Below, piece by piece: positions 1 through 64,000 of a stretch of 64,000 nt of DNA (positions are counted from its first letter, which is position 1; each line of letters begins with the position of its first letter). The stretch comes from Haladaptatus salinisoli (GTDB taxonomy: Archaea > Halobacteriota > Halobacteria > Halobacteriales > Haladaptataceae), in the NCBI RefSeq assembly GCF_020614375.1, contig NZ_CP085328.1:310001-374000 (forward strand), written 5' to 3'. The position numbers and the translations under genes were made by a program. The notes under the pieces are model-generated. The model saw only the letters and a program-made list of their open reading frames with translations. It did not search any database and had not been told where the DNA came from.

Positions 1-592
1 CATCCGTCGGTTTCCCGAGGAGTTCAGCGGCGGCGTGATTCGCTTCCTGGATGACACCCGTTTCGGCATCGGCGACGAAAATCGCATCTGGCGCCGCTTC
101 GACGAGGGTCTGATACTTCTCTCTCGCCGCGTTCAATTGCTCGCGCTGTCGTTTCTGGTCCGAGATATCGCGGAGAACCGCCGTATAGAGGGATTGATCA
201 CGGTACGCATGTTCGCGAAGCGAGAACGAAAGCGGGACATCGGTACCGTCTTTGCATCGCCCAACACGCTCAAGATCAGTGTGTTCAACTACTGTCTCGG
301 CGTCATGCATATACTGGTGCAACTCGGCGAGATATTCGTCGCGATACTGCTCGGGGAAGAGGTCGTCAACTGATCGACCGACGAGTTCATCGATGTCGTA
401 GCCAAAGATGTCGCTCGCTGCCTCATTTGCAAAGCAAATCGTCGCAGTATCATCGAGAGTGAGAAGTCCGTCAAGTGCGTTGTGAACGAGCTGTTCGAAA
501 AAGGCGTCTTCCGTGAGTGTCTCGGTGCCCTCGTGAGGACGAGAATTCGAGTCATCTGAGCCAGAAGGAAGGGGCATGAATAGGTGTGGCAT
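1..592 (-). CDS. PAS-domain sensor protein, partial at window edge
   Basis: The gene is open at the left window edge; about 197 residues are visible. After a short polar N-terminus there is a first PAS fold at about residues 25-130, with LTLDDTATICFANEAA and the loop FGYDIDELVGRSVDDLFP. A PAC-like stretch (VLRDISDQKRQREQL) leads into a second PAS (LVEAAPDAIFVADAETGVI). This is the usual layout of haloarchaeal multi-PAS histidine kinases or Bat-type regulators, but the output domain lies outside the window. ATG at 592 and ATG at 577 are in frame, and either could be the start. The ligand is unknown. Confidence 0.8.
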   Translation of the reverse strand, partial: MPHLFMPLPSGSDDSNSRPHEGTETLTEDAFFEQLVHNALDGLLTLDDTATICFANEAASDIFGYDIDELVGRSVDDLFPEQYRDEYLAELHQYMHDAETVVEHTDLERVGRCKDGTDVPLSFSLREHAYRDQSLYTAVLRDISDQKRQREQLNAAREKYQTLVEAAPDAIFVADAETGVIQEANHAAAELLGKPTD

Positions 593-707
593 GATGCCGC
601 AGTATTGAATATGTTTTTCACAAACATCAGGCAGTATTCTCCGTGAATCGGAGATACGGTCATCACTGATACCTGGCTCACTTCTCCGTCCTGACTCATC
701 ACCGCTT

Positions 708-881
708 ATGAGGGACTGGAACGCGGCGGATAACATCCTCGTTCGCGGTCTGAAGAAAGTAGGAGCGGGATGCTCCGAATCAACGCCTGTGGAGACTGCG
801 CTCCATACGGGAACCACTTCGGTTCCTGCAAAGCGCGTCGTGGAAGCAGGAAGCCCCGTCCTCAACGCGCGAAGCGCGTAA
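708..881 (+). pseudogene. tnpB: C-terminal remnant of IS1341-type TnpB
   Basis: Only about the last 57 codons remain, opening with the DWNAADNIL motif that holds the last catalytic Asp of TnpB. The rest (SESTPVETALHTG, AKRVVEAGSPVLN) is the usual haloarchaeal TnpB tail. The RuvC core and zinc finger upstream are gone. The stop is followed at once by an IS200/IS605-like right-end sequence (about 882-898), so the fragment is the 3' end of an element. It cannot make an active nuclease. The segment that would encode the 3' part of the guide RNA is still partly present. Confidence 0.75.
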
Positions 882-900
882 GGCAGGGTAGTTCACATGC
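882..900 (+). mobile_element. Right-end remnant of IS200/IS605-group element
   Basis: The sequence after the TnpB stop (GGCAGGGTAGTTCAC) resembles the right end often found behind haloarchaeal tnpB genes. The GC-rich palindromic stretch just before it (GCGCGAAGCGCG, 867-878) could form the end hairpin. No left end is recognised. Confidence 0.45.
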
Positions 901-1046
901 TGTTTCGGCGGTTTAATAGCGGAAACTAGGTTTCTCCCCATGTCGTTCTCTACAAACACAAGACACAAACCAAGGGTCGAGGAACTGCTTGATTAGTTGG
1001 GCGAAAGAACCAAGCCCACTAATTGTGTATACTTGCTGCATTGGCC

Positions 1047-1742
1047 ATGCCCGAAGATAAGCGGAGTGAGCAGATGTGTCCCGTGCTCGAGGTTGAGTTC
1101 ACCATCTGGAACTCGGCATATCCGTTCGTCGGCGTGTCCAAAGCAGAAGCCTGCATGTTCGAACTCGCAGAGATGGTTCCTCGTCACGATGGACGGTATG
1201 CAGAATTCTTCAACATTACGGGTGTGAATCCGAATCGAATTGTGGATATTGCAGCCGATAACGCGACCGTCGATGTCTCACTTCTCACTGAATACGAACA
1301 CGGAGGGCTCTTCGAATTCCTCGTATCGGGGAATTGTCCGGCTATCACGCTTGCTGAACTCGGTGCGCTTCCACGGGAAGTACAGAGTGTAGATGGTGAG
1401 GGTCACATCGTCGCCGAAGTTCCACCACAATACGATTCCTCGGTGGTTATCGACGCGTTCCTCGAAGAAAATCCCGATGCGGAACTCACTGCCAAACGAG
1501 AAAAAGACTCAATCACGCCCCTATTCAGCCATTCCATCTTCCAGCAAGTGCTTCATACCCACCTCACCGACCGGCAGCGCGAGGTTCTCCAAGCCGCCTT
1601 CGACGCCGGGTATTACAACTGGCCGCGTGAATGCACCGGAAAGGACATCGCTGAGGAACTCAACATCTCCTCAGCGACGTTCTCCGAGCATATTCACGCA
1701 GCCGAGCGCAAACTCCTCACTATTTTGTTTGATGGTGCATAG
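1047..1742 (+). CDS. HTH-10 (Bat-like) transcriptional regulator
   Basis: The N-terminal two thirds form a beta-rich sensor-like domain common in haloarchaeal HTH-10 proteins. The C-terminus carries the HTH-10 module: LTDRQREVLQAAFDAGYYNW, then GKDIAEELNISSATFSEHIHAAERKLL. The domain binds DNA; the effector is unknown. ATG at 1047 and ATG at 1074 are in frame. A TATA-like stretch at about 1025-1033 fits leaderless initiation near 1047-1074, so the start is uncertain by nine codons. The upstream neighbour is TnpB debris, so the gene appears to be transcribed alone. Confidence 0.85.
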   Translation: MPEDKRSEQMCPVLEVEFTIWNSAYPFVGVSKAEACMFELAEMVPRHDGRYAEFFNITGVNPNRIVDIAADNATVDVSLLTEYEHGGLFEFLVSGNCPAITLAELGALPREVQSVDGEGHIVAEVPPQYDSSVVIDAFLEENPDAELTAKREKDSITPLFSHSIFQQVLHTHLTDRQREVLQAAFDAGYYNWPRECTGKDIAEELNISSATFSEHIHAAERKLLTILFDGA

Positions 1743-1789
1743 GATGACCGCGTTAACCGCTCTCGAGAGATTGTCTGGAGATTCGGATT

Positions 1790-2125
1790 TTATGACTGGG
1801 TGTCATCCAGTAGCGAAACAGTTGTCTGGCCATCTGCGTGGACGGTGACGTCACACCCTTCATATCGAAACGTTACATAGCCATTTGGAGACTGCCGATA
1901 CCGCTCGTACCCCGGTTCAAAGACCTGATTCAGAGCATCGGGATTAATAACGTCGTAGAGCGGTTGCATGCACTCCGGACTAGTCTCGGTTGCAGCGGCA
2001 ACACTCTCAATCACGCTGTGCGAAGGTGTTTTACCGGTTCCCCAGTCGGAGTGAGCACTGTATGTTCCTAGATATAGGTCATCGTCCGCAACACCATCTG
2101 TGGAGGGGTTTTCTTGCTGCGTCAT
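1790..2125 (-). CDS. HalOD1-type output domain protein
   Basis: 111 residues. The core has a central PLYDVINPDALNQVF helix, then a beta hairpin (GYVTFRYEGCDVTVHADGQ), which is the signature of the haloarchaeal HalOD1 family, thought to be a small output domain in signalling. The N-terminal 40 residues are polar and variable. It faces the HTH-10 gene convergently with a 47-bp gap. The function is unknown beyond the family. Confidence 0.75.
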   Translation of the reverse strand: MTQQENPSTDGVADDDLYLGTYSAHSDWGTGKTPSHSVIESVAAATETSPECMQPLYDVINPDALNQVFEPGYERYRQSPNGYVTFRYEGCDVTVHADGQTTVSLLDDTQS

Positions 2126-2176
2126 ATGATAATCTACCGTTGTGGTTCGTTACGAATACGAGGTGGTTGGACACTC

Positions 2177-2467
2177 TTAGTCCATGTCCCTACACCTCAA
2201 GGGCGAATGTTTGGGTATCCGACCTCGCAGTGAGGTGCCTACTAAGTGACCGATTGCCGTCATTCGATTTCGTACTGGATCACAACGCACGCGTAGGCGG
2301 TCGTCGTTTGCCGTGACGGAACAAACGACAGGGTCGACAATAGTGGCTGTTATCTCGGTATGAATGATCGCTTCATACCCTTCGTGGCATATTATTATCA
2401 GTAATTCATAAGTGCCCTCGCGATAATTTAGTTCCCGCGAACTGCGCCGGGTGGTATCAGAAATCAT
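2177..2467 (-). CDS. Hypothetical small protein (weak)
   Basis: A 96-residue ORF with no recognised family. The middle (TYELLIIICHEGYEAIIHTE) could form beta strands, faintly like a HalOD1 core, but the C-terminal third is Arg-rich and looks non-coding. It may be a remnant duplicate of the neighbouring HalOD1 gene or a chance ORF. Confidence 0.25.
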   Translation of the reverse strand: MISDTTRRSSRELNYREGTYELLIIICHEGYEAIIHTEITATIVDPVVCSVTANDDRLRVRCDPVRNRMTAIGHLVGTSLRGRIPKHSPLRCRDMD

Positions 2468-2542
2468 GCCACCGTCGCCCGTCGTCGCGGCTTACCCACT
2501 ACTACCCGCATGTTCCTAGGTGAAAGCGATGGTTATAGGTGC

Positions 2543-3083
2543 TTAGTCTTGGGGGACTCCTGTATCGAGTTCGGTGCCAATGGGAGCTGGGGGGTTCATG
2601 TGTGCCAACCTCACCCGCTCACGCGACTGCTTTGCATCGTCGACCACTACATATGATACACTCTGTCCAGGCGCACGTCCCAACCCCAAATCTGCTGCCC
2701 GTTCCAGCGCCGCTACATTCCGCGTCGCTTGCGTGTAGTCCTCCTTCTTCTTCGAAACACGATTCATAATCACCAACTCAGTCGGATCGACTGCCCCACG
2801 CTCCAGTCGATCAACCCACGACCGCAATTCCTCACAAACCCCTCTATATCACGACACGCATCCACTACTCGAATCAACGCTTTCTGCGCGTTATCGATAT
2901 ACCCGGGGAACTCTGCTGCCGACACTCGATGCCGCGATATTTGTACTCATCTCCCCCAGCGACCTTCCCGACATACTTCGTCAACGTACCAACATCCGAT
3001 TCATGCAATGGCACGAACGCTATCCAGTCGTAGTGGGCTTCGTGTTCGAGCCGAATTTCTCCCATGTCAGGTATCTGAGTCAC
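2543..3083 (-). pseudogene. polB: C-terminal fragment of family B DNA polymerase, frameshifted
   Basis: Three overlapping frames together read as the C-terminal region of a haloarchaeal type B DNA polymerase. Frame one (from 3083) has IRLEHEAHYDWIAFVPL and TKYVGKVAGGDEYKYRGIE. After a frameshift near 2920 it continues NAQKALIRVVDACRDIEG. After a second shift near 2845 it continues EELRSWVDRLERGAVDP, NRVSKKKEDYTQATRNVAAL and PGQSVSYVVVDDAKQSRERV. There is no N-terminal half, and the extreme C-terminus after RLAHMNPPAP is lost. This is clearly inactive. A second decayed copy lies at 9585-10218. Confidence 0.8.
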
Positions 3084-3250
3084 AAGCTACGAAAGCGACG
3101 TCTGGTTTTTCCCTTCTAACATTGTCACGTAGATATTGTGAACGATCTCACTAATCCCTGCCGTAATGTTCACAATCAGAAACGGTCATAAAGGAAAATG
3201 AACAAATATAGGAGGAGAGGATATCAATCATAAATACGAGATCGAAGAGA

Positions 3251-4018
3251 ATGCTACCAGAACAACGAAAACGAGAAATTGTGGAGTATATTTCGGCACA
3301 AGATGGTTGCTCTGTCGAAGAACTTGCACAAGAAATGGAGTGTTCAGCAGCAACAATTCGGCGAGACTTGACCGATCTCGAAGAGAGGGAACTAATAAAA
3401 CGTTCCCATGGAGGTGCCTTGCCAGTTGCGAGTGTTGGGGGAGAAAAGAACCTTCGAGAAAAGAAAGTCCAGAATCTCCAAAAGAAAATCGCTATCGCCG
3501 AGCGAGCTATCGAAGAGATTCACGAAGGCAATGTCGTCTTCTTTGATTCCGGAACGACAACGATGGAAGTCGCGAAAAAGGCACCATCAGATGGTTCATT
3601 TGTCGGTGTTACAAACTCCCCATTGATAGCACTCGAACTGCGAGAACGGGATGGCGAAGTCCAACTTACTGGAGGGTCACTTCGACAACGGACTCTCTCA
3701 CTGATCGGATCGACAGCCGAGCGATTCATGGAAACATCGAACTTCGACGTCGCGTTCATAGGGACAAACGGAATCGATGCAGAGGGCGTTCTCACGACTG
3801 CAAATGCTCAAGAAGCACGAATGAAGGAGCTGATGATAGAGAATTCAAAGCGAGTCGTGTTAGTATCTACCGTTGAAAAATTAGAGCAACAGAATTTCAA
3901 GGAATTTGGGGCACTCACGGACGTGAACGTCTTCGTCACGGACGAGAAGTTATCAGAAAAGCACCGTCAGTGGTTCGAAAATGCTGCTGTTCGTGTCGTT
4001 GATGGAACGGCAACCTGA
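3251..4018 (+). CDS. glpR: DeoR-family regulator GlpR
   Basis: 255 residues. The N-terminal DeoR winged helix (residues 1-57) has the recognition element CSAATIRRDLTDLEE. A DeoRC sugar-phosphate sensor domain follows, with the phosphate loop FFDSGTTTMEV and NSPLIALEL. Haloarchaeal GlpR represses fructose and glucose metabolic enzymes, and the location beside a fructose PTS and 1-phosphofructokinase supports that role here. It stands convergent to the PTS operon with a 73-bp gap, so it has its own promoter in the region after 3100. The likely effector is a fructose phosphate, inferred from the family. Confidence 0.9.
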   Translation: MLPEQRKREIVEYISAQDGCSVEELAQEMECSAATIRRDLTDLEERELIKRSHGGALPVASVGGEKNLREKKVQNLQKKIAIAERAIEEIHEGNVVFFDSGTTTMEVAKKAPSDGSFVGVTNSPLIALELRERDGEVQLTGGSLRQRTLSLIGSTAERFMETSNFDVAFIGTNGIDAEGVLTTANAQEARMKELMIENSKRVVLVSTVEKLEQQNFKEFGALTDVNVFVTDEKLSEKHRQWFENAAVRVVDGTAT

Positions 4019-4091
4019 GTCCAGGTTTCTAACTCATTCTTGAGACCGTAGTCAGAGTTAGTTCTAGAATTTAGCGTGCTGGAGACTGCGG

Positions 4092-4538
4092 TCAGCTAAA
4101 TAGCCGCTTGAGTCGAGCGAATAGCCCTTTGGAGGGATCGCCACCAAGTTGTTTTTCTTCCGGTTCGGGGGTATTATCCGAATTCGTCTCCTCTGTCTCG
4201 TCCACTTGCAGTCCGACTTCCTCGGTGGATCCCGATTCAGCGAGCGCGACGGCTTCGCGTATCACGCTCTCGGCGTCGTTGACGGCGTCTTTAACGGTTC
4301 CTTTCATGATCGGTTTCCCATCGAACCGATCGCGGCTCACAGCGGTGTCGGCAGTGATAATGACGACCTCTGCTGCCTCGATTTCTTCGGGAGTGAGTTC
4401 GTCTTGGGCACCCATCGCTCCCTGGACTTCGACGGAGATATCGTGGCCCATCTGTTCAGCAGTCGTCTGCAGATTTTCCGCGGCCATTTGACTATGAGCG
4501 ATTCCGGTCGGACAGGATGTGATTGCAACTAGTTTCAT
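4092..4538 (-). CDS. ptfB: Fructose PTS enzyme IIB
   Basis: 148 residues. The EIIB-Fru fold occupies residues 1-100 with the phosphorylated cysteine C9 in ITSCPTGIAHSQMAAE. The remaining 45 residues form an acidic tail ending in a basic, possibly membrane-facing segment (GLFARLKRLFS). It accepts phosphate from EIIA and passes it to fructose on EIIC. Its ATG overlaps the ptsI stop by four bases, so translation is probably coupled. It is the last gene of the PTS operon. Confidence 0.92.
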   Translation of the reverse strand: MKLVAITSCPTGIAHSQMAAENLQTTAEQMGHDISVEVQGAMGAQDELTPEEIEAAEVVIITADTAVSRDRFDGKPIMKGTVKDAVNDAESVIREAVALAESGSTEEVGLQVDETEETNSDNTPEPEEKQLGGDPSKGLFARLKRLFS

Positions 4539-6238
4539 TGGTTGTTGATGATGTTCGTGACGTCGCTTCTTGTATTTGCGGTCAGAGCACGTGCTGCAAC
4601 GTCAGAAGCACGCGCTTTTTCGGTCGTTACGATATTGGACTTCACTTTGGGGATCGTCACCGCACTCATACTCAGTTCGTCAAACCCTAAACCAACGAGA
4701 AGTTCAGTGAAGGTCAGATCACCGGCCATTTCCCCACACATACCTATCCAGATATCGCTGCGGTGTGCCGCCTCAACACTCCGATGAAGTGCTCGAAGGA
4801 CCGGCGGGTGCAAGGGATCGTGTAAGTCCGCCACTCGTTCGTTTTCTCGGGCCGCAGCCATCACGTATTGTGCGAGGTCGTTCGTCCCAACGCTCAGGAA
4901 GTCGACTCGGTCGGTAAACTCGTCGGCCATAAAAACGGCGCTCGGCGTTTCGATCATGACACCGAGTTCGGGGATCGCGTACTCGATTCCTTCCGCCTGG
5001 AGCGACCCGGCAACTGTATCGACGTAGTCGAGCGCAGCATCGAGTTCAGCGACGGTAGACACAAGGGGGAACATTACGCTCAGCGTACCACCCGAAGTGT
5101 CTGCCGCTGCTCGTAGCAGTGCGCGTAACTGTGTTTCAAAAAGGTCTTCGTCGACACCTAGCGAACGACGAATGCCACGTTCCCCGAGGAACGGATTCTC
5201 CTCGTCCGGCAAGTCGAGATACGAAATTTGTTTGTCCCCTCCGATATCGAGTGTTCGAACGACGACCCGACCATCCGGAAACGCTTCTAATGCTTCGACA
5301 TACGTCTCGTACTGTTCCCGTTCGGTTGGAGGAGTCTCTCTGTCAAGGAAGAGAAACTCCGTTCGATAGAGACCGATGCCGTCGGCACCTTGCTCGACGG
5401 CGCGCGCCAACTCGGTCGGCCGTCCAACGTTTGCCGCGACTTCGATTTCGGTACCGTCGGTCGTCTCCACGCGGTTAGGACGTACATCGACGGTCGTCCC
5501 AGTATCGATGGCAGCGAGCGTCTCATCGTTCGGGTTGACGACGATCTCATCCGTCGCCCCGTTGATGATGACGTTCGAACCCTCTTCGATTCTCTTGAGT
5601 TCCGAACCGACGCCGACGACTGCGGGCAGGCCGAGCGAACGGGCAAAGATGGCGGCATGCGAGGTACGTCCGCCAGTAACTGTGGCGAACCCAGATACCT
5701 GATTCGGGTTCAACTGAGCGGTGTCGCTCGGCGTTAGTCGGTCGGCTAACAGAACTGATCCGGCCGGTAACGTAGTTAAATTGACCCGCTCGTTACCAGT
5801 AAGCGACCGAATGAGACGGTCACGGACGTCTCGAAGGTCGTCTGCACGTTCCGCCATTTTCCCATCCATTCCCTCAAACTGTGCGATCGGATCTTCGAAT
5901 GCCGTCTGTACTGCACGCTCAGCCGAAGATCCCGCGTCTATCGCGGTCGAGACGCTGTCCTCGATTTGTGGATCTGTGAGGAACTGGATATGAGCATCGA
6001 AGACGGCAGCCTCCTCTTGTCCGACATGGTCTGCCGTGCGGTCGCGTTCGGCTTCGAGTTCCTCACGTGCCCGACGACGGGTGGTCTCGAACCGATCACG
6101 TTCAGCCGACCGATCAGACGGTGGGATCGTTTCATCGTCGATGGCATCAGTGAGCGAGGTATCTGGTCGATACCAGACTACGGTCCCCGTCCCCGCTTGA
6201 GGTGTGACACCTTCCCCCGTAAGCGTCTGTTCGCTCAT
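4535..6238 (-). CDS. ptsI: Phosphoenolpyruvate-protein phosphotransferase (enzyme I)
   Basis: 567 residues, full length for enzyme I. The phospho-histidine domain has GGRTSHAAIFARSLGLPAVV with the active His at about residue 194. The C-terminal PEP-binding barrel carries GIGLYRTEFLFLDR, RTLDIGGDKQISYL, IGMCGEMAGD (catalytic Cys) and SVGTNDLAQYV. It takes phosphate from PEP to HPr in the cytoplasm. It sits between ptsH and ptfB, and both junctions overlap by a few bases. Confidence 0.95.
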   Translation of the reverse strand: MSEQTLTGEGVTPQAGTGTVVWYRPDTSLTDAIDDETIPPSDRSAERDRFETTRRRAREELEAERDRTADHVGQEEAAVFDAHIQFLTDPQIEDSVSTAIDAGSSAERAVQTAFEDPIAQFEGMDGKMAERADDLRDVRDRLIRSLTGNERVNLTTLPAGSVLLADRLTPSDTAQLNPNQVSGFATVTGGRTSHAAIFARSLGLPAVVGVGSELKRIEEGSNVIINGATDEIVVNPNDETLAAIDTGTTVDVRPNRVETTDGTEIEVAANVGRPTELARAVEQGADGIGLYRTEFLFLDRETPPTEREQYETYVEALEAFPDGRVVVRTLDIGGDKQISYLDLPDEENPFLGERGIRRSLGVDEDLFETQLRALLRAAADTSGGTLSVMFPLVSTVAELDAALDYVDTVAGSLQAEGIEYAIPELGVMIETPSAVFMADEFTDRVDFLSVGTNDLAQYVMAAARENERVADLHDPLHPPVLRALHRSVEAAHRSDIWIGMCGEMAGDLTFTELLVGLGFDELSMSAVTIPKVKSNIVTTEKARASDVAARALTANTRSDVTNIINNQ

Positions 6239-6516
6239 GTATCGGCCAATTCGCTCTCCGGAGTCCTCAACACTTGTTCCAGCGCATCGAGCGCCTCGTC
6301 TGCATCTTCACCTTCGGCAACGAGACGGACGTTATCGCCACATTTTGCTCCAAGACTAGTGATGGCAATCATACTGGCAGCGGAAACAAGATTGTCGGAA
6401 TCCACATAACCGATTTCGACCGTGGCATCGAACTCATTGACCATCTGGACGAACTTCGAAGCAGGTCGTGCATGCAGGCCAGCTTCCGGGACAATTTCGA
6501 CTACTCGCTCGCTCAT
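6235..6516 (-). CDS. ptsH1: Phosphocarrier protein HPr
   Basis: 93 residues, the normal HPr size. The active-site motif EAGLHARPASKFVQ places the phosphorylated His at position 15. The regulatory-loop region reads SAASMIAITSLGA; its serine cannot be assumed to be a kinase target because no HPr kinase is present here. It passes phosphate from enzyme I to EIIA. It overlaps both ptsI and ptfA by four bases. Confidence 0.94.
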   Translation of the reverse strand: MSERVVEIVPEAGLHARPASKFVQMVNEFDATVEIGYVDSDNLVSAASMIAITSLGAKCGDNVRLVAEGEDADEALDALEQVLRTPESELADT

Positions 6517-6989
6517 GCGACTGCCTCCCGAAGAGCTACCTGCACGTCGGTAGGTGTTTCCGCGGCATACAGGTCGTCACGGACTTCCTCGTGCATAAGT
6601 GCGCGAGAAAGAGAACTGAGGATTGCAAGGTGGTCTTCAGCCCCTGAGTCAGGGACGAGAATCATAAACAACAGTTTTGCGGGCTCACCGTCCATCGCTC
6701 CGAAGTCGACACCATCGGTTGAGCGGGTAAATGCCACCGATGGGCGCGTTATAGCATCCGTCTTCGCGTGTGGGATTCCAATTCCCATTCCAACTCCAGT
6801 GGTCGTCTCCTCTTCACGAGCAAACAACGCTTCGAGCGCCGCATCTCGATCATTTACCCGGTCGGTGTTCACGATGAGGTCCAACAGGTACTCGATACAG
6901 GCGTCTTTCTCGTTCGGTGGGTCATTAAGCGAGATATGCGGTTCTGGGAGCAGGTCATCGATGTCGTCTTGTTCGATTTCTGAATTCAT
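6513..6989 (-). CDS. ptfA: Fructose PTS enzyme IIA
   Basis: 158 residues, EIIA-Fru/Mtl type. The phospho-accepting His is at residue 74 in GIGIPHAKTDAI. The N-terminal 20 residues are acidic and disordered-looking. It transfers phosphate from HPr to EIIB. The gene lies 30 bp downstream of ptfC and overlaps ptsH. The one-domain-per-gene arrangement matches the haloarchaeal fructose PTS and differs from fused bacterial FruA. Confidence 0.93.
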   Translation of the reverse strand: MNSEIEQDDIDDLLPEPHISLNDPPNEKDACIEYLLDLIVNTDRVNDRDAALEALFAREEETTTGVGMGIGIPHAKTDAITRPSVAFTRSTDGVDFGAMDGEPAKLLFMILVPDSGAEDHLAILSSLSRALMHEEVRDDLYAAETPTDVQVALREAVA

Positions 6990-7019
6990 ATGTTTGGTAG
7001 CGGTGATCTCTTGAAACGA

Positions 7020-8177
7020 CTAATCGTTTGTTTGTGTCGAAGTTGCTGTCTCAGTCGAAGCGACTGTTTCCTCAAAGTCACTCTTGAGGAGTGTCGCAAT
7101 GGTGGCGGTAATGATTGTGCCAATTGCAACACAGGCGAGGAATAAACCGGGGTGATTCGATAGTAAAAAGACGAAGATACCGCCGTGTGGGGCAGGCATC
7201 GTGATGCCGAGAGCCATCGAAGCAGCTCCACCGACAGCACTTCCAGCGACGATACTCGGGATAACGCGCAGCGGATCAGAAGCACCGTAGGGAATCGCAC
7301 CTTCAGTTATAAAGGCGAGTCCCAGTGGAATCGCACTCTTCGCGTTCTCATACATTTCAGCGGTGTACTTCTGGGGAGCGATGAAATTCGATAATGCCAT
7401 TCCTAAGGGGGGAATCATCCCGGCAATCATCACTGCGGCCATCGGTTCGTAGATCTGCTCGGTCAGTAATCCGACCGCGAATACGTAAGCGACTTTGTTG
7501 ATGGGCCCGCCCATATCGAACGCCATCATGCCACCGAGGATGGCGCCGACAAGCAGTGCCTCGCTTCCTTGCATTCCGCGGAGGAACGACGTCAGACCCG
7601 CGTTTGCAATGGCGACCGGAACCCCGATTACGAAAATAACGATAGGCGAGAGGATAGCCATCGTCAGTACGGGGATGATGAGGACCGGCATCATCGGCTG
7701 GATCATATCGGGAACATTTCGTTGCTTTATCCATCGAGCGACGTATCCTGCGGCAAGACCAGCAACGAGTGCACCGAGATAGCCTGCACCGGCCGAGCCG
7801 CCTTGGAGGCCGATCACATTGCCGGCGGCCTTTAGGATGGTTCCCTGCTGGATGATATACGACAACAGGAATCCAGGTGCCAACCCTGGACGATCTGCGA
7901 TAGCGTACGCGATATAGGCCCCCAAAATCGGGACCATAAACGTCAGGCCGGCGGTGCCGATCTGTGCAAGGAACCAGTCGGGACGGCCGGTTGCATCGAA
8001 AATCGTCTTAGTTGCCTCTGTCCCACCCATGAAGGTCGAGAGTGCGTATCCTAATGCGAGGAAAATTCCGCCGATCGTTACGAACGGAATCATGAACGAC
8101 ACCCCAGTCATCAGATGTTCTTTTACAGAGGTGACATGTGATCGCAGTGCCCCTTCAATCACGTCGCTTCGTGTCAT
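7020..8177 (-). CDS. ptfC: Fructose PTS permease, enzyme IIC
   Basis: 385 residues with about nine to ten hydrophobic segments. EIIC-Fru hallmarks include TGVSFMIPFVTIGGIFLALG near the N-terminus, AFDMGGPINKVAYVFAVGLL, and the substrate-loop region FITEGAIPYGASDPLRVIP. It moves fructose across the membrane and delivers fructose 1-phosphate. The C-terminal 20 residues are an acidic, Thr-rich tail. It follows pfkB after 155 bp and may have its own promoter there. Confidence 0.93.
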   Translation of the reverse strand: MTRSDVIEGALRSHVTSVKEHLMTGVSFMIPFVTIGGIFLALGYALSTFMGGTEATKTIFDATGRPDWFLAQIGTAGLTFMVPILGAYIAYAIADRPGLAPGFLLSYIIQQGTILKAAGNVIGLQGGSAGAGYLGALVAGLAAGYVARWIKQRNVPDMIQPMMPVLIIPVLTMAILSPIVIFVIGVPVAIANAGLTSFLRGMQGSEALLVGAILGGMMAFDMGGPINKVAYVFAVGLLTEQIYEPMAAVMIAGMIPPLGMALSNFIAPQKYTAEMYENAKSAIPLGLAFITEGAIPYGASDPLRVIPSIVAGSAVGGAASMALGITMPAPHGGIFVFLLSNHPGLFLACVAIGTIITATIATLLKSDFEETVASTETATSTQTND

Positions 8178-8332
8178 AGTCGAGTTCCGTCACTATCGTT
8201 CATAATACTATTCAATAATGCCTTCGAATGTGATTATTTCGTACCATACTATTCGAAATATTCCCTATTTTGATCATTGCTTGATGGGGAGAACGCCGTA
8301 ATTGATTTCGTAGGTGCTCATTAGATCGTTCT

Positions 8333-9241
8333 CTAATACGCTGTTACCGGCAATTCTTCGACGCCTGCAACTGGGTTGTCAAATGTTGGAACACTTGTTC
8401 CGGAAATACTAATCACACGCGACGCAACGGCGACGCCAGTACGGAGTGCAGCCTCATCCGATCCTCCACTCTGGCGCTCAGTAAGGACGCCAGAAAGCAA
8501 TGCGTCTCCTGCTCCGACCGTGTCGACGACTTCAACGTCGAGTGCGGGTGTGTGAAGAATAGCATCTGGAGTCGCCATGATCGCTCCATCTTTGCCGAGA
8601 GATGCAACAACACGTTCAAACCCGTTCTCCCGGAGTCTTCGAACTGCGGCGATTGCATCATCAAGGGAATCGACATCTCTCCCAGTTGCAGCTTCTAATT
8701 CTCGACGGTTGGGTTTACAGAGAGTATATCTCGCCTTCAGATCCCGAAGGACATCGCCACCGACATCGATCACGGTTTCCCATGGCCCCGCATCTGCAAT
8801 TCGGTCGATCATTTCTGGATCGATACCGGAGGGGAGACTACCTGCAATGACGATCATCTCGGGTGTATGATGCCGTATTGTCTCGATGATACGCTCTGCA
8901 TCGCTCTGGTCGATGATAGGGCCATTCTGGTTGATTTTGTACTCGGATTGCGGAGTGAGGATCGTCGTGTTCAATCGGGTAGACCCGGATATCTCGACGA
9001 AATCATTAGGGATACCACGCGTAGCCAACTCCGTCTGTAAAAACTGCCCTAAAAAGTCACCAACGTAGCCGGTGGCCACCGTTTCGACGTCAAGTTCGAC
9101 GAGGTATTTCGATACGTTGATCCCCTTGCCACCAGGATCAAGCCGTGCGGTATCAGTTCGTGCAACGGTATCTGAAACCAAGTCATCTTCGAGTTGGAGC
9201 GTATGATCCACTGCAGGATTGGGTGTAACCGTTAATATCAT
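8333..9241 (-). CDS. pfkB: 1-phosphofructokinase (PfkB family)
   Basis: 302 residues, full length. It has the PfkB signatures LDPGGKGINVSKYLVELDV near residue 40 and VVDTVGAGDALLSGVLTE, with the catalytic Asp, near the C-terminus. It converts the fructose 1-phosphate made by the PTS into fructose 1,6-bisphosphate. It is the promoter-proximal gene of the fructose locus, so GlpR control is expected in the 340 bp upstream. No fructose-bisphosphate aldolase gene follows in this window. Confidence 0.93.
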   Translation of the reverse strand: MILTVTPNPAVDHTLQLEDDLVSDTVARTDTARLDPGGKGINVSKYLVELDVETVATGYVGDFLGQFLQTELATRGIPNDFVEISGSTRLNTTILTPQSEYKINQNGPIIDQSDAERIIETIRHHTPEMIVIAGSLPSGIDPEMIDRIADAGPWETVIDVGGDVLRDLKARYTLCKPNRRELEAATGRDVDSLDDAIAAVRRLRENGFERVVASLGKDGAIMATPDAILHTPALDVEVVDTVGAGDALLSGVLTERQSGGSDEAALRTGVAVASRVISISGTSVPTFDNPVAGVEELPVTAY

Positions 9242-9584
9242 CGTATCGAATGAAGATCTATGGATCTCGCTTGTAGCGATTCCGCTACTCGCGACGGTTT
9301 TGAAGCTCCTGTTGCTTTACTATTGAGGCATGTCATTATCGAACCATCGTTGTGGTAGTAAAATCATATACTTATTCTCTGTCGGAATGACCGGTGTTTC
9401 TCGGTACTGTTCAATCGTTCTTTTGCAGTAATAGTGCCTAAATTATGTCGGTTATGATTATTTCATATCTTTATAATCGGGTTTAAGTCTCCAATAAACT
9501 ATGGACCTGATATTTTGACGCCAAAACAAGGTATCGGATGGTAATGCATGTATACCCCATGTCGACTACATGTAATATTCCCAT
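9242..9584. other. Intergenic region upstream of pfkB
   Basis: 343 bp, AT-rich, without a convincing ORF. It must hold the pfkB promoter on the minus strand. I could not define a GlpR operator by eye. The distal part borders the decayed polB copy. Confidence 0.5.
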
Positions 9585-10218
9585 TTTTCGAAACCCGATT
9601 CGTACTCACCAGCTCACTCGGATTAATCGCTTTACGCTCTAGTCGATCAACCTACGACGGCCATTCCACATAAACCGCCTCTGGATAACGATACTCACCG
9701 ACTTCATCGACGAACTCGAACAGGAAGTTGCCGAGAAAAACCAGCGGATCGCTAGTCTCCGTATGAAGAATCAGAATGTCGCACATGGGTTATCAGTGAT
9801 GTCATTTTCTTGTAGTTTGCATCTGTGAGAGGTCGTGAGTCAGCAGTAGGTCGATTCCTTTTTCGAGACAGTAGCGGAACTCCCGCGAGAAATCGAAGTT
9901 ATAGCAGCGATACTTACCAGGCGAGCCTCACTTACTCACTATTCGCGCTACCGAATTCACCGCCCTGAGGTCGACCACATCCACTCGGAGTACTTGCTCG
10001 GGGTTATGGCGAAAGCTCACGCGTTCATCAACGACAGTAACCCGAACAACGGCAGGATGATCACGGAGTGCAGCACGTGCTATCGAAAACTCGCCGTCAC
10101 CGTGCACCGACACGTAGATCGTCGGTGTATACGACTTATCGACTTCACACTCCACCCCCGTCTCAGTTACCGACCATCTGAGCACGTCGTCGTCGACGTA
10201 GTCGATTTTGCACACCAT
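9585..10218 (-). pseudogene. polB: Internally deleted family B DNA polymerase remnant
   Basis: The minus strand starts as an N-terminal polymerase B segment (MVCKIDYVDDDVLRWSVTE, VDERVSFRHNPEQVLRVDVV) open for 96 codons to a stop at 9928. Just after it, in decayed form, comes PGKYRCYNFDFSREFRYCLE, another N-terminal PolB motif. At 9585-9660 a piece of the far C-terminus appears (VDRLERKAINPSELV, NRVSK). Exonuclease and polymerase domains are missing, so this is an inactive deletion derivative. The intact small gene at 10223 directly upstream was probably its operon partner. Confidence 0.75.
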
Positions 10219-10222
10219 GTCC

Positions 10223-10471
10223 TCATCCTCGATCGTTCAAGTCGTCTTCTACGTGGTCAAGCCGATCCACTAAGTCGTCGATCTGGATCTGCTGTTCGAG
10301 CAATATCGAGATCAGAATCGGTGTTTCAACGAACAGAGGCTTGTGAACGGTGCTGGGATCGGTATGCAGCTGGGCATACTCGAAGAGTCGATCAAAGATC
10401 GCCTGATCAGTCGGTCGAAGCGCTCGTCGATATTCGTCCCATTCTGCCTCGATTTGGTTGGTGTGGCTCAT
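10223..10471 (-). CDS. Small haloarchaeal protein upstream of polB remnant
   Basis: 82 residues from ATG 10471 (MSHTNQIEAEWDEYRRALRP). It is helix-rich and acidic (AIFDRLFEYAQLHTD, ILISILLEQQIQIDDLVDRL), with a C-terminal leucine-rich coiled-coil-like segment. I recognise no function. It ends four bases before the start of the PolB remnant, so the pair looks like an ancestral operon. It may be drifting now that its partner is broken. Confidence 0.6.
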   Translation of the reverse strand: MSHTNQIEAEWDEYRRALRPTDQAIFDRLFEYAQLHTDPSTVHKPLFVETPILISILLEQQIQIDDLVDRLDHVEDDLNDRG

Positions 10472-10813
10472 CGCAGATAGACACGACCACCGAGATACCC
10501 TTAGGCAAGCCAGGGTCGCTTCCGAATATTCCAATAGATAAATGACTGACGTCAACAAGTCCGAACACTGTGTCCTATTGATCGCAACAGCGAAGCATGA
10601 TTCCGATCTGTATAATGGTTGGTTTGGACTGGTAACGGGTCGATTTGTACGGAACTACCGTGCCCACATATGGGCTAATCCACTCCAAAAATATCCAGCT
10701 ACCATGAGCAACTTCCACACGGTTTGGTTGCTTCCGATTCAGCCTTCCGAAAACCACGGCCTCACGATGAAAGCCGTCAGATGAGGTAGGAGAAATACAA
10801 GCGATGGTCTTTG

Positions 10814-11062
10814 CTATTCAGAGCCGTAATCAGTGAGCCGAAGGTTTCCCTCGACTTCGTAAATATGGCCTTTATTGTACAACCGTTCGATGATATCTTC
10901 GGCAGCAGGCCGCTCAAGATCTTCTTTCTCAGCCAGAACGGCATAGGCTTGCTCGTAGGTGAGTTCACCACCAGGTGGGATAGTGCTCGCGAGTGCATCA
11001 AGCGCCTCTTGCGCAAGTGGTGTGAGTGGCGACGTCTCATTTGGACCCATTCGTAATTCCAA
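10814..11062 (-). CDS. Small winged-helix-like hypothetical protein
   Basis: 82 residues, or 78 if the second in-frame ATG (11050) is used. The pattern ALDALASTIPPGGELTYEQA, then EDIIERLYNKGHIYEVEGNL, ending in RLTDYG, looks like a small winged helix with a beta wing. It is acidic with good haloarchaeal codon use. No named family was recognised. Confidence 0.6.
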   Translation of the reverse strand: MELRMGPNETSPLTPLAQEALDALASTIPPGGELTYEQAYAVLAEKEDLERPAAEDIIERLYNKGHIYEVEGNLRLTDYGSE

Positions 11063-11379
11063 ATTTGAGGACGCGATAGGTAAACCCTCGGACAGAGTCT
11101 CCTCGTGACGTTACCTAGCTCATTGTGACAAGGGGAATGAGCACACGGCGTGGGAGGATGGGTTGGGATGAGTACGGGAGCCCACGCCGCCTGCTGAGAT
11201 ACGCTGACTGCATTTTACGCATGGCACCCGACCGACAAAGACCTCAGCCAACCAGAGCGGAAGTGAAACTGAATACATGGGAGGACTCGCGGACCCGACA
11301 CTTCTCACCAACAACGCCGAGTCGAGAGCGTATCCGCCAAGGCGAATATTCTTGGGTTAGTATGCTATACTAACAATCA
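11063..11379. other. Intergenic region with a long hairpin
   Basis: No reliable gene. It holds a 9-bp inverted repeat (CGGCGTGGG at 11147-11155 and CCCACGCCG at 11182-11190, 26-base loop) and ends in the palindromic operator in front of the 11380 gene. Confidence 0.5.
11356..11374. promoter_or_regulatory. Palindromic operator, copy A
   Basis: GTTAGTATGCTATACTAAC: two 8-bp arms around a 3-bp centre, five bases before the ATG at 11380. It overlaps the expected promoter of that gene, so a dimer bound here should control it. Related 19-bp sites lie at 11815, 19641 and 23284. Confidence 0.65.
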
Positions 11380-11799
11380 ATGCCCAACAAGATCAAACGG
11401 TCTGGCGATGGCTTTGCTCTCCAGGTCACAAAGCCTGCGCGAGCCGCTGGACTCGTTGAAGAGACCGACGACGAGCCCACCCGTTTAGCAGACATCCGCG
11501 TGTTCGCATTCGACGGTCTCCTGCTCGTCGTCGACATCGACCGTATCACCGACGAGAATATCGTCGAACTCACGACCTCAGCCGCTCGCGATACAGTTTC
11601 AATTCACCGAGTTGTAAATACTTCACTCCAAATCGCAGGGAATGGCTATCAAGTCCAACTGCCAGGTGCTGCAGAGGCAGGGTTTCACGTCGGTGATCGA
11701 GCGTCCTGTACACCAGCGCCAAATCTGCTCGTGATTGCAGCGGAGGGATCTGAGCGAATCGCGGCGGATATGGTAACGATTCGGCGTGAGCAAGTGTGA
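11380..11799 (+). CDS. Probable tandem AbrB-like DNA-binding protein
   Basis: 139 residues. Two halves each start with a strand-turn-strand segment of SpoVT/AbrB type: KIKRSGDGFALQVTKPARAA at residues 4-23, and LQIAGNGYQVQLPGAAEAGF with VGDRASCTPAPNLLVIA near residues 84-119. This reading is by eye and moderately sure. The gene lies between two copies of a 19-bp palindrome, one directly upstream of the start and one 16 bp after the stop, which suggests autoregulation. The position next to replication genes would fit a plasmid copy or maintenance regulator. Confidence 0.55.
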   Translation: MPNKIKRSGDGFALQVTKPARAAGLVEETDDEPTRLADIRVFAFDGLLLVVDIDRITDENIVELTTSAARDTVSIHRVVNTSLQIAGNGYQVQLPGAAEAGFHVGDRASCTPAPNLLVIAAEGSERIAADMVTIRREQV

Positions 11800-11814
11800 A
11801 ATCGTCCGTTCTCG

Positions 11815-11833
11815 GTTAGTAGTATATACTAAG
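11815..11833. promoter_or_regulatory. Palindromic operator, copy B
   Basis: GTTAGTAGTATATACTAAG: same 19-bp length and outer bases as copy A, with 6-bp arms TTAGTA/TACTAA. It sits just after the 11380 gene. Confidence 0.5.
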
Positions 11834-12038
11834 GAATAGACGGATCCAGCCGGTCAATCGAATTGCCAATGATGACCGATCTCGAGAAAACACCCCCGCA
11901 TCGAAGTACAAATAAAACCAGTTCCATGGGAAGGGGCGTTCGAAGAATAGAGGGGGATGATGTGAATACTCAAAGTAAATGCCGAATTCCGTAGCAGTTA
12001 CACCACCCTATACCGTCTCTTCCAAGTATATAAATGGG

Positions 12039-12058
12039 CACCCCCCACTACTTCCAAC
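12039..12058 (-). repeat. ORB-like element 1
   Basis: CACCCCCCACTACTTCCAAC. The complement resembles the haloarchaeal Orc1/Cdc6-binding ORB (GGAAAC followed by a G tract). Confidence 0.5.
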
Positions 12059-12062
12059 ATAT

Positions 12063-12080
12063 GTCTGACGTACGTCAGAC
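12063..12080. repeat. Perfect 18-bp palindrome
   Basis: GTCTGACGTACGTCAGAC equals its own reverse complement over all 18 bases. It lies between ORB-like elements and is a candidate binding site for a replication regulator. Confidence 0.6.
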
Positions 12081-12124
12081 CTTCGTTTCCAACCCCAACC
12101 ATATGTTCCAAGCTTTAAGTTAGT

Positions 12125-12144
12125 CACCCCCCACCGTTTCCAAC
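12125..12144 (-). repeat. ORB-like element 2
   Basis: CACCCCCCACCGTTTCCAAC, a full-length match to the copies near cdc6. Confidence 0.6.
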
Positions 12145-12163
12145 TTACCTCAAGTTATTTGGG

Positions 12164-12229
12164 ATTCCACCACTTCGAACCCTTCCAATAATTCGAAGGG
12201 TATAAACAAGACACCCCACCGTTTCCAAC
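12164..12229. repeat. 66-bp direct repeat, left copy (ends in ORB 3)
   Basis: This copy and 13264-13329 share the order ATTCCACCA, TTCGAACC, TTCCAA, a TATAAA-like block and CACCCCACCGTTTCCAAC. Without the inserted element the two would repeat every 86 bp, so they look like iterons of the replication region. Confidence 0.7.
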
Positions 12230-12245
12230 TGCCAACCAAATAACC

Positions 12246-12253
12246 ACGTATTC
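12246..12253. repeat. 8-bp target-site duplication, left
   Basis: ACGTATTC, repeated exactly at 13260-13267 on the other side of the element. Eight-base duplications are typical of IS6-family insertion. Confidence 0.8.
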
Positions 12254-12468
12254 GGCTCTGTTGAAACCCTCAGTGGCTGATAGGAACCTCGTGCTGAATA
12301 TAGATCAAGGGCATTTCGATGCCCCGACCCGAGTGGGCGTAAGGAGAGCCTGGGACCGCCCGGCCCGACTTAGCAGACGGATCGTCTACGGTCGCGACGA
12401 AACTCCTCGCCATGCTTCCCTCGCCAGCGAAGCCTATTTGCGCGCCCCTCACCTAGTTTGCTCGGACT

Positions 12469-12915
12469 ATGGCGATCAAGCGGATGGACAACGTCCTCAT
12501 CGTGGTCGAGGACCTCGAAGCTGCAAAGGCGTTCTTCACGGAGCTCGGCATGCAGCTGGAAGGCGAGACGCGCGTCGAGGGAGAGTGGGTTGACCGCGTC
12601 GTGGGCCTCAAGAACGTCCAGAACGACATCGCCATGATGCGGACCCCCGACGGTCACGGCCGCGTCGAGCTCGCGAAATTCATCACGCCCAAGGCCACCC
12701 GCGACGGATCCGAGGAACCGGCGGTGAACACCCTGGGGATCCGCCGTATCATGTTCGCCGTCGACGACATCGACGAAGTCCTCGACCGCCTCCGCTCCCA
12801 CGGAGCCGAACTCGTGGACGAAGTCGCCCAGTATGAAGACGAGTACCGCCTCTGCTATGTACGCGGCCCCGAAGGCATCATCGTCGGGTTGGCCGAGGAG
12901 CTCGACGGAGCCTAG
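12469..12915 (+). CDS. VOC/glyoxalase superfamily protein
   Basis: 148 residues, one vicinal-oxygen-chelate domain of two beta-alpha-beta-beta-beta modules. Module one starts MDNVLIVVEDLEAAKAFFTE; module two contains IRRIMFAVDDIDEVLDRLRS and ends YVRGPEGIIVGLAEEL. Metal ligands typical of lyases in this family are plausible (E in GRVELAKF, E in the last strand), but the reaction cannot be named; dioxygenase, glyoxalase and resistance proteins all share the fold. Codon use is very GC-rich and the sequence looks bacterial. It is the sole cargo of the element around it. Confidence 0.85.
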   Translation: MAIKRMDNVLIVVEDLEAAKAFFTELGMQLEGETRVEGEWVDRVVGLKNVQNDIAMMRTPDGHGRVELAKFITPKATRDGSEEPAVNTLGIRRIMFAVDDIDEVLDRLRSHGAELVDEVAQYEDEYRLCYVRGPEGIIVGLAEELDGA

Positions 12916-13253
12916 CGGGTCGCCCTCACGCTCTTGGAGGTCACTGTTTTGAGCCCGGGCATCCCCGGAATCAGGACCAGTCGGAAACAGGGCGATTTGT
13001 CGCTGGCCCCAATCGAGAAAGACATCTTTCCCGCGACGAGCCGTTCTGGAACCCGGGTCAGCCGTTCCAGAATGGGGGGTCTTCCGGTGGGTTTAGCTGA
13101 ATGCAGGCGCTAACCTCCGCCTTACTGCGCTACTCGGCTTCCGGCCTGCGTTGCTCCTTGAGGACGAGACATTAGCGCCTGAAATTCGGTAACCGATTCG
13201 CGCTGTGTATTCAGCACGGCTCCTGAAACCTATCACCGCTTAAGGGTTTCAAC
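12916..13253. other. Non-coding 3' part of the transposon-like element
   Basis: About 340 bp with no supported gene. It holds an inverted repeat TTCTGGAAC/GTTCCAGAA (13044-13072), possibly a terminator, and a larger hairpin with 10-bp arms at 13104-13181. Confidence 0.5.
13104..13181. repeat. 78-bp hairpin with 10-bp arms
   Basis: CAGGCGCTAA at 13104-13113 pairs with TTAGCGCCTG at 13172-13181. The 58-base loop is itself GC-rich with short internal complementarity. It lies inside the mobile element, away from its ends. Confidence 0.55.
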
Positions 13254-13259
13254 AGAGCC

Positions 13260-13267
13260 ACGTATTC
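13260..13267. repeat. 8-bp target-site duplication, right
   Basis: ACGTATTC, identical to 12246-12253. Confidence 0.8.
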
Positions 13268-13329
13268 CACCATTTCGAACCTTTCCAAGACTTCGAGGTA
13301 TATAAAGAAGACACCCCACCGTTTCCAAC
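13264..13329. repeat. 66-bp direct repeat, right copy (ends in ORB 4)
   Basis: Partner of 12164-12229. Its ORB part (13312-13329) abuts the stop of the cdc6 gene. Confidence 0.7.
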
Positions 13330-14616
13330 TCACTCACCGAGCGTCATTTGTCTATCCGCCTGTTCACGGAGATTGTCTAAGTCGTCAATTTCACCGTCCT
13401 CTTCTTGTTCGAGCGCATCAATCACGGTTTCGAGTGGCGTGTCGAGCTTGTATTTATTTGGTCGGCCTCGGCCGCGCTGATCTCGATTCACGTTTTTCAG
13501 TATCCCGTTATCACACATCTCAAGTAAGTGTTCGTGCGCTCCACGTCGAGTAAGGGGGTCACGACCGAATTCCCGAGCCACCGTTTTGTAGTACTCGTAG
13601 ATGTCCCTCGTCTGTGCAGGCGTCTTTCCCTGGGCAGCGAGATTCGTTACAGCGAGCAAGACGTACTTTCGATGGGTGGTGAGCTTTCGAATACCAGTAG
13701 TCACCAGTTTTCGCTCGATAATCTCCTCAGCGTTACGGACGTGCTGCTCTTCGATGCAATCGAGATCATCCGATTCTACGGCTTCGTTCTCTGCCAGTTC
13801 GGCCGCTTTCCGCAGCAGCCGAATTGCTTGACGGGCAGAGCCACGATCACGAGATGCCAGTGCTGCACACAGTTCGATAACCCCTGTCTCAGTCGTGCCC
13901 TCATAGAACGCTTGTTCGGCTCGGCGGGACAGAATTGAAATGAGATCGCTCTGTTCGTACGCGGGAAAGTGAAGCTCGGTTTCACAGAGCGTGTCTTTGA
14001 CCCGAGCAGGAAGATCATCTCTGAAATTGAAGTCGTTGCTGATGCCGATAATACAGAGTTCAGCCTCGAGTTTGTGCATCGTTTGAGCCCGCGTGAGCTG
14101 ATAGAGGAGTTCGCTATCACTGCCGAGCGTATTCACTTCGTCAAGGACGAGGATGATGTTGTTCGCGGCCTCGTTGAGGTCATCGAAAAGCTCATCGTAG
14201 ACCTGTTCAGCGGGGTAGCCGGTCTTACTTAATTCGGGTTTATCTAGGTCGAGTGTCGTCAGTGGGTACTCGGGACTCCGTGCCTCATTGATGAGTTCGA
14301 TTGTCGACTGATACGAGGTATTTGCTGACGAGCAATTGATCTCAAGCAGATCGACGTCGATATCTTGCTCCTCTGCAGTCCCTCGCAGGTCGGGGAGAAG
14401 TGTCCGGGTCGCGACGGTTTTGCCAACACCCGAGTGTCCATAGAGAAAGATATTGTCGAGATCCCAGCCTTTCAACAGTGGTCGAAGGAGCTTCACATAC
14501 TCTTCGAGTTCCTCGTCTCGTTCTTCCAGTTTCTTGGGTTTGTATTCCGGTTTCAGGACGCTCCGATCCTTGATGATGTATTCATCGAGAAATCCATCAT
14601 CGTCAAAGTAGCCCAT
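13330..14616 (-). CDS. cdc6: Orc1/Cdc6 replication initiator
   Basis: 428 residues from ATG 14616 (MGYFDDDGFLDEYIIKDRS). It is an AAA+ ATPase with Walker A GHSGVGKT near residues 60-67, Walker B NIILVLDEVN, a sensor-1 region IIGISNDFNFRDDL, and an ORC-type arginine and helix region (DRGSARQAIRLLRKAAELAE). A C-terminal winged helix follows (TRRGAHEHLLEMCDNGILKN, QRGRGRPNKYKL). It binds ORB repeats and recruits the replicative helicase. ORB-like elements lie both upstream (14669-14933) and downstream (12039-13329). An upstream in-frame start at 14670 would add 18 residues, but those overlap an ORB. Confidence 0.92.
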   Translation of the reverse strand: MGYFDDDGFLDEYIIKDRSVLKPEYKPKKLEERDEELEEYVKLLRPLLKGWDLDNIFLYGHSGVGKTVATRTLLPDLRGTAEEQDIDVDLLEINCSSANTSYQSTIELINEARSPEYPLTTLDLDKPELSKTGYPAEQVYDELFDDLNEAANNIILVLDEVNTLGSDSELLYQLTRAQTMHKLEAELCIIGISNDFNFRDDLPARVKDTLCETELHFPAYEQSDLISILSRRAEQAFYEGTTETGVIELCAALASRDRGSARQAIRLLRKAAELAENEAVESDDLDCIEEQHVRNAEEIIERKLVTTGIRKLTTHRKYVLLAVTNLAAQGKTPAQTRDIYEYYKTVAREFGRDPLTRRGAHEHLLEMCDNGILKNVNRDQRGRGRPNKYKLDTPLETVIDALEQEEDGEIDDLDNLREQADRQMTLGE

Positions 14617-14668
14617 GTGAGTTTTACTCACGGGAAGCCATAATAAAACCACCGCTTCCAACGTTTCC

Positions 14669-14690
14669 ACCCCACACCACCGTTTCCAAA
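14669..14690 (-). repeat. ORB-like element 5
   Basis: Pattern CACCCCAC then ACCGTTTCCAAA, upstream of the cdc6 start. Confidence 0.6.
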
Positions 14691-14713
14691 TGGCCGTTTA
14701 CTTATAAAACACA

Positions 14714-14733
14714 CTCCCCCCACTGTTTCCAAC
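14714..14733 (-). repeat. ORB-like element 6
   Basis: CTCCCCCCACTGTTTCCAAC, same orientation as element 5, 25 bp further out. Confidence 0.65.
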
Positions 14734-14779
14734 TGTACCAGCAGAACAAGTGGGGGTAGTTCTATATCGGCATGTTATA

Positions 14780-14812
14780 AGGGAAAGATTTATTTATTAG
14801 TAAGTAAAATCA
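14780..14812. other. AT-rich candidate unwinding element
   Basis: Thirty-three bases almost without G or C (the centre reads GATTTATTTATTAGTAAG), placed between opposed ORB repeats. Assignment as duplex-unwinding element is inference. Confidence 0.5.
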
Positions 14813-14915
14813 TACCCGCACTAGCGGTAAACGAGAGGCTAGTGAGGGCCAGAGTTGTTGGTACGTTATCTTCTCCGTTGTTTTCCTCGATCATTGAGTC
14901 GCGTCTATTGCTGAA

Positions 14916-14933
14916 GTTGGAAACGGTGGGGTG
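14916..14933 (+). repeat. ORB-like element 7 (opposed)
   Basis: GTTGGAAACGGTGGGGTG, the inverse orientation of elements 1-6. This makes the AT-rich region the centre of an inverted ORB pair. Confidence 0.65.
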
Positions 14934-15247
14934 GGAGGGGGTTATAAAGAAACCCGTGGTTGGAAGCACCGGTACGGGTTGGTGTTCTCGTCTCTGTGAG
15001 ACCGACACTCGACTCGAAATGGTGGTTGAAATCAAACCACTGATTAAATCTCTTGAGGCAACCGACAAGCGGCTGCAGAAGTACCATATCTTGGGCACTA
15101 ACGAGAAACACGGAATTAATTTCCGCTTCCTCCAGACGTCATGTTTTCCACCACGGTGGAACGATGGGCTGAGAATCACGAAGGTAAGAACCCAGCTTAA
15201 CCAACAAACCTATTGCAATTGTTGGTTAACTAGAAGTGGCTGGAGCC

Positions 15248-15574
15248 ATGTCGTACCCCGACCCATCCCCAGGCTCGGACATCCCGACGCATATCGTCGA
15301 GGGTCTCGACGACCAATCACCAAAAACACTCCGACAAATCGCATATTACGCTGAGCAGCTCGCAGAACATCAAGAACGTGAGCAGCGACTCGCTGAATCC
15401 GAAGAAACCGAGGACGAGACGATGAATCGCCCGGACGATCTTCCAGCGGACGTTCCTTCGAAAGCTACCATCACGGTCAAAGAGATCAACGATAACCGCT
15501 ACTACTATTGGCAGTGGCGAGACGGGGACAAGATCAAGTCAAAATACAAGGGGCCAGCCAATTCTGACAGTTAA
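15248..15574 (+). CDS. DUF6788-like small protein
   Basis: 108 residues from ATG 15248. The N-terminal part is helical (SPKTLRQIAYYAEQLAEHQE), followed by an acidic linker. The C-terminal beta core KATITVKEINDNRYYYWQWR then KIKSKYKGP is a common haloarchaeal motif, which I recall as DUF6788. The function is unknown. Such genes are often near plasmid replication genes. Confidence 0.75.
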   Translation: MSYPDPSPGSDIPTHIVEGLDDQSPKTLRQIAYYAEQLAEHQEREQRLAESEETEDETMNRPDDLPADVPSKATITVKEINDNRYYYWQWRDGDKIKSKYKGPANSDS

Positions 15575-15602
15575 ACGAGAATCAGGCCAATAGCAGAATC
15601 GA

Positions 15603-15631
15603 GATTAGTAAAATCATGATTAGTAAAATCA
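15603..15631. repeat. Tandem 14-bp palindromic repeat
   Basis: GATTAGTAAAATCA occurs twice, at 15603-15616 and 15618-15631. With the preceding T it has inverted arms TGATT/AATCA. It lies 50 bp before the ATPase start and may be its operator. Confidence 0.55.
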
Positions 15632-15680
15632 CGATTTAGATAATCGCCAGGAATATCTACTTTCGTCTCGAAGTGGGTTC

Positions 15681-17078
15681 ATGGTGCAACCCCGCTTCGT
15701 CAATCGTGAGACGGAACTCGATACGTTGCAGTCACGCTTTCGAAGCGACGCTGCCGAGCTGCTCGTCATCTACGGTCGTCGACGACTCGGCAAGAGCGCA
15801 CTGGTTCGTGAAGCGATTCAAGACGCCGACGATGCCGTTTATTGGCAGGCAACTGAAGAGACACCGGAAGCACAGCTCGCTAACTTCGTTGCGACGGCGA
15901 GCGAGGTCTTCCCCATTGTGGACGATATCCAGCGTGACTGGGAGGCATTGCTGCGCACGCTTGGCCGGGAGGACGCGGTTGTCGTTCTTGATGAGTTTCC
16001 ATACCTCGTCCAATCGGACGATGCGCTTCCCTCGAAGATCCAGCGTGTCTGGGATCTCCACCTCGAAGACACAGCGATGACCCTCGTCCTTGTGGGCTCG
16101 TCGATAAGCGTCATGGAGGAGAAAGTCCTCGGTGGTGGAAGCCCGCTCTACGGTCGACGGACGGCGGCGATCGATCTCCCACCACTCTCGTTAGCAGATG
16201 CTCGCCAGTTCTACCCAACTGATGATCCTGATACGACGATCCAGTTCTGGGGTGTCTTCGGGGGGACACCATACTACCTGCGGGCACTCACACCGTCCGC
16301 ATCGCTTCCGGAGAATATCCACTCCCATGTCCTTTCAGAACATGGCGTCCTTCACAATGAGCCGGAGTTCCTGCTTCGAACGGAATTCGGTATTCGAGAG
16401 CCCCAGACGTACTACACAATCCTTCGGGCGATCGCGACCGGAAAGCGTGAGGCAAACGAGATTGCAAACTTTGCAGGTGTCGATTCGAACACACTTGGCA
16501 CCTATCTCTCGAAGCTCCGCCGTCTTCGATTGGTCGAACGAGATATTCCTGTGACGGACAGTCCCAACGCGACTCGCAAGAGCCGGTATCGCTTGAAAGA
16601 ACCCCTGTTCCGGTTTTGGTTTCGATACGTCTACGGCCAGGAGGAAAAACTCGTTCAGCTTGGTGACGACGCCTACGAGCAACTGGTCGAACCATCATTT
16701 GCCGAGTATATGGGGTCGATGTTCGAAATTGTCTGCCAAGAAGCCCTCCCGTCACTGGTGCCGAAGACCTACCAGGGGATTGGGTACTGGTGGCATCGCC
16801 AGCACGAACTTGATGTCGTCGGTCTTGCGAGTGATGGAACACTCGTCGCTGGTGAGTGTAAATACACATCACGGACAATGACCGAGGGTGATTTGGCTGA
16901 CCTCGAGCGGAGCGCGGAACAGATTCAGTGGACGCCAGACGGGGGTGGTGAGCCACCTGTCCACTATTGCTGTTTCTGCCGGTCTGGATTTTCAGACGGA
17001 CTCCACGCTGCTGCTGATGACCGGGACGATATCTCCCTGTTCACACCCGACGAAATCTTGACCTCCTCCCGCGCCTGA
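15681..17078 (+). CDS. Archaeal ATPase with DUF234-type C-terminus
   Basis: 465 residues. The N-terminus (FVNRETELDTLQSRF) and P-loop VIYGRRRLGKSALV place it in the archaeal STAND-like ATPase group. Walker B is AVVVLDEFPYLVQ, followed by MTLVLVGSSISVMEE. A winged helix (GVDSNTLGTYLSKLRRLRLV) joins a C-terminal nuclease-like domain of DUF234 type with RQHELDVVG and VAGECKYTS, which resembles a PD-(D/E)xK core (D..ECK). The family is widespread and poorly understood, possibly defence or maintenance. Its last codons and stop come from the right end of the adjacent IS element, so the native C-terminus may be altered. Confidence 0.8.
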   Translation: MVQPRFVNRETELDTLQSRFRSDAAELLVIYGRRRLGKSALVREAIQDADDAVYWQATEETPEAQLANFVATASEVFPIVDDIQRDWEALLRTLGREDAVVVLDEFPYLVQSDDALPSKIQRVWDLHLEDTAMTLVLVGSSISVMEEKVLGGGSPLYGRRTAAIDLPPLSLADARQFYPTDDPDTTIQFWGVFGGTPYYLRALTPSASLPENIHSHVLSEHGVLHNEPEFLLRTEFGIREPQTYYTILRAIATGKREANEIANFAGVDSNTLGTYLSKLRRLRLVERDIPVTDSPNATRKSRYRLKEPLFRFWFRYVYGQEEKLVQLGDDAYEQLVEPSFAEYMGSMFEIVCQEALPSLVPKTYQGIGYWWHRQHELDVVGLASDGTLVAGECKYTSRTMTEGDLADLERSAEQIQWTPDGGGEPPVHYCCFCRSGFSDGLHAAADDRDDISLFTPDEILTSSRA

Positions 17079-17133
17079 AGACGCGGGAATTCCGCCATGG
17101 GATTTCAAGCCGAGTGCAACGACCCCTGTGGTT
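17062..17133 (-). mobile_element. Right end of IS1341-type element
   Basis: Downstream of the TnpB fragment on the minus strand is a hairpin CCCGCGTCTTCAGGCGCGGG followed by AGGAGGTCAA, a right end often seen behind haloarchaeal tnpB genes. It runs directly into the ATPase coding end. Confidence 0.6.
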
Positions 17134-17518
17134 TCAAGACGCATACGTTCCAAGCGTCAACTGCTGAGTTTCAGCATCGGCTTGGCTGTCTTGTGGCGCG
17201 GTCAAACGCGCCCCATCCTCAGCCGAGTCAGTGTCGTTCGGGTGTTCTCTGGAACGACTCTCTCCACTAAGGTAGCGGTCTGCGATGTTTATCGCCCCGT
17301 TCACGTCCGCTTGGTACTCGCCCATCCAACAGTCGTCGGTGACCGAAAGCCCACCATCGTACTCGAGATATCCTGCGTCTTTGAGTCGATTGACCGCCAG
17401 TCGCACCGTCTCGTATGGAGTATGGAGGTGGTGTGCGAGACGGCGAATCGAGTCGCCGCTCTCGACCCCGAGGATGACTGTGCACCAGTGTCGTCTAGTA
17501 CCTCGTACATCTGGCAGT
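17134..17518 (-). pseudogene. Winged-helix fragment joined in frame to TnpB tail
   Basis: One minus-strand frame reads RRHWCTVILGVESGDSIRRL, LAHHLHTPYETVRLAVNRLK and DAGYLEYDGGLSVTDD, a winged-helix N-terminus of a kind found in haloarchaea. It then switches to DCWMGEYQADVNGAINIADR and DSQADAETQQLTLGTYAS, the C-terminus of IS1341-type TnpB. The TnpB part keeps the last zinc-finger Cys and the ADVN catalytic Asp but lacks the RuvC core. The join is in frame, so a chimeric protein is conceivable, but no start codon upstream is convincing. It is most simply a deletion scar. Confidence 0.6.
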
Positions 17519-17618
17519 TACCAAATATCCGGGAATGGTTGAGGGTCTTACTAGAAAAGTGATATCGTCGTCAAATTGAATCGCAGTTCTAATGCCCAGC
17601 TATGTCTTCGAATAGTAC

Positions 17619-17944
17619 TATTTTGAAATCAACTGCTATCTTCGAATAGGGTTCTATTCTGAAATCGCATTCTATTTAACCAATCCCTCTTTTTCGTGCT
17701 ATTCTCTGCCTGCTCTCACCACTTGCGATATTCTGATGGCTTTTACGATTCTTCCTATTTATGCTATCTAAACTCCTTATGCTATTTGCGCGACTTACAC
17801 TATGGAGACTATTCACTCTATTTCCACGATGGATAGCAACTACTGTGGTTGGGCTATTTATGCTATTCGTGCTATTTTAGGTATTTATGCCATTTATAAA
17901 TCCGGCAGAAAGTACGCTATTCGGACGATTTTGCTTATTCACTT
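17619..17944 (-). repeat. Upstream 9-bp iteron array of the par locus
   Basis: TATT cores recur at exact multiples of nine bases. Phase one has positions 17619, 17637, 17655, 17673 and 17700; phase two runs from 17729 to 17936 (including 17756, 17783, 17810, 17819, 17855, 17864, 17873, 17882, 17918 and 17936). Typical units are TATTTATGC and TATTCGTGC. On the minus strand the core is AATA(G), matching the downstream array. There is no gene here. It is a candidate centromere and operator for the ParA system. Confidence 0.75.
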
Positions 17945-17980
17945 CCCGTAGGTATAAGTCACGAGAGGATTCCATTTCAG

Positions 17981-18039
17981 AATAGCATGGCTGAATCGAA
18001 CAGTAGGAATAGCACAGATAGGATAAATAGTTCAAATAG
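17981..18039 (+). repeat. Iterons continuing into the parA coding start
   Basis: AATAG-type cores at 17981, 18008, 18017 (GATAG), 18026 and 18035 keep the 9-bp phase across the parA ATG. They encode the Ser/Asn-rich leader of ParA, so the same bases appear to serve as coding sequence and binding site. The orientation is inverted relative to the upstream array. Confidence 0.7.
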
Positions 18040-18925
18040 CCCGTACGAATCTATCGATACGAGTGGGACGTCACGAGCCGTCTCAGTCTGTATGCTGAAG
18101 GGTGGCGTCGGGAAGTCGACCATCGCGGTGAACCTCGCGCGTCAGCTGGCTACCCACGATCACGATGTCCTCCTCATCGATCTCGACCCGAATGGACACG
18201 CCTCGGTCGGTCTTGGGTTCGATGACCACTATCACGACACGGATGAGAGTATCGGCGATGTCTTCTTCGACGATGCGGATCCTGTGTCAGTCATCTACGA
18301 TACCGACCACGAATTCGATATCCTTCCTTCGAGCGAAAATCTCGAGCAGGTTGAGCGAGAAATCGTCGTGGGCGATATCTTCCAACCCTCTGCACTGTTA
18401 CAGCGTGAGGTCGTCGACCCACTGCTTGGTGACAAGTACGACTATATCGTTACTGACTCGCCTGCCTATCGCTCGCGATTGACCGACAACGCACTCGTCG
18501 CGACATCCAATCTCGTTCTTCCACTTGCACCTGGAAACGAGGCTATGTCTGGGCTGGAACGCACCATCGAGCGTCAGATTGCCCCGCTGCGTAAACACAT
18601 GGACGTTGACGTCCTTGCGCTCGTCCCGAATATGCTGAACGGTCGTATCGACCAGCAGACGCAGGATCGGCAGCTGCTCGAACGATTGAACTCCCACGCC
18701 AGCCTACAAGACCGCATTCCGAACTTTGCGCGAATCACGGACTGGGAGGCCGTTGACGCGGGCGACAGTAAGCCCACACCTGGTATCCGCGACCGAACCA
18801 GTATCACGAAAGCATACGGCGAACGACAACCGCTGTTGGACTACGACCCCGAGTGTGACCAACTGACCTGTTTCGACGAACTTGCGCATATTGTTGAGGC
18901 TGGCGAGGTGATTCGCAATGAGTGA
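17987..18925 (+). CDS. parA: ParA-type partition ATPase
   Basis: 312 residues. The deviant Walker A CMLKGGVGKSTIAVNLARQL (signature Lys 38) and VLLIDLDPNGHASVGLGFDD are diagnostic of ParA/Soj, as is the Walker B region YDYIVTDSPAYRSRLT. The first 30 residues are a polar Ser/Asn-rich leader, probably disordered and encoded by iteron DNA. ParA polymerises or gradients on the nucleoid to segregate replicons. It overlaps the next gene by eight bases, and together they lie between iteron arrays. The promoter must sit inside the upstream array, suggesting autoregulation by the complex. Confidence 0.9.
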   Translation: MAESNSRNSTDRINSSNSPYESIDTSGTSRAVSVCMLKGGVGKSTIAVNLARQLATHDHDVLLIDLDPNGHASVGLGFDDHYHDTDESIGDVFFDDADPVSVIYDTDHEFDILPSSENLEQVEREIVVGDIFQPSALLQREVVDPLLGDKYDYIVTDSPAYRSRLTDNALVATSNLVLPLAPGNEAMSGLERTIERQIAPLRKHMDVDVLALVPNMLNGRIDQQTQDRQLLERLNSHASLQDRIPNFARITDWEAVDAGDSKPTPGIRDRTSITKAYGERQPLLDYDPECDQLTCFDELAHIVEAGEVIRNE

Positions 18926-19337
18926 CGATGACCCATTTGCCGATCTTGGTGAGACCCTGGATGGCACAAATGAGCAAGACGATTCTGTGTCATCACAGGA
19001 AATGGCTGAGACGACTACCGGTTCAACATCCGGGCAGAGCGTAACTCAGGATGAGGACAACGACGAAGACCGAGACCCAATGGAGGATACTGCCTTTTCC
19101 TATGAGGCAGCTAGCCAGCGGCCGTTCTACGCTCGTGATGAAACGATCGAGACTTTCGACTCCTGGTTGAACTATGAACTAGAGCGTGAACTCAGTATCC
19201 GCGGCTATCAGAATATCGTTGTTCGTGAGATGACGGACGCCTTGCTACGCACGGTTGTTGAGGAAGACTTGGTTGATGAAGTAGCCGAACGATTTGAGCA
19301 GGCCCGATACGATGCTATTCCTGAATCGGGTGAATAG
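18918..19337 (+). CDS. Probable ParA partner, iteron-binding protein
   Basis: 139 residues. The first 70 are very acidic and Ser/Thr-rich, likely disordered, a region that could contact ParA. The C-terminal 65 (SQRPFYARDETIETFDSWLN, ELERELSIRGYQNIVVREMT, ALLRTVVEEDLVDEVAERFE) are predicted helical and could form a small DNA-binding dimer; no ParB/Spo0J domain is present. It is translated in overlap with parA. Position and size match the centromere-binding adaptors of ParB-less plasmid systems. The DNA-binding role is inferred, not seen. Confidence 0.6.
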   Translation: MSDDDPFADLGETLDGTNEQDDSVSSQEMAETTTGSTSGQSVTQDEDNDEDRDPMEDTAFSYEAASQRPFYARDETIETFDSWLNYELERELSIRGYQNIVVREMTDALLRTVVEEDLVDEVAERFEQARYDAIPESGE

Positions 19338-19411
19338 CCTACTATTTTTTCAGTGCGAGAATAAGGGTTTCTAAGTCGGATTATTGGATCTAACGAAGTT
19401 GTGAAAGGACG

Positions 19412-19489
19412 AATAGTGCGAATATTTTAAATAGCTTGAATAGGATAACTCGTTTGAATAGCTTGAATAGTATGAATAGAATGAATAGG
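19412..19489 (+). repeat. Downstream 9-bp iteron array of the par locus
   Basis: Nine units with AATA(G/T) cores at 19412, 19421, 19430, 19439, 19457, 19466, 19475 and 19484, and one degenerate unit at 19448. The consensus is TGAATAGNN with exact 9-bp spacing. It lies 74 bp after the partner gene, inverted relative to the upstream array. Confidence 0.8.
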
Positions 19490-19505
19490 ACTCCCTTAAA
19501 CTGCC

Positions 19506-19640
19506 ATGTGCGTCCAGTGTTCTGAGAGATGTCGAGACGTTGCAGGTCAGCAGGCTTCCGAGCCTGCACACGCATCCTCGAAACCAGCAGTCGATTCGAC
19601 ACAACTAGAAGAACAACCGCCAGTGGCTCCGAGGCCCTGA
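19506..19640 (+). CDS. Possible 44-residue protein with Cys pair (weak)
   Basis: ATG at 19506 opens a short frame MCVQCSERCRDVAGQQASEP that ends in a Pro-rich tail at a TGA directly in front of palindromic operator copy C. Two CxxC-like spacings are present. It could be a small metal-binding protein or a remnant. No family was recognised. Confidence 0.25.
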   Translation: MCVQCSERCRDVAGQQASEPAHASSKPAVDSTQLEEQPPVAPRP

Positions 19641-19659
19641 GTTAGTATACTATACTAAC
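19641..19659. promoter_or_regulatory. Palindromic operator, copy C
   Basis: GTTAGTATACTATACTAAC: 9-bp arms around one central base, the most symmetric of the four copies. No gene starts immediately after it; the closest gene is the 3' end of the regulator at 19730. Confidence 0.65.
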
Positions 19660-19729
19660 ATCAGCGTCGGCTTGAGTCATGCCGATGTATTTCGATTCAC
19701 CGCTAGCAGGTTGTTTGGTAGTTCAATGA

Positions 19730-20149
19730 TCAGGTCACGTGAAGCTGTGTGAGTTGGGCCATTACCGAGGCTGTCCATCTATCCAACTCTTGCTGTAGCC
19801 ACTCTGTGGTTTCTGCGAGTGATTGAGCGACATGCAAATACTTGGCACCACCACTAGTAACAGTGCGCGGATACCGAGTGACCAAGTCCTGTTCATACAG
19901 CGGTTTCAGTTGTTTCCCAATGGTACTCTGATCGCGGTCGAGAAGTTCGGCGATTTCAGCGATCGTGCTATGGGGATGGTCGAGAACGGTGAGGTATACA
20001 CGGAATACTGCTATATGGACTCCACAGACCGTGGCCATTGTCTCCGTGAGCTCCAACTCGGATTTTTCATCTAGTAACTGTTCGAATCTCGCTACACATT
20101 CATCTGGGAGTACTGTCTCTTCTGCCACCTCATTATCTTCTGTCTTCAT
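19730..20149 (-). CDS. Winged-helix transcriptional regulator (MarR/TrmB-like)
   Basis: 139 residues. The central winged helix spans about residues 50-100: AVFRVYLTVLDHPHSTIAEI, ELLDRDQSTIGKQLKPLYEQ (recognition helix), DLVTRYPRTV. The N-terminus is acidic, and the C-terminal helix (LQQELDRWTASVMAQLTQL) could serve dimerisation. The ligand and target are unknown. It stands alone; the divergent neighbour is the truncated P450. Confidence 0.8.
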   Translation of the reverse strand: MKTEDNEVAEETVLPDECVARFEQLLDEKSELELTETMATVCGVHIAVFRVYLTVLDHPHSTIAEIAELLDRDQSTIGKQLKPLYEQDLVTRYPRTVTSGGAKYLHVAQSLAETTEWLQQELDRWTASVMAQLTQLHVT

Positions 20150-20229
20150 ATGTGAGAGGACTAGTGATCGTTAATAGGTCTTTCTCACATAGCGACCGAA
20201 TCTACCGATAGAAGAGCCAGCGAATATGC

Positions 20230-20904
20230 TTACCGCGGTCGAAGTTGCATTGGGAGCCCATCTTTTGTCTTCATCGTCATTTCAGGCTCAATTGAAACCG
20301 CTTCCTCACCCATCCATTCAAGCGTCCAGTGTTGACCAATCGTCGCTAGCACAAGCGTTGCTTCCAATGTCGCAAATTCTCGCCCGATACACGTCCGACG
20401 TCCTCCACCGAATGGAATAAATGCGTAGTCAGGCAGCGTGTCCTCAAAATCTCCTGTCCACCGATTTGGACGGAATGTCGAAGGATCGTCGTAGAATCGC
20501 TCATCGCGGTGTATCGCTAACAGTGGGAGATGAACTTGCGTATCAGCTGGAATCTGATATCCATCGACGTCCACATCCCGTGTTGTTTGGCGAGGGATAG
20601 TGTGTACCGGCGGGTACATACGAAGTATCTCGGTCATAATCCGCTGTATGAGTTCCAAGTCAGTGATGTCCGCATGTGTCGGTGGGTCGTCGCCTAGTAC
20701 CGCATCGAGTTCCTCGTGAAATGCCTGTTGAATTTCTGGATTTTGGGCCAATGCGTACCAGGCGAACCCAAGAGCGGCCGCAGTCGTTTCATAGCCTGCA
20801 AAGAGCATCGTGAGTAGCTGTCCTTCGACTTCATCGGTACTCAGATGATTTTGGAGTACCCTCGAAAGGACATGACGACGAGCGCTGGGAGTAGAAGTCT
20901 CCAA
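20230..20904 (-). pseudogene. Cytochrome P450, N-terminally truncated
   Basis: The C-terminal half of a P450 is intact: I-helix LLTMLFAGYETTAAALGFAW, ExxR in MTEILRMYPP, meander FRPNRWTGDF, and heme loop FIPFGGGRRTCIGREFA with the Cys ligand. About 200 N-terminal residues of the normal 440 are missing. The frame opens only 12 bp from the stop of the RLI-like gene, with TTG as the best start. The fold cannot be complete, so it is probably inactive. The sharp junction implies a deletion or insertion that brought in the RLI-like gene. Confidence 0.8.
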
Positions 20905-20916
20905 AATTTCTAGGTG

Positions 20917-22710
20917 TTACACTGCGTAATAGTTCCCCGACTCCTTCTGTTCGCGATCCTTCTGACTGCCGGGTTTGTTCGCCCGTGGTCGGCCGGTGTT
21001 CGGATCCTTCCGAAAGGTCACGTCCACGATTTTCAGGAACCGATTGATACCTTTGCGCACGGACTGCGGCGACCGCCCGACACCGCTCACACCTGATTCA
21101 CCCTCGAACACCATGGCCCGATCCGAGACGTAATCTAGTAGTAGCAAGTCGTGATCGATGACGAGACACGGCGCTCCGTTTCGGGCGACGAACCGACGGA
21201 GAGTAGCTGCAAACGACATTCGCTGTTCGACGTCAAGATACGCAGTCGGTTCATCTAGCAGGTAGATGTCGGCGTCCCTCGCGAGCGCGAGCGCGATGCT
21301 GACACGCTGCAATTCGCCACCCGAAAGTTCGCCAACGACAAGGTCGAACAGCGGTTCGAGGTCGAATGGCTGCTGAATCTCCGTTTCGAACGCCCGCGTA
21401 TACACGTCGACCTGCCCACCGAACAGTTCTCTTACTGTCCCGTCGAAGGATGAGTCGAGGTACTGTGGTTTGTATGAGATGCTGATGTCCGCGTCCACCC
21501 TACCTTCGTCCGGTTCGAGGGCCCCCGCGAGGAGTTTGGCGAACGTCGTCTTACCCAAACCGTTCCGACCAAAGATTCCAAGGATTTCCTCCCCGTATAT
21601 CGTTCCCGATTCAACTTCGAGTGAGAACGATTCAAACCTTTTCGTTAGTGCTGGAAACTCAAGAACGGGGATCTCATCCGCATCTTGTCGCACGAACGGG
21701 CGAAGGAAATCGATAGGGGTGTCGCGAATTCGGACGTTTTCGCCCCGTAAGTTCCCCTCTAAGAACTGATTGATGCCGCGCCGCGCCGAGAGTGGCTGCG
21801 AGACAACTCCGAACCCGACGGGGTCGCCGTAGAAGATGTGAACGTTGTCCGAAATGACATCGAGAGTGACGAGATCATGGTCGACGATTAGAACCATTTT
21901 GCCCTCCACGAACTCTTCGAGTGCCCGTGCGACGCTCAACCGCTGGCCGACGTCAAGATATGAGGACGGTTCGTCCAGCAGGTACGCATCCACATCCGCG
22001 ACGAGCGTGGCCGCGATAGCGACGCGCTGTAACTCGCCGCCCGAAAGATCATCGACGTAAGCGTCGGCGATGTGGTCGAGATTCAGTCGTTCGATGGCCT
22101 TGTCGCGCAGGTTCCGCTCGTCGCGGTCAATCAGGAGTTCCCGAACAGTCCCCTCGTAACGGTCAGGAATCCGGTCTACCTGCTGGGGTTTGTACGCCGT
22201 CGAGACCCCGCCGTCTCGAAGCTTCTCCAGATAATTCTGAACGGCAGTCCCCCGGAACTCGCGGATAATAGTCTCCCAGTCTGGCTCATCACTGACGCCC
22301 CCGAAGTTCGGTTTTAGCGTGCCACTGAGGATACGGAGCGCGGTCGATTTCCCGATGCCGTTCCGTCCCAATAGGCCAACGGTGCCCTCGACCGGAGCTG
22401 GCAACTCGTAGAGCCGAAATCCGTTTTCGCCGTACTGGTGCACCAGCTCGCCCCGCTCAGCGGGCAGGCGAACGATCTTAATCGCATTGTTCGGAATCTT
22501 GTTTGCGACGAGTTTGTGCTCTTCTATCACCGCTTCGTCGTCGATGTGGAGTTCTCCATTGTCCGTCACGTGAAACCCTTCGCGTCGGCCAGCACGATTC
22601 AATGGATCGTACTTCAGTGCGATGTTCCGAACCTCGTCGGTGACTTTGTCTTGGTCGATGATGGCGACGTACTTGTCCTTCTGTGCCACCTGCGAGTGGC
22701 CATCTCCCAT
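20917..22710 (-). CDS. ABCE1/RLI paralog lacking the iron-sulfur domain cysteines
   Basis: 597 residues from ATG 22710 (MGDGHSQVAQKDKY). It has twin ABC domains with Walker A GLLGRNGIGKST and GIFGRNGLGKTT, signatures VDDLSGGELQRVAIAATL and VGELSGGELQRVSIALAL, Walker B DAYLLDEPSSYLD and DIYLLDEPTAYLD, and the RLI-type hinge and C-tail (FRKDPNTGRPRANKP). In canonical ABCE1, eight N-terminal cysteines bind two 4Fe-4S clusters. Here the aligned region (YVAIIDQDKVTDEVRNIAL to NNAIKIVRLPAERG) keeps the length but has no cysteine at all. It cannot carry those clusters and probably has a specialised or lost ribosome-splitting role. An upstream in-frame start at 22791 is less likely. Confidence 0.88.
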   Translation of the reverse strand: MGDGHSQVAQKDKYVAIIDQDKVTDEVRNIALKYDPLNRAGRREGFHVTDNGELHIDDEAVIEEHKLVANKIPNNAIKIVRLPAERGELVHQYGENGFRLYELPAPVEGTVGLLGRNGIGKSTALRILSGTLKPNFGGVSDEPDWETIIREFRGTAVQNYLEKLRDGGVSTAYKPQQVDRIPDRYEGTVRELLIDRDERNLRDKAIERLNLDHIADAYVDDLSGGELQRVAIAATLVADVDAYLLDEPSSYLDVGQRLSVARALEEFVEGKMVLIVDHDLVTLDVISDNVHIFYGDPVGFGVVSQPLSARRGINQFLEGNLRGENVRIRDTPIDFLRPFVRQDADEIPVLEFPALTKRFESFSLEVESGTIYGEEILGIFGRNGLGKTTFAKLLAGALEPDEGRVDADISISYKPQYLDSSFDGTVRELFGGQVDVYTRAFETEIQQPFDLEPLFDLVVGELSGGELQRVSIALALARDADIYLLDEPTAYLDVEQRMSFAATLRRFVARNGAPCLVIDHDLLLLDYVSDRAMVFEGESGVSGVGRSPQSVRKGINRFLKIVDVTFRKDPNTGRPRANKPGSQKDREQKESGNYYAV

Positions 22711-23462
22711 ACTGATGGTAGGAGATGCAGAGTCAAGTGAATTCCGTGGTTGCGACGGCTCACGCACAGTACCAACGCCTGCAGGGTACAATGAGAAGTT
22801 CTACGCCCATTCGGTGCGCTCTCTGTCCGACATACGGCCGGTGTAGTACACCGTACGCAGGTATGCCTCGGGATGAGGAAATCCACTTGCGCGGCGTCGA
22901 AGCTGGTCAACCCCAATCCGGTTCGTTCTTCATCCGATATCATATCATGGATTCCCATCTGTTGCAACGATTTGCGATTGTAAGTGCACTCGTCGAAGTA
23001 CCTCGACGGTTCACTATCGTTGTCCCCATACTTCGACGGTCATCACACAGGCGCTTCTACCGACGACTGTGACAATTTGATACGGAAGCTTTCTTGCAGT
23101 TCTGGCACACAGTACAGCCTTGTTTAGCGGTTGGAGAGGGGACGGTGGTGCGGGAAATGGTTCTGAGGACACCGTCAGTATACGCCAGTCCCTTAGGGAA
23201 CGAAATTCTAATTAGAATCTACTTGATGCCGGTAAGTTAGCCGATGAGGGTTTCAACAGGACAAAAGGACATCAGAACCCAAAGTTAGGACATTATACTA
23301 ACCATCAGCGCCTTTGTCACTCAGCACTCTATCGCGAATTGGATACCCATCTAGCAAAAAGCAGTATTTATATTCTCATTGACGGTGTTCCACTCGAAAT
23401 ACGTCGCACAGACGTCTGACTGACTTACTTGTGACTTGGACGTGAGTCACTACCGAGAGACG
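22711..23462. other. Intergenic region between RLI-like and RHH genes
   Basis: About 750 bp without a convincing gene. It carries a short IS6-like end remnant near 23250 (AGGGTTTCAACAG) and palindromic operator copy D at 23284. A few short minus-strand frames look like decayed protein but match nothing I recognise. Confidence 0.5.
23284..23302. promoter_or_regulatory. Palindromic operator, copy D (degenerate)
   Basis: GTTAGGACATTATACTAAC: the right half is identical to copies A and C, the left half keeps only GTTAG. It is followed by CATCAGCG, as copy C is by ATCAGCG. It lies 160 bp before the RHH gene. Confidence 0.45.
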
Positions 23463-23864
23463 ATGACTCAACAGGGGCAATCCCGGAAAAACGTCACTGT
23501 CCGGCTCGCAGAAGAGAAAGTTGACGAGTTGGATAACGAGGCCAGTGATCACGGAGTGAGTCGCGCTGAGTACATTCGAAATCTCATTGAGTCGCGTCAT
23601 GAACCGGATGAAGTTGACGCTGAACTCGACCGACTGCAAGATGAAATCACCCGACTTCAAAATGAGTTAGACGAATCTACTACCGAGTTAGAGCGAGTTC
23701 GCCGTGAAAAACGCCAGATCCTTGAACAGCGTGAGGAGAATCAGCAGCTCACTCGGTATGTTGAACGTGAAAAATCCCTTCAAGAGCGGCGATTAGAGCG
23801 GCAAGATGCTCCCGCGTGGCAACGCGCAAAGTGGTGGTTATTAGGACGGGATGACGGATCATGA
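23463..23864 (+). CDS. Ribbon-helix-helix protein with coiled coil
   Basis: 133 residues from ATG 23463. An N-terminal CopG-type RHH (QSRKNVTVRLAEEKVDELDN, GVSRAEYIRNLIESR) binds DNA as a dimer. Residues 55-105 form a long charged coiled coil (LDRLQDEITRLQNELDESTT). The C-terminus ends in a Trp-rich amphipathic helix (APAWQRAKWWLLGRDDG). Such proteins are common on haloarchaeal plasmids and are probably regulators or partition adaptors; the exact role is unknown. Confidence 0.8.
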   Translation: MTQQGQSRKNVTVRLAEEKVDELDNEASDHGVSRAEYIRNLIESRHEPDEVDAELDRLQDEITRLQNELDESTTELERVRREKRQILEQREENQQLTRYVEREKSLQERRLERQDAPAWQRAKWWLLGRDDGS

Positions 23865-24249
23865 GTTGAGACCGAGTATCTCGATGCATGAGACTGAGTG
23901 GATCGAAGTTCACTTGGCGCTCTCAAAGAGGAGGTTCGAACCATCGCAAAAGTTTGGTTCGAGCATGACGCTCACAAGTCAGTCGAGCGCTTTGTTTCTG
24001 ACCTTCCGCTAACAATTTCGAGTTTTTTTATCGGTTCAGAAGTTGCGACCGCTGCGCTCAATGCATAATGGTGATCAACTAAGACTCTTTACTTCGAGAT
24101 TATCACTAAAAGTACGCTCTATTGCTCAGACCAGATGGGTTCCGACGGCTGGCAGCTAAGAACAAACATATTCAGTGCTACTGAAGCCAATTCATGGATA
24201 AACGATTGATTAAGCCCGATACGACGACCGACGGTCGACAGTCGGAACG
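23865..24249. other. Intergenic region, no gene seen
   Basis: About 385 bp with low coding signal. One palindromic 10-mer (GGTTCGAACC, near 23933) stands out. Probably debris. Confidence 0.4.
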
Positions 24250-24468
24250 CCGAACACTCACCTCCAGAACGCCATCGGTGGAATCGAGACGACCAAAGCA
24301 TTCGCAAACGAAGTCCACGAGCGCTCACAGCTGGCGATGACTTCACGTGCCTATTGGCGGGGGGATTAGAAGGCTGCGAAAATTAAAGAGGTCTTCAACC
24401 TAGCTCGGACGCTCGTAACGAACGCTGTGATGCTCACGGTCATCCCTTTCATCTCTCTTAGTCAGTGA
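24250..24468 (+). pseudogene. Fragment of an ABC exporter membrane domain
   Basis: One frame reads THLQNAIGGIETTKAFANEV, HERSQLAMTSRAYWRGD, a stop, then KAAKIKEVFNLARTLVTNAV and MLTVIPFISLSQ. GIETTKAFANE followed by SRAYW is typical of the cytoplasmic loop of ABC exporter permeases (GIETVKAFTNE and similar). No ATPase domain and no start remain, and there is an in-frame TAG. Confidence 0.6.
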
Positions 24469-24639
24469 TGTTCGTCTGGTGTGTCGATTAGTGCCGATGT
24501 ATGACAAACCAGCACTGGCAAATGCTACTGTTCTAGTTGACCTAAATTAATATCATCGCATGTATTAACATGATCAAATTGGTACAAACCAGCGAGATCC
24601 AAGCTAGGACTGAATGGCGTCCAGCACCCGTTGTCAAAC

Positions 24640-25145
24640 GTACGATTCGAGCTGGTGATAATCGTCCGGATTTTAGAGCAGTTATGTCGCTCCATCGTCC
24701 AGGGATGGCTAAGAGTTTCAAAATAACTTACCCGCAATTCGAAAGAGTCGGTGGGCACTCGTACGCGAATTGGTAATATTGAACTGTTCGTCCAAATGCA
24801 GAGCACGAGTGGAAGACTTCATTCTATAGCGGTGTAGCCAACGTTTACAGATGGTTCACGTAGTATTTGTGTGACTTTAGATTGTTCCGCACAATCGAAT
24901 TTCGATGACCGACCCGAGCGTTCCTTATTTCGAGCTGCGTCGTAGATTGGCTCTTCCTTAAGGTGGAGAAGTCAATTATAAATGGTCTTCCTAGGGAGTC
25001 CCGTACAACTTGGCTAAGTCCGTCTGAGAAACGCTTTGTTTGTGGGCGATCGCGATCATGAGCTACTTCGTTGGGTGCACGTCGTCCACTGCATCAGGTA
25101 CATCCCGGAGTTCAGAAGTTGAGATGTTCTCCAAGAGGGGCATCA
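24640..25145 (-). pseudogene. Decayed IS630-like transposase
   Basis: Across shifting frames the minus strand gives ENISTSELRDVPDAVDDVHP, LMIAIAHKQSVSQTDLAKLY, KTIYN-stop-LLHLKEEPIYDAA, RNKERSGRSSKFDCAEQSK and VTQILREPSVNVGYTAIE. The order (helix-turn-helix, IYNWL, RSGRxSK linker, VGY) matches the N-terminus of haloarchaeal IS630-type transposases. Several stops and at least one frameshift show long decay. Faint similarity may continue towards 24570. Confidence 0.55.
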
Positions 25146-25215
25146 CGGAATACGATGAGAATCTTGAGTAAATAATTTTGGGACAACGAAAGACCTCCAC
25201 CTCTCGAACAGTGGT

Positions 25216-25923
25216 TTAGATGCTAAGATATCTTTGACGAAGGGTATCATCCTCGTGGAGGCGCTCACTCGTGACTTCTTCGACGATGCGCCCCTCGTCG
25301 AGGATGTAGTGACGATCAGCGACCGCAAGCGCAACCGCCACGTTCTGTTCGACAAGTAGTACTGTAATGCCCTGTTCAGCATTAATATTCTCGATGATGG
25401 ATTCGATACGCCGGACGATGTACGGTGCAAGACCCTCACAGGGTTCGTCGAGGAGCATCATCCGTGGGTTGGTGACAAGACTCCGGGCAATTGCGAGCAT
25501 TTGCTGTTCACCGCCGCTCATATTTTTCGCCTGCCGGTTTTCCATTTTGTTCAATTCGGGAAATTGTTCCAACACTGGTTCAAGAGGAAGCGGGTTCGAA
25601 GCGTAGTTGGCCGCAAGCTCGAGGTTTTCGATGACAGTTAATTCCCGAAAGCAGCGTCGTCCTTCCGGAACGAAGCTAAGTCCCAGTTTAGATATCTCGT
25701 AGTTACGTCGTTCAAGTAAATTCTGTCCATCGAATAGGATTGAACCGCCGCTGACATTTGGTTCATCAGCCCCCACGATGGAGCGCATCGTCGTCGTCTT
25801 TCCGGCTCCGTTACGTCCAAGCAGTGAAACGATTTCGTCTTCTTCGACGACTAGATCGATCCCAAAGAGAATCTGACCTGTTTCGTAGCCAGCCGTGAGA
25901 TTTCGAAGTTCCAGTAACGTCAT
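25216..25923 (-). CDS. livF: LIV-type ABC transporter ATPase LivF
   Basis: 235 residues. Walker A is SLLGRNGAGKTTTMRSIVGA, the signature NMSGGEQQMLAIARSLV, Walker B RMMLLDEPCEGLAP. The short form without the extra LivG loop marks it as LivF. It powers uptake with LivG, H, M and J and is the last gene of the operon. The ATG overlaps the livG stop (ATGA). Substrates of this family range from branched-chain amino acids to urea and aromatic acids; the genes nearby favour an organic acid. Confidence 0.9.
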   Translation of the reverse strand: MTLLELRNLTAGYETGQILFGIDLVVEEDEIVSLLGRNGAGKTTTMRSIVGADEPNVSGGSILFDGQNLLERRNYEISKLGLSFVPEGRRCFRELTVIENLELAANYASNPLPLEPVLEQFPELNKMENRQAKNMSGGEQQMLAIARSLVTNPRMMLLDEPCEGLAPYIVRRIESIIENINAEQGITVLLVEQNVAVALAVADRHYILDEGRIVEEVTSERLHEDDTLRQRYLSI

Positions 25924-26723
25924 AGCTCCTCCTTCATACCGCCTAAGTACGCATTCTGAACGTCCTCGTTCCCCTGTATTTCATCGGGAGAACCGGTGGC
26001 GATGATGGCTCCCTGGTTAAGAACCGAGATTCGATCGCTCATTGAGAGGACGATGTTCATGTCGTGTTCGATGAGCAATACTGTGAGGTCAAGTTCCGAT
26101 TGGAGCGAGGCGATGAGATCCGCCGTCGCCTGTGTTTCGTTCGGCCCCATCCCACTGGTCGGTTCGTCGAGCAGAAGAACGTTTGGCTCAGTTGCGAGCG
26201 CCATCGCGATACCGAGCCGTCGCTGGTCCCCGTGCGATAGGTTCCTCGCCTTTTCCTTGTGAAGATCCTCGAGATTGACGCGTTCGAGGGTAGAGTAGGC
26301 TTTATCCTCGCAGAGCCGTTCGCCATCCCGGAATAGATCGAGCCGGAATGTACCGGTTCGAGTAGTTTGGGCGACGACGCGAATGTTCTCAAGGACCGTG
26401 AGGTCGTTGAACAGCTGATTAGACTGGAACGATCGCGCGAGTCCTAAGTGTGGGCGTCGCTCCTGTTGGAGATTGGTGATATCTCGTCCTTCAAGCCAGA
26501 CCGACCCTTCACTTGGGGCAAGAACGTGGGTGATCAGGTTGAACAACGTCGTTTTCCCGGCCCCGTTTGGACCGATGATAGCATGCAGTTCTCCGGGCTC
26601 AACGGCGAGGTTGACCTCGTCAACGGCAGTTACACCGCCAAACCGGCGAGTGAGACTGACCGTTCCAAGAACTGCGTCGCGTGGGTTGAGTTTAGCCGTG
26701 GTGTCGATGGTGGTATTTGTCAT
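25920..26723 (-). CDS. livG: LIV-type ABC transporter ATPase LivG
   Basis: 267 residues from ATG 26723, overlapping the livM stop by one base. Walker A is AIIGPNGAGKTTLFNLITHV. The extra LivG segment holds HLGLARSFQSNQLFNDLTVL. The signature is NLSHGDQRRLGIAMALA, so the canonical LSGGQ is LSHGD, which is usual for LivG. Walker B is NVLLLDEPTSGMGP. The partner ATPase is LivF. Confidence 0.9.
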   Translation of the reverse strand: MTNTTIDTTAKLNPRDAVLGTVSLTRRFGGVTAVDEVNLAVEPGELHAIIGPNGAGKTTLFNLITHVLAPSEGSVWLEGRDITNLQQERRPHLGLARSFQSNQLFNDLTVLENIRVVAQTTRTGTFRLDLFRDGERLCEDKAYSTLERVNLEDLHKEKARNLSHGDQRRLGIAMALATEPNVLLLDEPTSGMGPNETQATADLIASLQSELDLTVLLIEHDMNIVLSMSDRISVLNQGAIIATGSPDEIQGNEDVQNAYLGGMKEEL

Positions 26724-27835
26724 TAGTGACTCCTGAGCCAGTTGTACGCTGATTCGATAACGCTCTTTGTCAGCCCCCACAACCCCTCACGTGGTGAGAC
26801 GAGAACCGCGATGACGAAAAGTAACCCAAGTAAGAATTGCCAGTAATCCAACAAACCTGAAAGTTCAACGCTTACGACCGAGAATTCCGCTAGCGGTAAG
26901 TAGAGCGTCTCAAAATTGGTAAGATAATCCTCGGCAAATAGCCACATAAACACGCCTGCGAGAGGTCCAAAAAAGTAGTTTGCACCTCCGAGAACGGTCA
27001 TTAGTATGGCATCACCACTAGTCTGAACGGAGAGTAACGACAGCGATGCACCTTGGTTGTTAATCTCGATGAGTGCACCTGCAAGACTGGCGAATACTCC
27101 ACTGAGTGTGAACGCCCACACTTTGTACCGCCGTGTATTCATCCCCATCGCCAGCGCAAGTTCCTCATTTTCGCGGATCGCGACCAACGATCGGCCGAAT
27201 GGCGATCGGACGATCTGCCAGAGTGCGAGCATACTGACGAGGAAGACGAGCCCGACCACGTAGTACCAGCTGACGGAAAATCCACTGAGGTTCACGAGCA
27301 CTTGGCCTCGGTAGGTCTGGATGAAAGCAGGGAGCGTCTCCCCCGAAAGACCCTGTGCACCACCGGTGAGACCCATTGGATTGTAATTAGCGAGGAAATG
27401 AACGGCTTTCGCAAACGCGAGCGTCAGCATGGCGAAGTAAATCTCGCCTTTGCTGACGATGAGTCGTGCGATGAGATAGGCGATCACGCCAGCGCCGACG
27501 ATGGCAGCCGGCGCAGCGATGGCATACGGAGCACTGAACTTGGCGATACCAATGGCCACTCCGTAGGCACCGGCACCAAGGAAAATAGCGTGACCGAACG
27601 AGAGCATCCCCGTGTATCCCAACAGGAGATTGAACGAGGCGACGAATAGCATCCAGATGAGCATCGTGGTGGCGATCTGTCCGTAGCCCAGTAACAACGG
27701 ATGGCTCACCAACGGACGCAAAAGACCCACGATGAGAAAGAGTCCGATAGGAACCGAAAACCGTCGAATCGAAGATACGTCGAAGCCCTTTTCTGTTCGC
27801 TTGATCGTCTCGTTCGTCCGCGGTTCGTCAGTCAT
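26723..27835 (-). CDS. livM: LIV-type ABC permease LivM
   Basis: 370 residues from ATG 27835 (MTDEPRTNETIKRTEKGF), with a cytoplasmic leader of about 25 residues then nine or so membrane segments. Permease signatures include LLLGYTGMLSFGHAIFLGAG and the EAA-like loop GRSLVAIRENEELALAMGMN, followed by GVFASLAGALIEIN. An ORF extension to 27940 overlaps livH and is unlikely. The ATGA overlap with livH indicates translational coupling. Confidence 0.9.
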   Translation of the reverse strand: MTDEPRTNETIKRTEKGFDVSSIRRFSVPIGLFLIVGLLRPLVSHPLLLGYGQIATTMLIWMLFVASFNLLLGYTGMLSFGHAIFLGAGAYGVAIGIAKFSAPYAIAAPAAIVGAGVIAYLIARLIVSKGEIYFAMLTLAFAKAVHFLANYNPMGLTGGAQGLSGETLPAFIQTYRGQVLVNLSGFSVSWYYVVGLVFLVSMLALWQIVRSPFGRSLVAIRENEELALAMGMNTRRYKVWAFTLSGVFASLAGALIEINNQGASLSLLSVQTSGDAILMTVLGGANYFFGPLAGVFMWLFAEDYLTNFETLYLPLAEFSVVSVELSGLLDYWQFLLGLLFVIAVLVSPREGLWGLTKSVIESAYNWLRSH

Positions 27836-28860
27836 TCGAGGAATCCCTCCTGACCGAAGAGTCCACGTGGACGCACGAGTAGGACGACAATCATCACGAG
27901 ATACGGGACGAGGCCGTCGATACCGGGAACGGCGAGCCATTGGATTCCGGTCACAGTCGCCAAGGTTTGAAGGACGACTGGAGTTAGATACTGAGCCTCT
28001 CCGATGAGGAGTCCGGCGAAGACACTCCCAAATAGACTTCCTATGCCACCGACGGCAACGACGACGAACGCGAGGATGATGAAGTGTTCACCCATCCCGA
28101 GATCCATGCCGACCTCCGCTCCTCGAAGAACACCTCCGAGACCGGCAATAAATGATCCCAGGAAAAACATTGCCACGAACCGAATCGGCATATTGATACC
28201 GAGAAACTCCGCCATTTCTCGGTCTAGCACTCCCGCCCGAACCGAGAGACCGAACGACGTTCGTTCGATGAAGAGGTATACGGCGAAGACGGTGAGTGCA
28301 CCGACGAAAACGGTAAAAAGCCGGAAGCGTGCGACGGTCGTTACTCCGAGGTCCGCGCTCGCACTCAGTGCCCGTGGTAGTGGAACACCTTTCGGCCCGC
28401 CACCCCAAAGGGCCCGAATCAGCTCTGTGAACATCAACGAGAGACCGAACGTGGCCAAAAGGCCGACGAGAGGATCTTCATCGTAGACGAACTGCAACAC
28501 ACCCCGTTCGATGATGATACCAACGAATCCGATGACGATGGGGGCGATGACGAGAGCAACCCAGAATGATAACCCTATTTGAGTCATGATTTCGAAGGTG
28601 ACGTACGCCCCGAGCATCACTAATGCTCCGTGTGCGAAGTTGACGATTCCGAGGAGGCCGAGGATTATCGACAATCCCAACGCAATGAGTACGAGAATCA
28701 TCCCGTAAACGAGACCGCCGATGGCTTGGTCGACGAACAGTCCGGGATGGTCGACGAGTGATAGTACGAGAAGCCCTCCGACGAAGACGTTGGCAGCTAC
28801 TCCGAGAGGAGAGACTTCGAGTCCGTACAAACGCTGACCGTTGAGCAATCTACGGTTCAT
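27832..28860 (-). CDS. livH: LIV-type ABC permease LivH
   Basis: 342 residues with about eight membrane segments. Typical LivH motifs are LGLSIILGLLGIVNFAHGAL near residue 65 and AEFLGINMPIRFVAMFFLGS with AGLGGVLRGAEVG in the EAA-loop region. The N-terminus is longer than usual by about 30 residues. It forms the channel with LivM. It starts 18 bp after the binding-protein gene. Confidence 0.9.
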   Translation of the reverse strand: MNRRLLNGQRLYGLEVSPLGVAANVFVGGLLVLSLVDHPGLFVDQAIGGLVYGMILVLIALGLSIILGLLGIVNFAHGALVMLGAYVTFEIMTQIGLSFWVALVIAPIVIGFVGIIIERGVLQFVYDEDPLVGLLATFGLSLMFTELIRALWGGGPKGVPLPRALSASADLGVTTVARFRLFTVFVGALTVFAVYLFIERTSFGLSVRAGVLDREMAEFLGINMPIRFVAMFFLGSFIAGLGGVLRGAEVGMDLGMGEHFIILAFVVVAVGGIGSLFGSVFAGLLIGEAQYLTPVVLQTLATVTGIQWLAVPGIDGLVPYLVMIVVLLVRPRGLFGQEGFLE

Positions 28861-28878
28861 GATGAATCGAATACGGGA

Positions 28879-30138
28879 CTAGAATGAACATCCGGTCGCC
28901 TCACAGGCTCGTGCGAGTTTGTCTCCGGGCGTCGTCGATTTGATGTCAAACCAAAGCTTGTATGGATCGTCTTGCATCTTCTTGACTGACCGTCCGGTGA
29001 CAGTGTGTACTGGCTGAATAAGCTGATGGTCACAGGCGCGCCAGTAGCACTTCCCCGGCTGAAGATCGGCAGCGGAGCTGGAAACCTTGTGACCCTCTAG
29101 TTCCTTGCGGATCGCCTCTGCGTCTTTTGCACCTGCGCGAATAGCGGCCCGGACATGCTGGTCGAGTGACGTGTATCCCATATAGTGGCGGACAAAGGGA
29201 TCCGTCCCGCTTTTTTTCGTTATGCGTTTGTTGAATTTGTCGGTCCCTTTGACGCCCGCGTACCATCCCATCGGCGAGACATCGAGCGCGGCCGCCGCCT
29301 CCTTGTTGAGACCCCAAAGGACGAGATCTTCGAACTGATGGGCCATTATTTTCAAATCTTGGTGCATTCCCTTATTCATCAATTGTTTTATCGCCAATCG
29401 TGCGTCTAGACCGGGATTGATGAGGGCGACACCCGACGCATCGGAGTTGGCGACGTTGTTAAGGTACTGCGTGAAGTCATCGGCGGGGAACGGAACGGCG
29501 TCTTTTCCGGCGACCGAGGCACCATTCTCTTCGAGGGCTTTCGTCAACACCTTTTGACCCGTGTGGCCCCATGTGTAATCCGAGTAGAGGAGATACCAGC
29601 TGTCGGCTTCTTTGGCCATCTCCGGCGCTGCTGCTTGAACCTGCATCGTGTTCGAGGAGTAAACGCTGTACATGTATTTCTTGCACGCGGATCCGGTAAG
29701 GGTGTCTGAAGCACCTGAGGCGATGTACGAGACGCTGTTGTCGGATGCCCATGTACCCATCTTCGTACAGACTGCGGAGGAGACGCCGCCCTGCACGAAG
29801 TCGACGTTATCCCTCGTTACGAGGCTCTTTATTCGCTTCAGTCCAGCGCTCGGATCCGTTTCGGTATCTCCTTGCACGAGGTTAATGCTGACGTCGAATT
29901 CAGATTCGAGATCTGATTTCGCCAGTTTTGCACCTGCGATTTCAGCCTGACCCCACCCAGCGAACGGGCCACTGAGCGGCCCCATAACGCCGACGGTGAA
30001 CGACGATGGGCCGTCGGCTCCCCCGCCGTTGGAACCGCCGTTCGAGAAATTCCCGGAACAGCCCGCGAGCCCAGCGATACCTATCGTACCTGCCGCTCCG
30101 ATACGCTTGAGGACGTGTCGTCTGCTAGTATGCCGCAT
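28879..30138 (-). CDS. livJ: LIV-type substrate-binding lipoprotein
   Basis: 419 residues from ATG 30138. The signal (HTSRRHVLKRIGAAG then IGIAGLAGCSGN) combines a twin-arginine motif and a lipobox Cys, as usual for haloarchaeal binding proteins, so the mature protein is membrane-anchored outside the cell. The core is a periplasmic-binding type 1 fold (FTVGVMGPLSGPFAGWGQAE, LLYSDYTWGHTGQKVL). The C-terminus has several cysteines (GKCYWRACD, ARACEATGCSF). It leads the operon and is divergent from the fatty-acid-type operon at 30285 across 146 bp. Confidence 0.9.
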   Translation of the reverse strand: MRHTSRRHVLKRIGAAGTIGIAGLAGCSGNFSNGGSNGGGADGPSSFTVGVMGPLSGPFAGWGQAEIAGAKLAKSDLESEFDVSINLVQGDTETDPSAGLKRIKSLVTRDNVDFVQGGVSSAVCTKMGTWASDNSVSYIASGASDTLTGSACKKYMYSVYSSNTMQVQAAAPEMAKEADSWYLLYSDYTWGHTGQKVLTKALEENGASVAGKDAVPFPADDFTQYLNNVANSDASGVALINPGLDARLAIKQLMNKGMHQDLKIMAHQFEDLVLWGLNKEAAAALDVSPMGWYAGVKGTDKFNKRITKKSGTDPFVRHYMGYTSLDQHVRAAIRAGAKDAEAIRKELEGHKVSSSAADLQPGKCYWRACDHQLIQPVHTVTGRSVKKMQDDPYKLWFDIKSTTPGDKLARACEATGCSF

Positions 30139-30284
30139 CCTACCGGTTAACGGGATGAGGTGAAATATATATCTTACGGAGTAGCTATAAGTCTGATGAC
30201 ATTCGTTGCAAGAAGAGGCGTCTTCGCGGAAACAAACTGCTCTAACCACAATGTTCAAAAGTACCGTGAACAATCTCTTGAATG

Positions 30285-32234
30285 ATGTTACCGGAGACCA
30301 TAGACCGTGTCACCGTCCTCGGTGCCGGAAGCATGGGGCACGGAATCGCAGAAGTATCGGCCATGGCTGGGTACGAAGTAGTGTTACGCGACATCGAGGA
30401 GGAGCTAGTCCAAGACGGATACGAGAAGATCGAGTGGTCACTCGGGAAACTCGAAGAGAAGGGACGACTCGACGAAGATGCCGAGACGATCCTCGATCGG
30501 GTGTCGACGTCGGTCAACCTCGAAGAGTCCGTTTCCGACGCGGATCTGGTCATTGAGGCCGTTCCCGAACAGCTAGAGATCAAAGAAGACACGTTATCGA
30601 CGGTCGACAAGCACGCGCCCGACCACGCGATTCTCGCGTCGAACACCTCGAGCCTCTCGATCTCGGACATCGCCTCGGCGACCGATCGGCCGGAGCAGGT
30701 CGTCGGGTTACACTTCTTCAACCCTCCGGTAAAGATGGATCTCGTCGAGGTGATCTACGGCGAAGCGACGACCGACGAGACGGCCGAACTCGCCTACGAG
30801 TGGGTCGAGTCGGTCGACAAGACGCCGATCTACGTCCGCAAGGACGTCCACGGATTCGTCGTCAACACCGTCCTCGTTCCCTTCATGGAGGAGGCGGGGT
30901 GGATGCTCTCGAACGGCGAGACGACGGTTCGCGAAGCCGACGCGACGATGGTCTACGAGCGGGGCTACCCAATGGGCCCGTTCGAACTCAATGACTTCGG
31001 CGGCATCGATATCGCCTACCACTTCCGCGATGAGTCCGATCAGCCCGTCCCGCCAATCATCAAGGAGAAAGTCGATAATAAGGATCTCGGTAAGAAGAGC
31101 GGAAAGGGGTTCTACGATTACGAGGACGGTAACGGCGTCGACTACGAGCCGGAGGATGCCGGTGGCTACGATGCGCTCCGCACTGAGGCGGTGATGATCA
31201 ACAATGCCGCCTGGCTCGTCGGTAACGATGTCGCGACGCCCGAAGAGATCGATATCGGTCTCCGGCTTGGTGGCAGCTTCCCCGAGGGGATGTGCAGGCG
31301 CGGCGACCGTATCGGCCTCGACGTCGTCCTCGAGAAACTCGAATCGTTGCACGAGGAGTACGGCGAGAAGCGCTACGAGCCCGCCAACTACCTCGTCGAA
31401 CTCGTCGAGGAGGGCTTTACCGGTGATGACGCTGGAAAGGGCTTCTTCGACTACCGCGTCGATCCACCTTACCACTATCTCGAATGGGAGCTCAACGACG
31501 ACGGCGTCCTCAGTATTACCCTCGACCGCCAGGAGCGGATGAACTCGATGTCCGAGGACATGTTCATGGAAATCGATCGGCTCCTGACCGACGTTAAGGT
31601 CGACGAGGTCTCGTGCGTCGTTTTCACCGGCGCTGGCGAACGCGCGTTCAGTTCCGGCGCCGACATCACCGGCTTCACCGCTGGCGAACCCGCGGAGATC
31701 ATGGATGTCGACGAGATGTTCCAGACCGTCTACGAGTTCCCTCGACCGACGGTTGCGAAGATCGACGGCTTCTGCCTGGGAGCCGGCCTCGAACTCGCCC
31801 TCGCATGCGATATCCGCGTGGCGACCGAGGACTCGACGATTGGGACGCCGGAGACGACCCTTGGCGTGATTCCCGGCGGCGGTGCCACTCAGCGTCTCGT
31901 CCGCCTCATCGGTGAGGCCAGGACAAAGGAGATGGTGTACAGAGGGATGCAGTTCGATGCCGAACGGGCCGAGGAGTGGGGCGTCGTCAACTATGCCGTC
32001 CCCGACGAGGAGTTCAAGGATCTCGTTGGCGAGATCGTCGACGACTTGGTCTCGGGGCCGCCGGTCGCACTCAAGGCTGCCAAGCGGGTCATTCAGGACG
32101 GCCAAGAAGCCAGTCTCGAGGCCGCTCTCGCGATGGAGAAGCAATCGTTCGCCGTGCTGGCGACGACCGACGATATGCTCGAGGGTGTGACGGCGTTCAG
32201 ACAGAACCGCGAACCACAGTTCGAGGGTGAGTAA
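30285..32234 (+). CDS. 3-hydroxyacyl-CoA dehydrogenase / enoyl-CoA hydratase fusion
   Basis: 649 residues. Residues 1-290 are the NAD-binding hydroxyacyl-CoA dehydrogenase: Rossmann VTVLGAGSMGHGIAEVSAMA, SNTSSLSISDIA, and catalytic GLHFFNPPVKMDLVEVI. A second dehydrogenase C-domain-like segment follows to about 390. Residues 400-649 are a crotonase: ERAFSSGADITGFTAGEPA, FCLGAGLELALACDIRV, GVIPGGGATQRLVRLIGEA with the two catalytic Glu regions. It performs hydration and oxidation in beta-oxidation or in a side-chain shortening route. ATG 30282 is also possible. It heads a four-gene operon with close spacing. Confidence 0.93.
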   Translation: MLPETIDRVTVLGAGSMGHGIAEVSAMAGYEVVLRDIEEELVQDGYEKIEWSLGKLEEKGRLDEDAETILDRVSTSVNLEESVSDADLVIEAVPEQLEIKEDTLSTVDKHAPDHAILASNTSSLSISDIASATDRPEQVVGLHFFNPPVKMDLVEVIYGEATTDETAELAYEWVESVDKTPIYVRKDVHGFVVNTVLVPFMEEAGWMLSNGETTVREADATMVYERGYPMGPFELNDFGGIDIAYHFRDESDQPVPPIIKEKVDNKDLGKKSGKGFYDYEDGNGVDYEPEDAGGYDALRTEAVMINNAAWLVGNDVATPEEIDIGLRLGGSFPEGMCRRGDRIGLDVVLEKLESLHEEYGEKRYEPANYLVELVEEGFTGDDAGKGFFDYRVDPPYHYLEWELNDDGVLSITLDRQERMNSMSEDMFMEIDRLLTDVKVDEVSCVVFTGAGERAFSSGADITGFTAGEPAEIMDVDEMFQTVYEFPRPTVAKIDGFCLGAGLELALACDIRVATEDSTIGTPETTLGVIPGGGATQRLVRLIGEARTKEMVYRGMQFDAERAEEWGVVNYAVPDEEFKDLVGEIVDDLVSGPPVALKAAKRVIQDGQEASLEAALAMEKQSFAVLATTDDMLEGVTAFRQNREPQFEGE

Positions 32235-32236
32235 TC

Positions 32237-33436
32237 GTGCCTGCAACGACGCGTAACGTTGCAATCGTCGGCGGCGGCACCACGGAGTGGGGCGAGCGCG
32301 ACGCGACGTGGAAGGATCTCGCCCAGGAAGGTGGAAAAGCGACGTTCGACGGCGCTCCCGGCGTTGGTCCCGAGGATATCGAGGGACTGTTCGTCGGAAC
32401 CGTCCAGCCCGAGCGGTTCTCCTACCAGTCTCACGTTGCACCAATGGTAGCCGAACTACTCGGGATCGAAGTCACTGAGATGACCGCCCGTACCGAACTG
32501 GCCTGTGCTAGCGGCCAAGCCGCGTTGCGCTACGCCTGGCTCGCAATCGCAGCCGGTCAGCTCGACACCGCGCTCGTGCTCGGTGTCGAGAAGATGAACC
32601 TCGGCCGCGACTATGTGCCGGAGATGCAGTCGTCGATGGCCAACGTGCTCGATCGGGAATTCGACGGCGTCAACGGACTCTCCGCCCCGCCGTTCTTTGC
32701 GTGGTACGCCCAGCGCCACATGCACGAATACGGGACGACCCGCAATCAATTGTCGCTGGTCGCGGCGAAGAACAAGAGCAACGCCGCCAAGACCGACTTC
32801 GCCCAGTTCCGCTCCGAGATTGACCCCGAGGAGATCACCGAGTCGGCTGAGATCGCGCCGCCGCTTCACCTTTACGACTGCAGCGGTATCACCGACGGTG
32901 CGGCGGGTGTGATCATGATGAGTGAGGAGAAAACCCGGGAAGTCACCGATACCGCGGCCTGGATCACCGGTAGCGGCCAATCGTCGATGGCGGGCAACTC
33001 GATCAACAACTTGCCGTCGTTCAGCGGCTGGCCCCAAGCCCGCAAGGCCTCACAGAACGCCTACGAGCAGGCTGGAATCGAGGATCCGCTCGAGGAAATA
33101 GATGTCGCCGAGATCCACGACTGCTTCTCGATCAGCGAAATCATCGAATACGAGGAACTCGGCTTTGCCGAACGCGGCGAAGGCGGCCAATTCATCGAGG
33201 ACGGCCGCAGCTATATCGATGGCGACGTCGCGGTCAATCCCCGGGGCGGCTTGCTCGGCTGTGGTCACCCGCTGGGCGCGACTGGCGTCTCGCAAGCCCT
33301 CGAAATCACCCGGCAGTTCCAGGGCGAGGTGGAGCGTGAGCGACAGGTAGACGACCCGACGACTGGACTCATCCACAACCTGAGCGGCAGCGGCTCGGTT
33401 CACAGTGTGATGATCCTAAACAGTGATCCACGATGA
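32237..33436 (+). CDS. Thiolase (acetyl-CoA C-acyltransferase type)
   Basis: 399 residues from GTG 32237, two bases after the fusion gene. The nucleophile Cys sits in RTELACASGQAALRYAWLAI. The second catalytic Cys and His are in GGLLGCGHPLGATGVSQALE, with HNLSGSGSVHSVMIL at the end. This is the SCP2/archaeal thiolase type, which commonly needs a DUF35 partner, encoded next. It probably cleaves 3-ketoacyl-CoA from the upstream dehydrogenase. Confidence 0.92.
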   Translation: MPATTRNVAIVGGGTTEWGERDATWKDLAQEGGKATFDGAPGVGPEDIEGLFVGTVQPERFSYQSHVAPMVAELLGIEVTEMTARTELACASGQAALRYAWLAIAAGQLDTALVLGVEKMNLGRDYVPEMQSSMANVLDREFDGVNGLSAPPFFAWYAQRHMHEYGTTRNQLSLVAAKNKSNAAKTDFAQFRSEIDPEEITESAEIAPPLHLYDCSGITDGAAGVIMMSEEKTREVTDTAAWITGSGQSSMAGNSINNLPSFSGWPQARKASQNAYEQAGIEDPLEEIDVAEIHDCFSISEIIEYEELGFAERGEGGQFIEDGRSYIDGDVAVNPRGGLLGCGHPLGATGVSQALEITRQFQGEVERERQVDDPTTGLIHNLSGSGSVHSVMILNSDPR

Positions 33437-33948
33437 CCGAAACAGACACCAGCGATTCCGACGACGGCGAGCGAGAACGCGTTTCAGTTCCCGACCGGAT
33501 CGAGTTCCCGCGACTGCTCGACTTCTACGAGCTCCAGACCGAAGACCAGACAAAGATTTACGAGTTCTACGACAACCTCCGTGACGGGCAGCTGACGACG
33601 ACGCAGTGTCGCGACTGCGACGAGATCTACTTCCCCCCCCGAATCGTCTGCCCCGGGTGTACGAGCGACGACCTCGAGTACGTCGACCTCCCCCACGAGG
33701 GCGAGCTGTTCGCCTTCTCCGAGGTTCGGGGCGGCCTCCCGCTGGGGCTACGCGAACACGACGTTCCCTACGTGGTGGCCGTCGTCGACCTCGGACCCGT
33801 CAAGCTCTCGGGACGCGTCGACGACGCCTCGTACGGCGACCTCGAAATCGGCGACCTAGTGTCGCTGAAGATCGTCGAGATCGACGGCCCGACGGACGAG
33901 AAACGCGTCTTCTACCGCTTCGAACCCGCGGACGGTGATTCGCGATGA
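33433..33948 (+). CDS. DUF35 zinc-ribbon/OB-fold thiolase partner
   Basis: 171 residues. An N-terminal helix (LRDGQLTTTQCRDC) leads into a rubredoxin-like zinc ribbon CRDCDEIYFPPRIVCPGCTS with four Cys. The OB fold follows (GELFAFSEVRGGLPLGLREH, LGPVKLSGRVDD, LEIGDLVSLKIVEID). Archaeal DUF35 proteins hold thiolases in complexes and can channel acyl-CoA. ATGA overlaps on both sides couple it to the thiolase and the ligase. Confidence 0.9.
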   Translation: MTETDTSDSDDGERERVSVPDRIEFPRLLDFYELQTEDQTKIYEFYDNLRDGQLTTTQCRDCDEIYFPPRIVCPGCTSDDLEYVDLPHEGELFAFSEVRGGLPLGLREHDVPYVVAVVDLGPVKLSGRVDDASYGDLEIGDLVSLKIVEIDGPTDEKRVFYRFEPADGDSR

Positions 33949-35570
33949 AGGACTATGAACTCACGCTACAGGTCATGCTCGAGCGGGCTACTGACCTGTT
34001 CGGTCACAAGGAGATCGTTTCGGAACTGCCCGACGGAACGACCCACAGGTACACGTACGAAGAGGCGTACGGCCGGATCGGGCAGTTGGCGAACGCGCTC
34101 GACGATCTCGGTGTCAAGCCCGGGTCCCGCGTGTCGGTGATGGCGATCAACCACTACCGCCACTACGAACTGTACTTCGGCCCCGCGTGTAGCGGCCGGA
34201 GTATCCACATGACCAACCACATGCTTCCGGACGAGCACTTAATTGAGATCGTCACCGAGGCCGAAGATGAGGTTGTCTTCGTCGATCCCCAGTTCATCGA
34301 AACCGTCGAGAACGTCGCCGACGAGTTCGAGACGGTCGAGCAGTACGTAATCCTGGACGACGAGGTTCCCGAGACGGACCTCGAGCCCACGATCGCCTAC
34401 GAGGATCTGCTTGAGGGGCAAGATACTGAGTACGACTGGCCTGACCTCGACGAGGACGACGAGGCGGGGATCTGCTACACCTCGGGGACGACGGGATTGC
34501 CGAAGGGTGCCGCGTACACTCATCGTGACCTCTACCTGCACTCGCTGACCCACGGCCACATCGACGTCTTCGAGATCGGTGAGGACGATACCGTGATGCC
34601 GGTCGTCCCTATGTATCACGTCAACGGCTGGGGGCTGCCCTACTCGGCGACGCTCTCCGGCTCGAAGCTCGTCCTACCGGGCGAAAACATCGACGCCGAG
34701 GGAATCGCCCGTCTCATCGACCGCGAGGAAGTAACCGTCACCGCCGCCGTGACGACGGTCTGGCTCGACATGGCACAGTACTACGATGAGAACGAGGACG
34801 TCGAATTCGAGAGCCTCGATCGGGTTCTCATCGGCGGCACCTCTCCGCCGGAGTGGCTCATGGAGAAGTTCGACAAGGAGATCGATGCGCCGATCCACCA
34901 AGGGTACGGCATGACAGAGGCGGCACCCCACCTCGTCAACACGCTGACGACGACCGAAGTCCGGGAACTGTCGGAGAGCGAACGGTACCAGCAGCAGATG
35001 AAACCTGGGATTCCGGCACCCGGCGTGCGAATCCGCCTGCGGACACCTGACGGTGAACCCGTCCCCCACGACGGCGAGTCGACCGGCGAGATTCAGGCGC
35101 GGGCGCCGTGGCTCATTAACGAGTACTATGCGCGCTCCGAGGAGACCGATGCTTCGTTCACCGATGACGGCTGGTTCAAGACCGGCGACGTCGGCGTGAT
35201 CGACAAATACGGGTACCTTGAGGTCGTCGACCGTCTCGACGATGTCATTAAGAGCGGCGGCGAGTGGATCTCCTCGCTCGAACTTGAGAACGAGTTGATG
35301 GCTCACGACGATGTCGAGGAGGCGACGGTGATCAACATAGAACACGAGAAGTGGGACGAGCGCCCGGTCGCCTACGTCGTCCAGCGCAGCGAGATCACCG
35401 AGGACAAACTTAGAGAGCATCTCCTCGAGCGGTTCCCGAAGTGGTGGCTCCCCGATCAGATCGTCTTCATCGAGTCGATTCCGAAGACGACAACAGGGAA
35501 GTTCGACAAGAAGGTGCTGCGCGATGAGTTTGCCGCCGAACACGGATCGCTTCCAATCGACGAGGAGTGA
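33945..35570 (+). CDS. Acyl-CoA synthetase (AMP-forming), medium/long-chain type
   Basis: 541 residues, full length. ATP-binding signature CYTSGTTGLPKGAAYTHRDL, core motif GYGMTEAAP, adenylate motif GWFKTGDVGVIDKYGYLEVV, hinge DRLDDVIKSGGEWISSLELE, and catalytic Lys in KTTTGKFDKKVLRDE. It activates a fatty or aryl acid to the CoA thioester for the enzymes encoded just upstream. It is the last gene of the operon. Substrate length cannot be read from sequence. Confidence 0.92.
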   Translation: MKDYELTLQVMLERATDLFGHKEIVSELPDGTTHRYTYEEAYGRIGQLANALDDLGVKPGSRVSVMAINHYRHYELYFGPACSGRSIHMTNHMLPDEHLIEIVTEAEDEVVFVDPQFIETVENVADEFETVEQYVILDDEVPETDLEPTIAYEDLLEGQDTEYDWPDLDEDDEAGICYTSGTTGLPKGAAYTHRDLYLHSLTHGHIDVFEIGEDDTVMPVVPMYHVNGWGLPYSATLSGSKLVLPGENIDAEGIARLIDREEVTVTAAVTTVWLDMAQYYDENEDVEFESLDRVLIGGTSPPEWLMEKFDKEIDAPIHQGYGMTEAAPHLVNTLTTTEVRELSESERYQQQMKPGIPAPGVRIRLRTPDGEPVPHDGESTGEIQARAPWLINEYYARSEETDASFTDDGWFKTGDVGVIDKYGYLEVVDRLDDVIKSGGEWISSLELENELMAHDDVEEATVINIEHEKWDERPVAYVVQRSEITEDKLREHLLERFPKWWLPDQIVFIESIPKTTTGKFDKKVLRDEFAAEHGSLPIDEE

Positions 35571-36063
35571 TCCATCATCCGAATTCCAAATGACGGCGTC
35601 CGCCGATTCCCGTGACAGATCCTCGTTTCCACGCTAAGACGCTTCACCTCTCCACCTTCTCGATCGTCCAGTATTCGTTATCGCGCTCCTCGCGGTCTCG
35701 GTGCTGGTATCGGCCTACGATATCTTTCCGTCAACAAAGCGCCACTGATCAGTTCTGGCATGGGGATAGATTGATCGACCGTAAACTGGCCCGTGAGCGC
35801 CATGTTCGCCGTTACGATCCCATTGAGCCTCCCGACCGGGATTACGTCGATTAAATTGGTTCACGCCGAGCGATTGTGATGGCGACGAATCTCTTCGGTC
35901 TCGCCGGCGTCGGGAACCGGTACTTCGCGTCAATCGGCGCGTTTGCACCGCTGCTCATCGCCAGAATAGTCGCTTTCTTCTAATCGTGGACAAAAGGGAG
36001 GTATTCGGTCGCGCGAAAATAGAGATAATCAACCGATTACCGGCGGAAATCCGAGGAATACAG

Positions 36064-36087
36064 TTCGTCCGAAATATTCGAACGGTT
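36064..36087. promoter_or_regulatory. IclR-associated repeat, copy 1
   Basis: The pattern TTCGTCCGAAATA then CGAACGGTT is identical to copy 2 except for two central bases. A TATA-like AGGTTATAAAACCT follows about 25 bp downstream, although no gene starts there. Confidence 0.55.
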
Positions 36088-36222
36088 CCGGTGAGACGCC
36101 GCGTGACAGGTTATAAAACCTGAATCTTTGTGAATACCCGATTATCGTTGCGTTTTCCCAGTCTTCATCGACGATATCTCATTACAGTTCTATGCTTGTA
36201 AAGCCAAAGAGCCTTCCCCAGA

Positions 36223-36246
36223 TTCGTCCGAAATAACCGAACGGTT
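36223..36246. promoter_or_regulatory. IclR-associated repeat, copy 2
   Basis: It abuts the TATA box (GGTTATAAG, about 36243-36251) that lies 25 bp before the IclR ATG at 36273. This placement suits an operator for autoregulation. Confidence 0.6.
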
Positions 36247-36272
36247 ATAAGAGCGAAAACGGTAGTGGTAGT

Positions 36273-37022
36273 ATGAAACGAACATCCGCCCCGCTTCAAA
36301 CGATCGTCCGAGCCTTCGAAATCATCGAGTTACTGTGGGAGGGGAACATAAGGGGGCCGTCAGATCTGGCCACACAGATGGATATGCCTCGGAGTACCGC
36401 ACACGACTACCTTCGGACGCTAGAGTCGACAGGGTACGTGGTTAGAAGAGACGGACAATATCACGTAGGATACCGGTTCCTCGCCATGGGTAGTCAATTG
36501 AAACACAGAAACCGCCTGTTCCACGTTGCGAAACCGGTGTTAGAGCAGATAGCTTCCGAAACAGGTGAACTCGCTACCGTCAGCGTCGAGGAACGTGGTA
36601 GATGGATTGTTCTCCACAACGAAAGCGGGTCACGGTCGTTGAACCTAGGCACATATCCGGGCCGACGGACGCCGCTCCATTCACACGCTGCCGGAAAGGT
36701 CATACTGGCCCACCTCTCCGACGAAGATGTCGAGGAGATACTCGATACACACGGATTGGACCCAGTGACCGAAAACACGGTCACGGACGCGGAAACCCTG
36801 CGAGAAGAACTACGAACGATTCAGGACGACGGCTACGCTTTGGACTGCAACCAACAAATCCCTGGAATGTGCGTCGTTGCAGTTCCTCTTCTCAACAACG
36901 CTAACGTGCTCGGTGCCCTCTCTGTAGCGACCCCTACTGACAGGCTGAAAGATTCGGCCTATCGCTCCGAATTGATAGGACACGTTCGCCAGGGTGCGAA
37001 CACGATCACTAACGAATACTAA
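36273..37022 (+). CDS. IclR-family transcriptional regulator
   Basis: 249 residues. The N-terminal winged helix is TIVRAFEIIELLWEGNIRGP, LATQMDMPRSTAHDYLRTLE, YVVRRDGQYHVGYRFLAMGS. The C-terminal GAF-like effector domain includes TPLHSHAAGKVILAHLSDED and VVAVPLLNNANVLGALSVAT. IclR proteins often control aromatic and organic-acid catabolism and bind small acids. The gene stands between the fatty-acid-type operon and a second IclR gene. The 24-bp repeats upstream suggest autoregulation. Confidence 0.9.
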   Translation: MKRTSAPLQTIVRAFEIIELLWEGNIRGPSDLATQMDMPRSTAHDYLRTLESTGYVVRRDGQYHVGYRFLAMGSQLKHRNRLFHVAKPVLEQIASETGELATVSVEERGRWIVLHNESGSRSLNLGTYPGRRTPLHSHAAGKVILAHLSDEDVEEILDTHGLDPVTENTVTDAETLREELRTIQDDGYALDCNQQIPGMCVVAVPLLNNANVLGALSVATPTDRLKDSAYRSELIGHVRQGANTITNEY

Positions 37023-37282
37023 CAGACCGTTATAAAAGGATTTTGGAGGATTCAGAATGTTACTAGTGGAAAACGCACCGTCACGCCAGTAAATTCGACC
37101 GTTTTGTACTTTCAACCCTCGAAATTTCGGATATGTCTGTTGATTGCTACTACTGACACGCTATGTATGGCTCCCTTCAAGGTCACGTTCGGAATACATT
37201 GGTTCGCTAATGGAGAACGATGGCAGAAGCATCAAATTTCGCCAGCCGTTGACATGGGTCAACCGCTGAGACTGGACTAGAG

Positions 37283-38050
37283 TTACTGATACGCGAGATT
37301 AACCTCGATATCATCCGCGGCGGCGAGGAGATACTCGGCGAGTTCCTGCTCACGTTGATCCTGTGTGAAACGGTGTGCGGCGCCCGCGATCGACAACGCT
37401 CCTTGGATTTCTCCATCGAAAATCAGTGGAACTCCGACCGCGTGAATCCCTGCGATGTCTTCGCCTCGGTTTATGGCGTACCCTCGTTCACGGATGCTTT
37501 CGAGTTCCGTCCGCAGCGTATCTCTATCTGTGATAGTGTTCTCCGTTTTCAATGGAAGCCCATGCTGATCGATGATGTGGTCAACCTGCTCCGACGGGAG
37601 ATTTGCTAGAATCGCTTTTCCACCGGAGTTGTTGTGAAGGTGCGTCCACGATCCGATAATCGATTCCTCGCTAATTCCGGTGTCGCCTTTCTCCCCGTAC
37701 AGAAACCAGCCGAGACCGTTCTCTGGTATGATGAGCCAAACCATCTCTCCCGTTCTCTCCGCGAGTTCGTGGATTTTTAACTTAGAAGCATGATAGATCT
37801 CGTAGCTGTCTCTGACGTACTCGCCGAAGTTTAGAAACTGGAGTCCGAGATGGTACGTGTTATTCCGTTTTACCACGTACCTGTGTTTGACCATCGTGTA
37901 GAGGTGTTTGTGGACGGAACTTTTCGCCATATCCAGTTGCTCAGCGAGTTCGGTAACACCCGCACCGTCGGATTCTTTCAGCTGTTCAATTATAGCGAAC
38001 AGCGTTTCATCCGACTTAACTAGCTTCGTTTCGTTGGCGTTGACACCCAT
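37283..38050 (-). CDS. IclR-family transcriptional regulator (second)
   Basis: 255 residues. Winged helix: DETLFAIIEQLKESDGAGVT, ELAEQLDMAKSSVHKHLYTM, RYVVKRNNTYHLGLQFLNFG. Effector domain: THLHNNSGGKAILANLPSEQ and AVGVPLIFDGEIQGALSIAG. It is convergent with the other IclR gene and only distantly similar to it, so the two probably sense different compounds. The target genes are likely the catabolic genes nearby (inference). Confidence 0.9.
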   Translation of the reverse strand: MGVNANETKLVKSDETLFAIIEQLKESDGAGVTELAEQLDMAKSSVHKHLYTMVKHRYVVKRNNTYHLGLQFLNFGEYVRDSYEIYHASKLKIHELAERTGEMVWLIIPENGLGWFLYGEKGDTGISEESIIGSWTHLHNNSGGKAILANLPSEQVDHIIDQHGLPLKTENTITDRDTLRTELESIRERGYAINRGEDIAGIHAVGVPLIFDGEIQGALSIAGAAHRFTQDQREQELAEYLLAAADDIEVNLAYQ

Positions 38051-38595
38051 CGTCTAACGAATGAGCCGTTTTCAACTTAAACGTTGGTGGATTCTACCGA
38101 TTGGGTGATTCTCGCTCGGCGGTTTCGAAGAACTATCTACCTTCGCGTTTTTCATCATTGAAGGCTGAATACGTACTGTTATTAGGGGAGCAATACACCG
38201 ACCTCATATAGTGTTCGCTATCAACGAACGTTTGATGACTATTGTTTAGTAAGGTATCAAGAACTCTTCGGAGCTTCTGATTACAAGGATAGTCCTGTAA
38301 TGGGAGTGCGTATGATTAACAAACCGCGAATCACGGCAAAGTTGCAATGGTTTCTTGAACTAAATTCAGTAGATAGGATCAAAAATTGTCGGAACTGTAA
38401 CGAGATTGTTCGCTGAGAGCGAACGCTTTATCGAGTGACCAGTTAATCTGTCGGAACTGCCATAGTACGACGGTAATCTAGGCGAAAAGGATAGGGTGGA
38501 GGGTTAAATTGTGAGAAGAAAACGGTATCGGTAAGACATCGCCTAACAATAGTTCCAGTGAAACGTAGTAGCAAATCAATCCCTCTGGTATCGTA
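38051..38595. other. Intergenic region, no gene seen
   Basis: 545 bp, AT-rich. A short duplicated phrase (TGTCGGAACTG, near 38389 and 38451) and a hairpin GTTCGCTGAGAGCGAAC (about 38409) are the only structure noticed. Confidence 0.45.
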
Positions 38596-39483
38596 CTACA
38601 GCAAACCGATGAGAGCGAATCGCGGAAGATCGAGGTACTGAATCACGCTACAACGTGTCGACCAGCAACAGGTCGAAAAGAGGATCACCGCGAAAGGGTA
38701 CGTGAGAAACATTTGGACTCTGACCATGCTGCGTCCGGACCAGACGAACCCTACACTGGCGGCTAACAGCGGGAGTACACCTGCAACGGCCGTGATAGTC
38801 GGAAACAAGCCTGCGTTGACAAACCCGACCACGAGCAATGAAGTCGAGAAGAAAAACGCGGCTGCGACCACATTCGCCGCACCGTTTCCGAGAAGAACTG
38901 GAATAGTGTGTTTTCCGATCGACTGATCGAATGCATAATCGAGTTGGTCTGTGGATACCTTCATCCCCGAGAGAAGGACGACGAACAGGATCGATACGCT
39001 AAGAATTCTAGCGGGCAGCTGCCCCGTCTGGACGAAATAACCGCCGACGACGGACAGTCCGATGCCTATTGGGTAATCGACGGTGACCGTGACCGGATTC
39101 ATATCGAGGTACGGCGCGTGCAGTAGGGCCAGTATCCACAGCGGGACCGTCAACAGTACAGCGACGGGACTCGCGTACCAACACAGGGCGACAATGGTTA
39201 TAAGTAAACCAGCGCTCACCATCCGTATCGCGACCTGATTCTCCCGAGGAGACAGGGTTGGTTGCTCTTCACCGCGAACGTGGCCGTCGACGTATCCATC
39301 TTTTAAGTGGGCCGTATACAGTGCGAGTCCGACGGCCCACCCGTGAAGTATCCCCGGAACGAGAGCGAACTCCTGGGCGAGCAATCCCCCAAACAAGGAT
39401 GTTGAGATGGCGGGAATCAGGAACACCGGCTTGACGTGCGACAAGAGCCCCCGGCCGCTCCTACGGATGCCTTCAGTGAACAT
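38596..39483 (-). CDS. UbiA-like prenyltransferase family protein
   Basis: 295 residues from ATG 39483 (MFTEGIRRSGRGLLSHVKPV), with eight to nine membrane helices. Regions suggesting UbiA are ALYTAHLKDGYVDGHVRGEE at the first Asp-rich site and GMKVSTDQLDYAFDQSIGKH at the second, where the usual DxxxD is only partly kept. The family attaches prenyl chains to aromatic or other acceptors. The C-terminus after ILFSTCCWSTRC is less hydrophobic than expected and may be frameshifted. It stands alone between IclR and ligase genes. Confidence 0.65.
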   Translation of the reverse strand: MFTEGIRRSGRGLLSHVKPVFLIPAISTSLFGGLLAQEFALVPGILHGWAVGLALYTAHLKDGYVDGHVRGEEQPTLSPRENQVAIRMVSAGLLITIVALCWYASPVAVLLTVPLWILALLHAPYLDMNPVTVTVDYPIGIGLSVVGGYFVQTGQLPARILSVSILFVVLLSGMKVSTDQLDYAFDQSIGKHTIPVLLGNGAANVVAAAFFFSTSLLVVGFVNAGLFPTITAVAGVLPLLAASVGFVWSGRSMVRVQMFLTYPFAVILFSTCCWSTRCSVIQYLDLPRFALIGLL

Positions 39484-39684
39484 AGGTATCGTTGCGCGGA
39501 GCTGCACAAAAATCTGATCGTGCTTGCTCGAGAATCCAGGTAGCGAACGGGGAAGACAGGGGCTCAGATTTATAGATCGCCTGAGTCACAGAAAGATGGC
39601 CCAATACGGCGACGTTCGGTGGAAATCGACCGCCGTCACCGAGACGACCGTAACCATTAATAGCTGAGGTGGGTATGCTATATC

Positions 39685-39698
39685 ATATCGTCCGATAT
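39685..39698. promoter_or_regulatory. Inverted repeat just before acyl-CoA ligase start
   Basis: ATATCGTCCGATAT has 6-bp arms with a 2-bp centre and ends two bases before the ATG at 39700. It could be an operator at a leaderless transcript start. Confidence 0.4.
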
Positions 39699-39699
39699 C

Positions 39700-41241
39700 A
39701 TGAAATACCTAGAGGCGTTCAAACGAACCGTCCGGACGCACGGTAACGATACTGCCATCGTCACTGACGACGGAGATGAATTCACCTATGACGAATTCGA
39801 CCGGCGAAGCACCCAGTTGGCAAACGCTCTCGACGAGCGTATTCCCTCCGAGCGATGTGCAGTTCTTGCGGTCAATGGATTGCCCGCCGTAGAATCGATG
39901 ATCGCCGGACAGAAGCGCGGCGAAGCCACCGTACAACTTCCCTTCAGGGGCAGTACTATCGAACTGATTTCGATGGCGGAGACGGTGGACGCGGCAGGCT
40001 TGGTCTTCGACGATGCCAACGCGGAGATCGGACTCGAGATGCTTGAGCAGGGCGAGTTCGAGGTAGCCATTCACGCCGGGCAGCGGAATATCTCTCGTGA
40101 CGGTGTCGAATCGTACGAGGCGGTACTCTCGGGGGCGGCCGAGGAGCTACGGGACGGGTTACCCGACGATGATGAGTGTGCCGTCTTCTACACGAGTGGG
40201 ACGACGAGCCAGCCGAAAGCGGTTTGCTTTGACCAAGAGCAGATGTGGCTCGGAGCGACCCAAGTCGTCATGGAACACGGCATCGACATGACTGACGTCG
40301 CACTTGTGACGACGCCGTGGTACCACATGGTAACGTCCGACGCGTGGCTCTACCCTCACCTCCTCGCCGGAGCCACGGTCGTTCTTCATTCGAGCTTCGA
40401 GCCGACGGAGGCACTTGAACTGATCGAGAAACACGATATCACGGGATTGCTCGCCGTCCCAACGCAATTAAACGGACTTAACGATGTCCAGGCCGAATCG
40501 GACTACGACATCGATTCGCTTTCGTATATTAGGACAGGTGGGTCAATCGTCACTGAGGAATTGATCGAGCGCACCGCTGCGCTGCTCACCGAAAACGTCT
40601 ACAACACGTACGGGATGACGGAAGGTGGGCCAAACTTGACGTTCGCTCACCCGTCGGTTCAGGACGACCATCCCGGAACGATCGGCAAGGAGTCGTTCGT
40701 CTGGGAATTACGAGTGGTGGAGACGGTACCGTTGGATGAACATCCGGATCCAACAGCAACTGTCGATCCGGGTGAGTTGGGGGAGATCATCGTACGGGGA
40801 CCTGGACGGTCAAAGGGATACATCGATAACGAACGCGCCGAGCGGAGATCGTATTTCGGCGACTGGCTTAGAACCCGCGACGTCGCTCGAATCGACGAAG
40901 ACGGGTTCCTCTACATCGTCGACCGCGTCGACAACATGATCATCAGCGGCGGGGAGAACGTCTATCCGACCGAAGTCGAACGAGCGTTGGCCTCTCACGA
41001 CAACGTCAGGGAGGTGTGCGTTGTCGGATTGGACGACGACCACTGGGGACAGATCATTAGCGCCGTCGTTGTCACCGACGACCCCATCGATGAAGACGAA
41101 CTTGACGCATTCTGCAAGAATCGCGACTCGCTGGCCGACTTCAAGCGCCCGCGTCAATACGCCATCATCACTGAGACGCTGCCGCGGTCCGATACCGGAA
41201 CGATACAGCGAGAGCGCATCATCGAGCAACACTTCGGTTGA
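39700..41241 (+). CDS. Acyl- or aryl-CoA synthetase (AMP-forming)
   Basis: 513 residues. Motifs: ATP loop VFYTSGTTSQPKAVCFDQEQ, core YNTYGMTEGGPNLTFAHPSV, DWLRTRDVARIDEDGFLYIV, hinge DRVDNMIISGGENVYPTEVE, and C-terminal Lys region LPRSDTGTIQRERI. In that last motif the usual catalytic Lys (TGKI/VLK) reads TGTIQRE; a shifted or missing Lys would weaken the adenylation half-reaction. It could activate an aromatic acid, since the gentisate genes lie just beyond. It is convergent with the DASS transporter. Confidence 0.88.
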   Translation: MKYLEAFKRTVRTHGNDTAIVTDDGDEFTYDEFDRRSTQLANALDERIPSERCAVLAVNGLPAVESMIAGQKRGEATVQLPFRGSTIELISMAETVDAAGLVFDDANAEIGLEMLEQGEFEVAIHAGQRNISRDGVESYEAVLSGAAEELRDGLPDDDECAVFYTSGTTSQPKAVCFDQEQMWLGATQVVMEHGIDMTDVALVTTPWYHMVTSDAWLYPHLLAGATVVLHSSFEPTEALELIEKHDITGLLAVPTQLNGLNDVQAESDYDIDSLSYIRTGGSIVTEELIERTAALLTENVYNTYGMTEGGPNLTFAHPSVQDDHPGTIGKESFVWELRVVETVPLDEHPDPTATVDPGELGEIIVRGPGRSKGYIDNERAERRSYFGDWLRTRDVARIDEDGFLYIVDRVDNMIISGGENVYPTEVERALASHDNVREVCVVGLDDDHWGQIISAVVVTDDPIDEDELDAFCKNRDSLADFKRPRQYAIITETLPRSDTGTIQRERIIEQHFG

Positions 41242-41256
41242 CAGAAGCTGTCGGCT

Positions 41257-42669
41257 TCAAAAGACAAGCGCGAACGCAACCGCTTGAATCGGGAGGAGGA
41301 TGCCGAACGTGAGAATCGATCCCAGCGCCGCCACCCGGATTACTTCTCCTGAATCCGCCATATCGAGTCCAAGGATGGCGATGAGAACCGCCGATTGGTA
41401 CGGGAAGAAGTAGCTGTTCAACACGACGGCCTCGACCATCGCGACCGGGAGGAGGGGAACGCCGGCGCCGGAAGTAAACGACGTCAGTATCGGAGTCAGC
41501 ACGCTCGCCGCCGCGAGCCCTTCCATCAGGAAGACGAGGATGACCGATGCAATCGAAACGACCGTCAGCACGACGACGAGCGACGCGTCACCCGAGAGAT
41601 TCGATAGAATGGCCTTGGCCGCGAGGTCGGTGAACGCCGTTCGTTGCAACCCTTCGGCGATGGCGAAGATAGCCCCGAGAAAGAAGATGATGGAGAAGTC
41701 GGCTTCCGCTAGCGTCTCAGATCCGACGACGCCAATTCTGGGAGCAAACGTCAGGAGTGCGACCAGGAGCGCGCCGTATAACGGATGCAGGCCGTGGAAG
41801 GAGTCGGTTGCCCAGACGGCGACGCCCAGAAGGAGGAATCCTAACATTCGTCGCTCGTCGGACGATATCTCGAACGCGTCTTCGGACTCGGCGGGTCGAA
41901 CGATCGAGCGAGAGTTATGTGGTCGATAGAGAAAATAAGCGACGGCGATGATCGCAACGGTACGACCGACGCCCATTATCGGCCCCATCCACAGCAGCCA
42001 TTCGGTCCAGCTAATGGTGACGCCCGCGTTCGCCTCGACGATACCGGTGATGATGATGTTCGCGAGCGATCCCGTGAGGACGCCCGACGACCCATAGAAG
42101 GTGGCGAAAAGCGGCCCCAAGAAGATGCCTACTTTCGCTCGACGTTCCTCAAACAGTTCGCCGATGGAGATCAGGATAGGGCCGAGTATGAGCACGCGTA
42201 CGACCGACGAGGGTATCAGGACGGCGAGTAGCAAGCTAGCGAACGACAGAGTAACGAGCAGATATCGATACGCGGCGATGGTATTCTCGAATCGGGCCGC
42301 CGGCATCCGCCTTAGCGTCCATCGTTCGATGAGGTTTGCTAATCCGCTCGTTCGCGTCGCTTCCCCGATGAGGATGCCGAGTACGATGAGCCACGTGGCG
42401 GGTGACCGGAAGCCGACAAGGGCAACCTCCGTCGAGAACGTAACGCCGATGAGACCGATACAGACGAGCCCAGTGAACCAAGGTTTGACGGGAGATCCGA
42501 TCCAGAGGCTGACGCAGAAAACAGTTATGGCGACCATCGCCGCGGTGTCGCCGGAAACCGGCGCATAGAGAAGGACAGCGACGGCCACAACGGTTCCCAC
42601 CGGAAGTGAGACCCATGACCTGTCGATGGCCGGTATCGAGAGTGCGGAGAGGGTGGACGAGCGTTCCAT
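41257..42669 (-). CDS. DASS/SLC13-type anion transporter
   Basis: 470 residues, about 11-12 hydrophobic segments. Repeated motifs of the divalent anion:sodium symporter fold are GLANLIERWTLRRMP after the first re-entrant region, PSSVVRVLILGPILISIG, YGSSGVLTGSLANIIITGIV, and a second half FFLGAIFAIAEGLQRTAF with TSFTSGAGVPLLPVAM. It probably imports a dicarboxylate, sulfate or an aromatic carboxylate. The start at 42669 overlaps the MBL gene's upstream region divergently. Confidence 0.8.
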   Translation of the reverse strand: MERSSTLSALSIPAIDRSWVSLPVGTVVAVAVLLYAPVSGDTAAMVAITVFCVSLWIGSPVKPWFTGLVCIGLIGVTFSTEVALVGFRSPATWLIVLGILIGEATRTSGLANLIERWTLRRMPAARFENTIAAYRYLLVTLSFASLLLAVLIPSSVVRVLILGPILISIGELFEERRAKVGIFLGPLFATFYGSSGVLTGSLANIIITGIVEANAGVTISWTEWLLWMGPIMGVGRTVAIIAVAYFLYRPHNSRSIVRPAESEDAFEISSDERRMLGFLLLGVAVWATDSFHGLHPLYGALLVALLTFAPRIGVVGSETLAEADFSIIFFLGAIFAIAEGLQRTAFTDLAAKAILSNLSGDASLVVVLTVVSIASVILVFLMEGLAAASVLTPILTSFTSGAGVPLLPVAMVEAVVLNSYFFPYQSAVLIAILGLDMADSGEVIRVAALGSILTFGILLPIQAVAFALVF

Positions 42670-42787
42670 GTTGGAAACCGATTATGTATCACCTCGTACT
42701 CGACCACAATTATTTTTTCCGGAAGTGGCGACCAGTGTCCAGCGGAACCCGTCGAAAAACGCTTTAGTCGATGTGCTCCTACATCCG

Positions 42788-43420
42788 ATGGATATGATAG
42801 CGGAGATTCGCTCAGGAGTGTATGACGTGACCGTTCGACAGGGAGACGACGCCCGCTACCGCGTATTTCTGTTCGACGGAGCGCGACCGACGCTCGTCGA
42901 CACCGGATTCGAGGATACGACCGACGTCGTCGGGTCGGCGCTCGACGAACTCGAAATCGACCTCAAGCGGGTTATCGTCACTCACGGCGATCCGGATCAT
43001 GTCGGCGGACTCGCCGAAATCGCCGAGACGCACGACGTCGAAACCTGGGTTCCAGACCAGACGGTACTCGACGAGAACGTCGTCCCCGATCATCGGTACG
43101 GCGATGGCGACGGTATCGGGCGGTTCGTCGCGGTTCACGTTCCCGGTCATTCGCCGGATCATCACGTGTTAATCGATGAAGAAGAAGGTATCGCCGTTCT
43201 GGGTGATGCCCTGTTTGGAGCCGACGCCCGGGGGCTGCCCGCAGGCTATTTCGTTTTACCGACCGACTTCTTCTCCGACGATCTTGCTGCGGCGGATCGA
43301 AACCTCGACCGGTTGCTAGACTACGAGTTCGAGACCGGACTCGTGTATCACGGGTCGAGCGTCACTGAGGGCGCGAGCGAGAAAATCGCGACGTTCGTTG
43401 AATTTGACGGGAAGCCGTAG
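42788..43420 (+). CDS. Metallo-beta-lactamase-fold hydrolase
   Basis: 210 residues from ATG 42788 (MDMIAEIRSGVYDVTVRQGD). The zinc motif reads ITHGDPDHVGGLAEIAET. Relative to HxHxDH the first pair is HGDPDH, so one His is replaced, as in several glyoxalase-II-like archaeal proteins. Further ligands are VHVPGHSPDHHVLI and VLGDALFGADARGL. It likely hydrolyses a thioester or ester. An in-frame extension to 42626 would overlap the transporter start. Thioester hydrolysis would fit the CoA-based pathway around it. Confidence 0.8.
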   Translation: MDMIAEIRSGVYDVTVRQGDDARYRVFLFDGARPTLVDTGFEDTTDVVGSALDELEIDLKRVIVTHGDPDHVGGLAEIAETHDVETWVPDQTVLDENVVPDHRYGDGDGIGRFVAVHVPGHSPDHHVLIDEEEGIAVLGDALFGADARGLPAGYFVLPTDFFSDDLAAADRNLDRLLDYEFETGLVYHGSSVTEGASEKIATFVEFDGKP

Positions 43421-43443
43421 TGGACAGGACGGACGACACTGCG

Positions 43444-44193
43444 TCAGTCGCCGTTGATCGGATTCGAGGCGTCGCGGTTCGCGCTCTCACCGAGATACGC
43501 CTTGATAACGCGGTCGTCGTTCTGAATCTCGTCCGGGGTTCCCTCCGCGATGAGCTGACCGTTGTCCAGCACGAAGATACGTTCACTGACGGTCATCAAC
43601 GCGCGCATGACGTGGTCGATAAGGAAGACGGTCTTGTCTCGCGCTTTAATATCGGCGATGAGGTCGATGATCTCCCCAGTTTCCTCCGGATCGAGTCCAC
43701 CCGCGACCTCGTCGAACAAGAGCACATCGGGATCTGTAGCGAGGACGCGCGCGATCTCGAGGCGTTTGAGTGCACCGACGCTGAGGGTGTCAGGTGATTC
43801 GTGGGCCGCATCGGCGAGTCCAACGAACTTTAGCGCCTCGTAGGCACGCTCTTCCGGGTCGTCGGGGTTGCGTCCGCCGAACTGCGCCCCGACGGCGGCG
43901 TTCTCGAGCAGCGTTAGATTCTCGAACGGTCGAACGATTTGGTGAGTCTTGACCAGACCTCGGTGACAGATCCGGTGGGGCGACATCCCGGTGATGTCGT
44001 TGCCGTTGAAGATGACTCGACCCTCCGTCGGGTCGTGGATGCCGGTGAGCAGCCGAAAGAGCGTCGTCTTTCCGGCCCCGTTCGGGCCGATGAGTCCGAC
44101 GGACTCGCCGCGTTCGACCGAGAACGTCACGTCGTCCACGGCGACGACGCCACCGAATCGTTTCGTGAGGCCCTGTCCTTCTAGTAGCGCCAT
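43444..44193 (-). CDS. livG: LIV-type ABC transporter ATPase LivG (second system)
   Basis: 249 residues. Walker A is GLIGPNGAGKTTLFRLLTGI, the LivG loop GLVKTHQIVRPFENLTLLEN, signature LSVGALKRLEIARVLATDP, Walker B DVLLFDEVAGGLDPEE. It is the missing LivG for the binding protein and permeases at 48444-51662, 4 kb away, whose own cluster has only livF nearby. It is divergent from the CoA synthetase gene. Confidence 0.88.
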   Translation of the reverse strand: MALLEGQGLTKRFGGVVAVDDVTFSVERGESVGLIGPNGAGKTTLFRLLTGIHDPTEGRVIFNGNDITGMSPHRICHRGLVKTHQIVRPFENLTLLENAAVGAQFGGRNPDDPEERAYEALKFVGLADAAHESPDTLSVGALKRLEIARVLATDPDVLLFDEVAGGLDPEETGEIIDLIADIKARDKTVFLIDHVMRALMTVSERIFVLDNGQLIAEGTPDEIQNDDRVIKAYLGESANRDASNPINGD

Positions 44194-44308
44194 TCTGTGG
44201 GCGATTGGCGACCCATTCGCATAAACCTACTCCCGAATCGTGGCGGACGAGAGTGATCCGTTTCGGTCGTAGATGGAAACATTGCGTCCGAGAGTCGGGG
44301 AAAACGAT

Positions 44309-45712
44309 ATGGTGGTCATCCGAATAGAGGTAGCTGTGAATCTCCAGAGACTGTTCGACCCCGACAGTATTGCGGTCATCGGGGCCTCACAGACCGAGGG
44401 AAAGATCGGCTACGAGGCGATGGCGAATGCGACTGCGTTCAGCGGTTCCGTCTACCCCGTCAATCCGTCTTCGTCGGGAACGGTGTTCGACGAATCGTTC
44501 GTCGCCTCAGTCACGGAAATCGATGACACCGTCGACCTCGCCTTGCTGTGCGTTCCCGGGCCTGTTGTTCCGGACGTGCTCGAAGAGTGTGGCGAAGCCA
44601 ACGTCGGAGGTGCCGTCATCTACGCCGGCGGCTTCGCCGAGACCGGTGAGGAGGGTGAACGCCTCCAGGAACGCGTCGTCGAGGTGGCAACTGAACACGA
44701 TATCGCGCTTCTCGGGCCGAATACGAGCGGATTCGTCGTCCCGAGCGAGGAACTGCTTGCCTCGTTCGCGAGCGGTGTCGAGCGGATACCAACAGGAAAC
44801 GTCGCGGTCGTCGCTCAAAGTGGCGGCGTCGCTCACGTTCTCGCCTTCCAGGCTCGTCGCGAGAACTACGGGTTGTCGGCGATGGTCGGGCTCGGAAATC
44901 GCGCCAACGTCGGTTTTCGGGAGGTCGTCTCGTATCTCGATGCAAACAAGCGAACCGACGCGATACTTCTGCACGTTGAGGGCACAGACGACGGACGTGG
45001 ATTACTCGAAACGTGTCGTGACGCCGAGACGCCGGTGGTCGCCTACAAGGTAGGAAAGACCGACGTCGGCGACTTCGCCGAGTCACACACCGGAGCGCTG
45101 ACGGGGGAGCACGAACTGTATATGGCGGGATTCGAGCAGTATGGTGCCCTGACGGTCGAATCGACGAGCGAACTGATCGACGCGGGCGTCGCGCTCGGAC
45201 GCTCGCCCAGCCCCTCTGGACCGAACGTCGGCGTCGTGACGGCACAAGCCGGCCCTGGAATCATCATCGCTGACCGCATTCAACGGGCTGGCGGTAACCT
45301 CTCAGAACTGACGACGCCGACCCAAAAGCGTCTTGAAGGGCTCCTCCCCGGAATTACGTACTCAGGAAATCCCGTCGATACCGGGCGGCCCATGCCGGAG
45401 TTTGGCGAGGTCGTGTCCGCCGTCGCGGAGGACGAACAGATTGATATCGTCCTCGTATACGAACTGTTCGAGGAGGCGTTGGGCTTCCCACTCGACAAAC
45501 TCGACGGCTTGGCCGAAAGAGTCGACAAACCGGTCCTGTTCGCCACGGACGGCATCGAGGAGGATATGGCAGACGACCTCGAATCGCTCCGCGCGGCAAA
45601 CATCCCTGTGTTCACCTCGCCCGAGCGCGGCGCGGAGGCTGCTGCCCTGCTCGCTGAGTACTCCGTGCTCTCCGGTGCCGCCGATCGAACGGAGGTGAAC
45701 GCGAATGTCTGA
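44309..45712 (+). CDS. acdA: ADP-forming acyl-CoA synthetase, alpha subunit
   Basis: 467 residues from ATG 44309; a GTG at 44336 would match family starts better. The CoA-binding domain has SIAVIGASQTEGKIGYEAMA and SVYPVNPSSSGTVF. Succinyl-CoA-synthetase-like domains carry VAVVAQSGGVAHVLAFQA and the phospho-His loop DFAESHTGALTGEHELYMAG. It makes ATP from acyl-CoA or runs in reverse to activate acids. Haloarchaea usually have a fused protein, but here the beta subunit is separate and overlaps by eight bases. Aryl acids are possible substrates given the gentisate neighbours. Confidence 0.88.
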   Translation: MVVIRIEVAVNLQRLFDPDSIAVIGASQTEGKIGYEAMANATAFSGSVYPVNPSSSGTVFDESFVASVTEIDDTVDLALLCVPGPVVPDVLEECGEANVGGAVIYAGGFAETGEEGERLQERVVEVATEHDIALLGPNTSGFVVPSEELLASFASGVERIPTGNVAVVAQSGGVAHVLAFQARRENYGLSAMVGLGNRANVGFREVVSYLDANKRTDAILLHVEGTDDGRGLLETCRDAETPVVAYKVGKTDVGDFAESHTGALTGEHELYMAGFEQYGALTVESTSELIDAGVALGRSPSPSGPNVGVVTAQAGPGIIIADRIQRAGGNLSELTTPTQKRLEGLLPGITYSGNPVDTGRPMPEFGEVVSAVAEDEQIDIVLVYELFEEALGFPLDKLDGLAERVDKPVLFATDGIEEDMADDLESLRAANIPVFTSPERGAEAAALLAEYSVLSGAADRTEVNANV

Positions 45713-46403
45713 TCCCATCACAACGGCGCAGGCGGACGGGCGGACGATCCTAACCGAGGCGGAAAGTAAGTCGCTGCTCGCGAACGCCGACGTAACGACT
45801 CCCGCGTTCCGCGTCGTGGAAGACGCACCGGCGGCCGTCGAGTCGGCTAAAGCCATCGGCTATCCCGTCGTCGTCAAAGTCTCCGCTTCGTCAATCGTCC
45901 ACAAGAGTGAGTGGGCCGACGGCGTCGGCGTAGCGCTCGGATTGGAGACCGGAGACGCAGTCCACGAGGCCGCCCAGACGATCCTCGACGCTGCGACTGC
46001 GGCGGAAATCGAGGCGAACATCCTCGTCGAAGCGGCGCACGATACGGATGCGGGTACCGAGGTCATTGTCGGCGGTCTGCGAGATCCGTCGTTCGGTCCC
46101 GTCGTACTGACAGGCCTCGGCGGCGTTTTTACGGAGGTGTTTGCGGATACCAGTCACCGTCTCGCGCCGATCGACCGAGCGGAAGCTCGGTCGGCGATCG
46201 AAGAACTACAGGCAATACGTATCCTCGACGGCTACCGTGGAAGGCCACCAGCCGATGTATCGGCACTCGCGGATGTCGTCAAGCGCATCGGGGATCTCGT
46301 CGTCGATTACGAAGCGATCGCAGAGGTGGACATCAATCCTGTGCTGGCGACCGACACCGGCGCCGTAGCATTGGACGCCGCCGTCGTTCTTCGGGAGGAG
46401 TGA
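45705..46403 (+). CDS. acdB: ADP-forming acyl-CoA synthetase, beta subunit
   Basis: 232 residues, ATP-grasp fold. Motifs: GYPVVVKVSASSIVHKSEWA, VALGLETGDAVHEAAQTILD, GTEVIVGGLRDPSFGPVVLT, GLGGVFTEVFADTSHRLAPI, AEVDINPVLATD. It binds ADP and completes phosphoryl transfer from the alpha-subunit His. It follows acdA in overlap, and the thioesterase starts two bases after its stop. Confidence 0.9.
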   Translation: MSDPITTAQADGRTILTEAESKSLLANADVTTPAFRVVEDAPAAVESAKAIGYPVVVKVSASSIVHKSEWADGVGVALGLETGDAVHEAAQTILDAATAAEIEANILVEAAHDTDAGTEVIVGGLRDPSFGPVVLTGLGGVFTEVFADTSHRLAPIDRAEARSAIEELQAIRILDGYRGRPPADVSALADVVKRIGDLVVDYEAIAEVDINPVLATDTGAVALDAAVVLREE

Positions 46404-46405
46404 CC

Positions 46406-46807
46406 ATGTACGAGCGAACTTGGACGGTGCGATTTTCGGACACCGATCCCTTCGGCATCGCCCACTACCCCCGCATCGTCGACGCCATCCACGAGACATC
46501 CGACATGTTCATGGAAGCGATCGGCTGGCCGTTCTGGGAGATATCCCAGGAGCGCGGGTTCGGCCTCCCGCTCGTAGAGATGAACTTTGAATTCGAGAGT
46601 CCTGTCGAAGCCGGCGATGACGTCACCATCGAACTGACGCCGACGCTCGGAAACCGGAGCGTGAAATTCGAATACGTCGCGCGTTGCGGCGGAGAGGTGG
46701 CGTTCTCCGGGTATGAACAGCGCGTCTGCGCTCGCACCGGCGGCGAGGGTGCGATCGAACTTCCTGATGATCTCCGTAAAGCGATGGAGGCGTACACCGA
46801 CAACTAA
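46406..46807 (+). CDS. 4-hydroxybenzoyl-CoA thioesterase-family protein
   Basis: 133 residues, single hot-dog fold. The catalytic region VRFSDTDPFGIAHYPRIVDA has the Asp typical of the 4-hydroxybenzoyl-CoA and YbgC thioesterases, followed by MFMEAIGWPFWEIS and EMNFEFESPVEAGDDVTIEL. It hydrolyses acyl- or aroyl-CoA. Downstream lies gentisate dioxygenase, so release of gentisate from gentisyl-CoA is an attractive role (inference). It is co-transcribed with acdAB. Confidence 0.85.
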   Translation: MYERTWTVRFSDTDPFGIAHYPRIVDAIHETSDMFMEAIGWPFWEISQERGFGLPLVEMNFEFESPVEAGDDVTIELTPTLGNRSVKFEYVARCGGEVAFSGYEQRVCARTGGEGAIELPDDLRKAMEAYTDN

Positions 46808-46911
46808 TCACCGTGTTGACCGCTTGGGCTCTTCTCTAGTCACGTCAGACGGCGGGGACAGTCACAGCCGTGGACGATGCGCTTTTAGGACTTCCATCAT
46901 AATGTATGCAC

Positions 46912-47082
46912 ATGGCCGAATTCGACAACATCTATGCCGAGGAAGATCCGTTCGTCCAAGCACACTTTGACTGCTTGAGCTGCGGAGGGAAGCTCTGGGA
47001 GTACGCGATTCAGGGACAGATGGTTTGCGAGGATTGTCGAGCTGTCTTCCCTTCCAAGGAAATTTTCGACGCACAGACGTAG
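46912..47082 (+). CDS. 56-residue zinc-ribbon protein
   Basis: ATG 46912 to TAG 47082. The frame MAEFDNIYAEEDPFVQAHFD leads to CLSCGGKLWEYAIQGQMVCEDCRAVF split around two CxxC pairs (Cys at about residues 21, 24, 39 and 42), a treble or ribbon zinc site. It is acidic, as expected for a haloarchaeon, and has its own TATA-like region upstream. Such small zinc proteins are common in haloarchaea and of unknown role. It stands between thioesterase and gentisate dioxygenase. Confidence 0.75.
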   Translation: MAEFDNIYAEEDPFVQAHFDCLSCGGKLWEYAIQGQMVCEDCRAVFPSKEIFDAQT

Positions 47083-47196
47083 CTCTGCGGGGAGACCACT
47101 TTCAACCTGCCGACCGTCGGCCCCGTAGGCAGATGCGTATCCCGATCGGGTAGACGCGTCCACTACACTTATGGTGAATCTGGATAATAATTGACT

Positions 47197-48279
47197 ATGG
47201 CTCAGCAAGAACCAGAAGAACTCTTGGAGCTGAGTTCCGACACACGGAACATCCTAGAAGACCACGGTCTACGTCCGCTCTGGGAGGTGGAGGACGACTT
47301 CGGAAACGTCTTCGACGACCTCGAAGCGGACATCTGGAAGTGGGAGGACATCCAGACCGCCATCGACAGCATCGAGGAGGACGTCCCGATCGCCGACCTG
47401 CCGCCGGGCTTTCAGCGGCGTGTCGCAGTCCCGATCAATACTGCAATCGGGAACGCGATCTCGAACACGATCTACGTCGGCGTCCAGACGGTCTCTCCGG
47501 GGGAAACCGCTCCCTCTCATCGGCACTCGGCCAACGCCCTGCGGTTCACCATCGACGGAAACGAGGAGATGAAGACAGTCGTTGCGGGCGAGGAGTTTCC
47601 GATGGAGGACAACGACCTCATCACGACGCCCCAGTGGGAGTGGCACGACCACGTCAATGACTCCGACGAAACGGCCGCATGGCTTGACGTCCTCGACCTA
47701 CCGCTCTTCTTGGACTCGCTGAACAAGCGACAGGCCTTCGAGAACCACGAACTCGAACGCCAACCCGTCACGAAGACCCAGGGCTACTGGGACTCCCAGT
47801 ACGGTCGCGGCCGTCCCGCAAATGAAAAGACGGACGGTTCAATTCCGGGGCCGTTCGAGGGCATCCGCGAGGCGACACCGCCGTACCGCTTCGGCTGGGA
47901 CGAGATGCTTGAGACGCTCCGCCAGCGAGCGGACAATGACGACCCCGACCCGCACGACGGGTACAGCCTCGCATACGTCAATCCTGCCACCGGGAAGGAG
48001 CCGCTGTTCCCGACCATGTCGTTCCGTGCGCAACTGTTGAACGAGGGACCGACAGATCCGCACTTCCACAACGCCACAGAAGTGTACTTCGTCATCGAAG
48101 GGGAAGGTGCAACCCACGTCGGTGACGAGGCGTTGGAGTGGGGGAAGTGGGATATCTTCGTCGTGCCACCGGACGAGATCCACCATCACGAACCCGAAGA
48201 TGAAGCGATCCTCCTCGGTATGAGTGACCGTCCGGTGTTCGAGGCGTTCAACTTCTACGCCGAGGCCCAACCGTCCTGA
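47197..48279 (+). CDS. gdoA: Gentisate 1,2-dioxygenase
   Basis: 360 residues, a bicupin as in the family. Cupin one has the iron ligands in APSHRHSANALRFTIDGNEE with the later His in WEWHDHVND; cupin two has DPHFHNATEVYFVIEGEGAT and DEIHHHEPED. Between them lies the family segment PGPFEGIREATPPYRFGWDE. It opens the gentisate ring to maleylpyruvate with O2 and Fe(II). Haloarchaeal versions are known from aromatic degraders. A TATA-like stretch is near 47180, so it probably has its own promoter. Confidence 0.93.
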   Translation: MAQQEPEELLELSSDTRNILEDHGLRPLWEVEDDFGNVFDDLEADIWKWEDIQTAIDSIEEDVPIADLPPGFQRRVAVPINTAIGNAISNTIYVGVQTVSPGETAPSHRHSANALRFTIDGNEEMKTVVAGEEFPMEDNDLITTPQWEWHDHVNDSDETAAWLDVLDLPLFLDSLNKRQAFENHELERQPVTKTQGYWDSQYGRGRPANEKTDGSIPGPFEGIREATPPYRFGWDEMLETLRQRADNDDPDPHDGYSLAYVNPATGKEPLFPTMSFRAQLLNEGPTDPHFHNATEVYFVIEGEGATHVGDEALEWGKWDIFVVPPDEIHHHEPEDEAILLGMSDRPVFEAFNFYAEAQPS

Positions 48280-48443
48280 AAACCCCCGTTGTGAGAGAAT
48301 CGCTCTTCTCTACATCTACTGGTTTGCGCGGCGGGTAACTTAGGACGTGACTGAAGCGGCTCCACGGATCATTTTACTCGTCGCTCCTTCGCGAGATATT
48401 CACATACATTTATAATCAGCTGCTCATATTGGAACAGTATAGC

Positions 48444-49706
48444 ATGACAGACGGTAGCAGGCAGAGTAGACGGAACTATCTCAAAGTGACCACCGCTACT
48501 GGGGCTGTTGCATTCGGTGGCCTCGCAGGGTGTCTCGAAAGTATCGGCAACGGTGGCGGCGGCCAGGGCGGCTCTAATTCGATCGTCATCGCAGGCACCA
48601 TCCCCGAGAGCGGCCAATTCTCGTCGCTTGGTCAAGATCTCAAGCGTGGCTATAACCTCGGTGTCAAGCGGATGAACGAACAGTTAGATCAGGAAGTCAA
48701 ACTCATTCTCAAAGATGACAAAAGCGACCCTAAGGAGGTTCGCAAGCAGCTCCAGCAGATTACGAGTAACAATGATGTGACGATGATCTGGGGAAGCTTC
48801 TCGAGCCTGCTCGTGACCGCCGGGAGTGCATACGCCGAGAATCAGAACCTCCCTTTCCTCGGCGCGTTCTTCGCCTACGAGCAACCGCACCGCAACGAAG
48901 GTTACGAGTGGACGTTCTCCCCGTTTCCGAAATCGCGCGACGTGGCGCGGTCGACGAAGGGAGTCCTCGGACTCATCCCAGAGAACGAGCGGCCGACCAA
49001 AGTCGGCATCTGGGAGCCTAACTCGGGGTGGGGGAACGAGCAGTCCAACGCCTGGGAAGAGACGCTCACCAAGGAGGGCTACGAGGTTGTCCTTCGGAAA
49101 AAGTTCGAGATTGGGGCGAAGGACTTCTCGACGTTGATCTCTCAATCGAAGAGCAACGGAGTCGAGATTCTGCTCTCCGTCCCGACGCCTCCAGGCGGTA
49201 TCACGGCCGTCAAACAGATGCGGGATAACGGATGGTCGCCGAAGGTTCTGAAATTTGTCCGCGGCGCGGATCCATCGGCCTGGTGGTCGTCTCTTGGACA
49301 GGACGGAGCCTACGCACTGATGTGTCCCGGTTGGGTACCAGGATTGACGGGTAACGGCAACAAGGAACTGTGGAACTCGTACAGCGAAGCACACAACCTC
49401 GGCAAGAACGACCTCATCCCCGTGGCAGTCGGCGGTTCGTACAACGTCGCCCAGGTTGCCACTCAAGCGGTTCAGGCCGCCAGTTCCACCGCCCCAAAAG
49501 ACATCCGGAACGCGCTGCGACAGGAAACGTTCAAGACGGTCATTGGCCAGTTCAGCTTCGAGAAAAACGGCCTTCCGACGGAGGGCGAACTCACCGCACC
49601 GACGGGACAGTGGTGGCAAGGCGGCCAGCATCTAGCGTATCCCCAAGCAGACTCGAATCGGGCCGTCGATTTCAAATATCCAATTCCATCTTGGAACCAG
49701 CGATGA
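48444..49706 (+). CDS. livJ: LIV-type substrate-binding lipoprotein (second system)
   Basis: 420 residues from ATG 48444. The signal DGSRQSRRNYLKVTTATGAV then GGLAGCLES has a twin-arginine pair and lipobox Cys. The mature part is the type 1 periplasmic-binding fold (IVIAGTIPESGQFSSLGQDL, TMIWGSFSSLLVTAGSAYAE). The sequence differs clearly from the livJ at 28879, so the ligand is probably different. Placement beside gentisate genes suggests an aromatic or organic acid ligand. Permeases follow after 43 bp. Confidence 0.9.
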   Translation: MTDGSRQSRRNYLKVTTATGAVAFGGLAGCLESIGNGGGGQGGSNSIVIAGTIPESGQFSSLGQDLKRGYNLGVKRMNEQLDQEVKLILKDDKSDPKEVRKQLQQITSNNDVTMIWGSFSSLLVTAGSAYAENQNLPFLGAFFAYEQPHRNEGYEWTFSPFPKSRDVARSTKGVLGLIPENERPTKVGIWEPNSGWGNEQSNAWEETLTKEGYEVVLRKKFEIGAKDFSTLISQSKSNGVEILLSVPTPPGGITAVKQMRDNGWSPKVLKFVRGADPSAWWSSLGQDGAYALMCPGWVPGLTGNGNKELWNSYSEAHNLGKNDLIPVAVGGSYNVAQVATQAVQAASSTAPKDIRNALRQETFKTVIGQFSFEKNGLPTEGELTAPTGQWWQGGQHLAYPQADSNRAVDFKYPIPSWNQR

Positions 49707-49749
49707 ACTCACTCTCCAATCACATTCCCCACAACCTAACTTCCAAACC

Positions 49750-50631
49750 ATGCCGACGAATCAACTGATACTACAGACGTTCATCGACGGGCTCCTCCTC
49801 GGAGGAATCTACGCCGTCGCGGCCCTCGGCCTGTCACTTGTGTTCGGCATCATGGATATCGTGAACCTCGCTCACGGACACATGCTCATGGTCGGAGGCT
49901 ACGTCGCGGTCATCCTCTTTACGGCGGTTGGAATTACGCCGCTCATCGGGATGGTCGCCGCGATAGGTCTCATGTTCCTCTTTGGAATGGCACTTCAAAA
50001 AGTTCTGCTCGATCACGTCGTCGACGAAGGACTCGAACAGCCGATCATCGTGCTGTTCGGCCTGGCCCTCGTGTTGCAGAACCTCGGGGAGTATTTCTTG
50101 GGCGGTGATTCTCAGTCGACGAACATTGGGATCCCCGGAAGCGGCTTCAAGGTTGGATCCGTATTCTTCTCGTTTCCGCGGACGGTGACCTTCGTCATCG
50201 CGCTGGTTCTTATCGTCGGGACGTGGGGCTTCCTTCGATACACGACGACTGGGGCGGCGATCCGAGCGACCGCACAGAATCGCACTGCTGCACGGTACAT
50301 GGGCATCGACACCGACCGGATCTACATCGTCACGCTAGGAATCGGGACGGCGCTCGCCGGCGCGGCCGGAGCGCTGCTCTCGATGCTATTCCCCATCGAC
50401 CCGTACGTCGGCTGGTCGTACTTGTTGAAGGCGTTCGCCGTCGTCGTCCTCGGCGGCGTCGGGAGCATCATCGGAACGCTAGTCGGGGGGCTGACGCTGG
50501 GGATCTCGGAGAATCTCGGCGCGCTCTACCTCGGCGGTGGCTATCGGGACGTCATCAGCTTTTCCATCTTTCTCGCGGTGCTCCTCCTGCGGCCGCAAGG
50601 ATTGTTCGGTTCGGGCGGGGGTGACGCATGA
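49750..50631 (+). CDS. livH: LIV-type ABC permease LivH (second system)
   Basis: 293 residues, about eight membrane segments. LivH motifs: LGLSLVFGIMDIVNLAHGHM near residue 25, and the EAA-like loop ATAQNRTAARYMGIDTDRIY. It overlaps livM by four bases (ATGA). It forms the translocation path with LivM. Confidence 0.92.
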   Translation: MPTNQLILQTFIDGLLLGGIYAVAALGLSLVFGIMDIVNLAHGHMLMVGGYVAVILFTAVGITPLIGMVAAIGLMFLFGMALQKVLLDHVVDEGLEQPIIVLFGLALVLQNLGEYFLGGDSQSTNIGIPGSGFKVGSVFFSFPRTVTFVIALVLIVGTWGFLRYTTTGAAIRATAQNRTAARYMGIDTDRIYIVTLGIGTALAGAAGALLSMLFPIDPYVGWSYLLKAFAVVVLGGVGSIIGTLVGGLTLGISENLGALYLGGGYRDVISFSIFLAVLLLRPQGLFGSGGGDA

Positions 50632-51662
50632 GCGACTCCGAACATCGTTTCAACGGCCAACGGTTCGGCGGTCGCCGAGTCGTTGCGGTGAGCGTAGTCG
50701 TCGTGTTACTGTACGCCGCCGTGCCGTTCGTGACGAACGCCGCAATCACCGAAATCGCGTTCACCGGACTGGTATTCGTCATGCTTGGTGTTTCGTGGAA
50801 TCTCCTCGCCGGTTATGCGGGACAGATTTCGCTGGGTCATGCAGCATTCTTCGGCGTGGGTGCGTTCGCCTCGGCCTGGGTAACGACGCCCACGCGAGTG
50901 GGGCTTCCGGCGAGTCTTGAGATGCCGATTCTTGTCTCGTTGCTAGTCGGTGCGCTCGTGGCGGCGCTCATCGCGCTCGTCGTCGGGCCTATCATGTTCC
51001 GACTACGCGGTCACTACTTCGCAATCGGCACGCTCGCACTCGCCGCCATTATACAGCTCGTTATGCTCGACCAACGTCAGTTCACAGGTGGATCGACCGG
51101 CTACTTCGTTCAGAGCGACGTGCTCAAGGAGGTGATGTTTCTCGTGGCGCTACTCGCGACCGTTCTGACCGTGGCTGTCACTTACCGTATTGTTCGAAGT
51201 CCCCTTGGACTCGGGATGAAGGCGATCCACAGTGACGAGTCGGCAGCGAGCAGTCTCGGCGTCAATCCGCTCAAGTACAAGATGTACGCATTCGTGATAT
51301 CGTCGTTCTTTGCCGGCCTCACGGGTGCTCTCTACGCGCAGTACACGCTGTACGTCAACGCCGAATCAACCCTCGGTGTCGTCTGGACGATCGATACGCT
51401 GTTGATCGTCATCCTCGGCGGAATGGGGACGATGGCGGGGCCGATCTTCGGTGCAATGCTGTTCCTGGGTCTCGACAACTTCCTGACCCCAGTCGTTGGC
51501 GCGCTCGCGACCACTGTGGAAGGACTCCTAATCATCCTGTTCATCATCTTCCTCCCGAACGGACTCTATGGGATCGTTCGCGAGCGACTCCTTGAGAAGT
51601 CAAGCGAGTCGCCACCCGTCGGTTCTGAACAACCGACCGTAGGAGGTTCGGACGAACGATAA
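50628..51662 (+). CDS. livM: LIV-type ABC permease LivM (second system)
   Basis: 344 residues, about nine membrane segments. LivM motifs: NLLAGYAGQISLGHAAFFGV, IVRSPLGLGMKAIHSDESAA, SSLGVNPLKYKMYAFVISSF, FFAGLTGALYAQYTLYVN. The C-terminal 35 residues are an acidic cytoplasmic tail. No ATPase gene follows in this operon; livF lies convergent downstream and livG 7 kb upstream. Confidence 0.92.
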   Translation: MSDSEHRFNGQRFGGRRVVAVSVVVVLLYAAVPFVTNAAITEIAFTGLVFVMLGVSWNLLAGYAGQISLGHAAFFGVGAFASAWVTTPTRVGLPASLEMPILVSLLVGALVAALIALVVGPIMFRLRGHYFAIGTLALAAIIQLVMLDQRQFTGGSTGYFVQSDVLKEVMFLVALLATVLTVAVTYRIVRSPLGLGMKAIHSDESAASSLGVNPLKYKMYAFVISSFFAGLTGALYAQYTLYVNAESTLGVVWTIDTLLIVILGGMGTMAGPIFGAMLFLGLDNFLTPVVGALATTVEGLLIILFIIFLPNGLYGIVRERLLEKSSESPPVGSEQPTVGGSDER

Positions 51663-51737
51663 CCGCTTGCGAAATCGCGGTAGCTTCTTTCCAACTCGGC
51701 TCTGTGAATCCCCGAGCGAGTACTGATCGGTGATGAG

Positions 51738-52442
51738 TCAGGCGCCTAAGTACGAGGTTTCAACGCGCTCGTCGGTGGCGAGCTCCTCCGCGGTTCCAGA
51801 TAGCGAATTACGTCCCGATTCAAGGACGTACCCCCTGTCCGCGACACGGAGCGCGTTGTAGAGATCCTGTTCGACGAGCAATACGGTGGTTCCTTCGTCG
51901 TTGATGCGCTCGATTGCGTTGAACACGTTATCCACGAGTACCGGTGCGAGACCCAAACTCGCCTCGTCTAATAGGAGCAGCTTCGGATCACTCATCAGTC
52001 CACGACCGATAGCGAGCATCTGTTGTTCGCCGCCGGAGAGGGTTCCAGCGCGTTGATTTGAGCGTTCTTCTAGCCGGGGGAAGATATCGTAGACTCGTTT
52101 ACGTCGCTCGACCGTGTCGTCTCGGTCGACGTACGCGCCGAGGTTGAGGTTCTCTTCGACGGTACTGTCGTCGAAGATCTCGCGACCCTCTGGAACGTGG
52201 GCGACTCCTTTCGGAACGACCGCTTCCTGAGAAAGGTGGCCGATCGACTCACCTTCGAATCGCACTTCGCCGGACGACGGCGAGCGGTCACCGCAGATGG
52301 TCTTCAACACTGTCGTTTTGCCGGCGCCGTTTGCACCGAGTAAGGCGACCGTCTCGCCTTCCTCGACGGAGAGGCTCACGTCCCAAAGTACCTGTATGTT
52401 TCCGTACGCGACGTCGATAGCGTTGATTTCGAGGAGTGACAT
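51738..52442 (-). CDS. livF: LIV-type ABC transporter ATPase LivF (second system)
   Basis: 234 residues. Walker A is ALLGANGAGKTTVLKTICGD, signature TLSGGEQQMLAIGRGLMSDP, Walker B KLLLLDEASLGLAP (DEA where most have DEP). It is short and without the LivG insert, hence LivF. It is convergent to livM with a 75-bp gap, so it is expressed separately from its permeases. Confidence 0.9.
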   Translation of the reverse strand: MSLLEINAIDVAYGNIQVLWDVSLSVEEGETVALLGANGAGKTTVLKTICGDRSPSSGEVRFEGESIGHLSQEAVVPKGVAHVPEGREIFDDSTVEENLNLGAYVDRDDTVERRKRVYDIFPRLEERSNQRAGTLSGGEQQMLAIGRGLMSDPKLLLLDEASLGLAPVLVDNVFNAIERINDEGTTVLLVEQDLYNALRVADRGYVLESGRNSLSGTAEELATDERVETSYLGA

Positions 52443-52546
52443 CGATTGGTAGTAGTATGTAGGTTCTGTCGTATAAGCCTACCTTCCGAGCCAGGAACGC
52501 GAACTGTGAGGAGTCGGACCTCGAACGAATCCTGACGAGCGACGCG

Positions 52547-53425
52547 CTAGCGCTGACCGCCCTTCTGGACATTCACGTCCTCGAAGTGAACGTCGCGCGC
52601 CGTCACATCGACGGTCATGGAGCCGACGTTCTCGATCTCAGCGTCGATGGTGTCGCCGTCCGACAAGGCGCTCACGCCTTCGGGTGTTCCCGTCGTGATC
52701 ACGTCTCCGGCCTCGATGGTGGTTCCGAGCGAGGCGTACTGCACGATGTCGGCACAGGTGTACACCATGTCGCTGGTGCTGTCCTGCTGTTTGGTTTCGC
52801 CGTTGAGTTGGAGTTCCATGTCGAGGCTCTGCGGGTCGCCGACCTCATCCGGCGTCACGACGCACGGACCGATGACCGTGAACGTGTCGTAGGACTTCCG
52901 GTTGGAGCGGTCTTGATCGCCGCGAACCGAGATGTCGAGCAGGATGGTGTATCCAAAGATCTCGTCCCAGGCTTCGTCGGCGTCCACGTCCTTGACGTCT
53001 GCTCCCATCACGAACGCCAATTCGATCTCGTGATCCACGCGTCGATCCGAGAACGGGAGTTCGACGCCGTGGTCGGGACCGACGACGCTAGAGGGTGCTT
53101 TCAGGAAATATCCTTTATCCTCGATAGAGAACCACTCCTCCGTCGTGATGTCCTTGTCGGCGATGGCCTCCTCGATATGGTTTTCGTAGTTGAGGGGTGC
53201 GGCGATGACCTTCCCTGGTCGCTTTACGGGGGCCTCGACGGAAACGTCTTCCAGCCCGTAGTCGGGATCTGCGTCGGTATACTCGCTCGCATCGTAGTCG
53301 CCGCGGATGTACTCCAAGAGTGGGTCGCGGGCATCGAGTTCCAGCCTGTCAGTAAGGTCGACGACTCCGGTGTTGTCCTCGGTCAGCAGTCCTAGCCTGT
53401 TCTCGTCGAATCGAACGAATCGCAT
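52547..53425 (-). CDS. FAH-family hydrolase (fumarylpyruvate/acylpyruvate hydrolase type)
   Basis: 292 residues from ATG 53425. The fumarylacetoacetate-hydrolase fold shows PGKVIAAPLNYENHIEEAIA, FLKAPSSVVGPDHGVELPFS, the metal-ligand region DHEIELAFVMGADVKDVD, GDQDRSNRKSYDTFTVIGPC, and the closing TIEAGDVITTGTPEGVSALS. This family cleaves fumarylpyruvate or maleylpyruvate after gentisate ring opening, which fits the dioxygenase 5 kb away. No maleylpyruvate isomerase gene was seen, so direct maleylpyruvate hydrolysis is one option. The long in-frame extension past 53425 is a shadow of the E1 gene. Confidence 0.88.
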   Translation of the reverse strand: MRFVRFDENRLGLLTEDNTGVVDLTDRLELDARDPLLEYIRGDYDASEYTDADPDYGLEDVSVEAPVKRPGKVIAAPLNYENHIEEAIADKDITTEEWFSIEDKGYFLKAPSSVVGPDHGVELPFSDRRVDHEIELAFVMGADVKDVDADEAWDEIFGYTILLDISVRGDQDRSNRKSYDTFTVIGPCVVTPDEVGDPQSLDMELQLNGETKQQDSTSDMVYTCADIVQYASLGTTIEAGDVITTGTPEGVSALSDGDTIDAEIENVGSMTVDVTARDVHFEDVNVQKGGQR

Positions 53426-53641
53426 AGTTATCCGTGTGTATAGCACTGTTATAAATCTTGGCGGTACGCGCCGTCCGTCGCCCGTTCGTCTCTGCTTCGA
53501 AAGGCGAATCGGTGCCTCGGCGGCGAAGCACGGTGATCGGTTCAGGACGGTCGCCGAGTTCGAGCGTGTCGAGTTTAGGGGAGTTCCCGATGGATTTATC
53601 TCTCGACCACTTGATTCCCGAACAAAGGTGATCGACAAGCC

Positions 53642-54793
53642 ATGGGTGACGACAGTAGATTCGAAGTATCGGCTGGAACGAAACGAGGGCGAGTCTCGCA
53701 GAACGATCTCGACGTGGGACTGTTCCAGATTCTGGACCCTGACGGCTCGTACGACAGCGGGGCGGTTCCGAACCTCGACGATGACGCGTTCCAAGAGCTC
53801 TACCGCTGGATGCTCTTGGAGCGAACGTTCGACGAACGGATGGTGAAACTTCAGCGACGCGGCCAGATTGGAACCTTCGGATCCGGCCGCGGGCAAGAGG
53901 CGAGCATTATCGGATCCGGGTACGCGCTCGCGGACGGCGACTGGCTCCTCGGGATGGGGCGCGAAGCCGGCGCGATGTTCCTCCAGGGGCTGCCGATGCG
54001 AGATTTGATACTGTTCTGGCGCGGTGTTGAGGACGCGAACCGGGAGATGGCCAAACGTGATCAGATGATAGCCATCTCCATCGGGTCGCACCTCCCGCTC
54101 GTGACCGGCGCCGCGTGGGGAATGAAGCTCGCCGACGCCGATTCCGTCGTGGCGGCGTACTTCGGCGATGGAGCGAGCAGTACCGGCGCGGTGCACGAGG
54201 CGGTGAACTTCGCCGGTGTCCTCGACGCGCCGGCGGTGTTCTTCTGTCAGAACAACCAGTACGCCATCTCGACCCCATTCGAGAAGCAGACGAACGCCTA
54301 CTCGATAGCGCAGCGGGCGGTCGGATACGGAATCGATGGCATCCGCGTCGACGGAAACGACGTGCTGGCCGTGTACGAGGCCGTCTCCGAAGCGCGCGAG
54401 GCCGCCCGCGCCGGGAATCCGACGCTCGTGGAGTCGGTGACGTACCGTCGCGACGCCCACACGACCAGCGACGACCCGAGTCGGTATCGCGACGACTCTG
54501 AGGTGGAGCGGTGGCAGGAACGCGACCCGATAGCGCGGTACGAATCGTTCCTCCGCTCGGAGGGACTGTGGAGTGAAATCGATCCGGAGGCGCTCGTCGA
54601 AGAGATAAACGAGGAGTTCGACGACGCACTAGCGGCCGCAGACGAGTTCCAGGAGCGGAGCGTCGACGAGATGTTCGAGTACTTGTACGACGAACTGCCG
54701 CCGTACCTCCGGCGGCAACTGGTCGAGTTCAAGGCGTTTCTCGAGGAACGACCGGACGCGTACGACCACATCCAACAGCGGGTGAAGGGGTGA
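53642..54793 (+). CDS. 2-oxoacid dehydrogenase E1, alpha subunit
   Basis: 383 residues. The thiamine diphosphate motif begins AAYFGDGASSTGAVHEAVNF and ends FFCQNNQYAISTPFEKQT. The phosphorylation-loop-like VESVTYRRDAHTTSDDPSRY and GSGRGQEASIIGSGYALADG are family marks. With the beta subunit it decarboxylates a 2-oxo acid (pyruvate, branched-chain or acetoin type). No E2 or E3 gene follows, so lipoyl partners must be encoded elsewhere. It starts 216 bp from the divergent FAH gene. Confidence 0.92.
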   Translation: MGDDSRFEVSAGTKRGRVSQNDLDVGLFQILDPDGSYDSGAVPNLDDDAFQELYRWMLLERTFDERMVKLQRRGQIGTFGSGRGQEASIIGSGYALADGDWLLGMGREAGAMFLQGLPMRDLILFWRGVEDANREMAKRDQMIAISIGSHLPLVTGAAWGMKLADADSVVAAYFGDGASSTGAVHEAVNFAGVLDAPAVFFCQNNQYAISTPFEKQTNAYSIAQRAVGYGIDGIRVDGNDVLAVYEAVSEAREAARAGNPTLVESVTYRRDAHTTSDDPSRYRDDSEVERWQERDPIARYESFLRSEGLWSEIDPEALVEEINEEFDDALAAADEFQERSVDEMFEYLYDELPPYLRRQLVEFKAFLEERPDAYDHIQQRVKG

Positions 54794-54800
54794 CGTAACT

Positions 54801-55766
54801 GTGCAAGAGACCATCGTCGGCGCGATCAACGACGCACTGCACGCCGAAATGGCCGCGGACGACAGGGTGGTTGTCTTCGGCGAGGACGTCGCCGAAAGCG
54901 GCGGCGTTTTCCGGGCGACCGACGGGCTGAAGGACCGATTCGGCAAGGAACGAGTCACCGACACGCCCCTCTCGGAGATCGCCATCGTCGGCGGCGCGGT
55001 CGGCCTCGCAATGTACGGCTATCGCCCCGTGGCCGAGATCCAGTTCTCGGGATTCCTCCCCCCGGCGTTCGACCAACTCGTCACGCAGGCGAGCCGAATT
55101 CGCTGGCGGACGCGCGGCGAATGGACCGCACCGCTCGTCGTTCGGACACCCTACGGCGCAGGGGTCAAGGCGCTCGAACACCACTCAGAAAGCCTAGAGG
55201 GAGCGTATGGACACATTCCCGGATTGAAGGTGGTCGTCCCGAGCACGCCGCACGACGCGAAGGGACTCCTGATCGCGGCCATCCGCGATCCCGATCCGGT
55301 ACTCTTCTTGGAACCCAAGTACATCTACCGGTCGTTCAGCGGGGAACTCCCCGAGGAGTCCTACGAAGAACCGATTGGAGAGGCTGCGGTCCGACGCGAG
55401 GGAACAGAACTGACCGTGGTGTCGTGGGGAGCCATGATGGAACCGACGATGGCGGCCGTGGAGAATCTCGGCGTCGACGCCGAAGTGATCGACCTCCGTA
55501 CCGTCTCGCCGCTCGACCACGAAACGGTCGTCGAGTCGGTGAAGCGGACGGGACGAGCGTTGGTGGTGCACGAAGCGGCGCGGACGGGCGGATTCGGCTC
55601 CGAACTCGTCGCTCGCATCAACGACGATGCGCTGTACTACCTTGAAGCGCCCGTTGAACGCATCGCCGGCTTCGACATCCCTGTCCCCCTACTCTCGATG
55701 GAGGACTACTACCTCCCCAATCCGCCTCGCATCGAAGAAGGGATTCGTAGAGTTCTCGATCACTGA
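54801..55766 (+). CDS. 2-oxoacid dehydrogenase E1, beta subunit
   Basis: 321 residues from GTG 54801, seven bases after the alpha gene. The transketolase-like fold shows VVVFGEDVAESGGVFRATDG, RVTDTPLSEIAIVGGAVGLA, MYGYRPVAEIQFSGFLPPAF, RTPYGAGVKALEHHSESLEG (active-site His region), and ALVVHEAARTGGFGSELVAR. It forms the alpha2-beta2 E1 enzyme. The operon ends here; the next gene is convergent. Confidence 0.92.
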   Translation: MQETIVGAINDALHAEMAADDRVVVFGEDVAESGGVFRATDGLKDRFGKERVTDTPLSEIAIVGGAVGLAMYGYRPVAEIQFSGFLPPAFDQLVTQASRIRWRTRGEWTAPLVVRTPYGAGVKALEHHSESLEGAYGHIPGLKVVVPSTPHDAKGLLIAAIRDPDPVLFLEPKYIYRSFSGELPEESYEEPIGEAAVRREGTELTVVSWGAMMEPTMAAVENLGVDAEVIDLRTVSPLDHETVVESVKRTGRALVVHEAARTGGFGSELVARINDDALYYLEAPVERIAGFDIPVPLLSMEDYYLPNPPRIEEGIRRVLDH

Positions 55767-55798
55767 GGTCAGGCGGAGAATTAGATTTCGACTTTACT

Positions 55799-57265
55799 CT
55801 AAGGAAGGAGACCGAGATAGTTCGCAGTGTGTGCGAGCACCGCGGCGATGGGGATCAAGAGCGCCGTACGGAGCGCGAATATGACGATGAGATCGCGGAA
55901 GCGGATGGGAATATCGTTGAACATGTCCATCATCATCGGAGCCGACGCGGCGAAGAAGATTATCTGTGAGATCGCCACGATGGTGACGAAAAATCTGGCT
56001 ATCGGGCTCGTTTTCGCGACGACCGCCGCCGCGGAGACCTGCTCGATGCCGCTGATGAGTATCGCGGACGCGACTAAGTTCGAATCCGGAATCCCGAAGG
56101 CGGCGATGACGGGAGAAAGCGGCATCGCAATGAGCTGGAACACGTCGGTTTGGGCGACGAGGAGGAGCGTAACGGTGCTGATCGCGACGACGGTGCCGAG
56201 GGTGATCGCCGTAACCTTCAGCCCGTCTATCAGTCCTATCATCGCCGTCGAACCGATCCCTTCGTCCTCCGCCTCATCCAACGCCTGTCTGACGGCAAAT
56301 CGGACGTAGTCGGTCGGGGAACCGGTGAAGGAGTCTTCCGGCGACGGTTCGACGATGTACTCATCGGGAATGTTGTTGAGTGGCGGAACGCGGACGAGGA
56401 CGATTCCGCAGAGGATCACGGCGACGGCCCACGAAAGGAGGATGAGCGGGAATATCTGGAGGAGACCGACCGTCGAGACGATGACCCCGACGAATCCGAT
56501 ACTCACCGGCGCGAAGCAGGTTGCGATGATGAACACGTCGCGTTTGTGGTAGCCGCCGCGGTGGAAGACGTTGTACGTCACGTAGTAACCGACCGTGAAC
56601 GCGCCGATCCAGGATGCGAGAGAGTCGAGCGCCGCGCGGCCGGGGAGTCGGAACAGCGGGCGCATGAAGGGACGGGCCAGCGTGCCGATGAATTCGAGCC
56701 CTCCAAGTTCGACGAGCAGGTTCACGAACACCGCCCCGAGCGGGATGATGACAACGATACTCAGGACGATCGTCCCCCACACGAGACCGCCGACGAGTTT
56801 AGCGTGCAGGACGGCCGGACCGAGTTCGAAGAACAGGAGCGCTGCGAAGAAGACCCCGAGTATTCGGAGCAGTAAGAAAAGCGGCGTCGTCTTCCAGTAC
56901 TGGAGATCGATTCGTTCGGCAAACCGGTCGTCCAGCGAGATAACGCCTCGACTTCGTAGTTCCGCGACAGCCGACAGAACCCCGCCGGCCGTTATTAGTA
57001 TGAGACCGGCGACGCCAGTGAGGGTGGGGAAGGCGTCGGTGATCAATCCGGCGGCGATGTCGAACGGGACGGTGATCTGACCCTCCCACGAGACGGGTAC
57101 GAGAAAGAAGAACACTCCGAGTCCGAAGGCGAACAGGAATCGCAACGCGGGAACCCACTCGAATTCCGTCGCGTCGATGTCGTGAATCGTCTTCTCTTCC
57201 TCTCGATCTTCGTCTCGGTTCCACGTTCGCTGGCCGGTGGTCTGCCATGGCTTCTGACTGAACAT
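55799..57265 (-). CDS. YjiH-like nucleoside-recognition (Gate) domain membrane protein A
   Basis: 488 residues from ATG 57265 (MFSQKPWQTTGQRTWNRDED). About 11 membrane segments in two halves, with paired Gate-like motifs: GRAALDSLASWIGAFTVGYY then FHRGGYHKRDVFIIATCFAP, and SAPMMMDMFNDIPIRFRDLI. The family is uncharacterised; a transport role is likely. It is about half identical by eye to the protein at 60554. The copies lie on opposite strands, both close to aromatic catabolic genes, so import of an aromatic or organic acid is a reasonable guess. Confidence 0.8.
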   Translation of the reverse strand: MFSQKPWQTTGQRTWNRDEDREEEKTIHDIDATEFEWVPALRFLFAFGLGVFFFLVPVSWEGQITVPFDIAAGLITDAFPTLTGVAGLILITAGGVLSAVAELRSRGVISLDDRFAERIDLQYWKTTPLFLLLRILGVFFAALLFFELGPAVLHAKLVGGLVWGTIVLSIVVIIPLGAVFVNLLVELGGLEFIGTLARPFMRPLFRLPGRAALDSLASWIGAFTVGYYVTYNVFHRGGYHKRDVFIIATCFAPVSIGFVGVIVSTVGLLQIFPLILLSWAVAVILCGIVLVRVPPLNNIPDEYIVEPSPEDSFTGSPTDYVRFAVRQALDEAEDEGIGSTAMIGLIDGLKVTAITLGTVVAISTVTLLLVAQTDVFQLIAMPLSPVIAAFGIPDSNLVASAILISGIEQVSAAAVVAKTSPIARFFVTIVAISQIIFFAASAPMMMDMFNDIPIRFRDLIVIFALRTALLIPIAAVLAHTANYLGLLP

Positions 57266-57810
57266 GGTCGGGTATCGCAGCGGGCGTAGAAAAATGTTGT
57301 ATGTTCTCATGCAACATTTTACGGGGAGCTGTCGGAACGGTGTCCGATGGAACCAGTGGGACGAAGGGAAGTGCCCGAAACGCGGGGAGTGCGAGCGAAT
57401 TCCTGGACGGCACGGCCTGTTCTTCGCCTTCCGTACGCGGTACGACCGCGTCGAGGTCCGTCCGTGATTTCCTTCGACAAGTAATCGAGGACTCGACCGT
57501 TCATCGGTACTTCACACCGGTCGCAATTGGCGGTTTGTAGGATGCCGTGTCGAGCTACTCGCCCGCGGGCTTCCACCAGTTAGTAGTCTTCGCCGCAAGC
57601 CATTTTTTGGTCTTGGCGATCTGACAGTGTCCCTAAAGACAGTTGAAGCTCGGTCCCGCGGCGTTTTGTTTCACTTCACCCCTTCTCGCATTGTGCCGCA
57701 TCCGCCTCGATCTCCGCTTTTGCGACCACCTCCTTCGATTTAGTCACGACTGTGAGGGTGGTTTCGGTGAAATATAGACGCAGTCGGTGAAGTTAGGTCG
57801 TTGGATAGTT
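57266..57810. other. Intergenic region, possible decayed zinc protein
   Basis: 545 bp. A minus-strand frame around 57320-57576 contains HGILQTANCDRCEVPMNGRV, which faintly resembles a zinc-binding remnant, but its C-terminal part is Arg-rich and non-coding in look. No gene is called. Confidence 0.4.
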
Positions 57811-58308
57811 ATGTGGACGACCATGCAAGAGGAATTCGAAGGGATGGCCCCGACGATTGCCGAGAGCGCGTTCGTTTCGAAGATGGGTTACCTCGTCGGC
57901 GAGGTATCGGTCGCCGACCGAGCTAGCCTCTGGCCCTTCGTCTGCTTACGCGGTGACCGTGCTCCCGTCCACGTCGGAAAAGAGACGAACGTCCAAGAGT
58001 TCACTATGCTCCACGGAGCGGAGTTGGGAGACGAAGTCACGGTCGGTCACGGCGCGGTCGTAGACTTTGCAACGGTTCAGCACCATTCGCTCGTCGGAAT
58101 GCAGAGCGCCATTCTTCGAGGGGCGATTGTGGAATCCAACTGCATCGTCGCTGCGAACACCGTCGTTTTGCAGGATCAAATTATCCCAGAGGGACATCTG
58201 GCGTATGGGACGCCCGCGGAAACTAAGCCACTTACCGAAGATCAATTGGAACAAATATCGCGTACTCACGAACACTACGTCGATCTCGGTCAGCGGTTCA
58301 AATCGTAA
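57811..58308 (+). CDS. Gamma-carbonic-anhydrase-like left-handed beta-helix protein
   Basis: 165 residues from ATG 57811; 57787 and 57823 are alternatives. Hexapeptide repeats give the left-handed helix: LVGEVSVADRASLWPFVCLR, GDRAPVHVGKETNVQEFTML, GDEVTVGHGAVVDFATVQHH. Metal-ligand His residues of the family appear in TMLHG, VGHGA and QHHSLVG, and the conserved R-GD pair is present. Such proteins hydrate CO2 or, in PaaY-like members, act as thioesterases in aromatic catabolism, which would suit this cluster. It stands alone. Confidence 0.85.
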   Translation: MWTTMQEEFEGMAPTIAESAFVSKMGYLVGEVSVADRASLWPFVCLRGDRAPVHVGKETNVQEFTMLHGAELGDEVTVGHGAVVDFATVQHHSLVGMQSAILRGAIVESNCIVAANTVVLQDQIIPEGHLAYGTPAETKPLTEDQLEQISRTHEHYVDLGQRFKS

Positions 58309-58634
58309 TTATCAGTCAATCTCAATAACTTCCTAAAAAGGCTTACAAAAGCATGGGGCGAAAGTCCGCGGCTTTAGTCTTCGTCGGCGACGAATATTCG
58401 ACGGTCGATTCGATGATGCCCGAGGTTATGACGGTCACTACTGAATCGGTGAGAACTCCCAAACTACCGTAGTACGTTTCAACAGTGGCCCGCGAACGAT
58501 ACGACTACTGCACCCAACAAACGAGGGAGTGCGATCGGGGAAATGCATCTTCTCATCGGGAAACTCTCGCCTCGTCACAGTCCTGACGATCGGGAAGAGG
58601 GTGGATTTACAAGGTCTCGACATCGAATGAGTTC
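58309..58634. other. Intergenic region, no gene seen
   Basis: 326 bp. The short frame MMPEVMTVTTESVRT near 58412 resembles the start of a CBS domain but stops at once. Nothing else is supported. Confidence 0.4.
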
Positions 58635-58958
58635 ATGGTGTCAGAGACAGACATCGAAGCGGCCGCCGAGCAGCGTAACGACCTCCCAGACGCTGACGAC
58701 GTGTACGATCGCAATGAGGAGATTCCCATCACCGAACTGTTTGACGCGGTGTTCGTACAGAGCCACACCCAGTTCGAATCGTTCGACGAACTGGTCGCAG
58801 CGAGTCCCAGTAATGCCAATTCTGCCGACGAACTCGAAACGGTTCCCCACAAGGCATGGGACGAGTTCGTTGCCCAAACAACCGACTTCGAGGACGAAGA
58901 AGCGCTAGTGATGGCTGCCCGAGATCACTGGGTTAGCAAGAAATTGGATCTGGTCTGA
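58635..58958 (+). CDS. Acidic hypothetical protein
   Basis: 107 residues, very acidic, with no membrane segment or known motif. Helices are likely at SETDIEAAAEQRNDL and PHKAWDEFVAQTTDFEDEEA. Good haloarchaeal composition and clean spacing make it a likely real gene. It lies convergent with the FAD hydroxylase and has no recognised family. Confidence 0.6.
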   Translation: MVSETDIEAAAEQRNDLPDADDVYDRNEEIPITELFDAVFVQSHTQFESFDELVAASPSNANSADELETVPHKAWDEFVAQTTDFEDEEALVMAARDHWVSKKLDLV

Positions 58959-59045
58959 ACTGGTTACTCTATTCGTCGTGTCTTCGTTGACGAACCGATC
59001 GGTTCACTATCTTAAGCGCGAGAAAAAGCCGTCACCGGATGTAAT

Positions 59046-60275
59046 TCAGTAGTTCCCGGTCGAAACGATTGGCGGGGTTCCGTGAGGACCGTACGGCGCA
59101 TCGTCAAGCCACTCGCCGGCGGTCTCGAAGTGATCCGCCAGCGAGGCGGCTGCTTCCTTCCGCAGTATCGTCACCGGGCTGTCGCCTTGGAGGTACTCCA
59201 GCGCCTGACCGGCCGCGTTGAGATTGAACTCGGCGGCCTTTTCGCGGCGAGCCGCGTACAGCTCTACCTCGTCACGGATGACGGCGTCGGTTGTAGCGTT
59301 GATCGCGGCCGCAATAGCCGAGGCCGCCTCGTCCGCATCGGCAATACCGGAGTTCATACCGCGAGCGCCGAACGGTGCTAGCAGATGGGCCGCCTCTCCG
59401 GCGAGTAAGACACGGCGGTGTTCATCCACGAAGGTATCCGCCATCACCTGGAGGAAGTAATAGCTCGAGACCCACTGCAGGTTATCCTCATAGCGCTCGC
59501 CCATGATGTCGCGGACGAACTTACGCATCCGTTCGTCGTTGCTGAGTTCTTCGGGGTCGTCACCTTCGATACACTGAATGTCGAGCCTCCAGCCGCCGGT
59601 GAACGGAACGAGCAGCACGTTCCGACCGTCGGCCTCCGGGGCATCGTAGTGGAACACTCGCTCGAGTGGCAGCGGGTCATCGTCGACTTCCCCGACGTCT
59701 GCAATGATGAATGCGTTCTCGGATTGATCTCCTTCGAAGTTTGCGCCAATTTCATTGCGGACGGTTGATCCACCACCATCGGCACCGACCAAGAATTCGC
59801 CCGCCCACTTGCGACCGTCAACCGTTTCCACATGGACGCCGGTGGGAGATGTCTCCACCGTGTCGACCTCGGCATCCCAGTAGATATCGATCCCAGCCTC
59901 GTTTAGCGCGTCATGCATGTACTCTTCGGTCACGACTTGCGGGACACTGGTGAAGTGAGGGATGTCGCCTGAGCCGCCGGGTGAGCTGTATGTCCGATCG
60001 AACACTTCCTTCCCGCGGAAAAGCGTCCGTCGCGTCGGCCAGACGAGTCCTTCGTCGACGAGGTCGGTTCCGAGCCCTGGATGAATTCGCTCGAGCGTTC
60101 GGAGCGTTGACCCATGAACGTATATGGCGCGACTTCCGGATCGGTCACGATCTTCAGACTCGGCTTCGAGGATCGTCGCCTCCACTCCGCGCGCGTGCAA
60201 TGCTAATGCCGTTGTCATCCCAACCGGGCCAGCACCGGCTATCAGTACGGGCTCAGCTGTCGTCTCACCGCTCAT
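59046..60275 (-). CDS. FAD-dependent aromatic hydroxylase (MhpA/PheA-like)
   Basis: 409 residues from ATG 60275; 60299 is also in frame. FAD motifs of class A flavin monooxygenases: VLIAGAGPVGMTTALALHAR at the start, FLVGADGGGSTVRNEIGANF in the middle (DG motif), and VLLAGEAAHLLAPFGARGMN (GD-type, here GE). Group A hydroxylases add one oxygen to phenols or aroyl compounds using NAD(P)H. With gentisate dioxygenase nearby, it probably makes gentisate or gentisyl-CoA from a hydroxybenzoate or its CoA ester (inference). The 280-bp upstream region is divergent from the YjiH-like gene B. Confidence 0.88.
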   Translation of the reverse strand: MSGETTAEPVLIAGAGPVGMTTALALHARGVEATILEAESEDRDRSGSRAIYVHGSTLRTLERIHPGLGTDLVDEGLVWPTRRTLFRGKEVFDRTYSSPGGSGDIPHFTSVPQVVTEEYMHDALNEAGIDIYWDAEVDTVETSPTGVHVETVDGRKWAGEFLVGADGGGSTVRNEIGANFEGDQSENAFIIADVGEVDDDPLPLERVFHYDAPEADGRNVLLVPFTGGWRLDIQCIEGDDPEELSNDERMRKFVRDIMGERYEDNLQWVSSYYFLQVMADTFVDEHRRVLLAGEAAHLLAPFGARGMNSGIADADEAASAIAAAINATTDAVIRDEVELYAARREKAAEFNLNAAGQALEYLQGDSPVTILRKEAAASLADHFETAGEWLDDAPYGPHGTPPIVSTGNY

Positions 60276-60553
60276 AGGCGTACCGTTGGAGTAAATAGCC
60301 ATAACAGTTGTGGTCACAACATCCGTCGGGTCTCCCGCTTTCCGGTAAAGGTTCCGTTCCAAAACGCACGCGAGCGTGGCTTTTCAGGCCAACCCGTCTC
60401 GTGAAGATGCGTCTTTATTACATTAGATAGGGTTAGATAACATGGCATGCTTATTTTATGTATTTATATGATAGGCCTTAAAACGTACCTATCAGAGGCT
60501 AAACTAGCTATTTGACCGGTATTTTTATTGCCCATGAAAAATACGGTCAAATC

Positions 60554-62014
60554 ATGTTCGGTAGCACCGCGTGGGAGAATGACGAGCACGCATCCGGCGA
60601 TAGCGCTGAAGCAGGCACGAAAACCATCAAGGATGTTAGCCTCGTAAAAAAGCGGCCGAAGCCGGTATTGAAATTCGTGCTCGCATTCGGCATCGGCTCG
60701 TTCTTCTTCCTATTCCCGGTACAGTGGAACGGTCAAACTACGATTCCACTCGACGTGGTAGTCAGCATCATTCTGGAAACGTTCCCAACCCTCATCGAGT
60801 ACTTTACGTTCGGTCTGATACTCGCTGGCAGTGTTCTGACGACCGTCTCGATGGTCGACTATCACGGGATCGTGTCGATTGGCGAAGGAACAGTCGATCG
60901 ATTCGAGCTGGATTACTGGCAGACGTCGAATATTTTTTGGGCGTTCCGGATTCTCGGAGTTTTCCTCGCGATACCTATCCTTGTCGGGAGCGGTCCTGAA
61001 TGGCTACTCAGCGAGAAGACATCAGGTATTGTCTGGGGAGGTCTCCTGTTGACGATTGCGCTCGTGATTCCGATCGGCGCCGTGTTCGTCAACTTACTCG
61101 CCGAACTCGGCGGACTACAATTCGTCGGCACGCTCTCCCAGCCTGTGATGAAGCCGGTGTTCAATTTGCCCGGCCGTGCAGCGCTTGACAGTGCGGCATC
61201 GTGGCTCGGCTCGTTCAGTATCGGCTACTACCTCACGCGAAACGTGTTCGACCGCGGCGGATACAACAAACAAGAGGTCTTCGTCATCTGCACCTGCTTC
61301 GCTACCGCGAACTTAGGAACGATCGGAGCGATCGCCGCTGTACTTGAGATTCTTCACGTCTTTCCGATCGTCGTCCTCCTGTACCTGCTCAGCGTGATCT
61401 TTACGGCGATCATTCTCGTTCGAGTCCCACCGCTTTCGACCGTTCCCGATGAATTTGTCGCGGAACCCGATCCGGAACCGGAATTTAACGGACCTGTCGT
61501 TGACTACGTCCGATTTGCATTCAACGAGGCCGTCAGAACTGCCGAAGAAGGCGCCTCAATACCACGATCTGCGATTGAAGGTCTCATTGACGGGCTAAAA
61601 CTGACCGGGATGATGCTCGGTACGATTCTCACGGTCGGGATGACTGCCGTAGTTCTCAACGAGTATACGTCGGTATTCGAGGTACTGGCGACACCGCTTG
61701 TTCCCGTTCTGTCTGCGTTCGGTATTCCAGACCCACAGATGGCCGCTACGTCGCTGATCCTCGGCGGTGCGGAGATGTTCATCGGCGCAACGTTCGCAGT
61801 CGGAACTGCCCTAATTACGAGGGTCTACGTCGTAATCGTGGTGAGTGCGCAAGCGATCTTCTTCGCCGCGTCGGCTCCGATGATGGTGGATATGTTCGAC
61901 GATATCCCGATTCGATTCCGAGATCTCTTCGTATTATTTGTGATGCGGACTGCTCTTCTCATCCCAATCGCTGCAGCCCTAGTTCATGCTGCGGTATTCG
62001 TCGGACTCATATAA
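60554..62014 (+). CDS. YjiH-like nucleoside-recognition (Gate) domain membrane protein B
   Basis: 486 residues from ATG 60554. Same architecture as the copy at 55799: GRAALDSAASWLGSFSIGYY, FDRGGYNKQEVFVICTCFAT, SAPMMVDMFDDIPIRFRDLF. Sequence drift is moderate, so the duplication is old or arose by separate transfer. It sits divergent from the FAD hydroxylase and may be co-regulated with it. A transport role is probable but unproven. Confidence 0.8.
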   Translation: MFGSTAWENDEHASGDSAEAGTKTIKDVSLVKKRPKPVLKFVLAFGIGSFFFLFPVQWNGQTTIPLDVVVSIILETFPTLIEYFTFGLILAGSVLTTVSMVDYHGIVSIGEGTVDRFELDYWQTSNIFWAFRILGVFLAIPILVGSGPEWLLSEKTSGIVWGGLLLTIALVIPIGAVFVNLLAELGGLQFVGTLSQPVMKPVFNLPGRAALDSAASWLGSFSIGYYLTRNVFDRGGYNKQEVFVICTCFATANLGTIGAIAAVLEILHVFPIVVLLYLLSVIFTAIILVRVPPLSTVPDEFVAEPDPEPEFNGPVVDYVRFAFNEAVRTAEEGASIPRSAIEGLIDGLKLTGMMLGTILTVGMTAVVLNEYTSVFEVLATPLVPVLSAFGIPDPQMAATSLILGGAEMFIGATFAVGTALITRVYVVIVVSAQAIFFAASAPMMVDMFDDIPIRFRDLFVLFVMRTALLIPIAAALVHAAVFVGLI

Positions 62015-62115
62015 TTCGAAATAACGCCTCACTTTCGGTCGAACGTACTCCGAGTCAACCACATGAGCGACTATCCGAGTACAGGAGATGCCGGTGAAGA
62101 ACTGACTTGTTCGAT

Positions 62116-62510
62116 CTATCCGTTCGCAGAGCAGAACAGTACTGGCAGCTTCGAACGGAGCGTAACTTGCTGAGCAATGCTACCGAAAAGGACTTTCCCC
62201 GTCGGCGATCGTTTTCGACCGGCGATACTAATCATGTCGGCGTCGACGTCGGCAGCCGTATCGAGGACGTTCCGTACGGGATCGCCGCTTGACTGGATTA
62301 CCTCGACGTCGAATCCCGCCTCCGCTAGTTCCTCAGTTGCGTGGGTAACAGATTTGAGGCTACTGGCGTCTAAATCGTCCCCGTCGGCACGGAGACGTGG
62401 TAGACGAGAATTCGAACGTCATCCGTTTTGAGCGGCAATGTAGTGATTGACGCTACTTGGTTCGATACTCGTTCGACGTTGGTGTCGGCGCATAGTAGTA
62501 TCGTCATCAT
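62116..62510 (-). pseudogene. Universal stress protein (UspA), frameshifted
   Basis: The frame starts MMTILLCADTNVERVSNQVA, with TLPLKTDDVRILVYHV, then meets a stop near 62375. After a shift near 62380-62395 it continues DGDDLDASSLKSVTHATEEL, AEAGFDVEVIQSSGDPVRNV, DADMISIAGRKRSPTGKVLF and GSIAQQVTLRSKLPVLFCSA to a stop at 62116. The C-terminal ATP-loop region GRKRSPTGKVLFGS is a clear Usp signature. Either a real frameshift or a sequence error separates the halves. Usp genes often accompany transporters. Confidence 0.75.
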
Positions 62511-62786
62511 TGGTAGTCAAGTTGACGTTTGAAGACGAGCTTCGTCACTGCGCCAGGTACGTCCTGCCGAACCCAGCTTGGCGATAGTTCGATCGATCCT
62601 ATCTCCTCTGATAGTTCTCTCACTGGTACCTCACTCGATCGTGATGAACCCCCGACCCCGATCGAGTTGCTCGCGCACGCACTTCCACGGTGATCGCCAC
62701 GAGAATTGTGTTAGCCAAATCACATTCAACTGGCGAGGGCATACAAAACCCCGAATCTTATAGTACAACAGTCAGTCTCTCCTCAC

Positions 62787-64000
62787 ATGAGCGTATCAGC
62801 TCTATTCGACCCAGACGGCATTGCCGTCATCGGAGCGTCGAAAACACCGGGGAAACTTGGGAACGATGCGATGTCCAACGTCGAAGCTTGTGACACCGAG
62901 ATCTACCCCGTAAATCCCTCAAGTTCTGGAACCGTTTTCGGGTACGAATTCGTCGACTCAGTTCACGAAACTGACGCAGATCTAGCGCTCTGTTGCGTTC
63001 CGGGACACCTACAGCCGGACGTGCTCGAAGAATGCGGCGAAGCGGGCGTCAGTGCCGCCGTGATCTTCGCTGGCGGGTTCGCAGAGGCCGGTAACGATGG
63101 GCGAGAACTCCAAGATGCGATCGAGAAGATCGCGAACGAGTACGAGATTACCGTGCTCGGACCGAATACGGCGGGGTACGCGATTCCACATCTCGATCTA
63201 TACGGGTCATTCGTTCCTCGTATTCGCGAGGTTCAAACCGGAAATATCGGCGTCGTTACCCAGAGTGCCGGCGTCGGCATCACTATGTCCTTCCAACTGA
63301 CCCGCGAAGGCTACGGTATCTCGGCGATGTTCGGACTTGGAAATCGGATGAACACGGGATTCGCCGACATAATTCCGATGCTCGATACCGATTCGCGAAC
63401 CGATTCAATCGTCATACACGTTGAGGGGACGGAGGACGTTGACGAACTCTTCGACGTCTGCCAAGCGGCCGACACTCCCATTGTCGCGTTCAAAGTCGGC
63501 GAACACGACATTGCTGACTTCGCTCAGGCACACACAGCGGCTCCGGCACAAGAGAATGCCATCTACGAGGATGGATTTAACGAGCCTGGCTTGGTGACTG
63601 TGTCCTCGATGACTGAATTGATCGACGCCGGTAGAGCCTTGGCCGACTCGCCAACGCCTGACGGCCCGAACGTCGGGATCGTGACGGCCCAGGCTGGGCC
63701 AGGGATCATTATTACGGATTTCCTCAAAGGAACAGAAGCGACCTTTCCAGAGCTGACGAGCGAGACACAAGAACGGCTGAACAACCTCTTACCCGGAATT
63801 ACGTACACAGAGAACCCTGTCGACACTGGCAGACCGATGCCCGAGTTCGGAAAGGTCGTTGACGCCGTCGCGCGCGACGGCAATGTCGATATCGTCCTCG
63901 TCTACGAGATATACGAGGACTCGCTGGGCTACCCTGTAGACGAGCTAGAGATACTCTCGACGGAGGTCGGCAAGCCGATTCTTTTCACGGTCGCCGGCCC
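62787..64000 (+). CDS. acdA: ADP-forming acyl-CoA synthetase alpha subunit, second copy, partial
   Basis: It starts at ATG 62787 (MSVSALFDPDGIAVIGASKT) and runs off the window after about 404 residues. CoA-binding motifs GIAVIGASKTPGKLGNDAMS and IYPVNPSSSGTVFGYEF, and IGVVTQSAGVGITMSF, match the family and the copy at 44309. The phospho-His loop reads DFAQAHTAAPAQENAIYEDG where the other copy has SHTGALTGEHEL, so the His is kept but the glycines around it are lost. Its substrate may differ. A beta subunit is probably next, outside the window. Confidence 0.88.
   Translation, partial: MSVSALFDPDGIAVIGASKTPGKLGNDAMSNVEACDTEIYPVNPSSSGTVFGYEFVDSVHETDADLALCCVPGHLQPDVLEECGEAGVSAAVIFAGGFAEAGNDGRELQDAIEKIANEYEITVLGPNTAGYAIPHLDLYGSFVPRIREVQTGNIGVVTQSAGVGITMSFQLTREGYGISAMFGLGNRMNTGFADIIPMLDTDSRTDSIVIHVEGTEDVDELFDVCQAADTPIVAFKVGEHDIADFAQAHTAAPAQENAIYEDGFNEPGLVTVSSMTELIDAGRALADSPTPDGPNVGIVTAQAGPGIIITDFLKGTEATFPELTSETQERLNNLLPGITYTENPVDTGRPMPEFGKVVDAVARDGNVDIVLVYEIYEDSLGYPVDELEILSTEVGKPILFTVAG

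Follow-up and report, generated by a model that had tools for sequence, protein, structure and literature searches.

Phased 9-bp repeats around a haloarchaeal parA operon and its relatives: a candidate plasmid partition cassette with repeats inside the coding sequence

A haloarchaeal parA operon surrounded by short phased repeats, some of which lie within the parA gene itself, raises the question which function these repeats serve and which protein reads them. The operon is located in a stretch of 64,000 nucleotides (the window), which is part of the 487-kb contig C2 of a 5.04-Mb haloarchaeal assembly; its features are compiled in Table 1. The deviant Walker A motif occupies residues 38-44 of ParA, and the protein lacks an N-terminal HTH domain, as all its Pfam matches (E up to 0.1) belonged to P-loop NTPase families. 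The partner gene overlaps parA by 8 nt. An orc1/cdc6 gene is found about 3 kb from the array. Just upstream of the arrays, positions 17134-17406 of the minus strand contain an open frame which presumably resembles the end of a transposase-associated OrfB. Furthermore, a ribbon-helix-helix (RHH)/NikA-like protein, the C-terminus of which is long, charged and helical-looking, is encoded at 23436-23864 on the plus strand (Pfam NikA-like 5.4e-6, slightly under the cut-off).

Table 1. Features of the parA locus (positions are those of the window)
Feature	Position	Strand	Description	Further support
Upstream array, register A	17618..17703	-	4 exact AATAG cores and 1 with one mismatch	
Upstream array, register B	17728..17939	-	2 bp off register A; 8 exact cores and 8 with one mismatch	
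TATA-like element TATAAG	17953..17958	+	-34 from the ATG, between upstream array and start-codon array	
Start-codon array	17981..18043	+	ATG inside a 4-nt spacer; Asn-Ser encoded by the cores as AAT AGN	
parA	17987..18925	+	312 aa, Walker A KGGVGKS	Pfam AAA_31 4.1e-29; Soj/ParA chains of the PDB matched by a profile of relatives
Partner gene	18918..19337	+	139 aa; probable centromere-binding protein	Family partner beside 130/136 parA loci
F-x-D-L motif, partner residues 7-10	18936..18947	+	Conserved, N-terminal; overlaps predicted short helix 8-14 (model)	
Partner C-terminal domain	19101..19322	+	Extended segment (residues 65-73) followed by three helices	Mean pLDDT of 87.6 in the domain model
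Downstream array	19412..19492	+	7 exact AATAG cores, single register	

An earlier note on this DNA had described AATAG cores at 9-bp steps upstream of the operon in minus orientation, over the first codons of parA and downstream of the partner gene. Registers and shuffles agreed with this description: in none of the three blocks did any of 500 dinucleotide shuffles reach the observed autocorrelation at period 9, for which z was 4.2 in the upstream block, 3.6 around the parA start and 7.6 in the downstream block. The arrays had also been called strictly phased, which holds for the parA start and the downstream block with one register each, but not for the upstream block, where two registers lie 2 bp apart. 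Exact CTATT words at 17618, 17654, 17672 and 17699 make up one of them, eight exact CTATT words between 17755 and 17917 the other. Around the start codon, exact or one-mismatch units were found at 17981, 17999, 18008, 18017, 18026 and 18035 in the same register, the unit at 17990 being degenerate. Ten units can be counted from 19403 in the downstream array, seven of them exact and one further with 1 mismatch; the AATAG at 19333, within which the partner gene has its stop codon, is out of register with this array. The consensus, taken over the 35 units whose core has no more than one mismatch, was AATAG followed by four loose positions. The pattern AATAG-N4-AATAG-N4-AATAG, with up to 2 mismatches allowed, was matched 17 times in the 64 kb, always within 17746-19488 (0.04 expected). 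Throughout the 5.04-Mb genome, AATAG-N4-AATAG occurred 14 times, eight times in this locus and six times at mutually separate sites, and the reversed pattern used as control occurred 4 times. The phased 9-bp AATAG repeats around parA were confirmed.

The array inside parA was compared among 32 loci of the window clade. Relative to the ATG, the AATAG cores kept one frame in all 32 loci (typically -6, +12, +21, +39 and +48); all cores were in register in 30 of them, the near-identical loci L031 and L038 each having one extra off-register core. These two are cassette copies on a single 129-kb contig (C2 of G295). Related loci are not independent events, and the 32 leaders comprise 28 distinct sequences. 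Asn-Ser pairs were spelled AATAG in 96/97 cases in the leader and in 0/66 cases in the ParA body of these loci; this difference demonstrates that selection at the DNA level writes the leader. Asn codons were AAT in 108/109 cases in the leader and in 138/392 in the body. The earlier claim that the array enters parA in frame and dictates a Ser/Asn leader was borne out by the single frame and the AATAG spelling. The leaders of L034 and L036 were shorter by three codons, which equals one repeat unit.

Use of the ATG within the array is supported by a TATA-like element at -34 to -31, which was present at 30/32 window-clade loci and in 0/288 background windows with a pattern set after viewing the sequences; an earlier pattern, set blind to the sequences, was found at 13/32 loci. 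A counterpoint is the alternative in-frame start within codons 2-29 that exists in 16/32 loci of the clade and from one of which pNRC100 was annotated; the window parA has no alternative in-frame start before codon 36. On pNRC100 (L218 6001-6067), the ParA start is annotated at a GTG, codon 23, located 66 nt downstream of the conserved array ATG, and this annotation may drop the leader of the protein. A leader 12 codons shorter, considered for L035, was rejected, as an ATG located 27 nt further upstream is indicated by the TATA-like element of this locus.

Relatives of the window ParA (E≤1e-30) were present in 221/391 genomes of the class. The relatives of the locus include pNRC100 of Halobacterium salinarum; in the viral contigs searched with the window ParA, relatives were not found. 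A set of 136 parA loci was composed of seven loci of the own genome, the 29 best loci of the class search and 100 fetched stretches. The partner profile search, which assigned a family partner to most of them (Table 1), left six loci without one, namely the distant own paralogues L003-L007 and L137 (L005 and L137 are the same locus). Since this profile had been built from downstream frames of 119 of the same 136 loci, independent support comes from 11/11 held-out clade loci and from 22/23 haloarchaeal loci of a second collection (L138-L160), which matched. The partner gene nearly always overlaps the parA stop: its start was at -4 relative to that stop in 64 of the 130 loci, at -8 in 37, at -1 in 26 and elsewhere in 3, starts near -4 having been chosen where several fitted. 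A profile of the partner C-terminal domain was matched in 150/292 genomes of the class. Of 196 genomes of the phylum (the share from outside the class is not given), 12 matched the partner profile, all of them in the order of the window genome. The arrangement on this replicon had been described as looking like a distinct system; it is not peculiar to the replicon but recurs beside many haloarchaeal parA genes, and it does so with differing cores.

Naive phasing tests mislead because codons have a period of 3. The raw period-9 z-score was dropped, as it exceeded 3 in 65/136 ParA bodies. A pair count against distances 1 and 2 bp to either side was passed by 117/130 loci, but also widely by controls (90/130 coding, 62/128 far downstream and 42/87 far upstream segments), and was replaced. 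In the strict test, identical 5-mers in the non-coding flanks were counted at multiples of 9 bp and at other multiples of 3, and a locus passed when the first count was more than twice the second and at least 6. Over the 130 loci, identical 5-mers at 9, 18, 27 and 36 bp totaled 3522 as compared to 577.5 at other multiples of 3. Phased 9-bp arrays were found by this test beside 113/130 haloarchaeal parA genes, with a core that differs by clade, and in 8/130 ParA-plus-partner bodies, 12/128 far downstream and 9/87 far upstream segments used as controls. The 17 failures included 7/13 loci of the group with the core ATTAT and 2/32 of the window group. Furthermore, the upstream z-score at period 9 was higher by more than 2 than each of those at periods 6, 12 and 15 in 91/133 loci; among controls, this was so in 2/136 ParA bodies, in 3/117 far upstream and in 2/134 far downstream segments, one far upstream median not being computable owing to a segment without variance.

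Grouping of the partners at 60% identity resulted in 24 groups. The core was AATAG in the window group (32 loci), AATAG with GGT in a group of 20 loci and in further groups, ATTAT in 13 loci, ACATT in 6 and TAGCT in 5. Small groups had CTACT (2 loci), CTAAG (2) and GATTC/TTCGT (2, including L002, the second parA of the contig that contains the window), and some single-locus groups had no clear core. These assignments were made with a weaker phasing test; the cores of the eight largest groups reappeared under the strict count.

Co-variation of the core with the proteins was analyzed with 52 dereplicated loci passing the strict test. Core similarity correlated with the identity of partner residues 66-73 (Mantel r 0.57; partial r 0.48 given residues 74-132), and the P-value of 0.0005 is the minimum possible with 1999 permutations. 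Among 321 variable partner and ParA positions, scored with control for the remainder of the partner and for ParA, the best predictors of the core were partner residues 67, 72, 69 and 103, followed by ParA 241 and 192, which co-vary less strongly. The same four residues led with 4-mers, and partner 65, 100, 67 and 72 led with 6-mers. When the window clade was left out (47 loci), partner 67, 65, 103 and 72 were on top, ahead of ParA 178 in fifth and partner 69 in sixth place. In an earlier run with 55 loci of the weaker test, partner 69, 72 and 67 had come first of 352 positions and ParA 241, 192 and 195 next; with 6-mers, ParA 74 had been second. The co-variation found with these loci held on the strict set. 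As to whether cassettes residing in one genome avoid sharing a core, 12 pairs of loci could be compared within genomes, 9 of which had a cosine of core similarity <0.3; the mean was 0.19 vs 0.23 between genomes. These pairs include the near-identical duplicate L031/L038, and genome G381 has two AATAG loci. For the own loci L001, L002 and L005, the pairwise cosines were 0.01, 0.24 and 0.0.

The partner had been described as acidic with a helical C-terminus, on which alignment and structure models agree. In an alignment of 39 members, M1, F60, Y71, E104 and A108 were invariant and F7, D9, L10, L92, R103 and R130 nearly so. The F-x-D-L motif was located within the first 18 residues of 123/130 partners; wherever this could be done, start codons had been picked so that the motif was included. 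The tail that follows is flexible, with pLDDT <50 for residues 17-29 and 31-41; its median length is 60 aa, 33% of which are Asp and Glu. An arginine finger is not conserved in this tail, as 30/130 tails have no Arg and 12/130 neither Lys nor Arg. The monomer model showed an extended segment followed by helices and no strand. The alternation of the co-varying residues 65, 67 and 69 resembles that along one face of a beta-strand, and residue 103 starts helix 2 in the model. In place of the earlier reading of a ParB-less ParA with a small adaptor, the small partner itself is better regarded as the likely centromere-binding protein, in view of the co-variation between its sequence and the array core.

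The window partner had no match in Pfam at E up to 0.1, RHH families included, and the family as a whole had no convincing match among Pfam, NCBIfam and PDB sequences. Some acidic tails matched single unrelated families (best 0.00017 for one member). A profile of the 39 partners gave nothing below E 0.095 against PDB chains, and matches in PHROGs were weak and mostly to unnamed families (best 0.00022). Foldseek returned no PDB match for the whole partner model and, for the domain, nothing under an E-value of 2, and profile comparison with the RHH_1 proteins of the same genome, for which the alignment was poor, found nothing. Because Pfam, NCBIfam, PDB, PHROGs and Foldseek yielded no convincing match, we only infer a ribbon-helix-helix fold for the C-terminal domain, which is nevertheless the fold that we favor. 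In RHH partition proteins, residues of the strand read the DNA major groove. Their strand is followed by two helices and forms a pair with the strand of another molecule (PMC5016525, excerpt).

Taken as a whole, the locus is likely to be a ParA plasmid partition cassette working like type Ib systems, with the partner as centromere-binding protein and the arrays as centromere and operator. The partner would bind the 9-bp repeats via the extended segment before its first helix, which probably forms the beta-ribbon of an RHH-like dimer, and dimers aligned along the phased arrays would constitute the partition complex. Its disordered acidic tails, with the FxDL helix at the tip, would contact nucleoid-bound ParA-ATP, and sister replicons would be moved apart. 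The complex would also repress the operon, as is to be expected because the arrays flank the TATA-like element and cover the start codon. The proposal of the earlier note that centromere, operator and coding sequence overlap appears plausible at the level of sequence. Points counting against partition are the lack of a significant Foldseek match, the lack of a conserved tail arginine and the 17/130 unphased loci.

The arrays could also be an autoregulatory operator only, by which the partner represses parA while segregation depends on another site or is absent. Their position around the TATA-like element and the start codon agrees with this. However, a further in-phase AATAG pair follows the partner gene in 27/32 window-clade loci as compared to 2/128 control segments, and an upstream repeat region exceeding 300 bp is long for an operator. 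In 4 of the 32 loci, a pair within 27 bp was found there out of phase. The period test of the downstream 300 nt was strong (z9>5) in only 9/136 loci, the window included. An operator role is also compatible with a centromere because type Ib centromere-binding proteins are described as repressors, too (PMC5016525, excerpt). We regard an operator alone as unlikely.

Replication iterons of Orc1/Cdc6 or a Rep protein, standing beside parA by chance, would be in keeping with the orc1/cdc6 gene near the window array and with those on the three annotated plasmids inspected, where the distance to parA is 0.9 to 2.7 kb. Yet, orc1, the gene searched for, was found in the fetched flank of only 15/130 loci and within about 2 kb in only 13/86 loci with full flanks, and 59 of the 73 others were phased in the strict test. 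Iterons appear very unlikely also in view of the co-variation of the core with the extended segment of the partner, and the origin recognition boxes of haloarchaea have been described as G-string-containing repeats (PMC3528665, excerpt). ParA or a host protein might instead read the repeats, with the partner serving only as a regulator of the ATPase. This is highly improbable: the co-variation of ParA 241 and 192 and the second rank of ParA 74 in the earlier run speak for it, but on the strict set partner residues ranked first with 4-, 5- and 6-mers, and a shared host reader would leave the unlike cores of L001, L002 and L005 in one genome unexplained.

As a partition cassette, the locus resembles type Ib systems (pSM19035 delta/omega, TP228 ParF/ParG, pCXC100 ParA/ParB) in its ParA without N-terminal HTH and its small downstream partner with a disordered tail. 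It differs from them in that the haloarchaeal partner has no detectable sequence relation to PDB chains and its tail no conserved Arg, and in that the window array also enters parA and stands after the operon. The direct repeats of pCXC100 are reportedly 9 bp long. The site of this plasmid is described as consisting of direct repeats only (PMC5016525, excerpt). A repeat site upstream of the operon is likewise common to the window and to type Ib systems, where the partner may also act as repressor (PMC5016525, PMC9499535, excerpts). The unit of pSM19035 is 7 bp, unlike the 9 bp found here, and four or more contiguous repeats are required there for efficient ParA activation (PMC9499535, excerpt).

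Among archaeal systems, SegAB of the Sulfolobales is similar in comprising an archaeal ParA homologue, an overlapping downstream DNA-binding partner (DNA binding being what we infer for the partner here) and upstream sites (PMC5120986, PMC12284271, excerpts). The SegB sites, however, are described as a 13-bp palindrome, TCTAGASTCTAGA, found dispersed along the chromosome (PMC12284271, excerpt), unlike the 9-bp direct repeats at the operon. Palindromic 13-bp sites of the TCTAGASTCTAGA type did not occur among the phased cores, which are 9-bp direct repeats (AATAG, ATTAT, ACATT, TAGCT, CTACT). There are hints that the partner is not closely related to SegB, as the PDB profile search gave nothing better than the E-value stated above; SegB itself was compared by description. 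The pNOB8 system is, like the window cassette, an archaeal plasmid partition system, but presumably differs from it in having three proteins and another centromere binder. It is named as AspA-ParB-ParA in PMC5120986 (excerpt).

A ParA with a small DNA-binding partner and a repeat centromere is already known as a kind of system. New, as judged from sequence, would be the unnamed partner family, the fixed 9-bp step with diversifying cores and the putative centromere inside a coding sequence. The chances are about even that Haloarchaea share one partition architecture, in which a fixed 9-bp step is combined with a word that diversifies together with a short partner segment and provides the numerous replicons within a cell with mutually compatible segregation addresses, and in which the centromere of one clade has grown into parA, making a single piece of DNA serve as centromere, promoter start and coding sequence. 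A 2016 review counted the characteristics of archaeal chromosome and plasmid centromeres among the outstanding questions (PMC5120986, excerpt). In the titles and beginnings of abstracts among the matches listed from open-licence literature, nothing on a haloarchaeal centromere or on 9-bp arrays at parA was found. The locus and its relatives, including pNRC100, offer a concrete candidate centromere, a candidate for the protein that binds it and a segment predicted to determine specificity, all accessible to testing in standard laboratory haloarchaea. If true, this would be a striking example of a DNA-level signal dictating the first residues of a protein.

Two further ParA types of the own genome were also accompanied by repeats. 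In a second ParA clade (L005/L137/L231, own contig C5:161580, and L232-L240), the own locus has a different partner of about 205 aa. Upstream arrays phased at 9 bp were found in 5/10 close relatives with the strict and in 7/10 with the weaker test, and the core of the own locus is ATTAG/AGAAA. The own ParA paralogue L007 (contig C7:326574) is flanked by 13-bp phased repeats (AATAACTATAGTC), and different ParA families may therefore use different steps.
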